From NCBI GenBank assembly GCA_013365365.1, contig JABVXU010000020.1:62001-126000 (forward strand): a DNA stretch of 64,000 bases, in the 5' to 3' direction. The stretch comes from Cruorifilaria tuberocauda. Taxonomy: Eukaryota; Nematoda; Chromadorea; Rhabditida; Onchocercidae. Made by a program: the position numbers and the translations under genes. The notes below the pieces were generated by a model, which was not told where the DNA came from, did no database searches, and saw nothing but the letters and a program-made list of their open reading frames with translations. Shown here one piece after another: positions 1 through 64,000 of the stretch (positions are counted from its first letter, which is position 1; each line of letters starts with the position of its first letter).

Positions 1-3000
1 TCTTTTTCTGATCCTTTCTTGCCATTTTTGTTCTATAAATTCATCCGATTCTGCTATCCTTTGTGGGTCAGCAAGAGACTGCAAAAATATTAGCACAATA
101 ATGTGATATTTGAAAAAAAGAAATTAAAAAGATGAAACATTCTTTACACTTGTGACACTTTCAAACTTCAAAAAATTATGGAAAATATCATGCTTCAAGA
201 AATTCAACTAAAAATCAAAACTTTTATTTGAAATGTAAAAGAATAGATGAAAAAAGAATAGAAAGTTCCTTAAAAAGAAGTATATCTGCATTCATTAAAC
301 AAAAAAAAGATACAAAAATCACCAAAAAAATATGTCAAGTTGATGGCCTAGAAGTAAATACTAAATGAACTAGAGTTTCACAGTATTAGATGCTAAAAAC
401 ACAAAATCGATAGGTAATTCAAAGCGATAGACCTACCTTACAAAGACTATCACCGTAACCACGATCCAATAGATGAAGAAAAATACGCCATGGTTCGGGA
501 TCGCCCATTCGTTTCATTCCCGTTGAATAAACAAGTTTGATTTCAGACTCTTTGCCACACTTAAATTGCAGCTTTAATAATTAAACCACAAAGTTTTCCA
601 AATTAATAATTATAAAATTTTTAGTAAAAATATCAAGAAACGATAATAAATTGAGCAAACAGTTTATCATTTCTTTATAATGCAATATAATCAAGTAATC
701 TAATTTTTCTCAAAATGACAAGAATTAGTAACTACATACCAAATAATATAGTTCAGTTACAGTAGCTTTGAGAACGTTTTTTTCAGTAAGTCCGTTTCGC
801 AACTTATTTCCATTGATTGTAAATGGCCCATCATCATCATCTTCTGTAGCACTGGACATCTCTGCGTCTTCGGATGTTTCTTCGCCAGCATTTACACTTT
901 TGCGTTTAGAGGACTCACTGCTTTGTTCAATGGTTCCTGTTCGTTGAAGTTCTCTTATCAATCTAAAGTTTTACCTATTCTGGTATGAAAAATATTAGCA
1001 ATAGATACATAAACAGCAAAAATTGTCTAGGAATACAAAACTTATAAACCTAAAATCGGCACTTCATTCAAATCTTACAACCAACTAAGCTTATTTCTCG
1101 TTGAAAAATTTGGACTTCCACATCATTCAACATACAACTCAAAGAAGACAGAACTTGCAAAGCATCGTAAAGTAGCAAACGAAACTAAAAGCAGCATTTT
1201 TTTTCAAACGAGTAATCTAGTCTGGATTCAATTTCAATACATTTTCGTTTTTTTTTAATGTTATAACCTAATATAATATCATATAATCATATAATACGAA
1301 TTTATAAGAACTTACCTGTTTATTGAAAATACCGTCGGTGTAGCTTCATACAAATTTACAATTATCTTGCCCACGCGGGTGGTCTTGTCTGGGTACAATA
1401 CTAGCCTTATTTGCTCTTCCTCTTTCGATATTGTTCCAAGCTAAATAATTTTCATCATGATGCATTCGATGAAAACACAAACTTCAAAAAAAGTTTCATA
1501 AATTTCATATGAAACAATTGTAAATTGAACAGAACAATTCAACGACATCAGCTACGAGCTTTTTTCCGGACACACATCTACGCTCACGCGCAATCAGATT
1601 ACCATTGACTACATGGAAAACTGATATATTTAATAACACCTTCAGCAATACTTGAATTGTACATCAAACAATTTTGAATAATACCAATTTCTGCATCCGT
1701 AAATTCCATTTTATTTTGAGAAACGAGAAAATCCGACTAAGCTGATCGCCAATAGCTACTCTGATCCTAATCAAAGGGTTTTGTCCACGTTGCTCCACAA
1801 AATAACGATCAGCTTCGGTTTTCGGCATAAGACATATGAAAATATGTGATGGTAATGGTGAAGAGCTGCAGCCTGGAAAACACGATATAAAACAATAAAA
1901 TGAAATTCAGTTGGAAAATTGGAACTTAATTTTAATTCAATGACATCAGTGATTATGAATAAACTTCAACATACTTGGAAAAAATTTCTGCAGAGAAGGA
2001 CAAACTGGCGTACGTACTAACACTAACTGCTTTTTCTTTCTTTTTTTCTCGTACGTTGATCTAGAAAAATATCACTCACAAAATTTTTTATAATTTTAGA
2101 AATAACTTTTTAAACGGGCTCTTTATAATAATTTGTGAAGAAACTCGACAAAAAATCCTAATATCAGATATACGAAATACAGCAAAGTAGCGAGGGAGCT
2201 AAAAGATTCATTATTCTACTTTACCTTATCAAATAGATGTGAAAAGGTGCGTAAGTTATAAACACATAGGATCGTCAAGATATAATCTAAATGTATAAGT
2301 AGAGCAGACTCTGATTCCTATGGAAATCTAAAAATCAAAATAAGATATACAAACCCTTCCATGACGAGCTGCTGAAACTTGGCTTGATCAAATTTGCCAC
2401 AAACTCTTCTTTTCCATTCAAATCCATTAATCAAAATAAACAATTCCTTGACATCTCGTGGTATACCTGCCATCAAAGCTAAAATTCCAAAACGTTAGAA
2501 GTAAGGATCTATTATTTATGAACTGACTTAATGATGCAAATAATATTTCGCGGATATGAATAAATATTTTATAATGGGAATGCTGATATGAATACCAATT
2601 AAATTAATGTTCTTTTTGACACCAAAAAAATAAAATTGCTAAGAACTTTCATGTTTTATAGAGTAATATAATTTATCGAAAGCTAAATGCAAAATTACGA
2701 AAAAACCAACTTTCATCAATGTGTGTTGAAGATCTTAGCAATTTCAGCGAATTGAAATAATAATTACGGACTTGATCCTTATCCTTGTTCAGCTTTCTTC
2801 GTGCCATCAATTTTGCCATCTGCTCGAAATCCTTTCCGTACTAAAAATTTGAAATATCTATCAACTATTCTTCACAGTTAGCTATTGCTTTGAAAACTGC
2901 TGTGTTGCACCGTGGCATAGTGATTATCCATATATGGTCTTTTTAAATCATCATCAACTCTTGCTCACCCGAATAAAAAAAAATCATCTCAAATAAAATT

Positions 3001-3788
3001 ACTTAAATACTTAATTGTTACTTAAAGTACTTCATTGTTACTTAAATATCAAAGTTCTACAAATCCCCCTTCTCCCCTCAAAAGTGTCTTAACATAATGA
3101 GAGACAACAATGGCTGATGCCAAGAGTGCCAGAGCAGAACTAGTGCTAGAAAGTTTGTTCCAAGACAGATGGCAAGATACTCTTGTTCGTCTATTAAGCG
3201 ATCACTAAGACTCATTAAGAGCTTATCACAATTGCCATCACATGAAAATCCACCAAGAAATATGCATTAAAATGGCAGAGTTAATATCAAATAATTAGAC
3301 TGGGAGTAGATTGAAAGCAAAAGATGTCTTAGCACGAAATTACTGACCAATTTGATACCCTCAAAAAATGCGTTGATTTCTGAGCTATTCCATTGTTCCC
3401 ATCGACGGGGAACTTTACTGATGGCACCAAGAGTAGGGACAGCTGAGTTCGTTTCTGGATTGGTCAAACAAGCAGTATGCTGTTGTAAATTATTAGAAGT
3501 AGAACAGTGAGTATTGATAGTTGTCGTATCAGTAGGAGCATTAGCGATACCAGCAGATATTTTAGGAAGAGTAGACGAGGAAGTAGTCATGATTGAGGCA
3601 GCAACTGCATCTCGAACAGCTATTAAAGTATCTCTTATGGTTGCAGTTACAGTAGTTGTTGAAGTTTGAGAATTTACAGAAAATGGTCGGTAAATAATCC
3701 GCCGTCGAGAAATTGCTGCAGCAGAAGCACTACTTCCCGGTTCTGATTTAGCCTCCACATCCACTTCTGATCCTGGCTGTGTTGACAT
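1..3788 (-). CDS. crm: Cramped-like SANT-domain chromatin protein, 5' part (runs off the left edge)
   Basis: Cramped/CRAMP1 proteins are nuclear SANT-domain factors linked to Polycomb repression and histone gene control. Exons in coding order: 3348-3788, 2711-2840, 2355-2478, 1685-1865, 1316-1440, 740-962, 437-571 and 1-78 (open at the edge). All phases agree and give 479 codons so far. Residues 1-130 are low-complexity Ser/Thr-rich. The family signature starts near residue 130 with RRWEQWNSSEINAFFEGI and continues in exon 2 with YGKDFEQMAKLMARRK and KDQVRNYYF, the SANT-like segment. Exon 3 (KELFILINGFEWKRR) matches the following conserved block. An acidic stretch, EDDDDG, lies in exon 6. The acceptor ATCATTCAG ends 8 nt before the ATG, which suggests trans-splicing. 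The joins around exon 4 (acceptor GCTGCAG at 1866) are the least certain. The C-terminus lies outside the window. Confidence 0.82.
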
Positions 3789-3796
3789 CCAGAAAT

Positions 3797-5916
3797 CTGA
3801 ATGATAATCTCTTTAACGCTCAAAATGTTGCTTACACTCACTTTTCTTATGACAAACTGTATAATACATTATTTATTCTATGATCATATTTTCAAATCTT
3901 CAAAAGTCTGAAAGACAACAAATGCAACTAGAATAAGCTTTAGAGAATTCGTCACTTCAAATGCGTTAACAAAAAACATATACCACCAAGACGCATAGGC
4001 AACAAAAAAAATGATGTTTACATTTAAAATATTTCGGTAGTATTCGCCAAATTTTGATAATATAGGCGCATCAATCATTTGAAAATATTTTCCGTGGAAT
4101 AAAATATGTAATTAAAAAAATGACTAAGATGTTGCAGTTGTACGTAGCATGAATTACAGTAAAAGCAAACTGATTTTGGCCATAACGCCGTATATTTTTT
4201 ATAGTTATAGTCTAATTAAAATTTAATAAACTGAAAAATTCTTTAGCAGCTTCGGAAATAAAAGAATAGTGGATAAAAGAATTATTTGTACGCGACCAGT
4301 AGATATCACGTAAAAGCTATGAAAGTCTGCTCAGAGAGTTGAAAATTTAATCTTGTTATTCTCTCATTGAGAAATTCGAAGAATTAATATTCAAACTATT
4401 CGATTAAATTAACTATTCCAATTTTATAATCTAAAAAGTGATCCTATCTGAACAAACCATGTGCCCAAAGTTACATCAAAGCAGTTAAATCAGTTTGCTG
4501 ATTCCAGTTAGTTTTAATCATTCATATTGATAAATCCATCTGGTTAACTAGAAGTGGCACAAATTCAATCAAGTAACGGTTTTCAATTCGAAGGTGCAGT
4601 TAAGAAAGAATAGTAACATCATCAGAAGCATAAAAAATTAGTTTATTTTAATGAACTTGAAAAATCAAACAAGTTTTAACATTCACCGCTCCAATATGGT
4701 AACAACAAAAGGTGTGGGATTCCTCTTCAATATACATTGATATATTCCGCTAGCTAGTAATGAGATCAATTACTTAATAGTGTCAAGGTAAGATAATTAA
4801 GGAACCTCTTTACAGTAAAGTATTCCTTAAACCATTTCATATAATACTAACGTTAGTGAAATGAAAGATTTAATTTAACCAGAAGCCGAAGTAATTTAGC
4901 TGAACTTCAAAAAATATGTCTCACTACAAAATACGCCCTGCAAAAATAGCCTTTAGTTGCACGATTGCATTTTTTGTTTTTAATTCATAAAAGATATTAA
5001 AAAGCTAGAACCAAAATGAACAGATTCCCAATCATTTTCCAAATAATCAATAAGTTGAAAGAGAAAAAAATACGTAAAGAAACAGAGACAAAATGCTCTA
5101 GGGATCGAGAAAGTTTCTTCCTTCATTCACCACACTGGATTAAATTCTCACGAAATCGAGAACTCAAAGAGACTAATATGAATTTCCATCGATTCTTTAA
5201 AATAAGTGAGAAAATTCCTCGAATTTCTATGCCTGTTCCTCAGATCACCCGACTTTTCCGTCTGTCTCTCTTAGAATATCCAAGTCTCCTTATTCTTTCT
5301 TAGATCCAGTTTCCCAATCCTACCTTAGCAAACACGTGAGGATGACAAGAATTTCCACCGTTGGAATCAAAATTTCACAGAATATCAGACCACGACCACG
5401 TTGTCGGGAGTAATACCAGTGCTTCCTGTAGCTAGCAGGGATGGATGGAGGTGTACTTCGAGAGTAAAGGGCAGTGTCCAGAATAGAGAGCATTTGGAAA
5501 TGCGAGGGATCCCAAAGGGCGAAGTGAAGCAGCTAAGACATTTTCCAACAAGCAATGTTGTAGGATGGTACCCCACTGCTGTAAGGGTACCACGAAATAC
5601 AGTAGAACTTATGAATTTATACTTTTTAGGCAGTACAAGAAAGGCTGAGTAATTTTTTAGTTTTTAGATGAATCTGATCAGTTTTAATTTGGTTATCCGA
5701 GTCATTTAAGTATTTGAGTAAAAATATAATCGAGGCATTTTCAAATTTGAGTAGTTCGAAAAATAATTTCGCTAGGGATAGATAAGGGGTTTTGTCGGCT
5801 AGTATTATGATGGGAAATATTCATATATTTAAAGTAGTTATCACTTTTCGGGATGTATCTTCGTAGACTCTTTGCAATATCTTACACTCAAGTTTATAAA
5901 ATATCATCCAGAAGAC
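3797..5916. other. Intergenic region between divergent genes (Cramped-like and DDX42)
   Basis: A 2.1 kb A+T-rich spacer that must hold the promoters of both flanking genes. I see no convincing gene. Open frames at 3884-4078 (-) and 5016-5303 (+) are biased in composition and lack splice or homology support. The only unusual part is the G+C-richer block at about 5395-5640, listed separately. Confidence 0.6.
5395..5652. other. G+C-rich, high-complexity island of unknown origin
   Basis: Roughly half G+C by eye, in a neighbourhood near 30%. It is open on both strands over most of its length: an 83-codon plus frame at 5401-5652 (TTG first codon, internal ATG) and a 63-codon minus frame at 5385-5576. 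Two GGTACC sites lie about 20 bp apart near 5570-5590. I do not recognise either translation. It could be an unannotated upstream exon of the downstream helicase gene, a degraded mobile element, or a transferred fragment. Confidence 0.3.
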
Positions 5917-12253
<6,337 letters not shown>

Positions 12254-13427
12254 CGTATGGGCATGTATTCAATAACTACTATTTGTTGTATTTTATATGT
12301 TGATAATAAAAATATGATTTTTGACATATTGTGGGAAAATGGCAGAAAATCCAGTAACAAGCAACCACTTATATAACCCTAATTTTGAATTGGTCTTTTT
12401 GTTGCAGTGAGAAATTAGATTATAGAACTAACATGCCTTGCTTCCAGTTATACGTAGTACAAATATAGACAAGTTTGGGATTGTACGAAACCGGTAAATC
12501 TTATAATTTGGACAAATGCTTTCCTATTTTTTTCCTTTCCTTGGATAAGTTTTTAATACTGTATCCTTTTTCAACATTTATTATCTCTTTGTGTGACTGT
12601 GATCTCTCGTTTATTTATTGTTCAAGATAGTTTAAATGACGCAGCTTTTACAGATTTGCAATCTTGGAAGTAGATAACACGTTATGGATGAAATCCTAAT
12701 GGAATTATTTTGATTCTTTATAATTCACAGTACTTCTATATATTTCATAATGAAAGGTCAATTTATTAAGATCCTTTCATGTCCTAATGATGGAAGATTG
12801 GTATTAGTAGTATATTTCACTCAGGAGAGATAGATTTGCCTCTGAAAAATGATTACTAGTGTTAAGAATATTTGAGTAAATGAATGCCTTTTTCGGTACC
12901 TTTAAGACGAGAAGGAGCGATTGACTCGAACGTTTTGTTTTGATGTTATGAAAGTCAAAAAATAGCAAGATTTTTATTGCTCTAAAAATTAATACTCAAA
13001 TATCTTGAGGTCCGTTTTTGCAACTTTTATTTGTGAGTTATTAAAAAGATGTAGGATGCATAAATGAGATTAGTATGTTATTTCTAATAATACAAGAGGA
13101 TTAGACATAATTCTAGTAATTCGTTTCACAAGTTTACGTGAGAAGACCACATTTCAAATTTGCGAATCTCTTTGGATATGAAACTATTCCGTAATTTGTC
13201 CGTAAAGCATGCACATTTTTACTGTAGTCTTATCTACTCTGGTAAAGCAGGTGGAAGTAAGCTTTTAGTAATTTTTATATCGATTTAGAATTGAAATTTT
13301 TATGGATATCGACAACCTTAAAGCAAATCATTTCTCATCCAAAATAACATATACAAAACTTCAAGCTACATATGAGGAGAAGGAAAGAAAACAATATCTT
13401 GCAGAGATTTAATTATTTGAATTAAGT
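12254..13427. other. Convergent intergenic region
   Basis: 3' flanks of the DDX42 (+) and ABCB-like (-) genes. A polyadenylation signal AATAAA is at 12305-12310 on the plus strand. I searched the minus strand by eye for missing nucleotide-binding-domain exons of the ABCB-like gene (Walker A GKS/T, LSGGQ) and found none. The sequence is otherwise A+T-rich with nothing recognisable. Confidence 0.6.
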
Positions 13428-16400
13428 TTAATATTCTAACCTAATACTTCTTGAAATGGAGGGCATGCAATTTCTAGGTGATTTACCATGCATGTAAGCA
13501 AATACTCGATTCACTGCTCGCCATGATTTACAAAGTTTTCGAATAAGGTTTGGCAACTGCACCACTTCTTGGCTCGCAGCATATAGTGTAATTACACTCC
13601 TAAAAAAACTTGTTAATTGAATAAATAGGGAATGAGCTAATATATTAAAACTTATTTGCAGTTTGATCAGTGATTGATTTCGAGATAGATTTACAGTAGA
13701 CATTACATAAATGCTTGTGCTTGATGTTTATAGTTGTAATAACAAATAAATGCGGTCAATGCATAGCAAAGAATTTTCAGTGTAAATCCGCATGTTTGTA
13801 CAATTGAAAAGTTTGCTGCTCGCAGCACAGAATATTTATATAGTTTCAATAGCTTCGTTTTCTTCTGAAAAAAACCAAGTTCATTCATACAATAAACGCA
13901 TTTTTGATTTTAACTCAAGTTAATTTAAGTATCAGCTTAGTCGTTAATGCAAAATTTACGCCAACCTGAGTACATCGAATATTTGCACAATAAGTCAGTA
14001 CTTCGAATTCCATTTCGATTTGTACCGAAAGGCATAAAACAATGAAAATAAGTCCAAGTAGGGCTATCTGTCAATATATAAACGTGTCATTTTCAAATGA
14101 TTACAAGTAAAACATGAATTAAAGAAAAAAGGAAACCAATCGAAACTTACTTCCCAGCTATAAATGAAACCAAGAATGATATTTGTTGTCATTGAAGTTA
14201 TCCGTGTCATTAATTCTGATATATGTGGATGATACAGCTATAACATATATAAAGTTTCAATTATTGCAAAAATTTCCTATTCTTTGCTATTGTTTTATAC
14301 GTGAATTTCATTTAAACGTTTCAAATATTAAAGTTAATATGAGATAATCAAGTATAATGATTGATATTATAATGAATGAAATAATCTGAAAGATGGTTGT
14401 ACTTCTACAAGATTTATTGTACTGAGTGGATCTACAGTTATTTTAATTTTTTTTTGTTTATTTATCATCTTATCTATAGACAATTTATATTTCTGTTAGA
14501 AGTATCTTACTGATTTTGCTTCAGATGTTAGTGAAATATTTTCATCCACCAAAGTGTTAATTTTCGATTTACTGAATGGCTCTTTATCAGCCATTTTTAA
14601 TAACTGGCGAGAAAGAATAACTCGAAACGATACAGCCATGTGTTCGGATGCTACAGTTGTCAATATAGTCTGAAATCAATTATTCTCAAGTCTAATTTGA
14701 TTTCATGCTTATCATAATTAATCCTATCTACATTTATGTTTATGATTGTTAAGTGAATTGATACTGATTATTTACTGTAAATAAATAGTAAAAAAAATTA
14801 TTGTAAATAAGTATGTATTAGCGATAATAATAATCATAATTTCATAGTGATATATCATAATCAAGATAAATTCATCAAATTCAAGAGTTCAAGCATTTAA
14901 AGGATACTTTTACTGTTTAGACTCATTCTATACTTTATTATAACGATAAAAAACAACCGTATTGATGTATTAATTGTCTCTAAAACTATTCCTTTTCATC
15001 ATTTTAAATGAATGTGACGATTTTTGACCGATTCTGAAGTTATGTGAAGAATAATAAATTTGTTTAAAAAATAAAATAAATGAATGGAATGTTGACCAAT
15101 GCAGTTCGTGATATGAAAACAGCGAAACCGATAGCTGATAATTTAATGGCGCTAACAGTCAAGAGATGAATGTTTGGGATATCACCGAGCATTGCTATGA
15201 AAATTTGACCCATGACTACATTGTATGCAACCTGTTCGAGTCCATGTATAATGGCCAAGATGAAACCAACAAACTACAATAGTCATTTTACAGTTTGCAT
15301 TTACGTTAATTTTTCATGTAATTTCATGAAGTTCATTAATCAAATTAAAAATTCATCCAGATTTATAATTACTTCACAAAATTTAAATCTTAATTTCTTG
15401 CTGTTAAATTCTCATCAAAGATCTACTGATGGTGATAATTTAAATGGTACCTCTTTTTGTTGTGGGTGCATTCAATAATGATCCATAAATTCAGTCTCGC
15501 ATGGCAAAAGCTAAGTTTCTAATACATAAAGTATGCGAAGAATCAAAATGTAATTTATGGCAAACTTACAAGAAATAACTTATGATTATGATAATTGCGT
15601 AGAACACTTCTAGTGCCACTTATGAATCGAATGATGGAATTTCCTTCTGGGGAAGTCACTGACTTCTTGAATTCTGGGACGGTGATTAATGTTACGGTTA
15701 TTCCATCCATCGAACAACGTCGATTGCATTCTGGGGATAACTTGAAAGAAAGAAATTTTTCAAAAAAATTAATTGGAAAATTAGAATAATTTCTTTGATC
15801 AACCTTGATGAGAATCAAAATCTTTACCATAAACTGATGATCAAATTGTCTAAGATTCCAAATATATAATGCAGCACGGATAGCTTTCTTAATGAAACAG
15901 TAATCCGTGGTGGCGGTTGAAATACTATCTACAATGAGTGCCATCGATAATACTATAATAAATATGTCGCTTTTCTTCATCATTGGATTAATATCAAGAA
16001 GGTAACCGCCATAACTATAATTTCGCAAAAAATATAATTTAATTTGAAAAAAAAGTTCGAACATTTGCTCATAAATGCAAGGTCATAAAAGTTACTCAAA
16101 ATGTTTGGGAGGGTTAGATGACGTACAATCTCGAAATATTACTATTCTATTAGTAAGTTAAACTTTTCTACACAATTGCATAAATGAAGTAAATTGAAAA
16201 AGTGTCGATGAAACAATTTGAAAGTGCTAACAGCATTCCACAGCCGATAAATGTGAAAATTGTAAATGATAGAATTCCGGAATGAGAGCTCTTCCAGATT
16301 TGATCTAAGATAGCATATCGGGTACAGCTTCTTACTTCTGATGATAATCTCATCAAATGCTCATCGTTTGCAATTTTATCATTGAAATTTTTTTGTAATA

Positions 16401-18428
16401 ATAATTCTTTTTCCATTTGAATAGTTTGAGAAATTTTGCCAGACAGAATGATATTAGATTTCTTGGAAAGCTGTAAATTGAGCAGTAAAAAGAACAGTTC
16501 ATCGTTAAAACGGAATATTTTAATTTCGCTTATCAATTTAATCAACTTTTAATATTGTTAATGAAGAGCAAGATTGGCAAAAAAGCCTTTTTCATAAATA
16601 ACAGATCACTGCTATTTCTTCATATTTTTCCAATTCTTTGAAATTGAAAATTTTTTATTAAAGATTTCATTTAGGAAATCTTTCTTTTCATTCCATCAAT
16701 TTACCCTTTTTGAAAGTATATTCAATGTCATAACCAGTGGTACAACACCAATAATAATCAGTGATAGATGAATTTCATGATAAAAACAAATAATCAGAGA
16801 TGATATGATAATTGCAATATTTCGACATTGCATCCCGAAAATCTCCGATCCTTTTTCTACTAAATCAATATTCCTGCAATTTTCTTCAAAAATTTCAAAA
16901 TTGTATTCATTTTTTGTTATTTGTTATTGTGAATTATTTCAGTATTATCTTTCGAAGGACATCGAATTTATGAGAGAATATAAATTTAATGTTTTCCGAT
17001 TTTTGTTAACTGCTGAGGAAAAATTCCTTGACAACAAGAATTTTCAAATTATAAGCTCGCTGAAAATTTTAATTTCATTTTTCATACGCAGTTTTAGATT
17101 TCAGTATTATTTGATCATGGTGAAAGGAGAGTGAACTTACTCAATTAATTTTGCAATGATTTCTTCACTGAAATATTTGTGTCTGTGTATTCCATCGTAA
17201 AGCTGTTTCAAACGAATTCCAATTTTCTCGCTGAGAACTGTGCTTGACATAAGCTTAATTAGGCTACTGTTATTGAAAGTTAAAAAATCAAAGAAAAAGA
17301 TGAATTTGCCAAAAATTCAAGCAAATTTTTCTCATAAAATCCGTTACATAATTTACAATTAAATAAGCTCAAGGATGGAGAAAAATAAACTTCAACAAAT
17401 GAGAATTGTCTTATGAATGATCAAACTAATTATAAGTTAAATTATTTAAAGCATTAATGTAAGGGATATGTCTTTAATATTTTATAAATCTGTTTATAGT
17501 GATCCTTCCCGTCGATAAAATAGCAGTGGGAAGACAATAAGAGTTATTACTCTAATCACTTATTAATTAAATGTAATGTTAAAGCATTTTAGGAATAAAA
17601 TAGATTAAATAAAAAAGAAAGAATTTACCATGCCAAAATGAGTAGCAACAGCTAATGCAATGATAAATATAAGAATAATTATTTGTTCATAAATTCCTTT
17701 AAGGAAAATTACAGTTGTTGCTTCATCTGTTAAGAGAATTTGCTTAATTCGGCCGAGGAATACTATCACAAATGAAATGCTACAACCACTAAGTATCGCA
17801 AATAAGAGGCTGAGCATAAAAATTTTATTGCTTGATTTACTATCACAAATCTGAAAAGTTAAAAGTTAGAAAGATTTATAGATTTTTTGATCGACGGGCC
17901 TATCCTTCTACATTCTTCAAAGATATGATATTATTGTTTTATTTTTGAAGAAAACATTGAATAACAGCGAGAAAAGATTATTATTGAATTCGTTTCAAAT
18001 AGATTTTCAATTGATCTCAGATAACTTCCACCTTAAATTCGTCATTCTGAAAGATTATATGCAAGTCTAAAAAGTTTTGCAAGTAGAATAAAATGAGGAA
18101 CATACCATTTTAAAAAATATTTTCTGCTTTAGAAACCATGATAGCGTCTTCTGATTTTTGCTAAATTCGCATAGCGTTATACATGTACTACTTCAACAAG
18201 CTTCTATCAAATCAAATTTAAAATTAAAACTATAAAACTGAAATATATTTGAAGAAAAATTGACCTTCCAGAATCCATCGCGAAACTATCAGCAACAGTT
18301 GTTATTTCATTCATCCTACTTGCAATCACATGATGCTGCTTATCATTACTCATTCCTAGTGCACTTTCTGCTGGCGCTTTTTGTTCCATGTTTGACAGAT
18401 CGCCGTAATACAGTCCATTTCGTGTCAT
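13428..18428 (-). CDS. ABCB/P-glycoprotein-like protein with both transmembrane domains but no ATPase domain, 14 exons, 744 aa
   Basis: Exons in coding order: 18265-18428, 18106-18160, 17629-17850, 17141-17253, 16705-16873, 16172-16470, 15828-16014, 15570-15740, 15097-15273, 14511-14669, 14151-14237, 13966-14067, 13707-13864, 13428-13599; the sum is 745 codons with the stop. The N-half follows the P-glycoprotein TMD1: AILSGCSISFVIVFLG (TM1), DLVEKGSEIFGM before TM3, FYHEIHLSLIIIGVVPLV (TM3-4), YGGYLLDINPMMKKSD (TM5-6). The C-half repeats the plan: FVGFILAIIHGLEQ (TM7), LSRQLLKMAD, LGFIYSWEIALL (TM9-10), SVITLYAASQEVVQLPNL (TM11-12). After TMD1 come only about 57 linker residues where NBD1 should be, and the protein stops about 35 residues after TMD2. 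Full P-glycoproteins are about 1,280 aa, and 744 is close to that length minus two NBDs. The family would predict an ATP-driven exporter, but without an NBD this cannot hydrolyse ATP alone; its role is unknown. Junction 3/4 uses a weak acceptor. A chemoreceptor identity was considered and rejected. Confidence 0.75.
15570..15740 (-). other. Exon encoding the linker that replaces NBD1 in the ABCB-like protein
   Basis: This 57-codon exon begins LSPECNRRCSMDGITV and ends NYHNHKLFL. It occupies the position where about 250 residues of NBD1 lie in P-glycoproteins. It has no Walker A, Q-loop, signature or Walker B motif. The flanking introns are about 87 nt and 296 nt, too short to hide an NBD. Confidence 0.6.
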
Positions 18429-19342
18429 CTTTCACTTCCGTTTTTTATCACAATCAATTTTGTTGAAGCAGATTCCTTTAAATCACATTCTTCAATTAAA
18501 ACTCTCTAATATTCTTACCAATCAATCTTCAAAATTTAGGATCCATGAAAGAAATTAATGAATCCATAGAAATGATTCAATTGAGAGAACTTTCAGTGAA
18601 ATTTTTGCATCCTTTTTGTTTATTAGAATGAAAATTTTCTTTGTTTTTTAGTATTACTATTAAATTGCAATTTCAAGAATAATTAGTTGCTCCATTTTAC
18701 AGTTAAATGCTTTTTGTTTTTCAGATTTCTGAATTTATTGCAAAAAAGAATTCAATAATATCCTTTTAATCAAAGTTACATTAAAAATGATTTTATCTAT
18801 AAATTTAAGAATTAGATTAAAGCCTCCAAATAGTAATTATTTCAAACAATGAAATAACTATTTCCATTCTTGAATTTATGCATAAAAAAGTAAAGCATTT
18901 ACTGTCTATTAAACACTTTAAAAAAAGTAACAAAATGATTCAGATTCCTCACGCCTTGACATATTGATATGTACTGTTTTCATAATAAAATGTTTTTTTC
19001 TTTTAGTTTACACAAATTAAAATGATTTAAAACTTTCTTAAATAATTTCAGATATAAAAATAACACTTCTATAGTTGTAAATGTCTCTTCAATTTTTGTA
19101 GCGACCTTTCAAACATAATATGAGATTGCGATAACTTGACATCTTTTGAAAAAATTTCCGATATTTCTGAAACTAAATACACTGCACCTTATTTAACAGT
19201 TGAATTTAATTAATGACACTGAATATTAGCAATTCGATCAGAAACATTTAAATGAAAGATTATTTGGCTTTTTTCTATATCGTTTTTTCATTTTTTGATT
19301 GCATTAATACTTTAAAGATTCAACAGAGTAACTGACAAACAG

Positions 19343-19351
19343 ACACACACA

Positions 19352-19382
<31 letters not shown>
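19343..19382. repeat. Compound (AC)n(AG)n microsatellite
   Basis: An uninterrupted run of about 13 AC units passes directly into about 7 AG units. It is a simple-sequence repeat and likely polymorphic. Confidence 0.95.
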
Positions 19383-21691
19383 GTTACTTTCATCTGAAGG
19401 AGTATCAGAAGAATTAACTTCTGTGAAGCATTGAAATTGCTGAAGGAAAAATGAAAGGTGTGAGGATAGAAAGGATGTTTATTATCAAGAAAGTGCAATG
19501 TAATGATGACATTCTTTGACCTAATAACCTTTGATAGCCCACTCAAATAAATTCTTCTTCTTCTTAGACATAAATTTATTGAATTTCAATCAATTTATTG
19601 TTGAAGGGGTTGCTATGCTAATTTAAATATCTAAATGCTGGATGATCAGTAAGATAATTGAAACTGAAAAATAATCTTGAGAAAACTTAATATTTCTGCT
19701 CGTCTATTTTATTCTTCTTTTCAACATATTATAATTCTTGAAGTTCTTTTTTAGAATTTTTGGTGAGCTATCATGAATGTGCTAACGAATAGAAAAAAGC
19801 AAATATTCGATTGTTCAAGTGAAACAATTTCTAATTCCAAGTTTGGTCACAAGGTTGATTTCTTGATGAAATGGAATAATGAAAGAGGGAAGGAGAATTA
19901 TATAAATTGTTCAATTCAGGATAAGAGATAAAATATAAAAGCTTCATTAGAGATACTGACAATGAAGAAATAAATGAATGAATTGAATGAAACGATGGCT
20001 GCATATGCGTAAAAATGATAGGAGCGATCAAATTTCTAGTTTTTATTAACCGTTTTCAGGATCATCGCCTTGTTTGTGAAATGAAAAGAAAGATTAACAT
20101 AAATCGCAACGATTTCAACGGTTATCTGCATGAGACTATACCAGAATAGAGAGATTTATCAGAATCGGATTGCACTATTTACTGTAAACCGTTGCTCGTT
20201 GCTACTAGAGAGAATCACTATTGAGTTTAGATTATTCAATCTAGAAAAAAGATGTGAGAATAGTGTACAGTGGAGTGATAATGATAATTGTTATATAGAT
20301 TTTATTTAAAAAAGAAGGTATTTATTTGTTGCATGATGACGAAAAAAGAGGCGCAGGGAATTAGCACAAGAAATACTAGTGACCTCTTAAAACACGAACA
20401 ATTAATCTATCATGGAAAATAAATATTAAATTGAGAGCAGAACTATTCAATTGACGCTGCACTCTACTAATTCACACCTAATGAAAAGCGAAGTAATGCT
20501 GAAATTTCGAGCAAACAGTTTGTAACATATGATAAAGCTATGAAAGCTACGAAATGATAGGAATGAGATGTATCACAAATCAGTTAATATAAAATCGATA
20601 AGAGTTGGCAGTAACAAATGGATGAAAAAAGATAAAATAGATTGGAATGATCAAATGCAATGCAAATATGGACGATGATAAGGCATGAGGTGAATTTAAA
20701 TGACAATGAGAAATCGTCTATAAAAAGTTCAGTTCGATTCTCTTCGATTATCATTATTTTTAAATAAATAACTATAAATGAAATCATTTCCATTTTTTTT
20801 CACTTTTGAAGCAATTGGAAATGAAAAGTGAGGAATGATGAAAAGAATTTAGAGTAACTGTATTTGTGATATTAAATAATGTAAGTTCATTTTGATAATA
20901 TCATTTTTATCTAAAAAGTTACAATCATTAATCACCGATAGAAAGTTTTATTATCAAATATGTTTGCGCGACATTAGAAAATAAATTGCTTTTTGATTAA
21001 ATTTTAACTTTTGTTAGATGGCATTAATATCTCTGCGAAGTTATCTATTTGCAGATCATTTTAGTGTTTTTAGTGAAAATTGAAAATAAATTTCTAATTT
21101 GTTAAGATTGATGGAAAAAAGTCTTAACACTCTTTCGTTGTTAAAAATATTGTTGAAAATTCCTTGTCGCTCGCAGTCAAAGAAAATATATGCAAATTTG
21201 CAATAAGGAAAATGAAGTTTGACCTAAATGTAACTCATCCTCATCTCAGCAACTCTATGGAACCTTGAACTCTCTGTTTCGTATATTTCGAGGTCAAAGC
21301 ATAGATGACAATCTTCAACAGCCTTTTCTGCTGATAGACGAAAAATTTAATTAAAATTCGCAAATGATATTTTTGTGCATTCTTTCATCTATGAATAATT
21401 ATTTCCTTTAAATTATTAAAGTCAAATTTGTAAAAATATTAGGAAATATTAGAAATCCTATTATTGAATTCTTTTTAAATTTGATTTAAAAATATCAAAA
21501 AAATTTCAATTAATTAGGAGGAGATAAATAAACTTTTCTAGTAAATGAGACGCAAAAAAAAGTTTCATTTACAGATAAAGTAATATTTCTATCTAACAAT
21601 AATTTCTTGCTTTTTCTTGATAGTGGTTTTCTTGTAAGTCTTTAATTCATTTATATCAACTTAAATTATTGACAGGATAAAAGAATCGACT

Positions 21692-21732
21692 TGAATTTTG
21701 CTACTTTTGCTACTGTCAACATATACGTATAC
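21692..21732 (+). repeat. 41-bp direct repeat, copy 1
   Basis: Identical by eye to 23227-23267. It starts TGAATTTTGCTACTTTTGCT and ends in an ATATACGTATA-containing dyad. The flanks differ, so the duplication is limited to this motif. Confidence 0.85.
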
Positions 21733-23226
21733 GTATTTGACATATAATTGCAAAGGTCGTATTGGAGGATTTACATTTCTGTTTATCAAAGTGATGTTCT
21801 TGGGATGAAATCGAGAAATTTTTGATAATAAAACGACAATTCTCACATTGGAGTTTAATTTGAAAAATTAACTAAAAATAGGACATTTTTAAAGGATTAA
21901 ATGGAATTGCTTGTTGTTCGCAATCTCATTCTAGGAAAATCAAGAAAACCAGTTGAACAAATTTTAGTTTGCAAATTCTATAGGCAATCGGTAGGGTATA
22001 TTACCAATATTATGAATCTTTTTACATTTCTAATTAACGAATTGTTTAACGATAGTCTTAAGTAGAAAGTTATCTTTTTATGAGAAAACGTTGCAGCTTG
22101 TATTCTTAAAATCTATTTCTGCCAGTATAATCATAAATTTTAAAAACAATTTGAAGTTTCCAAGAAAAGTAAGTTCCTTGTGAGCGAAAGTAAATCAATC
22201 TTCTAATTGAACTTTTGTTTGTGTCACTGTGGAAAATGGTATTTTTCTAATCTAACACATCTGAGATCGTAAAAGACATTCAGCGTTGTAAACCACAAAA
22301 TAAAAAAAATTGATTGATCTGATCAGATTTTTTATCTCTTATTTCAATTTTCAAGTTTAAGCTTTTTATTAATATCAGGTTGCAGATGAAAAAACTGAAT
22401 AAGTATGTGAGCAACTTTCAAACAATAGATCGATAATAAATATATAATATTTCTAAGTAGTATAAATTTGTATCTAACAGTAATTATAAGCTTTCAGTGT
22501 TTCAACTATCTTAAAAGTGTTAAAAGTAATTTTAAAGGTAAACTTTACAAGTATTGCTTTTCACTTCACAATGGATGCTAATCTATAAAAAATTATCAAT
22601 CAACTACAAAGTTCAAAATGATCCGAGAGTGGAATTTGTTTCATGTGTAACAAATTATATAAAAAGCAATTAGAGCTATGATTGGTTGTATGATAATACG
22701 TTTAAAATAAAAAATTTAGACACAAAAAGCTTTCATTTAATAGCTTTTCGATTCCTCATTCGCAATAGTTTCAACTAAAATCATAAATCCTTATCAATTT
22801 TTTCAATGAAATTCAAATTGTATTTAAGATAGATAATCCGAAGAACTGCACTAAAGAGCATTAATGTTGTTAAACAATTCATTTCAATGGTGAATTAATA
22901 ATTATGGATTGTTAATATGTTATGAATACTTTATTACCTACTCTTATTAACCTTAATTATGAAATTCTGTTCATATGCCAATCAATGGTATTTGATATAA
23001 AATTTGTTAATCGATACCCGACAATCAATATTTTCATCCAAAGATTTAGCAATCTTATATCATAAAATTATAACTTAGTATAATAAAAAATCACGAATAA
23101 GCAAAAACATTCTAAAATCATGATAATTTGAAAGACTCTATCACTAAATTTTTAACTTTTTAAACTTCTTCAATTTTAGAGAAAGTAAATATAAGTATGA
23201 GAAATATTCCAGATAATTTTCATACA

Positions 23227-23267
23227 TGAATTTTGCTACTTTTGCTACTGTCAACATATACGTATAC
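23227..23267 (+). repeat. 41-bp direct repeat, copy 2
   Basis: Second copy of the motif at 21692-21732, same orientation, 1,535 bp downstream. A possible exon frame begins just after it, at 23272. Confidence 0.85.
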
Positions 23268-24133
23268 ATATATGTTTTCTAAGAATATCCGAAAAGATAG
23301 ACCTTCCGAATCCCCAGTAGATTTGAGGCATGATTTATTGGACAAAATCTCTTCAAAAGGCATAGAAAAGGAGATGTGTATCCTCGAAACTGTTTCGATT
23401 AAAATTTCAAAAGATGGATTTGAGACGGATACTAATTATTATCTCCTCCAATTCAAAATTGCTTTTCGTGAAAGTCAAAAAATTCAGAATTTCAAATTTT
23501 CCAAGTGATAAGACGTCGTGATGGCTACCGTAAAAAATTAGTGGCAATGGAAAAATCAGAATACTCTATAATCTCGAATTGAGATTCGGAAATCGGGAAC
23601 GTTCTAGAAGTAAAAGTATTCTGAAAATATTATAAAAGCTGAAGTATTCTAGTGCAAAAATACTCTGGAACTGGCATTCTGGAAGAAATTCCAACAATCC
23701 CGACATATTTCGGAAATTCCGACAATGGAATCCATGAAATTGAAACTTTCAACACTTTTTTCAATAGAATTCATGAATAGGGAACAAAGGTAATGATATC
23801 CTTTTAAGCTTAGCAACAATCATCTCGATATTTCTCGATGGACCTGTGTGACGATCTTGATCTTTTTTAGGGACAAAAAGAGCGAGCAAATATTTATGCT
23901 TTACTTATACACGCTATTTCAACAGCTCGAGTGCTTTGTTCATTTCACGGTTGAGATATTTTTAAACGATGAAAAATAATTAACTTATTCAACACAGCGG
24001 GATGGAATGCCTTATTTAATGATGCTAGCTGTTAAAGTAATTGAATTTATCTATAATCTTATGATAACAGTTAAAATTTTTATTATGTAGTATTTAAGAG
24101 TTAAATTGTTTCAGATATATTTGCGAGCGTATA

Positions 24134-24899
24134 ATGTTAGTTTACCAGTATGTTATCACGTCTGCTGGCGTGTGCAAATCTGAAAACATTTTGGAAATGT
24201 CAACGGATTACTTAAGGAATCAGGCATTTTTTCTACATCGAGAAGAACAAGTAGTATATCGTAAGCACATTTTACTCAGTTTTGAAAGATATTTACAGAA
24301 TAGAAATAAGTGCTTGGATTTTTTGAAATCTCAGATAAGATGAACAATCCTCTTTAAGGGCAGATGAAAATTTGTAATGTGGTTAAAGATATAGCATACA
24401 GTGATATTTATGGCTCTAAGTATGAAAATATGTTCTAAGTTTATTGCATTGATGCATTCGAAATAGAAGAAGAGTGACGAATTTGTTCTTCAAAAATATA
24501 ACACTTTTTAAGGTTTTTCGACCCCACTGTCTGATGACCCTATACCGTTGTGGTTATTTCATTTTAGGTAGTCCGGAGCTGATGGAACTATATGGATATC
24601 GTGAAAACTTTTGCTTTCCAACATCATCATTCATATATCTTTTTAATAATATATTTAATTTTTCGGCAGATAAATATAGAGAATCGAGAATACCTCTACC
24701 TGATACTTCGCGGTATCCTATCACATTTACAACGGAAACGTACTGCTACACTCGGCCCGTACCTTCAACAGTGCCATTCAATCAGCAGTCTCTGAATACA
24801 GGCAATATTGAATTCGGACAGTACACAGCAGTACCATTTCAACCATTCCCATCATCAGTGCCTTTTTATTCCTCGAATATCTTCACAGTGGCAAGATAG
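24134..24899 (+). CDS. Orphan protein, three exons, 129 aa
   Basis: Exons 24134-24260, 24568-24600 and 24670-24899 join in consistent phase and give 129 codons plus stop. A strong acceptor (TTGTTTCAG) ends 20 nt before the ATG and is interpreted as a trans-splice site, because nothing upstream joins to it in phase. I do not recognise the protein. The N-terminal half is mixed and mildly charged (TDYLRNQAFFLHREEQVVYR). The C-terminal half is rich in Pro, Ser, Thr and aromatic residues (FQPFPSSVPFYSSN) and probably disordered. There is no signal peptide or membrane span. Exon-like stretches at 23272-23508, 23871-23949 and 23998-24030 could belong to a longer form, but the phases do not fit. Confidence 0.45.
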
Positions 24900-27507
24900 T
24901 CATTTTCCTATTATTATCAATTATTACTTTCTTATTAAGTGCATACTCTCTTACAATTGAAGCGATATTTTAATATCCAAAAAAATTCACAAAGACACTG
25001 ATGAAGTCATCTCTCTTAATGAAATTCTACAGTTGACAATGTTAAAGTGTTTCTCTTAAAAGATTTTTCGAATCGTTCAGCATTCAAGAAAAGATGCTTG
25101 TTTAACTGTGCCATTATCACATCTAATGTTTCGCTGAAATTTCAAACGTACGGCAATCCATAACAATAGAATAATAATACTGCTATACCAAAACGTATAA
25201 TTATGGCAGTTGAGAAGCAATGAAGAATTACAGTCACATTCGCGATATTTAAGCACTCTGATTCTTCATTACTGTACATTCCATAATAGAACAGTATTCG
25301 TCTTAGTATTCTTTTTGTATTTCAAAATTCCCCATTTTCTAATTTCCAGGCAGTGCACAGAATAAGGTAGATCTTGGGAAAGTACAGAGATATGCGTAGG
25401 GATGGTGAGATGAAGAAGCATGATAAAAAGGACAATTGAGATAATGAAACTAAGTAATTGATCAAGATATGAAAAATCTACGGGATTAGGGAATGATTAT
25501 CATTTAGAGCAGAATTGCAAGAAGTAGATGACAGTAGGAGACATTGGAAGTGTCCTTAATTTTCAAATTATGAATGAAAAAAATGCGTAATACTTAAATT
25601 CGCTTTCTATTGTATCAGATACCATGTATCAAATTGAATAGAACAGTTACGTGATGTTGTCTAAAACGTCACGTTAAAGTGCGTAAACTGTTCAGCATAG
25701 TTTATACGTGTGCTGATATAGATATATAACAATCTAACAGAAAGAAAATTTTCTACATCTATAACTTGTCCTAGCATGAAGTAGAAGTCTGGAATTCCAT
25801 CCATTATAAGACCAGGAGTGATATTATCAAAATTAAAGGGAAAATATTTTCTAAGACCTGAATAAATCGGTAAGAGAATCATATGGATTGGTATATGAAA
25901 TTTTAATTAATTGAACATTATAACAATTAAGGTCATATTAAAAACAATGTTGAATTAGGACACATCGTATTGTGCTATTTAATATTATCCAAATGAAAAG
26001 CCATCATCATACCACGTGTCGAAAGACCGAAAAACTTTAAAATATTCACATAATCAAAATACCTTGTATTTTGAACCTATATTATAGAAACCCTGCATGT
26101 TTTAAGTTAAATGATATATTTCTTCCATTACCTCAACTCAATTCACTGTAAATGATTAAGCGTTAAACAATTTTCTTCCACTATCGGTATCATCTTCAAA
26201 GGAATAGATGATCGCTGAATGCTTTGCTGCTATTAATTTTATCCACCAAATGCTTACTCAGTCCTCTATTCATATATCAAATGGCTTCGTGACTTTTGTT
26301 CGAGTACTACCAATGTTTATTACATCAAATGCTTCTCTAGTACAGCTACGCGAAGAGATATAGAGTATCTTATCAGAAACTTTATAATCTTTTTCATAAG
26401 TCAATTTCATCATTCAACTAAAGATCCTTACCAATTTTCATTTAACTAATAAACGATTATTTTAATCATCAACGACAAAAAATCATCCACTGGCATTACT
26501 ATAATTGTTACATATTACCAATAATCTTACAATTTTTGTTTGTGAAACAACTAATTACTCGTTTCAAACTTTAACATCGTTTAATTGATTTGTGATGAAT
26601 ATCGAAGACGTGTAATAATGAAACATATTTATTTTTGCATAATCTAAAATAGTGCCAAACATGGTAAAGATTTATCTGGAAAACAAATCAGATGCCATAT
26701 TGTTAAACTCGTACACAGATGAAATATTTTGCTAAATGCAGTTTATATGAGGGAGGTATTAAATGAAACCAGAAAATATAATACAAAATAATTAGTGCAC
26801 CTGGTTGAAAACAGTGATTGGATATTATAAAATTCCAGCAATGTGAATGAAGTAATAGCTACCTTATTTTTCAATTCCAACAATAATCGAAAGTTTCTTT
26901 ACATCTAATTTTTAAGGGAATAAATAGAAAGAAATAAATAGCCAGATCAAGAGGGCCTAAGTGGATTTAATTGTATGATGAGATTAGAATCAAAGATGAA
27001 TACTCAAAAAAGAACAGCTACCAGAAGTATTTAGTTTAAGTCAACTGGTAATCAACAAAAATTCATGCCTCATTATATTTCAATTTTCGTATAACAAGAA
27101 AAAATAAAAAAATTTTTTATTCAAATCTCAAAGACAATAGTTGAAGAAAAAGTATTGCATTTTGAAGAAAAATAATTTCGTGATCACTGGAATCAATTGT
27201 TACATACAACTCGCTTAGAATTCTATATACCACATACAGACCACACATTTTAAACATATTCAAGAGTAGCTATATAGCGAAAATTTCTGTCATTAAAACT
27301 TAAAATGAAACATAAGATTCAGGCTTAAAAGAAAAAAAAATCTTAAAATTTAAGAAATTTAAGAGCTGATTCCAAGCAGTATTTTAAGACAACTAACATA
27401 GCGAATTTGGAAACAAAGTGGAATTAAGAGCAGGAGAAACTCTAGACTGAAATTAAAACATTTCAACAATGTTGCCTGAGCGATTTTCCCTGCAGCATTC
27501 AATACAC
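24900..27507. other. Intergenic region with one candidate minus-strand exon
   Basis: A+T-rich sequence between the orphan gene and the 3' end of the kinesin gene. The only stretch that reads like protein is on the minus strand at 25661-25882, described separately. Nothing else is recognisable. Confidence 0.5.
25661..25856 (-). CDS. Candidate terminal exon of an unidentified gene
   Basis: Preceded by a good acceptor (CCGATTTATTCAG), the frame reads GLRKYFPFNFDNITPGLIMD and then IPDFYFMLGQVIDVENFL before a stop at 25661. The residue mix is protein-like, unlike the low-complexity shadow frames around it. A donor at the GQ/VID position would shorten it. No partner exon was found, so it may be a gene relic or a chance frame. 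Confidence 0.2.
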
Positions 27508-30500
27508 TTAAATTTTTGGTGACTCGTGTGACAGTCTTTCGACATCATTGAAACGCACTGCTATGCCTCCTCCAGCAGTTGGGATACATTCACCCTACAA
27601 GGAAGAACTTCACTGAACAATTTTTAATTATTTATTTTTTAAAAATCATGAAAAAAAAATTCATTTCCTATAGTATAGATCTGATGCTAAATTACTAATT
27701 GTGAAAAAGATTTCACAACTGAAATCAAGTCCGTAATGAGAGTTTAGCATCTACCTGGTATCTTATTCCTAATCATCGTTAGTAAACCACTGTACTGAAT
27801 AACTAAACAGTCTTAACAACTAAAATCTTACAAATCCTCAATCTTAAATTTTGAATTATTTATGCCATATTTATGGGTCCTAATAAATTTTAGTTAGAAT
27901 TTGTAAATTATTTCCAGGAATTAACAAAAAATATTTTGATATCTTTCGTTGAAACATATAAGTTTAAAATACCTTAACAACATGTGTAGTGAGACAGCCC
28001 TCCCGGTTAACTTCCTGATGCGTCAGTACATAATCAGAGCACTTTTTCAAATTTTCCGCACTTAATTTAGTCGTAGTTTTTGAAAATTTTGGCATTCGTG
28101 GTTGCAAGATCGTGCCTTCCGGAATGCGATTTCGAGGTTGATGATCAATGATCCTACAATTCGCACTCTTGGATCGTCTGTGAAATCGTGCATTGTAATA
28201 ACCAGTATGAGTTTTTGCTGAAGTCTGAAAACAGAACGCCCGGTTTTAGACCATATTTTAATCAGTGTTATATTTTAATCCCGAACTTATCTCAATTAAA
28301 ATCATTTTCATAATTTCAATTACTCAAATTAATGAATTCCATTATTTGATAAACTTACATCTTGATTAACAGTTCGTGCTTCCCACTTCTGTCTTGCGAG
28401 CGCAACGCGATGAGGTGTTGACAATTCTTCATTCTGCATAATTTTAAAATATACGTCTTGCACAATATCACGCTTTAAAGGGAAACAAAGAGTTTGAATA
28501 ACTGAATATTCAGCTACAGCGATTCTACTGTCAATCTTTCTATTTGCAAAATTTTTAGAGAAGAATAATTTATAATTATTAATATTTTTGGTTTTATCAA
28601 AATATAGAAATTTTAATTTTCTCGACAGATAGTGCAATATAGTCTACTATTAAAATGGCTTTTTTGTAAAATAAAGATTTAAAATCCATTTTTGTAATAA
28701 GAAAGTTAACCTTCTCATCATTAATCGGATCGTTATTATCTACTGTGACTGTATTGTGAATATTTTCAATGCTTTTGAAACGTTTAGTTGACGAAACAAG
28801 CGGCCTTTCACATATTTCACGTACCTTAAAGTTTAACAATTGGAATTTATAAAATCATAAATCGATATAATAGAGCAAATTAGTCCCATAAACAGTTAAT
28901 TTTATTTTTTCGAAAAATCATTAACCTGATGAAGTGTTTTTTCCTTTTTACGAAGCTGTTCCTGATACAGTCTCTCCCGTCGTCTATGCTCCTCCTCTTG
29001 ATTTAATTTCTTGTTCTCTTCCAATTCACAATGCTCCAAATGTTGTCGTAAGGTCAAGTTTTCATGCTAAAAATGAATTTTTTTTCCCCTTCTGAAGTAA
29101 CTATGAGGACTTAATCTTAATCTAACAAAATTAGAATGAATTACTGCAACTAGGGAAATAAGAATTTACCCGCATTTGCTTCAGCTTGCATGTCAGTGTT
29201 GATAAAAGTCGTTCCGTTTCATCTCTCTCTGCTTCAAGTTCCTGAATGCGGATTTCTTGAAGATCAACAGTGCACAAAGCTCGTTGTAATTGTTGCTCCA
29301 TTTCAGTCACTGTAGGAAGTAAAGACTTTAATAATTTGTTCGCAAAACAAACTAAATTGCAAGAGCAAGTTCCCTTAAGCGAGAAAAATTGTATATTTAA
29401 GCATTACGTCGTTAAGAGCTCGGTTGTCAATAACTGAATAATACTGACATAGATTTACGCTAAAATAGTTTTGCAGAAAAAGAAAGAAAAATCAAATTCA
29501 TAGAAAAAAGAGCTACCTTTACGTTCAAATATTACATACAAAGAATTATATTCTTGTGCGCTGCACTGATAGTAATTACGTAATCGTGCTATCGACTCTG
29601 CATCTTCCGAACCGGAAACACTGAACGGTGGTGGCAATGGAAAAGATAACATTTCTTTGTTCTAAAGACAAAATAATTTACATTTCGAAAACTTTCTAAC
29701 ATACGATTTAAAAAAACAGCAAGCAAAAGCAAATAAGCCAACCGAGATATGTACAGGTCCTAATTCGTTTAACCATTTCAGGAAATCACGACGACTGATT
29801 GGAAAACCAGATTGGGATGGTGGCATAACTTCGTTCCCTTCCCGAACTGCGATATCCTTTGACAGTTGCGCAAAGTTTAATACACTCTAAATACAAATTC
29901 AAATATTAAATACAAGCAACAAACATAGTAGCATGCAATCTGAAATTATCAGGTAATCATACTTGAACTTTTCAGTTCCAATAGTTTTTGAACTGTTGAA
30001 TCAGAGAAGAATGCAATAAAAACGTAGAGTAGGAAGCTGTCACCTGATTCTCACTGAAATCTTCTGGTCTTGGATTTAGACAAATAATCAAACGAACTTT
30101 TCCAGTTCCTTCGAAAAAATTTTTAAATAGATGTGTTATTTTCGATTCCCTGTATGAAATCGCAGCTGCTTTATCACGTAACTGATTCTCCCTATAATCG
30201 TATTTTTTATACTCGATTTTGTATTTGTAAACATATTTGTATTTCTTCACCTCTCGCATTTTAATCAAAATATGATCCTCGAATACTAATACGAAATTCC
30301 AATATTGCTGATAAATTACGAAGAATTTCGTTGTTGAATTTGCATGGAACTTTTGGAACATATATTTGGCTTTGCTTAATACATCCAATTGAGACTATTT
30401 CCTTGTTTTTAGTACGCCTGTTCCAGACTTTCATTTAGGCTATTTTTAATGTCGTTAATGTTAATCAGAACAAGCGATTGTTCCAAAAATATCTTTCATT

Positions 30501-32907
30501 ACAATATTTTTGTAGGAACTTGTCACATACCGCAACTTCTCAAAACATTGGCGAAGAACTGAAAGTCCTTGATTTATTTTGCTGCTTTCAAGAAGACGTG
30601 TTCCTTCATTACCTGTTCTTTTTGTACGTTCTGACCCAGCTAAGTCAACTAGTGATAACTGGCTAACATAAATCTGTAAAAAAGAGCTGTTTTTCTTAAT
30701 AACATCAGAAGCTCAAAGTCCTTCATATACATAGATTCCTGATTAGATAGATTAAAACCTTTGTAGGATCAGCATCAGGATAACATGTATTCGGAAGGCA
30801 AGGCGCCATTACTACACGAATATTAAATATAGAATGTGAACGACTGCTCTGCTTGTTCAATAACGTATCACCGACACGTCGCCTCTCTTGTCCTAAAAGA
30901 AGAGAACCACTATTAACAAATTATTTTATCTCTCGATTATAACGCAAAAAAATTTCGGATTCTCCCTGACACAACACATTTAATCCCATAATGATTTAAC
31001 TGTCTACGATCACAATCCAATATAAAACTCGAAACATACGTACTTTCGCACTTTGATACAACTTAAATCTTCAAGACAGAATTGGATTCGATATCTCTAA
31101 TAACTCCTCTATCTACCTGAGCAATGATTTATAAACATAGCACAAATCCGATTACCTCGGTAAAACTGTTCCAATGCTTCATCACTTGAATCCACTTCAA
31201 CTTCAGTTATATTACCCACGTAAAACATATTATTGGCGCCTAGTCTAATATCCTTACCAGATAGCGTCCTAAAAGGTGATACGCTGAAATCAGTCATCAA
31301 CGAGGCAAATCGAACTGCTTAGTTCACTTAAAGTTTTCAAATAATAATAAGCAAAGTTATTTATTATGTGATATTAACATATAATTCTTTCCAATATGCT
31401 GGAAGATAAGAACAAGAGAAACAACCTTTTCAATTGTCAGCAGCATACTATAAAAATTAAAGTAAAACTTACTTAGTACCATCTACCTTGAGAAGAGGTT
31501 CTTCAAGAAGATCATAACAAACTTCATTATAAATTTCGATATAGGAAACGAATACTGCACAAGCCAAGTCCGGATTAGCACCGCTAACCTAAATTTCTTA
31601 TTTTATTTGATCTAATGTATCATAACAACAAAAAGCATGCTAGATATTTAATACATATTGGATGTAATTTTACATATTTGAGATTTGGATAATACTAAAT
31701 CATTATCTTTTTTTAAAGATGGCTCGTTGAATACGTTGATACAAAGCAATTAAAGACTTTAAAAGATAGCGCTATATTAGATCAAAAATAACCCTCCGAC
31801 GTTCAATGTAGCGATTTGCTAATTCAACTCCATTATCAGAACGCTCGAGCTCCAAGCGTCGTCGTGCAAGTGCCGATTCAAACTCGTCACGCACAATAAA
31901 ACCATTACGTCCATCTGGTTTAAAAACACATTTATCCACGTGGTTGATTAGCGAATTGAATATAACATCGAGAGTACGTGGAAGAATCCCAATCGACTCT
32001 TCCTATAAAAATTAAAACGCTTCAGCAAAAAAGAAATATATTATATTCTTAGGCCCTAAAATAGAAAAAATACATATCAACAAGAGTTATTTAATCAATA
32101 TTCGAAGTAATTATAAAGTAATAATTTTCAAAGAGCGTTAAGATGGCAAAACTTGGCATATGAGAATGTCTCAGTAACATAAAATACATATAGTGGGGGT
32201 AAGGTATTCACACTGGACAAAAAGCTTAAGAAAATAATTTACCTCGGTATTTCCAGTCATTGTGTAAGTTTTACCGCTTCCAGTTACTCCATACGTGAAA
32301 AGCAATGAATTCTTCCCACGGATGAGATTTTCGATTAAATCCAGAGCAGTACGCTCAAACACTACCCGTTGACTATCACTGTCATCAAAGATATATGAAA
32401 ATTCGTAAATAGTTTCCAGCTGCAACTTGATCAATTATCCAAATGAAATTCAGTGATATGATATGTCTAAAATATAGTAGGAAACAAAAAACGATCTGGA
32501 CAGGTATATACAACTTGCGATCTTATGAACTTTGATCGAGCGGCTAATCTCGCCATTGTAGATAAAGAAAAACCTCAATAGCCTACAGTACTGCACATCT
32601 ACAGCCTAAAAAAGCTTCATTTCAACAAGTCTTTTTACTACCGGTATTCCGTTCCTGGACTGCATGGCAGCAGGTTGTACAAATCGAACATGCTCATCAT
32701 CGATTGGTATTACGCAGGGATCATTGCCCTTATAAGGACATAAACGGCAAACTACTTCCACATTTTCCTTATTATTCATACGTTTACCACCTCGTCGTGA
32801 TGGAGTGCCAGCGCGTCTAGAATATTGAAATAATCAGTTAAAATGAATAAGCATTCAATCCGGAACTTAAGTAAATGGTCAAGGACGTACTTTCGAGAAC
32901 TTGACAT
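27508..32907 (-). CDS. zen-4: Mitotic kinesin-6, ZEN-4/KIF23 (MKLP1) orthologue, 17 exons, 778 aa
   Basis: Plus-end motor of the centralspindlin complex, which with CYK-4/RACGAP1 bundles midzone microtubules for cytokinesis. Exons in coding order: 32891-32907, 32642-32816, 32243-32425, 32002 to 31793, 31473-31588, 31156-31268, 30759-30892, 30531-30673, 30044-30191, 29743-29886, 29517-29661, 29170-29309, 28926-29066, 28711-28824, 28359-28433, 27973-28224, 27508-27594; 779 codons with the stop. Motor motifs: [15 protein letters not shown]-loop GVTGSGKT, switch [10 protein letters not shown], switch II DLAGSER. After the neck comes a coiled coil (exons 12-13, EQQLQRALC to QEQLRKKEK). The tail has [24 protein letters not shown] and [19 protein letters not shown], matching the KIF23 C-terminus with its Aurora B/14-3-3 site. 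The exon 10 donor could be 12 nt earlier without a frame change. An acceptor TTTTTTCAG 50 nt upstream of the ATG may be the trans-splice site. Confidence 0.95.
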
Positions 32908-32957
32908 TTAGTTCCACAACTTTCGACAGTATGTTAGAATGTATGCTGATAAAATAC

Positions 32958-35738
32958 CTGAAAAAACATTTATATATTTCTCTTTCTTCATTGAATGAAA
33001 TGAAAACCGCATCTTCACCTATCACTCATATTATCACATATTAACTTTTCTCTAATGATCCTACACGCTATAGTAATATTTCATTACAAGTCGAAATGTA
33101 GTTTAGCTTTAAGCAATCGCAATTTTATTGATTAGAAACAAAACTTTCCATAAGCTTTTTTATTGCAATCATTATGATAACTTCCAATTACGATCACGAT
33201 TTCAAAAAAATATAAATTTAAAGTTCCTACCAAGAACATATATATATAACAATACATTGTTTAAATATTCTATCAGACGAAAGAGTAACATATTTTTCTT
33301 CAATGTAAATCGAGATGAAAAATATGAAAGGTCAAAGCTAGAATATTCTACGTGATAACATAACAATACCTCACGTACGCACTTTCGCATGTAAACTAAT
33401 TCCCACATTCGCAAATTTGAATTTCTTCCTTCAGCGCTAAATACCGTAATGATGCCGTTACTTGTTAGAATTTCGTTGCGAGACTATTTAAAGTCGGAAT
33501 AGCATAAATGAACAAAAGAAGGATATATCTCATTTCTCTCGCCAAAATAGATGTTATTTACTAAATTATACTTTCCACAGCATTTCTCATATAATTTCTT
33601 TTGCAAAAGTTTTGGGACTTACTTTGCAGTAAATGTTGGTAAATCATGTTGGAAACTAGAAATTATGTACAGTTTAATGTATTGAAATAAAAAATAGTAA
33701 TTGTCCTTGTCGCTGGAAAAGCGAGGGAATGAAGGATGACGATATCCTTTGTTCTGGATTTGATATTGTAAGCTAAATGTATGTTTGAGGTTTTACAAGC
33801 TTTGTTAACGAAATCCTTTGTCCCTAAATTTGAAATTTGATTGGTCAAGTTCCTCCCTCCAGAATAAAGAAAGTACCAAACTATGAAGCATTGGAAAGGT
33901 TTGGTTTCAAGGAGGGTGGCGGCTTAACGAAAGGGTATAACGATTACCGTATCTCTTTGTCGGACTGAATATCGTCTTTAATACTCGTCTGGATATTTTA
34001 GAAAATTTTAATGTGTTAATGTCGTGTTATTGTATGCTATGAAATCTAAAGTAATAAAGGTTTAATTACCCAAGTTTGAAGTACACCCGAAGTATCAGCA
34101 AGCACATCTGCCTGACATAAATACTAGCAGTTTGCTTACTTACGAATAGAAAGAAAGACTGTCACGGTCAACGAAGATCGTCGACAATAACAGAAAAGAA
34201 AGAACACTTTCGTCTAGAAAGGAACAACTTAAATCTTGTCACGGTTGAAGGAAATCGCCGACATTCTTGTCATTATTGAATGAGTTTTGTATGTTCTGAG
34301 ACATCTCAGAATATCCGAAAAATTGTTGCCGAATCCCGGTATTTGGACTAAACTCATTAATAGATATTGCAACTTGTAAATTCATTTTGTATCGATGAAA
34401 TATATTGAAGCATTTCGAGAAATTCTAAGTTTTCAAAACATTGAAAAGTATGACATTGCTTCAATTACATCATTAAATATTTTGAGTGACTTTTACTTTG
34501 TTCTAGAAATTGTATGATTAAATATGATTAGATGATCAGGAACATTAAGGTTTTTTTACTATTCATTCATTTCGAGGATTCCATTCTCTGTAATCATTTC
34601 CTGTTATGTGATCTCATTTCATTCATTAGTGTTCCATTACTTATGCTTCATCAATTTCTTAATTTTTACAAAGCTGTCTCAAAGAACAAAAAATCTGATC
34701 AAGCGAATGCTTTTGACGTGTATTCCCCATCCTTATTTGGAAGAAACATTAAGATTATCGGTTTAATTTGAATCTATTACTAAACATGAAATTCTTAGTG
34801 GAATAATCAAAGATTGTAGTTATATTTGAAATATTAACTAGACATAAAGGTATGAAAAGTTTGAATTGATTTAATTAATGACAGATATGTAAGATAAATT
34901 GAATATTAGTGAGCGAAACTCGATTTCCAAAAATAAAGTGTGAAGTAAGTAATCTTTGAATGGCAAATTCGACATTCATTCAACTGAAATTATCTTTTTT
35001 TCCTTTACGAAATGTGATTTAATCGTTGTTTAATAATCCAGTATAATTTTTCACCTAATTTGAGAGTTTGTAAAAATTTATCAATCAACCATAAAATTTG
35101 CCAGGAAAAACCTTCTAAATTATATCGTTGTGAAATAAATTGACTGGTCTCTTCACTTATTATTTTTACCAAACTGAGTAAGAAAATATTTTAATTAAAA
35201 AGAATTTTAAAAAATTAAAAAAATGTTGCAATTAAAAAATGCTTCTTATTAACAATATTAAAAGCATTTGAAAGATAAGCAATAACTATTGGCTCCGAAA
35301 TATAACATAAATTTATTCGAAAAATAATTATCTGATCAGAGAAGAAAACTGGACGGTTTTTATTATTTCCAAATCTGTTAAAATGTGTCAAATGCAATGA
35401 TAGCATAATTGCAACCGTATGAGAAGTGCATTTGATGAGTTTTTCTTTTTTATGATAATTTTAGTGATACAAACAACTTTATCTTCTAACTATAATTTGT
35501 CTTTTCACTGGGATTCTCAAGTATTCATTCTCATCAATGAATGTTACAAAGAGCATTATTAGGAAAACAGAAGGAAGGCAGGCTTAGTATGAACAAAGAA
35601 ATATTAATTTTTTTTTATTTTTTCTCCATGAATCAATCAATATTACTATTAATAATGGCATTATCAGAATGAGTATTTAAATTGCAGATGCCATTGGTTG
35701 TTTAATTATGCCCAGTAATATTTTTCAAAATGAATACT
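32958..35738. other. Intergenic region upstream of zen-4, with a dispersed repeat
   Basis: 2.8 kb between the kinesin 5' end and the 3' end of the lectin gene. Frames at 33128-33355, 33202-33414 and 34532-34771 are low-complexity and lack supporting splice sites. The stretch at about 33940-34345 resembles 51950-52330 and is listed as a repeat. Confidence 0.5.
33940..34345 (+). repeat. Dispersed repeat, copy A (diverged)
   Basis: Shares a conserved core with 51950-52330 in the same orientation. Matching blocks include CCAAGTTTGA.GTACACCC.AAGTATCAGC near 34072, TTACTTACGAAT near 34137 and GAAAGACTGTCACGGTCAA then GTCGACAATAACA near 34155-34190. Between the blocks the copies differ by substitutions and indels. 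No coding sequence is visible; a solo LTR or short non-autonomous element would fit. Confidence 0.6.
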
Positions 35739-37517
35739 TTATACAACTGCTCGTTTTTTACAGACAAAATGTGACACAGTGTTACTTCTGCAATCTTCTG
35801 ATATCCAGGAACCATTGATTAATAGTATAGCGCAGTGCTGAGCTGGATCACGTAGTGAAAGTTTTGAAAATGATAGAGTTGTACCGTCTATCCAACGCCA
35901 TGTAGTGCGTACCTCATCGTAAACAAGACCAATCCAAACTGATTCCCAACCAAAAAAAGATAATGTATCTGGAATGACGAATTTTAATTAGAGATTTTGA
36001 ATTTCGTGGGAAGCAGGAAGTAAATTATTTATCTACGCATTACAAAATAGGTTTATCCAGTTGTTTGTCAAAAGAGACTTGTCTAGACATTATTTTTACC
36101 CGAAAAAACTAAGGTAAACAAGAAGTGGCTGAAGAAAAATGAAAATCATAAAATAGGCAATTATTGCGATCGCCTAAATATAAATTCCGCTGAATTTTTT
36201 ATATTCTTAAATTTGAAAGCTAATTTCAATCTGAAATCTTACTTTGCAAGTCATAATTTTCATCATTAGAATGAATGGACACTAAATCAGATGGTCCACC
36301 GTTTTGACCAATGTATGAACGACACTTGTCACGTGCGCTTTTCTGTGTCAACCTGGTTAATTCATCCGTTTCCTCATCAATACTTGCAACATACTAGAAA
36401 ATAACATAGTAACTAATGTCTATAGTAATAATAATTTTATTCATTTCATTATTCGAGATCTTTCTCTCTAAATTCCTCTCTGCACTAATGATTATGGAAC
36501 AAATTGTCTAAATATTAATCAAAAAGGGTCGCACCTTATAGCAATATGGTACTTTCATTTTCAATGATTGATTATAGAGATAAATCGGTCCATCCCATTC
36601 AAAATCTTGACATACTGAAAAAAAAAATCTTTTTTAAGTAATTATATTCACAGGAGCAGATATATGAAAGAAATTAATCCCTGTAATTACAATTAGTGAC
36701 AGAATGAAAAGTTAGCTCACATTTTCTATCTGGATGGTTCAAAGATGAAAATTTGCCGTTATCACCATGATCATTGATAGTGCTATGCTGGATCGCAATA
36801 GCTGGATGTTTTGAGATAGAAAGAGGAAAATGTGCGCTTTCCTCGATTCTCGATTCAGAATTGGGTGAATCATTTTGCACCAGACCCGCTTTCATTTCAG
36901 CCATGGCATTTTTCAGATAATCAACTGGAAAACAATTCTTTGGCAAATTCGACAAACTGTCCGCATCTGAGAAAGTGGGAGTAGGCGAATCACGCTTCTT
37001 CCTATAAACTTTGTTTAACACGAAATTGAAATCTAATCAGTTGAAAAGATATTTGAATAAAACTCTTATTTTTGCTAGCTAAACTGAAGTGGTTGTTAAG
37101 TTGATTGTCAAGTAAAATATAATAAATGTTGTAGCACTATTGTATCAATTGGAATGTTACAACTTAAAAGCACTCTATAATAAATAATTGAGCATTTTAA
37201 TGCTTACACTTCCGTTATTAAAAAATCACTGTAACAAATGTTTTCAATCTCATCAGATTATATCAGAAATTTACTCATCGATTCAATATTTCTGATCATA
37301 TCAAAAATATTCTAGAAAAATAATGATCTAGATTGTTTTACCTGGCAATTGGGAAACATTGAATATTTGGTGCAATGGTTGTTGTTGGTGTTCGTGGATT
37401 ATAAGTGGTTGCACGTAGTTTTGGTGGTATCACTGTACTGGTTGCTAAACATCCATCACATCGATATATCATTTCGAGAATGTGAAACCAAATGGTTGAT
37501 AGTAAGATATTACGCAT
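35739..37517 (-). CDS. Secreted C-type-lectin-domain protein, 5 exons, 305 aa
   Basis: Exons in coding order: 37342-37517, 36721-37001, 36535-36614, 36243-36393, 35739-35968; all phases fit and give 306 codons with the stop. The start [18 protein letters not shown] reads as a signal peptide, followed by Thr/Pro-rich TPTTTIAP and a basic RKKRDS, a possible furin-type site near residue 60. Residues about 60-150 are a Ser/Pro-rich linker. The lectin fold follows: [67 protein letters not shown]. The EPN/QPD and WND calcium-binding motifs are absent, so sugar binding of the classical kind is not expected. A TTGATTGCAG acceptor ends 11 nt before the ATG. Nematode CTLD proteins are often secreted at host or microbe interfaces; that role here is inference. 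Confidence 0.85.
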
Positions 37518-37528
37518 CGTCTAATTTA

Positions 37529-39254
37529 CTGCAATCAAAAATTTGAACTAAATCCAAAAATTTTTCCGAAAACAAATATATACATAAAAGTTTAATTAAA
37601 GTGCAATGCGATTCATATTACATCCAATCATCGGATCTTCATTTAAGTTGTATTACTTTGCAAATATTACTTATGACCAGTTCTACCGCAGGGGGTGAGT
37701 ATTTATTAAGCAATTTATGGATGAATGATGGCTCTAAGTAACAGTCCAAAATATGACCTATTGATGATCATGTGATCAATAAACTTATTTTTGAAAGCTC
37801 AATCATAATCATTCCGGAGGCATAATGATGGAACATACCACTAAAGTGATCAGAAAGTCATAATACTTGCATGGATAAAATTATTGACATCGATAAATAA
37901 CGAATGATAGAATGACGTTGACGTTTTAAGTGAACCAGAAAACAGACAAGATTCAATTGACCGGGAAGTAACTGGAGCCCTTTCCAAATAACGGGGAATA
38001 TTCCTTCAAGAATAATCATGCATCACTTATTTTGCAACACCACTTTTTCAGTTGAACCCCCTACATTTTTCAAATTCTTCCGATTTATTCACCCTCTTAT
38101 TTCATAATAGTGTAATTTAACTTAGAAAGCTTCATTGTTCATGAATGTCACATTCTAATACAGTTTAAATAACATTTTCAAATTAAAGAAAATATTTTCA
38201 GAATTCTCGCATAGGAAAACCACGTCTGTTTGACACTTTTGTCACTTTTTCAATCAAAAAATTTGCAAACTTCATCTTTATTTAATAATTATGATCTCAT
38301 TCTGCTCTAAGAAGCCAGTAAACTAACTCGACTAAAAGTCTACAACATATTCCTCAGTCAACATGATAAAATCACTAATTATTACTCCAACATTTTACTT
38401 TTTCCTATAAGCTTTATTAAACACGGAGCGCAGATTATTTTGAGAGGACGAGTACTACCATCCAGTTTTGTTGACTGCTAATTTAGTGGATAAATCTTGT
38501 ATTCATTGTATCCAAGGAAAATCAATTGCTTTAATCATACAAATGCAGAATTATGTTTCATATTTTTCTCTATCAGTTCATCCTCTTTAAATTCAAAAAG
38601 TTTGCTGTTTTTGTCAGATTTTGATAAGCGATTGTGAACCGTTCAGAGAGATTGAAGAAATTTAAGCACTGAAAATTCCTCCAAAGTCAAACTATACTGG
38701 CTGATGAACTTGAAATTATGATGTCACGAAAGTTACTCGCAGTTTTTAATGAATTCTAAGTATGTTTAAGATACATTTTTTTAATTGATAACTAAATAAA
38801 AGTTCATTTAGTTATATCAGGGGCACAATATTCTTCGCTTTGAATATTCTGATCTTATCATAAAAACTTCCGAAATATCTTGTGAGAGCCTATTAGGAAA
38901 AAAGCTTTTCTGCAAATTTCTTGTGCTTTAGCACTTCATATTTTTCATAGCACTTTTCATATTAATATATAGTTTAATATACAAGTTATCTTCACTGTTT
39001 AACAATAAGGCAAAAATGACAAATTTTATCTGTTGAATTGCAACAGCATTGGGATTCAACTAATCACGCTCTTATATTTTTATCATCAAATTGCTAGTTA
39101 AGTACTTACAGATCCGTAATTTGAAAGTAATTTGATAGGCAATTGCTAATTGGACAAAAATATTAGAAGTATATTAACAAATTCAGTACATGATAAACAG
39201 AAATCTCAGTTTAAACATAACATAATTTTACTCAATTAACAGAAATTTCCACGA
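37529..39254. other. Intergenic region
   Basis: 1.7 kb of A+T-rich sequence between the lectin gene promoter and the 3' end of the SETD3-type gene. I see no supported feature. Confidence 0.6.
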
Positions 39255-42200
39255 TTAAGCTGTTCCTGATAGCTGTTTTTTGCAAAAATCTCTCACTTTT
39301 TGCAAAATTTCAATTTCTGATAATTTTAATCTTATAATCATGGATTTCCGAATTCTATCAGAGGATCTGTTAAATTCTGGATTTTCTACTGGATCTGGAT
39401 CGATTATAGTACCGTATGCTCTGAGTAGCAGAACGAAACGATCATGGAGAAAACTCCAAGCTTTTCGAATGTTATCTGAAGAGTTTACTGCTTCCTTTGC
39501 TTGTTCGGCTACTGAAGGAATTTCATCCAAAACATAAATTTGAGCAAAACGGAATAATGAGTCGTGGAAATATGGTTCGCATACGGCAAGTTCGAAGACA
39601 AAAACTGTCGATTCAGCAACAAAACCAAGAACATGAAACAGATACATGCGTATATCTTCACGTTTCGATTTTGGAAGTCCTGAAAGCGAAATTCTTGGAA
39701 AAAAATTATCATTTTTAACCTACTATTCAATAAATGTTTTTCTCAATTGGTTTTGTTCATAAAAATCCAGCGCCCAATAATTCAACATTTCATACCGCTA
39801 AAAAATCTTATCAAGGGAATGAAATATGGATCAGTCGCGAATTCAACTTCTTGATTAATAAAATTTTGCTTTCTATAAACAAAAGAACAAACAGATGCGA
39901 AATTATCAAACATATTTAAAGCAGCAATCGCTGAATTATTTAGTAGAATATGTAGGTAGGTGAAAAGAGGAAAAGAATGAACAGCCTTACTGACACATAT
40001 CAAAAATTAATTCAATGATACACAGCTTCTGGACAAAATTTTCTATAAATAGACTCCAAATTATTCGCAACCTACCAATTTTCAATTTGTAAATGTCTCG
40101 AATATTTTTCTCGCGAGGTACAAAACCATTATACAACAGGAAATCACGATTGCTTCGCCAACCATAAAAAATATTCATAGATTCTAAAGGTTTGTAATCT
40201 CGAACAGCGATGATTTCTGCACAATCAAATTCATCCGAAAAATGTACTGCCTCATGAAGAACGTCTTCAGTATAACTGTGATTTGCCATATCCAGAAATG
40301 GTATCAATGCAGGTATCTAATTTAAAAAACATGAAATTATAGCCTCAAATACCGTTTGACAATATATGCTGTTATTTCGATCAAATGTTTCATTTTAAAT
40401 TTCAAAAATTTTAAGTTATTGTAAAAACCTCTCTGCTGTTTATAATATTATATTATGTACAGAAAATTTTCCTGAGGAAAAACCTTTGACGAATTGCTTA
40501 TGACACAAATATTTAGCTTGCACTTAACTAGGAGGTAAGTAATAAGCCAAATTCCTAATATATGTTTAGTGAATTTACAAATACAGCTGAAACCTTTGTA
40601 ACACCACATGTACAAATCTAAAAAGTAGAGTTCCAATAATATAAAAACACACCATCCGTGGTTGACCTGTGGCATCTTTCAATATTTCACTTGGTATCAT
40701 ATTAATACGTGTTGAGATGCAAGCAACGGACCATCGATATAGGTTGAATGTAAAATTTGATGCAGTGAGAGGAGAATTAACATATATTGGTTCTAACTTT
40801 GACATCTCTTCTTTTGATTTCTAAAACATTCTGCTGAATCACTGTGCTATCAGTAAGAAATGATAATATAAATTATAACCGAAAATAATATGCTAGCTAA
40901 CTTCTTAGATAAATCAATTTTGAAACCAAATTTTAAACTAGTTTTAACAAAACTTAAGATATTCTGTAATTATGGGATGAATGGTAGAAAAGAGATTTGG
41001 GTAGTTTTATTAAAATAAAAGATTATATGTAGACTGAACAAACAAAGCGCTTTTCAAAATTAGACGAAGATACAATAAAAATATGACCTTCATGATATCG
41101 AATGAGAAAATGAGTGTGCAATAAAATGTCTACTAAAAAATTTTCATTTAATCAAACAATGTTACCTTTTTTCTATGACGAAATTCATCACTGCGTATGA
41201 TTTCCAATAAAAAATGAATAAATTGTCTAGAAATATTTCGGTACAGCAATAATGATTCTTCAAATAATGGTGATGGACGCAAAAACTGAAAAATGAAAGC
41301 AATCAGCATGTTATTACCAGACGATTAATGTAATGCATTTCACTGTTACGAACATAGAAAATGTCAGAGAAAGTCTCTACAAAAAAGATCTACGGTAATG
41401 GTCAATGAATTGTTCATTACGATTCATCCACTGCGGTATAGATGATTTAGACTGCTCAGCTTTTGTCTAGTTTCTGTGGTGCATGTAGAAATACATCACG
41501 TTGGTCTTGCAAATAAGAGACTTATAATTCATTCATTAGATTTCCTTCTCGTAATAGGAAACTAGTCGGCTTTCAAAAGCAAAGGCATATATCGAATAGA
41601 AAAAATCTTTTTAAAAAATTTCCAATTCCGTTATATGATGGTAGATGAAGAAGAAATGATTGTTGTTGTCATCTTTTAGTTGAAAGAGAGTAGAATTTTA
41701 ATACTTTTTTTCCTATTTAAAAAGCAGTGAGGAAATATACCTTACTGATTTTATTTACGCAAAAATATCCGTACCTATGTATGAGTTCACCAACCTGCAA
41801 TTGTTCAACAGTGAAGAAGAGAGGAGTATTGAAGATTTCAGGAAGTATTTTAATATATGGCTGCCAATGTGACTCAGGTACCACTTTTTGACAGCACAAC
41901 ATCATTGCCAAAGCAACATTTTCCATTGAACGTAATATTATATCTCTGTCGAATGCACGTCGGAAATTTGATTTTTATGAATCAAATTAAAAACTTTTAA
42001 ATCTATACTAAATTTAGAGTATCCGACAGCTTATTATTGGGAATGAAAAATTTACTTCAAGAAAGATGATCTTCGAGCTCGGTCCAATGAAAAGATTGCC
42101 TTTCGAGGCACTCTTAACAAATAAGATCCAGCCGTGACATAATCTGAGCATATCAAACCAAATTCATCCATACCTTCGTCATATGCAATTTCAACGAAAC

Positions 42201-42885
42201 AATGAGAGATTCCAACCGTATCGGCCCACTGCATAAAATCTGCCAGAGCTGCCTTACGCCTTTCCAAACAACTGTAAGAAATTTTCAAGTCTTGACGCTA
42301 AGAAAAGAAAATTTTAATCTGAACAACTCGCAATAATAAATTACATGCAAAATAATACATTACATATGCTGATATAATCATTCTTTCAGAAGGCTTCTTC
42401 TCATTCAAGAATGAAGAATTTCAGTATATTTCGTTAACTTCGTACTTTTATTTTGAAAGGAATATCTTTCTCTAAATACCAAATATAAAAACTTTACAAA
42501 TGGATGACGATAATTGAATTTTTCTATCGAAATCCAATTGATACTAGTGCTAAATTCATTAGAAAAAACAACTTCACAATTAATGTTTTTATTCATTAAT
42601 TTTTTGATGAAATAAGAAATATTATAATTAAACAAACTCAGTTGAATCAGTTTCTAAGCCGTTTGCGAATGTTTTTTGCATCATTTCGATTTCCAATAAA
42701 GATTCCCGTATCATCATATGCTCTGCTAATAATTCGATTGTATTCGACGTGGGAGTACGACAAAGGACTGCCTCCCATAGCTCAGTTGCACGATTTTGTA
42801 ATTTACTCAGAAAGTTCCGATACTGCGAATTATCAAATTGATCATATGACGATGACGCAACAAGTGACCCATTGTTTGAAATCAT
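39255..42885 (-). CDS. SETD3: SETD3-type SET-domain protein methyltransferase, 7 exons, 532 aa
   Basis: SETD3 is the actin-histidine N-methyltransferase of animals (cytoplasmic, S-adenosylmethionine-dependent). Exons in coding order: 42634-42885, 42056-42297, 41795-41945, 41166-41285, 40653-40820, 40076-40316, 39255-39679; 533 codons with the stop. Landmarks: YLLRVPRKAIFS (start of the SET domain), ENVALAMMLCCQK and SHWQPYIKILPEIFNTPLFF, YRWSVACISTRINMIPSE, LIPFLDMANH (the NH motif for cofactor), NIFYGWRSNRDFLLYNGFV, then a Rubisco-LSMT-like substrate domain ending in IRLKLSEIEIL. The Asn that contacts target His in human SETD3 is kept (RIN), but the Trp before DMxNH is Leu here. It is about 60 aa shorter than human (594 aa), mainly at the disordered C-terminus. 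A TTCTTTAG acceptor ends 2 nt before the ATG. Confidence 0.9.
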
Positions 42886-42887
42886 TA

Positions 42888-44344
42888 CTAAAGAAGAGAA
42901 AAACTTTGATGTAATACTTTCGTTACAGTCAAGTAACATGCAGTGTTTTACACACACATTTGCCAATTTATTTTTCATCTAACTAATGAATGATTGGTAA
43001 TATAATCGCGGCAACAAGGATTTGTATTTATATTTATTTTAGCAAACGATATATAGGCCACTTTATAACATGAAAATTAAAAGTAAACAGTTTAACATTC
43101 TTATTAACAAAAACAATAAAATGTTTGCATTTTTTTATTTACTAGCATGAAAATGTTGAAATGCAAATAGAAAGTGAAAAGAAATAACAGGCAGTATAAG
43201 TTAAACATAAATGTTAACGAAATGCAGTATATTTCTCTTCCAATTATTCCTACAAATTTCTTAAATCAAATTAGATTAATCACTTCAAATATTTTTGCCA
43301 TGAAATGTTAGCTTCCGCAATGAAATCTCCGCCTTATGGAAGAAACAAGTGAAATAAATTCACGACAAAATCGAACCAACAACAAACTCAATTTAATGCG
43401 AAAATCAAATAAGATCGGAATGAAAAAACATAATCCATCTTCTTCCCTCAATATTCTGTTTATTTTGATAAATTGCGCGGTTACTCTTGCAGTATTTCCG
43501 GAAGATGTTCCAGAATTTCCTTGCACTTGAACTAATCAATTACACTTTCTCTTGATTGATCTATCGGTAATGGATACAATAGTTGAAAAATGAAATCATT
43601 CTGTTCAATTTTTAATCAATTTCACGACATTTTGGATAACACAATCTTTATTTTTATTAATGAAGGCTAGACAATGCTCAAATTTATAAATATTTTGGAC
43701 ATTTCTTATGATCCTGTTGGACTTTTAAATTATTCCTATCATTAAACTCACTCCAAATTATCTCCGGATGGAACATACGACATAAATGACTGACGTGAAC
43801 ATGAACATAAATTTGAAACAAATGTGACAAAGGAAATGTAACTGTTGAAATTATTTGATTTTCAAGTGAAGAATAAATCAGTCACCTAGTTTCTTCAAAT
43901 TATCTTAAAAAATTAAAAATAATTTGTAATGAAAAAAATACAAAAATATTTGAAATAATTTCAAAATTCTGCATTTGTCTGTCAGTTTTTTACTTTCTCA
44001 CAGATCAAAAATCTAAACTTATGGAAACATTTTCTTCTTTCTTCAGACATGTGAAATTTTTACAATCATTTTCTTAAATGTTTCAATTTCTTACTCTCTT
44101 TAATTTAAGAAATGAATTCTCTCACAGTAACACTTCCATTCCTTTTCTCATGTTTTGTTTTAATGATTAATCTCCGTTATTGTTATCATTATCATCTTCA
44201 TACCTTTGTCACTGTCAATCTATCTCTCGTGTTCGTGTCTTCTTCCACAGGTATGGCTCATTTTGTGCAATGACTCATCAAAGTTATCAAAATATCATTC
44301 AAGCAGTGAAAATTCATTTAACATGTTGATTATTTCAAAGCTAG

Positions 44345-44382
<38 letters not shown>

Positions 44383-44544
44383 CAGAGAAAGAGGTAGAGA
44401 GAGAGAGAGAAGAAAAAGGGAAGATAGTTACTATTTGATGTTATTTTCTTTTGAAAGGCTACCGATAGATCAGTTAATCAAACATTTTATGCTTCTTTTA
44501 TCTGCTTACCTTTTAGACATCATTTAATATATTTAATTTTAACA
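42888..44544. other. Intergenic region with a (TC)n/(GA)n tract
   Basis: A+T-rich. A plus-strand frame at 43336-43530 contains MKKHNPSSSLNILFILINCA, which looks like a signal peptide, but it stops soon after and no downstream exon was found. Microsatellites occur at 44349-44411. Confidence 0.5.
44349..44411. repeat. (TC)n followed by (GA)n: inverted simple repeat
   Basis: About 15 TC units at 44349-44379 are followed, after a short spacer (GTCCAGAGAAAGAGGTA), by about 8 GA units to 44411. The arms are complementary and could form a hairpin or triplex. It lies 130 bp upstream of the rDNA fragment. Confidence 0.9.
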
Positions 44545-44561
44545 CGGCGGGAGTAACTATA

Positions 44562-44598
<37 letters not shown>

Positions 44599-44599
44599 C

Positions 44600-44631
<32 letters not shown>

Positions 44632-44650
44632 ACTGTCCCTATCTATCTAG

Positions 44651-44689
<39 letters not shown>

Positions 44690-44714
44690 AGAAGACCCTG
44701 TTGAGCTTGACTCT
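44545..44714 (+). pseudogene. 28S rRNA gene fragment (170 bp) outside the rDNA array
   Basis: The sequence matches the highly conserved eukaryotic 28S core, including CTCTCTTAAGGTAGCCAAAT, GACGCGCATGAATGGATTAA and GAAACCACAGCCAAGGGAAC, and ends GTTGAGCTTGACTCT. Differences from the conserved rRNA: TATAAC where TATGAC is expected, a small insertion in the CTATCTA run near 44640-44652, and loss of the ATCAGCGGGG segment before AAAGAAGACCC. Both ends break abruptly into A+T-rich DNA. It therefore cannot be part of a working rRNA. The piece covers the 28S segment that R1 and R2 retrotransposons target. Confidence 0.92.
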
Positions 44715-45830
44715 TTTAAATATCATTTAATAATCTCTCCACTTCTCACATTAATCTCTCACATCCACTAGATGATGAGCAATATTTTAATGAAATTATT
44801 TAACAGGATTACTTTCATTAATCGTTTTTGCCTTCTTAAATATGGGTAATGGAGTTCCCGTTTAAGGATCGCTTACTATTAATTGCTAGTTATTAAATAA
44901 TATAGACCATAATGGTGTTTCATAAAATGCCCAATTTATTCGATAATAATTCACATTTGATAAATTCAACAAAGAAAATCATTTTACAATACTTTCTATT
45001 ATTTTTTTATAAAGTCATATTACATTTTCCTTTCTACATTCGCATGTTGCAAAGAATTTGATACTTTCTGAATTCATATATAATCTCATTAAGAAACGAA
45101 TGATCAGAATTTGAACTTATCATTTGAATAAAAATTTCCAGGATGTTTCGGTACCAATATCAATTCTTTGGCATCATTAGAACACAAATTAATTTTGATC
45201 CTAAATGATTTACTGAAATTCTATGAAAGCTATTGGAAGTAATAAGGAAAAAGTGTTGCATGTATTAACAATGATTAATAATGAACAACTATAAGAGGTG
45301 TAGTGAATTTTAACGTTTTGATATTTAATTAATATTCAATCAGCTAATTTTAATATATGAAATTCAAACTGAATTCAAATATGAATCAGAAGAAATAATG
45401 ATCTGTTCCAGTTCTTTCAATTCATTCTGTACAAATTAATGATTAAAGTTAATCAGAAATGAGATCACATGAAGGTAAATATATTATTTGAGGTGAGAAA
45501 TCGATGAATTATTTCTGCTGTGGTATAATGTCTCTGAGTAGAAGTTCACAAGTACATTACTTTTTCGATCGTAAAAGATTTTTAAAAACTCTTATTAGGG
45601 ACTAGTTTTTAAGTAGCTTTGCAGTATAAATCGCTGTATGGGAAAAATTAGAAGCAATTAGGGTCAGTTGGAAAAAACGACTATTAACTATTTAGTTATA
45701 ATTTAATTCCATCAACGAGCTTTAGACAAAGATATTATTCTAATTATTATTCATGGCAAAGTAAGTGTTTCATCGCCTTTTTGGGTAATTCGTATTGCTT
45801 GCTATTTTCATTTCATTCGATAAAATATTC
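44715..45830. other. Intergenic region, nothing recognised
   Basis: 1.1 kb of A+T-rich sequence between the rDNA fragment and the annexin relic. No frame or repeat that I can support. Confidence 0.6.
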
Positions 45831-46308
45831 TAGATCTATAGAACGAATTCAATGGTAATATGGAGGAAGGATTATTAGCGCTGGTGAAGAATCCAGAACT
45901 AGTCTGGATATTCCGCTTTCAAACTATATCAAGCAATGAAGGTACAACAACGATATTTCAGATATTCTATTATGGTTTTAAAATTTATCCTTCATTTATA
46001 TAATACTATTAACATAGAAATGATATGTTCGTTTGTAAAGTTGCGATTTCAATTTTCATTAATTCGATCTTGACTATTTCAACTTCTTCAAAATATTTCA
46101 TTAATTTTGTAAATGATATTAATATCATTGCAGGGTCTGGGAACAAATGATAAAGATCTTATCCGAATCATCATATCACTTCCGAAATTGATTTGGCACT
46201 AATTAGACAACAATACAAGCAGAATTATGGTGGATCACTGATTGATAGCATCAGATATATTCTGGCTCATTTCGTGACATGTTTATTGCTATTGTCCAAG
46301 GAAATTAA
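45831..46308 (+). pseudogene. Annexin pseudogene (C-terminal repeats), frameshifted
   Basis: Two exon-like blocks keep annexin splice positions but not the frame. Block 1 (about 45855-45938) reads MEEGLLALVKNPE in one frame and then FKLYQAMK in another, up to a donor AAG|GTACAA. Block 2 starts after ATTGCAG at 46134 with GLGTNDKDLIRIIIS, the annexin type-2 calcium loop. It loses one base, continues as SEIDLALIRQQYKQNYGGSL, and shifts again to SGSFRDMFIAIVQGN and a stop at 46306-46308, where annexins normally end. At least three frameshifts lie within 300 coding bases. In life, annexins bind phospholipid membranes with calcium. The N-terminal repeats are not visible. Confidence 0.85.
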
Positions 46309-47995
46309 ACTTTGCGCGTTTCATTTCAATCTTTTTTTTCAATCAATGGAGCTATGCATTTATTCCCTGATTTTTAATAGTTTTGTAAAATATAAGAGTT
46401 AAGCAGAAATTATGCGTGTCCAAATTTTAAAAATTACAAAATGGACGTTTCGTTATTAAATTCGAAATTTTTAAACACTCCTGTTTCATTTGAATTATAT
46501 TATATTGTTCTTCGTTCTTATTTTTATTGCCGTTCAAAATATCCTAATTTCAAGAAACAGTGATAAATTGACTCTTAATGATGCGAACAAATCTAATCTA
46601 ATCATTTTCAGTTTTTGCAATTTTCTTTTACGGATAGGGCGACTGATATTGTTTAATCTGACCTCATCACTTAAGGATGAAGGAAGCAAGAGATGGACTA
46701 GAAGAGATTACTTTGCCAAATTTAATGAAGTAGAGGTTAAACTAGTCATGTTAAATGATGAAAATCTTTTAAATGCTTTGACCTTTTCTATAGATTGATC
46801 TCAAATTTGTGATAACTAAAATTTCATTTACATTCTTAGTTCTCTAAATTACTTCTTCACATGATCTCGTGGTCAATCTTTATAATTAATGTCTGTCAAA
46901 TATTCATCTATTAACATTCGATTCATTAAACGACGCTCTATGATAAAGAACTCAATTCAATTCCATGAAATAAATAATTATGATTTTGTCATTCTATTAA
47001 TATTTCTCATGTCGAGGAAATGCTGTAATACTGAAAATTAAACCATATATAAAATGATTGCGATTTGTTGCAAATGTTTACTCCCTTTTATGGAAATGAA
47101 TTTCCATGCATGAATTATATGCAAAGCTAAATATCGCTATAATGAAATCAGTTAATGTCGATATTATGGGAGTATTATAATAAGCTTATAAATCAATGGC
47201 AATTTCTTAAAACTAAAGTTTTCTAATTATTGTGAGATATTTCTATACTTGCAGCAAATTTGTGCCAGCAAATTCGATTATTATCATTTAATTAGAATGA
47301 AAGAACTGCGAAATATTATTTTAAAGCGAATACTTCCTAATTAGTGATTTACTGATTTGTTTGCATTTCCAACTTAAAATAATAACAATAAGCTTAATAA
47401 TAAGCATGAGAATGGCTTGCGTTGTTATGGTGACAGCTGCAAACAACATCGGTGAATCTATTAACAAATTCGATATTAAATTGTTATCTTCAGCTATTGG
47501 GTGCTGTATGGGTTCGACTTATAAACAAGTAGGAAATAATCAGTTAACTCTCTTATTTCTACTTCATTTTTATCAGTACGCACAAATATCTGGATATGCC
47601 CTATGAAATATTATGACAAAATAGTAAAACACCATCGCCAATTGGTTTTTCTATGAAAGATGGAAAAATTATTGATACCTTAACAGTATTTCACAAGTTT
47701 TTAAAGTAAAAGGTGAGGTAATAAAGTTATTGATATGTCAGATCAATCAGTTCTAAATGATAAAATTGATGTTTGCGCCCAGAATATCTTGACCAAAATT
47801 CTTATTTATAACTTTTGTATTACCTCAAGTATGATTTACTATTTGTTCAACTTTCAAACCGATAATTCTGATAAAATAACATTTTCATTTTAAATTTAAT
47901 TTGTTTGTTATATTCATGCTTGCTATACTGCTAAAGCAGCAGTTTCAATCAATCGTTATCCGATCTAATTCATTCGAAATTTCATTTGGAACTTT
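46309..47995. other. Intergenic region with weak open frames
   Basis: The frame 46490-46798 has a hydrophobic start but begins at TTG and has no splice support. The frame at 47406-47529 (MRMACVVMVTAANN..., ending at a donor CAA|GTAGGA) could be a first exon of a downstream gene in phase 0, but this is a guess. Nothing else is seen. Confidence 0.4.
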
Positions 47996-48544
47996 ATGAT
48001 GTTTTCCGATTCACCATCAATTGTCAAGAATGAATGTCACACGACGATTGCAATACTGTGCACAATTTTTATATGTGTGGGAGTTTTCCTACTGATTTTT
48101 GTATTCCTTTATTTAGCATACTTTAAGCCTTTTTATGAAGCTCATAAGTACTGCTTGAAGCAACAACAGAACGGTTAGTTAAATTTTGTTAATTTCTTTT
48201 TTCCACTTTTGAACCAAAACAATTCATAAAAGCTTTTAAATATAAAATATTTAGGCTTTTTCTCTTTAACAACCAAGCTAAAAGTATCCTCACAATGTGA
48301 ATGATCAAACCAAAATTCTCTCTCTCTCTCTCTAATCATTTGAAAATTAATTTCATTTTATTGGGATAAAATTTAAATTAACCTTTGAATAAAATAAAGG
48401 CTTTTATTGAAGTTGATAAAATTTCACGTACATCATATGAAAATGCAACCATTTTGCATTTCAAACATGAAAAAATTCATTTCAGAGACGAAAAAGCCGA
48501 CGGCTTTTCTCGAACAATATGATACACAAGTAATTCCTGCCTAA
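47996..48544 (+). CDS. Small single-pass membrane protein, two exons, 78 aa
   Basis: Exons 47996-48173 and 48486-48544 join in phase (AAC G|AG) to give 78 aa. The start could also be the next ATG (47999). Residues about 16-43 form one strong hydrophobic span (TIAILCTIFICVGVFLLIFV), preceded by a short polar N-terminus with one Cys and followed by a 35-residue hydrophilic tail (KPFYEAHKYCLKQQQ, then KKPTAFLEQYDTQ). AATAAA lies at 48691-48696. I do not recognise a family. It could be a regulatory micro-protein of a membrane complex. Confidence 0.55.
48318..48332. repeat. Short (CT)n run inside the intron of the small membrane gene
   Basis: About seven CT units within the 48174-48485 intron. 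Confidence 0.8.
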
Positions 48545-48812
48545 TCCTTTCTTAGAAGTACAGGAAAAACGCTGATCAATTTATATTTCTTGATAAAAGA
48601 AATTCATGATTAAATTTTGCTATGAATTCATCGTTGCATCGAATTTGAGAGTTCTTTCTAATTTCGAATTTATCTGATCGATTGATGCATAATAAATATT
48701 CTTTTGATATTCCGATTTTTACTGAAAAAAAGGAATCATTATTTGAATGATAGCAGAATATATAACTTTACTTAAATGTGGTAAGCACAATTCTTATATT
48801 TCTAAATTTCAG

Positions 48813-49956
48813 AATAAATTCACATATCCAAAATATATTTACGACATGCGAGTATTACCTGAAGAACGTAAGAAACAAAGTTATATCAAACATTGTGAGT
48901 ATAGAAGACGTAGGAAAAAAAATCGGCCAATTTCACTTTCAACAATTGATGAAAATTATGCCTCCGATTCCTTTCCACGTAAGTTTTTTCAACGCATACA
49001 TAAAGTTAATAAAATTCTCGTCTTTGTTCCTTTATTGCTTTTTGTTTATTATTTTCCTCTTTATACTTTTTATTGTTCTTCGTTTGCTTGTTTATTTATT
49101 CAGCAACAATTTTTTCCTCATTTTAAGCATTTATATGAAAGCAATTGTAATTCGTTGTTACAATTTTATTTACTACGCAAATTCATGTGTAAATTCTGGG
49201 AATTACAATCAGATATGATCGAATCAAGCGCTTATTACTTATGATCTTTGTAGAAAGATTAGTATTCACTGCAATCATCATAATTAATTATTTAGAAGAA
49301 GAAAAACTTGAGTAAGAGAATTGGTCTTCTGAAATAATCCATTTTCAACACTACAAGTTATAGCTTCGAATTTCGACAGAATTTCATAATTAATCATGCC
49401 ATAAATTATCGGAAATAGAATATATCTCATAATATGTACTTACGGTAATGTATCCTGTATATTCTGAAATTTATTTTATAACTTTTTTACATAATTTCAT
49501 TCTTTTTCTTTTTATTCCTTTTGATCAAACAAATAAACTATCCGTTCTTTCTTTCTGAGCAAGAAAAATTCAAAATTTGTTGACAAACATCAAATCTAAT
49601 CTACATGAAAATTAAAAAACTTCGAATTTTGCTAGTCAGAAACTTGAGAATACTTGCGATAATTCTCTCTAATTAATATCTATGATCTTAATCACTATCA
49701 TAATCATTTTTATTCTTTTCAACCTCCTGATATTAAATCGGTAGAATCCAAACAAATTCACTTTTATATAATTTCAGGATCCACTGTGATCAATGATAAA
49801 TGGATCAGTGAAAAGGAAACACGTCCATACAATGAAATATCACGAATTATCTGCAAGTGTAGGAATTGTGTTCTCCACAGGAATTTGAGTACTACCTCAC
49901 CAACTGTTAGGCCATCATTTCCTGAACATCCTAAATCCCACAGTACACCTGTATAA
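48813..49956 (+). CDS. Candidate IL-17-like cysteine-knot protein, two 3' exons (5' end not found)
   Basis: Exons 48813-48978 and 49778-49956 join in phase (CCA C|GA). The core reads CEYRRRRKKNRPISLS, then DKWISEKETRPYNEI and SRIICKCRNCVLH. A Trp about nine residues before R-P/Y and then I..(A)xCxCxxC is the arrangement of IL-17 family cytokines; nematodes have ILC-17 proteins of this fold. The last IL-17 strand with its two further Cys is not present before the stop. A donor-like GTATAA at 49951 could splice to an unseen exon. No signal peptide exon was found; 47406-47529 or the frame from 48747 are possibilities. If the match is chance, this is simply a basic, Cys-containing small protein. 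Confidence 0.4.
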
Positions 49957-52491
49957 TCTCTCACTATTTTTAAAAATTTCATTATCCATTCATTTTTTTT
50001 CTGATGTGAAATGCTGCAAATTACAATGAATGTTGAATTGTGCATTTTTGTCAATTTGAATGAAATGATAGAATCTATTAGCTACGATTTTTAAAATAAA
50101 GCGAGCTTACAGTGATATCCAGAACATTATTTTTGATAATCTAATAATTTTAGGTATGAATAAAAGATTGCGCTATCAAATTTTATGCCATCAAAGATTT
50201 ATCCATACAATTCTGATGCATATATCCATTTATCTCGAATATCATATATATTATGTTATTTCTTCGGATAGATCAACTATTTACAGGATCTAAAAACTGA
50301 AATATCTTTTGACACTCAATACCGCTTATCCATTCTTTCCTAAAATTCAATCGGATGATAATTGATCGATTCAAAAGCACATTTAGTTGATTAAAACTTC
50401 TTGCAGAGATCTTACGATGAAATCAAGATGTGATCTATGTATTTATTTGACCAAAATATTTTGCTTCGATTTCCATTTCAACCGTATTTTTGGTAAATAA
50501 AAAGGAAATGACTTCTTTTGTGCTCCTTGCTCAGATATTTTGCTCTCATAGAAATTTAATGAAAATTATTTTCATTTCAATCATATTTTATCAGTCAAAA
50601 TAAATCGCTCTTTTCTTGCATAATGTGTGAAGGAAAATAGAATATATTCAATGAGACAAGCTCTTGTAATAAAATATATTGATTAATATTGATCGATTGA
50701 TTGTAATTAAAAATGACAGTGAGTGCTTAAAGTGCAATTTGATCTTCATAAATCAATAAATTATTGCTTTATAGGATTAAACACAGTCAAAGGTATCGAT
50801 GAGATATATTTAATAGAAGGACTACATTCCCTTTAAGATATTTTAAATTGTAATTCAATTAAAATTCTTAGGAAGTTAATGAAAATAACAATTCTCTAGG
50901 TATTTTCTAGAAAAAGAAATAAATTCCTAGATTCATTTATTGATTATTTCTTCGGCTAATAATTAGGTGAGCGAAAATTTTTGATAACTTTTGAATTTCG
51001 AAATTTACAAGTCTTTGACTATTTTAAGTAGCTGCAATAGAAAAGAAAATGACCGGAAATAAATCTGGAATTCATTCTTAATTTTGTATATATATATTTA
51101 TTCTACTTGGGATTTAGCTTCCACTTGACTAAGACAATGTAAGGAAGAAAATAGATTAAAATAATTCTTGCTCTCGAAATTATGAGAAATCTCCAATCTG
51201 CTAATTAAACCAAAACAACCTTAATAAAAATTTTCCAACTTTTTTAGCATTTCTAAGCACATATTATGATATGAGTGGTGATCGTTCGAGCCAGATTTCA
51301 AGTTAAAATGTCTCAAAGATCAATACAGTAACAGTTACAAATCATGATAAGAATGGCCAAGAGAACGAAGATGCTATCCAACTGTCTGCGGAAAAGCATT
51401 GATGAGGCGTGTAAAACGAGGAAAGATTGGGCACGCCAGATCAGTATTTCTTGTGGAAACAGACAACTTCAGTATAATACGCTTGGCTATTCAAACATCG
51501 TTTCACCGAGACAAAAAAGTCTGTTGAGCTATGGAAATTGGATTATTAGAAGGATAACATCTGAGTGCTATCTCAAGCCAATATTGAAAACTTCCTGGCG
51601 ATTCTCGACTAGATTGGGCGTTTAATTTAAGAATTCTAAACAAGGATAACGTAAACAATTACAACAATGCTAAAATAATAATATAGTATGAATGATATAG
51701 TTGAAAGATATCTACCATTTAGAAATTGATTTTGTTGAAGAAGAATTATTGGGAATCGTTGTATATTGGAAAGTGATCCTTTCATGTATTATTGTATTAA
51801 TTGTCTCATTAATCTCAAATTTAAGTCGAATTTATCCATTTTCTAAATTATTGTAATTTATCTAAAGATTCCTCAGATTATTCCTCAGATTTTCAATCCC
51901 CTGTCGGGAGTGTCGGAAAATTCGAAAGGATTCATAAAAACTTTGAAAAAAAACAATGACGATTATTATTCTGGTCTGACTGATATCGTCATTGTTTTGA
52001 AACTCTTCAGAATACTGCTAAATTGTTAATGTAATGTTTATTATTGTATGTGTCAAATTTGTTCTAACCAAGTTTGAGGTACACCCAAAGTATCAGCTAT
52101 CACAGAAGCTATCTTTACTTACTTACGAATTGGAAGAGTAAGAAGAAGGAAAGACTGTCACGGTCAAGGAGATTGTCGACAATAACAAGAACACTCTCAG
52201 CATTGTCACGTTCACAGGAGATCGTTGAGGACAAGTCAGTATCACTGTCTATCAGAGAGCCTCCCACCCACTGAGGGAGAGTTTCACTCTCTATCAGAGA
52301 GTGGTTCACAACCAAAGAAGTATGAGACTCCTTTTTTTTCATTTTTTCAAACGAAATGTCTCAGTATATTATCTCTCACTCAAAACTAAAAATCTACTTT
52401 AATCACCGGGAATCCAGAGAATGATCATCTATTAATAGAAAAAGAATTAAAGATTTCAAGTTTTGTTTGGAAAATTAAAAAATAGTTTCAG
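49957..52491. other. Intergenic region, with a dispersed repeat and possible PH-domain relic
   Basis: Mostly A+T-rich. The stretch 51344-51625 is protein-like in two frames and lies where the first half of the PLC pleckstrin domain should be, upstream of the PLC pseudogene, but the similarity is too weak to claim. The repeat at 51950-52330 separates the two. Confidence 0.45.
51950..52330 (+). repeat. Dispersed repeat, copy B
   Basis: Shares blocks with 33940-34345, among them CCAAGTTTGAGGTACACCC at about 52069 and GGAAAGACTGTCACGGTCAA at about 52149. Its 3' part carries an internal duplication of CTATCAGAGAG (near 52249 and 52291) that is not in copy A. It lies at the 5' side of the PLC pseudogene. 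Confidence 0.6.
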
Positions 52492-55400
52492 AAAGAAAAT
52501 TGCATCTTTGTGATCGTTCTACAGTGTGGGAAAGATAAGAGAAGGTCGATTGATTTTGTTGCCGCAAGTTCGAGAGATAAAAAAGTATTGGTTGATACCC
52601 TACGATATGTTTTAGATAAAGAGAATGCAAAACTGATTGAATTCAACGAGAAGCAATGGATCATCGATAAGTTCTATGCGATGGATGCAAATCAAACAGG
52701 TATGATTATTTTCAGAGAGAAGATAATATTGATTTCTTCAATCCTGTTCAAGAATTCTACCTCTAACCTCTCCTGCTTTCATTATTATCACTAGATTACC
52801 ATTAGATTACTTTTCAACCTTCATCATCTCAAAATAAGATAAAATAACAAATCAATTATTACTAAAATTTTCGAAAGGCAAAATGATATGTAATCAAAAT
52901 TACGTCAAACCTAGTTCTCCTATTTTATCTTATTTTCAGCAGTAATTCAAGTAAAAATGCAATAATAATTAAATTTGTTAATAATTCGGTCATTTTATTC
53001 AATAATAAAATTTAGGTAAGTTGGATTTTGAAAAATTTTGGTACCTTTTGAAGGAAATGAATTTGTGTGTCAGGCAGGATTATGCAAAAGCTTTATTCCA
53101 GATGAATCGATTTCTCTTAACTTTATTAGATATCAACTGCTTATTCTTCAAGATTGTAATTAAAAGATCGCAAATATAACTTTTAATTGGAAAAAGTGAG
53201 TGAAAATATTGACCGATGAGATTCATCAAAATAAAAAAAGCATTGGAATAGGTGAAATAACAGAGAATGTTAAGTATATTTCATATTATTTTATTAAATA
53301 CCTATTGTTTAAAACTGCAAGCATTCGTGAACTTGAAAGTAATTATAGAGCGCGGGTGCTAAAAGACATAATTTCGGTTCGAAGCCGGTTGCTTTTCTTG
53401 ATCGAGAAGGATTTATCAGATTATTCTTGAAATTAACCGCTCATTTTGAAGAAGGAAAAATTATGTGTCGGTATAGCTCACGAAAAGATGGAAGTTTGTG
53501 AGCGAATGATTTGAAGAATTTTCTGATCTATCAACAAGAAGTCACGTATTTTACTCTAATTTCCACTTTATATGTCACTAATGTAAATATGATTTTAAAG
53601 TGATTGCAGATTTATCATAACAAATCAAATTTCAAAATTCATTAGTTTCCGATAAATTACATTTATTTTAATTTTAGAACAAATTAATTTAATAATAAAC
53701 GATCTTTGAAAAAGCAGCTTCCCAATACAACCTAGTAAACGACAATGCTATAAGAATGAACAATATTTTATCAATAAAAATTTCAGTTCGAAGGTATTGA
53801 CAACAATGTCGCAGCTTCCATCATAAATGAAATTATTATTAAATTAGGTACCTATCGAATTGAGAAACTGAATTTCTTGGGACCACCTGGTAAAATCCTT
53901 TGAGATTCAATAACTCTAATATGATGCAAGAGAAATTGAAATTAATCAAAAATGGGAACCTAACTCCTCGAAAGAATTTAAAAACAAGTTTTAAATTTCA
54001 GTTACATTTCAACTAACCCATTCTAATTAGTGCTATATGAATAGCTTCAATCTAAATATCTTTTATATTTTGTTTAAATTAAAGCTTTATTGCATTCACA
54101 TTGCGGTCATATGATAAAATGTGGACATGAGAATGTTTTGAAGATATGAATCAGCCCTTATCTCGTCACCACATCAATTCAAACCATAACACCTATTTGA
54201 CTGATACCCAAGTAAGAGGCGAAGCAACTATCGAAGGCTATACGAAAAGGAGCTCGACTACTTGAATATAAAATTATTTAATAGTTTTGTTATTTTGATC
54301 ATATCGAATTATAATATGAGAAGAAACGAAACAGCTGAACAAATTCCATTAATGATAAAGTACTTTTTGAAAGCCAGACAAACAAATATTATTATCGCCA
54401 ATCGAAAGTATTTTTATTAATCAGCTGAATAAAAAAAAACTTGGAAATTAATTTATACAGACATTAATTTAGAAAATTAATTATCGACAAGCCGACCTAA
54501 TATAATAAGTATACCTTATTAAAATAATCGGATTCTCTGGTAATGAACAAATTATAACAATTTAGTAGATGTATTGGATGGTGCCAATGGTGAACCTTGT
54601 ATAAGACATCGCAGGACACTGATAACATCGATATGCTTCAGGGATGCTCTTATAGCTATCACAAATTATGCATTCCGATATATACCATATCCACCTACTC
54701 TCACAATTGAAAATCATTGTAGTTTGGAGCAACAGCAAGTTATGGCTAGGAATTTTGTTGAGGTTTAATTATAGATATATCTTCGTTTCTATTAATGATT
54801 TATTAAGATAATTATTTATCAAAAAATTCAAAAAATTTTCTGAATTTTACACTTTATTATTGCTAAAACTCAAATTTTAAAATCAATTTTATAAAACATG
54901 AATTTTTCCATAAATTATAGTTCAATATTTTAGGATTCTCTTGGCTAAAATGAATTCTTAATAGAATTACCATCACCTAATCAACTCAAATACAAGTATC
55001 TCTTGCGTGGCAAAATAGGACCTCTGATTAGTGAAGATTATATGAACAGTTAGTATGTTAAGGAAGATGAAGTGAGAGGAACAACGATGTTAATTATTCA
55101 TCCGGAATTATTAAAATTAATATCACTAATTCAAGTTAAATTATCGAATAATTTGTGCATATCAAAAAACGTAGGTTTTGTAAAAAACTTCGATATGGAA
55201 ATTAAGTTATTAACGTATAATTGATAGAGATTAGTGATAGTTTTCAGGTGATAAGTGTGGAGAATATTTACCGAAGCCATCTTCTAAAGGCGATGAAATT
55301 ATCGATCCTTATGTTACGGTTGAGATTTTCGGAATACCAACTGATTGTAACAAATTTCGAACGAAAGTTACCCGTAATAATGGATAAATTAATTTGCAAC

Positions 55401-56080
55401 ATTTCGCAGGAAACATTCAAATGAAATAGGAAAACAGTCATATCAAGAGATCAAAGTTTTTAACTCATTAGAAAAGTTAATTAGAATAATACATGGCTGA
55501 AAAAGAGATGATAAGTAATTTTGCATAAGTAATTCAATCTTGTTTACGGTAATTATTGTTAATGTTTCTGAAGATTCGATCCAGTTTGGAACGATGTTTT
55601 CAAATTCAAATTACGTAATCCCGAAATGGCAATGCTTGTGTATCAAAGATTATGTGTCAAAGACTATGATAAAATTACTACGGTTGATTTTATTGGAGAA
55701 TTTAGCATTCCAGTAAGCAGTATTCGGCCAGGTTATGGTTTCAACATTTTTCACTTTTTTAACTTAAAAAAAGATTTTTCGTTTATTTTCTGATAAAGAT
55801 CTATAAAAATTCCTTAATCTAAGTGATTTTAATAAACTATGCAGCATAATTCTGTAGTAAAAGGTAATATTTATATTGGTTTTTGTAAATTTTCGAAAAT
55901 CATTTGATATATAATAAATTAATCATTTATCTCTCATCATCACATAGTATCACGTAGTATCACGTAAAGCTCATTCAATAACGCTCTTTCAATTTTAGGT
56001 TATTCAACTGTTAGCCTTTTTACTGGCTACGATCGAATACCTAAATTCATCTGCCGCCATTTTCGTACATATCGATTTCC
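52492..56080 (+). pseudogene. Phosphoinositide phospholipase C-delta pseudogene
   Basis: A working enzyme would cleave PIP2 at the membrane. Pieces appear in the right order. PH-domain end and linker: 52492-52699 (CGKDKRRSIDFVAASS, KQWIIDKFYAMDANQTG). EF-hand: about 53015-53090 (KLDFEKFWYLLKEMN). X-domain start: about 54138-54250 with the catalytic-His segment as HNTYL, then VRGEATIEGYTK followed by a frameshift. X-domain end: 54571-54768 (DGANGEPCIRHR, PYPPTLTIENHCSLEQQQVM). X/Y linker: about 54935-55140, where a stop precedes NEFLIELPSPNQLKYKYLL. C2 domain: 55247-55430, frameshifted at its start, then 55572-55740 (WNDVFKFKLRNPEMAML) and 56000-56080, again frameshifted. Most of the Y domain is missing. 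At least three frameshifts and one in-frame stop rule out a working product. Several intron borders survive, so it arose from a genomic copy and not from mRNA. Confidence 0.9.
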
Positions 56081-57676
56081 GACAAATACATTTTTAAAAT
56101 TGAACTTTATATACTTCGTTATTTAAATGTTAACTTCAAATTGGACATTGATTTAATTCAAACATCGATTTAAATGTGTTAGAAATTGAGATCGCATTAG
56201 AGTTAAGCAGAATGGAATATGTCTCGAGATAAATTTGTAATATAATCATCTCCACTTGATAAGCAATATTATATGCCTTATATCAGTTAAATGGCATTTT
56301 TTATTATTCAAAATATTTATTATATCCTTTTATGTAGAAATTATAAAACATTCATTCGATAAAAACATAAGCAATCTCTGTTCTATTATTTGAATATTTA
56401 AAACAATATTTTATCAATGTTAGTTTCTGGAAATTGTATCAGTTCATTCCACGATGAAATTTAATATAAATGTTCGAATGATCAAAGTGATGTTATTGTT
56501 TATTTCAGCTTTTAAATTTTATTTTATCGAAGTATTCGATGGAAATTACCTTATGGGAAGCTTTATTTTGCTTATAAATTGGTTTTACTGTAAATAATAT
56601 ATAGTAAATTTTATCAAATTCAATATGATGTATTTGCTCCGATTGCTTCATGGGTTGAACTTTAAAACGTGATAATGGAAAATGAAGGATATAATGATAA
56701 CTAGATGAGAAGGAGTCGTACTATTTCTCATAGTGGCGATAGTAGTGAGGCGGTATCAAGAGTCATTTGCGCTGTTTCACTAAGGTTGAAAAGATATCTG
56801 TTCCTCACTTTTCTCTACAATCAATCTATAAAAAAAACATTGTAAAGCATTGAATAGTCCAACATAAGTGTTTCGTTTAGAATTTCTCGACGAATGTTTT
56901 TTTACATTTATTGTAATCTTTTCTCAAAATAGAACTGTGAAGATGAAGGAGAAATGAGTGATTATTGAATAAGAAATCTCATATATCAAGGAAATAAAGA
57001 TTTTCTATAGCAATATAAGTTAGGCGGAGATTTTTTGGAAATTTCGTTTTTTGAAGTGTTGAAATGACCAGCAATAGATAAGGGATGGTATATTGATGAG
57101 TAAGAAATATGAGACAGAAGAGTTGGAGACAAAACTTTATAATACATTGTATTATGGCTGCAAGGATAAGAAAACCGCGTAAGATAGATCGTTCATTTTC
57201 AAATATTTGAAATATTTTGAGGTATTGCTGCCTCAATTATCTTCCTGCTAATCTGTTGTTTCCAACTATTCACTATCTTTTTATTCATTCTAACTTCCCG
57301 TCGTTTATTTTAGTGAAGTTTTAGAGAAGCTGTTGTTTTAGCAAAACATTTGGAGTAAAAAATAAGAGCAGAGAATGGAACAGAACACCTGACATTTCTG
57401 TTATCTGTTTTGCTGCAAGTTATTACTACTCTCGACGTGCTACCGACTGCGAAACATAGCTCGAGCTTTTCTAGCAGCAGCTTCTGCACAGAGACCCAGC
57501 ACCAGTCAGATAGATGAGAATAAATCTTCACCCCCGTCCGATCCCTCTCGACCAAGCTTGCTGCTAGCTAGTCAATTCGCTCGCACTGATTCCTCTGCAC
57601 CGGTGAGATCAGCACCAACTTCTCGTCCTGTTATCCTCATCTGTTTGCGTCTCTTCAGCATCATACAACAGCGACA
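56081..57676. other. Intergenic region and 5' flank of the myosin light chain gene
   Basis: A+T-rich until about 57400. From there to 57676 the sequence is G+C-richer and pyrimidine-patterned, consistent with a promoter and 5' untranslated leader of the light chain gene. I cannot name individual sites. Confidence 0.5.
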
Positions 57677-60496
57677 ATGCCTTCCCAAGCTGGTAAATTT
57701 TCATCTGATTTTTTCACTTGTTTTAAATCACCTGGTAATACAGATAGAAGTGGCCATTTATTGTGAACAACTTTCAAACAGGGAAAGAGAGCAAAATAAC
57801 AAAATGCTTTTTAAATAAATTAAAACAGTATTAATAAACTTCTTGTGAATATCCTCAAATAGGATAATATCCAAAGACAGATGAAAGAAATGATATGATC
57901 AAGAAGAGTTTGTGCACATTGAGATCCATCGTACTGACATCAATATCATAGATAATGGGTACAAAAGTACTATACACAGCTTTCTGTATATTCAATCATA
58001 CTTGAATTACGGGAGTAACTAATATAGGATAATGTAGGGAGAATTTATTACATTTTGCAGTTGCATGCAATAATAAATTCGTAAGCATAATGGATCAGAA
58101 AAAACCGGAAGAAATACATGATGAGATGATTCACATTCACATGATCAGTTTCTTATTATTGATCATTGTGTATGATCCCAATAATATCAAATAAATATAG
58201 TGGTGTTACTTAAGTTCAGTAGTAAGTCTTCTGACAATCAAATTGAGGAGTAAATCTCATCTAACCAAAAAACGAAGCATTCTCACTCACCGAAAGAAAT
58301 CACTCCAAAATCTATCAACAAATCAATCAGTTATCAATGTTCAGTAATATTCGCTTATTAGAAGTATATGTCAACTGTTTCTTCTCTCTCATCAATATTT
58401 CAATAATTCTTTAGAACAAAAATTTCTCGATGAACTTCCACGACATGATACAATGAGTCAAATTTTCGTGTTACGAATTTTTTGAACATATTTTTTGCTT
58501 CTTTCATGCTAAACTATGCTATCTTAATTAAAGAAATGAACAAAGGTTCAGATTCAATGAAATGTTGGGTTCTTAGTAAGCATACTACTTTATATTTACT
58601 TAAAGTATTATGAATCTAAGGTTATTGAAGTAATTAGTATAAGTTCTGAAGGAATTTCAATGAATGAAACCTTCGCGATTCACAATTTTTCGACTTTCTT
58701 GATACTTTAAATTCATTTGTTTGTTTTTAAAACAACTGCTGTCTTAATCATTATTAAATAAATTTGTCGTGTTCAAGGCAAGAATTTCCCATCTAATATG
58801 CAGAAATTTAAAAATATGAAAATTTAAGCGAAATATTTAAAATCCTAAAGTCATCAGCGAAAATAGTAAATTTTTAATTTATCATTTTTATTTCCATTTT
58901 TTTCCAACTCGTTTCAACCTGTTTGGTTAGAAGTCTTTTATTATATTGTGGAAAAGTAAAATCTGAAAGATTAATTTTCACATTAAGTAATCGTACAATT
59001 TGCAATGTTTGAATTATAAAGATTACGTATAATTTCGAAATGTTGAAAAGCTTTCCTTTGCTTTATTACTTTAAAAAATATGCAGGATAGGATAATTATC
59101 CTCCTGTAGGGATTTTATAAGTGCTACTAGTTCAAGTAACATTTTGACTCTTGAAAATTCTTATTTTTTGGACATTGTTTATTTTTCAAAATCTTACAAA
59201 TTCCCACAAATCCAAGTTTATTCCTTTTTGTTCCTTTCTTCATAATCTCCATAATTTACAAATTAATACAAATAATTTTTCATCAATGATTTCCGATATT
59301 TATCAGAAAAATAGGGTAAAGATGAGAAGAATAATGATGAGGTCAGAGAAAAACAGTAAAAAATAAATGGCATATGTCACTTAGAAGTCATCTAATGAAG
59401 GCATCATTTCTGAGGAAATCTCATTTCGGAAAACGTTTTTCAAATTCTGAACATTATTGTTCATTCTTAGACGTCAATAATTACATCCAGTAATAGCAAC
59501 TATCGGTTACAGAACTGAAGGAAATATTTCTGTTGTACGACGAGGAACTGGACGGTAAGATCGACGGTACTCAGATCGGAGACGTTGTACGAGCTGCAGG
59601 TCTTAAGCCAACCAATGCTATGGTGGTTAAAGCGAGTGGAAATGAATATAAACGAAAGGGTGAAAAACGTATAACTTTCGAAGAGTGGATGCCAATTTAT
59701 GAGCAATTAAGCAAGGAGAAGGTTTCATTATCTTTTCCGTTTTCCTTCCGGTTTTTCTGAAAGTTCCATAATAATTAATAGATTTATTTATAAGAAGTAA
59801 ATTTAATTGATTAATTATGGACAAAACTATTTCTTAAACTGGATTATAAAGGTGGGACCAACAATATTGGTGTATTTAATTTCATGGAATTTTCAGGAAC
59901 AAGGAACGTTTCAGGACTTTGTGGAAGGATTGAAAGTTTTTGACAAGGAAGAATGTGGAAAGGTTGTTTAAATTTTAAATCTGTTTGGTCAAACACTTGA
60001 ATGTGTCTTGAAATGCTGCAGAGAAAAAGAATTTTCCTGAAAGTCACTTCAATAATATGTTTTAAATTAATAAGTAAATTATTGGAAAAATAATTAAAAC
60101 TTTCCAATTATCTATATTTCAAAATCGATAGCAAATTTAGCGCATAAAACTGATAAAAATCAACAAATTTGTTTATGATACCCAAAATCGATAGCAAATT
60201 GAAAAAATAATAATTGGAAAGAACAATCGATAATTCTTACTCCAATACGTTATCATTTCAGATTCTAGCAGCGGAATTAAGGCATGTGTTGATGGCTTTA
60301 GGTGAGCGTTTGACAGCTGACGAAGCTGATGAAATAATGAAAGGTATGGAAGATGCGGAAGGAATGGTCTCTTATGAAGGTGATAATATCAACTTTGATC
60401 TAAATGATTAATCATTACTTATATAGAATATATTCATTGATAGCCATTTCAGCATTCGTCAAGAAAGTATTGGCTGGACCATTTCCGGATGATTGA
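57677..60496 (+). CDS. mlc-3: Myosin essential light chain (MLC-3 type), 5 exons, 150 aa
   Basis: Calcium-binding-fold light chain that clamps the myosin heavy-chain lever arm in muscle sarcomeres. Exons 57677-57692, 59513-59721, 59897-59962, 60262-60379 and 60453-60496 give 151 codons with the stop. The match to nematode MLC-3 is near-continuous by eye: [60 protein letters not shown] and the C-terminus [13 protein letters not shown]. It has four EF-hand-like lobes whose loops mostly lack full calcium ligands, as usual for essential light chains. The first exon codes only five residues (MPSQA) and is followed by a 1.8 kb intron, which may hold muscle enhancers or an alternative first exon. 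AATAAA lies at 60920-60925. Confidence 0.93.
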
Positions 60497-61594
60497 GTGG
60501 ATTATGATATCGGAAGGAACAAAGTATTACTATACTTCACTTTGGTTATAGCAAACATGAAGGAAACTCAATTTTTCCTTTTTCTGTAGTCGAGATCACT
60601 CAACTAAAATTAATTCTATCAATTTGTATTTCTTTGATTTGAATTAAGCTAAAAACAGTCATTGTAACAGATGGAATGAAGCTGAGAATATGGACTTCAA
60701 AAAATCAAAATTTAAAAAAGAGCACATAAATGATTTGATCTTTTTTGCGGCTCTTTTCTCAGAAGAAATTGTAATTTAAGAATATAATTTGGCAATTTTC
60801 AAAATCTTTCCTTCTTCATAATTACGATTATTTAATATCATTCACGTCCCACAGTACTTTAACCGCTTGTCTTCTTGTAACATAAGGAATATTCAAGAAA
60901 CATCAGATAAACTCTATGCAATAAATACACAGCATTTTCCACACTTTGTCATCAGCAAACTATACCGACAATTTTTTTTTCAGTAAAATTTGTATGCAAG
61001 CACTTGAAAAATTGGAATGCTGAAATAAGTTCATAAATTCCAATGTAATTGTTTATAATATTCTCATATGCTTTTATATACCATTTTCCACTAGCATATA
61101 TTAACATATTCATAACGTAGAAATAAATAGAATCTATATATCACTATTTCGTTTTTATACATTTTACTGGAAAAAGAAACTTGAAAACCTTTTTTAGGAT
61201 CGTTATGTATCTGTTTCGAAGTGCTGTATTTATAATGGAATATTCAAGTATTTCATAAATGTGATAAAGTGGTAGAGTAGAATTATTATTCGAGTAAAGC
61301 ATAAAGCAGCTGAATTTGCCAAGAATCGATTTACGTAATTAAAATTAAAAAATTGAACAGCTTTGTTATTAATAAATTATAAAAGTTAATTGCAAAAAGC
61401 ACAACATAAATGAAGAGGGACAATATTGGTACTGTAAGTAATAAGTAATGAAAGTAATGAAATTACTCCTGGACAGGATAAGCAGTTCATATGACGTTTT
61501 ATTCCAGCAAAAATTGATATTCGCATTTTTAGCATATAATAGAATCGGCAAAACAAAGTTAATCATCTACCACCAAACAGAAATAAGACAACTA
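60497..61594. other. Convergent intergenic region
   Basis: 3' flank of the light chain gene (AATAAA at 60920-60925) and of the small minus-strand gene. Otherwise A+T-rich, with nothing recognised. Confidence 0.6.
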
Positions 61595-62654
61595 TTATGA
61601 TAATCCGCTGCACCGTAAAGCTGTTGCAACGATTTGTTCCCTGCTTTTTGCTTTCAGCGCTTCGGTTTCAGCTTTATTTTTTGCACTTCGCGATCGAATG
61701 AACCAAAATAATAATAAATACGTATAGATTCTGGCACGGCCACGATTTACAAAACCTGGAATTTGGTGTGAAAATTTCATGAACCGGGATGAAAAATGTC
61801 CTATGAGATTTACCTTTATGAACATAACTATGTGACGACTATATGCTTATATAAAATGCATTTTCATGCTCAATATTTTCCAATAACTCTAAACAACTTC
61901 AGAAAATCTTTTACTCTATGTCGGAAGATAAATTTTACGTCGAATAAACGACAGGAAACTTAATTAATAACTATTAACACTAAAATGATCAACCTTCACT
62001 GAAATAAGCCCAATCTTCTTGATTGAAGGTGAATATCAGCCATAATTTCTCCGCTCATCTCCTTAAGATCTGTTCACTCTCTTCCCTTTTCCGAATTCGA
62101 CAATATATTTAGAAGGGAGGCTATCAATCATTAAAATTGGAAGTTGATTTCAATGACTTTTGCAGCGTAATGTTTGTTTTTTAGTTTTTGCGATTTATAT
62201 ACTGAGCTTCCACAAATAAATTAAAAGTATATCAATTAAAAGTTAAAAGTAAAGTATATTCTAAATTTGAGTCCTTAGTTCAAAAATACTCACACAGCTA
62301 CATTAACTTCATTCTTCTTAAAAATCACTGGATCCCTTGTAACATACGAATTCGGGAACAGTTAAAAAATATTTTTACTGGCACTTTCATCCAAAACACT
62401 TTTGTCCGCTAATCGTATTCAATACTCAAAACCACGTGACTGATATATTTTTTATAACGTTTAACCCAACAAACGAGGAACTTACATGATTCTTCTTTAA
62501 GCCAAAATCTTCCTTCCCACCACTTGTACATAGGTCGTAAGATTACATTGGTCTTCATTGTATGTACTACTTGACCATATAAATACGCCATTTGTTGGGC
62601 GACCTGCTTCATTAATGTGAACCCCTGCTTTGCGGCAATTAATGCTTGATTCAT
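61595..62654 (-). CDS. Small basic membrane protein, two exons, 109 aa
   Basis: Exons 62486-62654 and 61595-61755 (coding order) join in phase (TCA T|GT) to 110 codons with the stop. The acceptor GAGGTTTTCAG ends 5 nt before the ATG, a typical trans-splice position. The N-terminal half looks like an amphipathic helix (QALIAAKQGFTLMKQVAQQM), followed by an aromatic stretch MYKWWEGRFWLKEE, one short hydrophobic segment (YTYLLLFWFI) and a charged tail (RSRSAKNKAETEALKAKSRE). Size and layout resemble small accessory subunits of mitochondrial inner-membrane complexes, but I cannot assign one. The splice is well supported; the function is unknown. Confidence 0.6.
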
Positions 62655-62659
62655 TTTCA

Positions 62660-63916
62660 CTGAAAACCTCAGATTACGTAATCCATTCAAAACTGAAATT
62701 TCTAGCTTAATCTTAACCACTATTCTCAAGCAATTTTACAGCTATTTTATAACTATTAAAGAAAAAAGTTTTCCACAATGTTAATACTAAACAGGAATAA
62801 ATAAATTTCCAAATTATTTAGATGCATAAAATGCAATTGATGCAATAACTTTGCAAAAGTGAGCAATATTATTAGCGAGAAAAACAGAAAAAACCATCCG
62901 GAAGAGAAGTTTAGGATCTTCTGAAAGAGAAATGATGTGTAACAGGTCAGTCAAAAGATACATCATATATGGCTACGTGGAAGAAATCATTATGAGCACC
63001 TGTTCCAAGCCACAACCACCACCACACCTACTAAACAAGACCGCCACACGTCCCCAACGTCTGAAGAACACATGACGAACAGCTAACGGACGATTCGAGC
63101 TGCAATAGTGGAGAAATTCCTGAGGTCGACTCTTTCTCACCATTTCAAATTTCAAATTTTCATTCGTTCCATCATGCACGTTTTTGTTACGTCTTATGCG
63201 TCTACTTCAGACTTATTGTTGCTACTGAATAAAGGCTTGTTTAATTTTAAGCTTTCTAAAGTATTAACTGAAAATATTGAGGTTTGTCTTAACTATTGTC
63301 AAATTTCTTTTAAATTCACTGACATAGCAGTGACGTAGCTTTATGAGGACATTAGGTAATTCTAACTAAATCTAGTTTCGTTTTTAATCTCAAGCAATGT
63401 TTCATTTTTGCCGTAGTCTACTTTTCATATTTTATAGTACTATGCTTTACATCCCATCACTGTGTGATTTTACACTCTATACTTACTCTGCATGAATTTA
63501 CCCGAGAGGAATTGGCTGAATGGGTGTAATATTGTAGTGTCACTGTTACAAAAAAAATGAATTGTAATTGTTTGGGAAGAAAAATTAAACCAATAAACAA
63601 TGATCAGTTAGCATTTAATAACACCAGTGTTTCCACTGATTCATCATTTGGCTTTCTTAATATCTCTGTACGCCTATTGATTTAGCAATACTATTGAGAT
63701 CGTTTGGCTGTATTGTATCACCAATATTTATTTATTGCTGATGTCTTGTCTTGGTGTCCTACGTGAAAATCTGACATATGCCTAATTATGTATAACAAAT
63801 AATGGTGAAGTTAGTTTCAAATTCCAGGACAGGGTTGCGTAATTCCAAAAGAACTTTGGGTCAAAATTTAATTAAATTAGTTGAACTGTTGAAATTTTAA
63901 AGTTTTAACTTTACAG
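62660..63916. other. Intergenic region between divergent genes, with a G+C-rich segment
   Basis: The segment around 62995-63130 is clearly richer in G+C (CCACAACCACCACCACACCT and following) and is probably a shared promoter or leader of the divergent genes. Frames over it on both strands (62973-63179 and 63108-63338) look like composition artefacts. The rest is A+T-rich. Confidence 0.45.
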
Positions 63917-64000
63917 AATGAAGTGAAGATTGTACAACTCATGGAAAAGTTGCCCACTCTATCGTCTCACATACACTTTATTCAAAATTACTTTCAAGGA
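63917..64000 (+). CDS. Possible exon at the right edge (partial)
   Basis: After the acceptor TTAACTTTACAG the sequence stays open to the window end, reading VKIVQLMEKLPTLSSHIHF and on. An in-frame ATG at 63941 could be the start. Too little is visible to name it. Confidence 0.3.

Follow-up and report, generated by a model that had tools for sequence, protein, structure and literature searches.

ABC transporters are defined by the ATP-binding cassette, and filarial P-glycoproteins (P-gps) have been studied for drug response. A membrane subunit encoded separately from any ATPase domain (NBD) is found in the plant STAR2/ALS3 and STAR1 system, although STAR2/ALS3 is a bacterial-type permease rather than an ABCB protein and its NBD partner is known. 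Exporter membrane domains (TMDs) without an NBD have also been engineered from half transporters of bacteria: passages of the MsbA report describe proton-coupled drug transport by the NBD-less form, MsbA-MD (PMC4979069), and passages of the LmrA report describe ion conduction by NBD-less LmrA (LmrA-MD) and a requirement for E314 in TM6 of the full protein (PMC6155054). Human P-gp truncated of both NBDs matures with ligand, according to the passage concerned (PMC4705942), and a nematode review mentions single-domain ABC proteins in general terms, in a passage that names neither an example nor a fused two-TMD ABCB form (PMC10300789). Among titles and abstract openings of the open-access literature, which make for a weak negative, we found no natural ABCB protein with membrane domains only. 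The gene reported here resembles MsbA-MD, LmrA-MD and the single-domain proteins in having a membrane domain without an NBD, and the human truncation in joining two P-gp membrane domains; it differs from the engineered constructs in being natural, and from the bacterial ones also in that both halves are fused.

The gene lies on the minus strand of the window, a 64,000-nucleotide stretch of a Cruorifilaria tuberocauda contig, and runs from 18428 to 13428, with its start ATG at 18428 and its stop codon at 13430-13428 (Table 1). Its 14 exons join in phase across 13 introns, all of them GT-AG, to give 726 open codons, and the spliced frame was the best of three in every exon (14 of 14) by codon statistics trained without the gene under study. 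The continuous frame over 14 exons proposed in a preliminary description is thus borne out, but its length of 744 codons had to be corrected: it fits a longer exon 6 that is absent from the orthologues, and the 744-codon model was rejected. We set the end of exon 6 at 16232 from the orthologues (extension to 16172 gives 746 codons), and exon 2 was recognised through comparison with orthologues P0002 and P0007. Counting against the model, a gene finder carried exon 14 on as far as a donor at 13441 and appended extra exons on either side of the gene. A protein search of the same genome found no second copy of the gene: its 12 matches all fell on this contig, with 10 candidates scored. Scans for tRNAs and Rfam families gave no matches, and repeat scans gave no result bearing on the gene.

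Table 1. Exons and marked codons of the TMD-only gene (window coordinates; ICL, intracellular loop).
Feature	Position	Strand	Content and comparison
Exon 1	18265..18428	-	Start codon and N-terminal tail; 34% identity to P0002 and P0007
Exon 2	18106..18160	-	Pre-TM1 segment; identity 63% to P0002, 57% to P0007
Exon 3	17629..17850	-	Presumed TM1-TM2
Exon 4	17141..17253	-	Beginning of ICL1; its acceptor, ATTAAG, is weak
Exon 5	16705..16873	-	End of ICL1, presumed TM3-TM4; preceding intron at a P-gp intron position
Exon 6	16232..16470	-	ICL2 and presumed TM5; preceding intron at a P-gp intron position
Exon 7	15828..16014	-	Presumed TM6
Exon 8 (E8)	15570..15740	-	57-residue linker where NBD1 would be
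Exon 9	15097..15273	-	Presumed TM7 and most of TM8
E453 codon (presumed TM7)	15235..15237	-	E in 11/11 family rows; P-gp models M, E, F
Exon 10	14511..14669	-	End of TM8 and ICL3; introns on both sides at P-gp intron positions
Exon 11	14151..14237	-	Presumed TM9
Exon 12	13960..14067	-	Presumed TM10 and start of shortened ICL4
Exon 13	13707..13864	-	Remaining ICL4 and presumed TM11
K647 codon (presumed TM11)	13775..13777	-	K in 10/10 rows with a residue; P-gp models F, D, I
Exon 14	13428..13599	-	Presumed TM12, C-tail and stop; preceding intron at a P-gp intron position
E681 codon (presumed TM12)	13566..13568	-	E in 10/11 rows; P-gp models S, A, gap

The encoded protein has the two membrane domains of an ABCB exporter and lacks any ATPase domain. 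Pfam ABC_membrane (PF00664) matched it in two stretches at 40.3 bits against a cut-off of 28, as it also matched in two stretches with a 12-exon model (without exons 1 and 2), and ABC_tran (PF00005) gave no match at E up to 1. A single chain with two ABC_membrane domains follows the full-transporter plan, and not the half-transporter (HAF) plan of one TMD and one NBD, but the two NBDs of a full transporter, with Walker A, signature and Walker B, are missing. The preliminary claim of two membrane domains without an NBD therefore holds by sequence, Pfam, orthologues and introns common to P-gp, and the linker of about 57 residues that it placed in the position of NBD1 corresponds to exon 8. A possible resemblance between this linker and NBD1's first strand was looked at by eye. 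Two candidates for additional genes of the TMD-only kind, C421 and C710, were rejected, both having NBD parts.

One explanation for the missing domains is that NBD exons are real and were dropped during assembly or annotation. A motif scan of the 64-kb window found no ABC motif set and no Walker B, and the same scan recovered two ABC motif sets at each of three P-gp loci in this genome; its stray matches in the window were one loose signature-like and one Walker A-like sequence, each directly past a stop, together with a kinesin P-loop. The pattern is blind to motifs split by introns, which could therefore have escaped it, and it also missed the P-loop of an adjoining helicase. A longer NBD-bearing form could likewise have been missed, because the orthologue searches excluded proteins much longer than the query. 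Against such an artefact, the window contains no N bases, the longest intron of the gene is 427 nt, and PF00005 had no match on the contig (19 scored of 74 candidates). Moreover, our searches yielded orthologues as 10 database proteins and one fragment (P0011, which is outside alignment A1 and outside the Pfam count, and which came from a search whose matches did not include P0010). They represent ten named genera, of which nine are filarial and the other is Thelazia, and ABC_membrane was found in 11 of 11 scanned family members and ABC_tran in none. Orthologues with NBDs, which the preliminary description had named as grounds for refuting it, were thus not encountered, long proteins being outside the candidate set. 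Another such ground, the lack of a TMD hit, is set aside by the PF00664 matches. Since all 11 members lack ABC_tran across ten genera, the absence is no slip of one assembly, and we regard an artefact as very improbable.

The orthologue models are predictions, several of them partial. The TM1-TM2 exon is present only in the window gene, P0002 and P0007, and in P0006 and P0011 exon 1 is joined straight to exon 5. One orthologue is named 'Multidrug resistance protein' in the databases and others are hypothetical or unnamed. At an E-value limit of 1, the NCBIfam MsbA model matches 8 of 11 members, the window protein not among them.

That the gene is a decaying P-gp pseudogene whose frame is still open fortuitously, gene finders having pulled the orthologue models towards open frames, has several points in its favour: the predicted and partial state of those models, a P-gp fragment of decayed appearance on contig C261 of the same genome, and one ABC pseudogene listed for Dirofilaria immitis in a review table (PMC10300789), which might be the orthologue of the window gene. 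At the window's composition, the chance that 726 unselected codons stay open is ∼1e-26; as the exons were picked for openness, better proof comes from the orthologues. Across its 14 exons the window copy shows neither a stop nor a frameshift, whereas of 300 simulations of neutral change to 90% identity (mean 4.8 stops) only 4 ended without a stop, and of 300 to 84% none did, and identity to the window protein is held at 50-80% among the orthologues. In 7 of 10 comparisons, substitutions were more conservative than in every one of the 300 neutral runs at the closest identity step; the other three (P0001, P0008 and P0009) lie inside the neutral range and are compatible with neutral change. The terminal branch of the window gene is 0.11, in a tree from which P0009 was left out and to which P0011 was added. 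By open frame and neutral simulation, we found neither inactivating lesions nor absent constraint; the earlier argument that intact phase over 14 exons speaks against simple decay is supported, as neutral decay rarely leaves such a frame, and a pseudogene appears quite improbable.

The gene likely descends from a P-gp gene, as judged from sequence profiles and introns. Aligned with the P-gps of its own genome, TMD2 reached an hhalign probability of 94.4% over 271 columns and TMD1 88.2% over 248 columns, with L042 as the best-matching locus. Five of the 13 introns share column and phase with P-gp introns, four of these positions with L042; the comparison rests on rough P-gp models, and 0 of 100,000 random placements reached this number. 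An earlier comparison without two window introns had found 5 of 11 in common. The gene thus resembles P-gp/ABCB1-type proteins (C. elegans pgp-1, 4f4c; L042) in the order of its two ABC_membrane domains, in the linker between the halves and in intron positions. Unlike them, it has neither NBD1 nor NBD2, no WFD/YFD motif, a shortened ICL4, and invariant K647 and E681.

The WFD/YFD motif of the intracellular loops couples the membrane domains to the NBDs. A split ATP-driven exporter, with a separate NBD protein as partner in the manner of STAR1/STAR2, would accord with the retention of all four intracellular loops in some form. By sequence alignment, however, the NBD-coupling motifs of P-gp are missing from these loops: none of the 11 members has [WY]FD. 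Relative to the P-gp models, ICL4 is shortened by at least 30 residues, the spacing from W580 to F644 being 63-64 residues in the family (P0007 left out) and 94, 113 and 94 in the models. Given the loss of WFD/YFD and the shortening of ICL4, an NBD acting in trans looks unlikely, and we consider a split exporter improbable.

In the conservation profile, computed without P0009 (a second D. immitis record), TM3-TM12 scored 0.52-0.82, with too few rows for TM1-TM2; among the loops ICL3 was highest (0.78) and ICL4 lowest (0.45). Invariant charges at E453, K647 and E681 map to presumed TM7, TM11 and TM12, with helices placed by hydropathy, which alone gives no clear 12 helices; the three were chosen from a longer list in which other charges are invariant too. 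An equivalent of E453 also occurs in one P-gp model (L042), and the exception in the E681 column is P0007, which has S and is off the homologous frame there.

That an exporter core can work free of ATP is shown by the precedent of engineered MsbA and LmrA lacking their NBDs. Our preferred reading, held at somewhat less than even confidence, is that the encoded protein, probably derived from P-gp, does without ATP and is most likely a transporter that couples to ions or conducts passively. More tentatively, an ABC exporter without ATPases may have turned into an ion-driven transporter or channel that became fixed before Thelazia and the filariae diverged, with Glu-Lys-Glu in the former drug-binding core. 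A 12-helix P-gp-like core would fold and reach the membrane unaided; E453, K647 and E681 would face the central cavity, a placement that is a guess from sequence; the charges would couple substrate movement to an ion gradient (H+, Na+ or Cl-) or let ions through; and conserved ICL3 and the linker could close off the protein towards the cytosol or dock a partner. Counting against this reading, full LmrA responded to ATP with a current when a membrane potential was present and the NBD-less form did not, in the passage concerned (PMC6155054), and the best conserved loop, ICL3, is cytosolic, which also fits docking.

A somewhat unlikely alternative is a pseudo-transporter that carries nothing and, like a pseudoenzyme, binds a ligand or partner through ICL3 and the linker, thereby regulating or competing with true P-gps or other membrane proteins. 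Among the loops, conservation peaks in ICL3 even though no NBD is encoded for it to contact, the C-terminal half of the linker has a mean pairwise identity of 0.70, and ligand-assisted maturation of NBD-less human P-gp, as that passage describes it (PMC4705942), is consistent with the idea. A pure scaffold would, however, have no need of conserved TM3-TM12 or of invariant intramembrane charges. The preliminary description left the function open; by our inference, its separate NBD partner is the weakest option here, and an ATP-independent transporter or channel is the strongest.

A naturally kept P-gp-derived core without the cassette would directly test whether the exporter fold works without ATP, as the engineered MsbA and LmrA experiments suggest it can. 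Surveys of P-gps should not count the TMD-only gene as a pump.

A Pfam HMM search (PF00664 and PF00005) matched ABC_membrane in two stretches of the window protein (40.3 bits; cut-off 28) and left ABC_tran unmatched, also when a 12-exon version of the model was scanned. Most PDB sequence matches were ABCB exporters, the best being C. elegans pgp-1 (E 2.2e-5); searching with the profile of the family brought up an 'ABC transporter B family member 1' at 1.7e-7. In six-frame scans of the 64 kb window, which miss motifs split by introns and also overlook the P-loop of the adjoining helicase, there was no Walker B and no strict ABC signature; Walker A-like matches lay in a kinesin and, once, directly behind a stop, as did the single match to a looser signature pattern. 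The claim of the preliminary description that the gene lacks NBDs is upheld. PF00005 was likewise unmatched on the window contig in a genome-wide search in which 19 of 74 candidates were scored. As a control, the P-gp loci of the same genome (L041, L042 and L043) each carried Walker A, signature and Walker B motifs in two copies, and NBD motifs were found on 9 of the 11 other ABC_membrane-matching contigs (C444 left out). On contig C710, NBD parts were seen on reading and PF00005 also matched.

One search returned 10 orthologous proteins (50–80% identity to the window protein), to which a profile search added an Acanthocheilonema fragment (P0011). As named in the source records, the genera are Cercopithifilaria, Dirofilaria (two records), Elaeophora, Brugia, Loa, Litomosoides, Setaria, Onchocerca, Acanthocheilonema and Thelazia; Setaria and Thelazia belong to Spiruromorpha by taxonomy look-up, and the other eight we take to be filarial. 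A Thelazia query gave no further orthologues among ∼8000 candidates. ABC_membrane was matched in all 11 members of the family alignment, whose orthologue models are predictions, and ABC_tran in none. Each search scored ∼8000 candidates of 0.55–1.75 times the query length; full-length P-gps therefore mostly fell outside it, and an NBD-bearing form, or orthologues beyond Spiruromorpha, could have escaped it. Exon 3 (TM1-TM2) is present only in the window protein and orthologues P0002 and P0007, the latter leaving the homologous frame past exon 11. In P0006 (Litomosoides) and P0011, exon 1 is joined in frame directly to exon 5, skipping TM1-TM2, which may reflect annotation, alternative splicing or decay.

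Neutral simulation of the coding sequence to 90% protein identity gave a mean of 4.8 stops, with 4 of 300 runs stop-free; at 84% none of 300 was stop-free. In 7 of 10 orthologue comparisons the differences had a higher BLOSUM62 score than any of the 300 neutral runs at the closest identity step, the exceptions being P0001, P0008 and P0009. The terminal branch of the window protein was 0.11 substitutions per site in a tree rooted on Thelazia by choice, with weak support at several inner nodes.

The 14 exons and continuous phase described previously were retained, and the frame shortened from 744 codons because the orthologues set the end of exon 6 at 16232; orthologues (P0002, P0007 and others) also decided exon 2 (18160–18106). 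Splice sites are weak at the exon 4 acceptor (ATTAAG) and at the donors following exons 1, 6 and 9. The window holds no Ns, and the spliced frame scored best in all 14 exons with codon statistics trained only on NBD reading frames of the P-gp loci. A small gene finder, not independent since its training partly used this gene, reproduced exons 1 and 3–13 exactly, started exon 2 earlier, left exon 14 through a donor at 13441 ahead of the stop, and added short exons upstream, downstream and between exons 2 and 3. For the 3′ end we followed the orthologues; P0004, P0008 and P0009 terminate in LEY, as does the window protein. Helicase Pfam matches reach 10913 and its reading frames, by eye, ∼11990, leaving little room beyond the window gene stop. 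We conclude that the architecture is almost certainly real and conserved, and that the gene is a new variation on ABCB exporters, outside the definition of that kind.

Features of the window and of contig C261 of the same genome
Feature	Position	Strand	Remarks
Window gene	18428-13428	minus	14 in-phase exons; introns all GT-AG; 726 codons
DEAD-box helicase gene	~7500-12000	plus	PF00270, PF00271; convergent with window gene
AC dinucleotide array	19335-19369		short; upstream of window gene
Kinesin motor gene	~30000-32400	minus	PF00225; Pfam match
ORF	39255-39719	minus	Rubisco LSMT substrate-binding; 22.5 bits, narrowly above cut-off 21.6
P-gp-like TMD fragment (L050, L051)	C261:70301-71721

In profile comparisons with P-gps of the same genome, the first half aligned to TMD1 over 248 columns (88.2%) and the second to TMD2 over 271 (94.4%). 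Among three rough P-gp models L042 fitted best (23.9 bits, against 10.6 and −0.9). Of the 13 introns, five share column and phase with introns of the P-gp models, L042 accounting for four; 0 of 100,000 random placements reached five, although single positions may be wrong because models and alignment are rough. The stop lies ∼10 columns beyond the intron that precedes NBD2 in L041 and L042, as if its donor had been lost and then read through.

Elsewhere, the 18 kb of C261 that were read contained a lone loose signature-like match but no NBD motif that was convincing; the fragment there is probably a decayed P-gp relic, in contrast to the window gene, and a Tubby-like-looking reading frame (by eye) follows it. 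On C444, probably a bacterial contig and perhaps from an endosymbiont, ABC exporter frames of 570 and 578 aa run without interruption. For D. immitis, a table in one review lists three pgps and one pseudogene (PMC10300789); the latter might correspond to the window gene.

In P-gps, NBD coupling is served by the [WY]FD and TR[LI] motifs and by the ICL stretch corresponding to W580–F644. [WY]FD occurs in none of the 11 family members; all three P-gp models have it within ICL3, and L041 also in ICL1. The TR[LI] directly following it in ICL3 of L041 and L042 is replaced in the family, where a TRI stands elsewhere, opening presumed TM9, in 8 of 11 members. W580 and F644 are 63–64 residues apart in the family (P0007 left out) versus 94, 113 and 94 in the P-gp models. 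With segment borders placed by hand, conservation was lowest among loops in ICL4 (0.45; 0.48 without P0007) and highest in ICL3 (0.78). Three charges, our choice from a longer list, lie in presumed TM7, TM11 and TM12: E453 (11 of 11 rows; M, E and F in the P-gp models), K647 (all 10 rows bearing a residue; F, D and I) and E681 (10 of 11; S, A and a gap).

Three studies offer precedents. MsbA without NBDs couples transport to protons (PMC4979069), LmrA-MD conducts ions, although no current arose in it from ATP under a membrane potential (PMC6155054), and human P-gp without both NBDs matures with tariquidar (PMC4705942). LmrA requires E314 in TM6 (PMC6155054), a helix whose second-half counterpart is TM12. 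The main rival is that the window protein would serve as a scaffold. Because of the altered coupling motifs and ICLs, the charges and these NBD-less precedents, we favor ion coupling or conduction; our best guess is that the window protein would work independently of ATP, as an ion-coupled or ion-conducting membrane protein.
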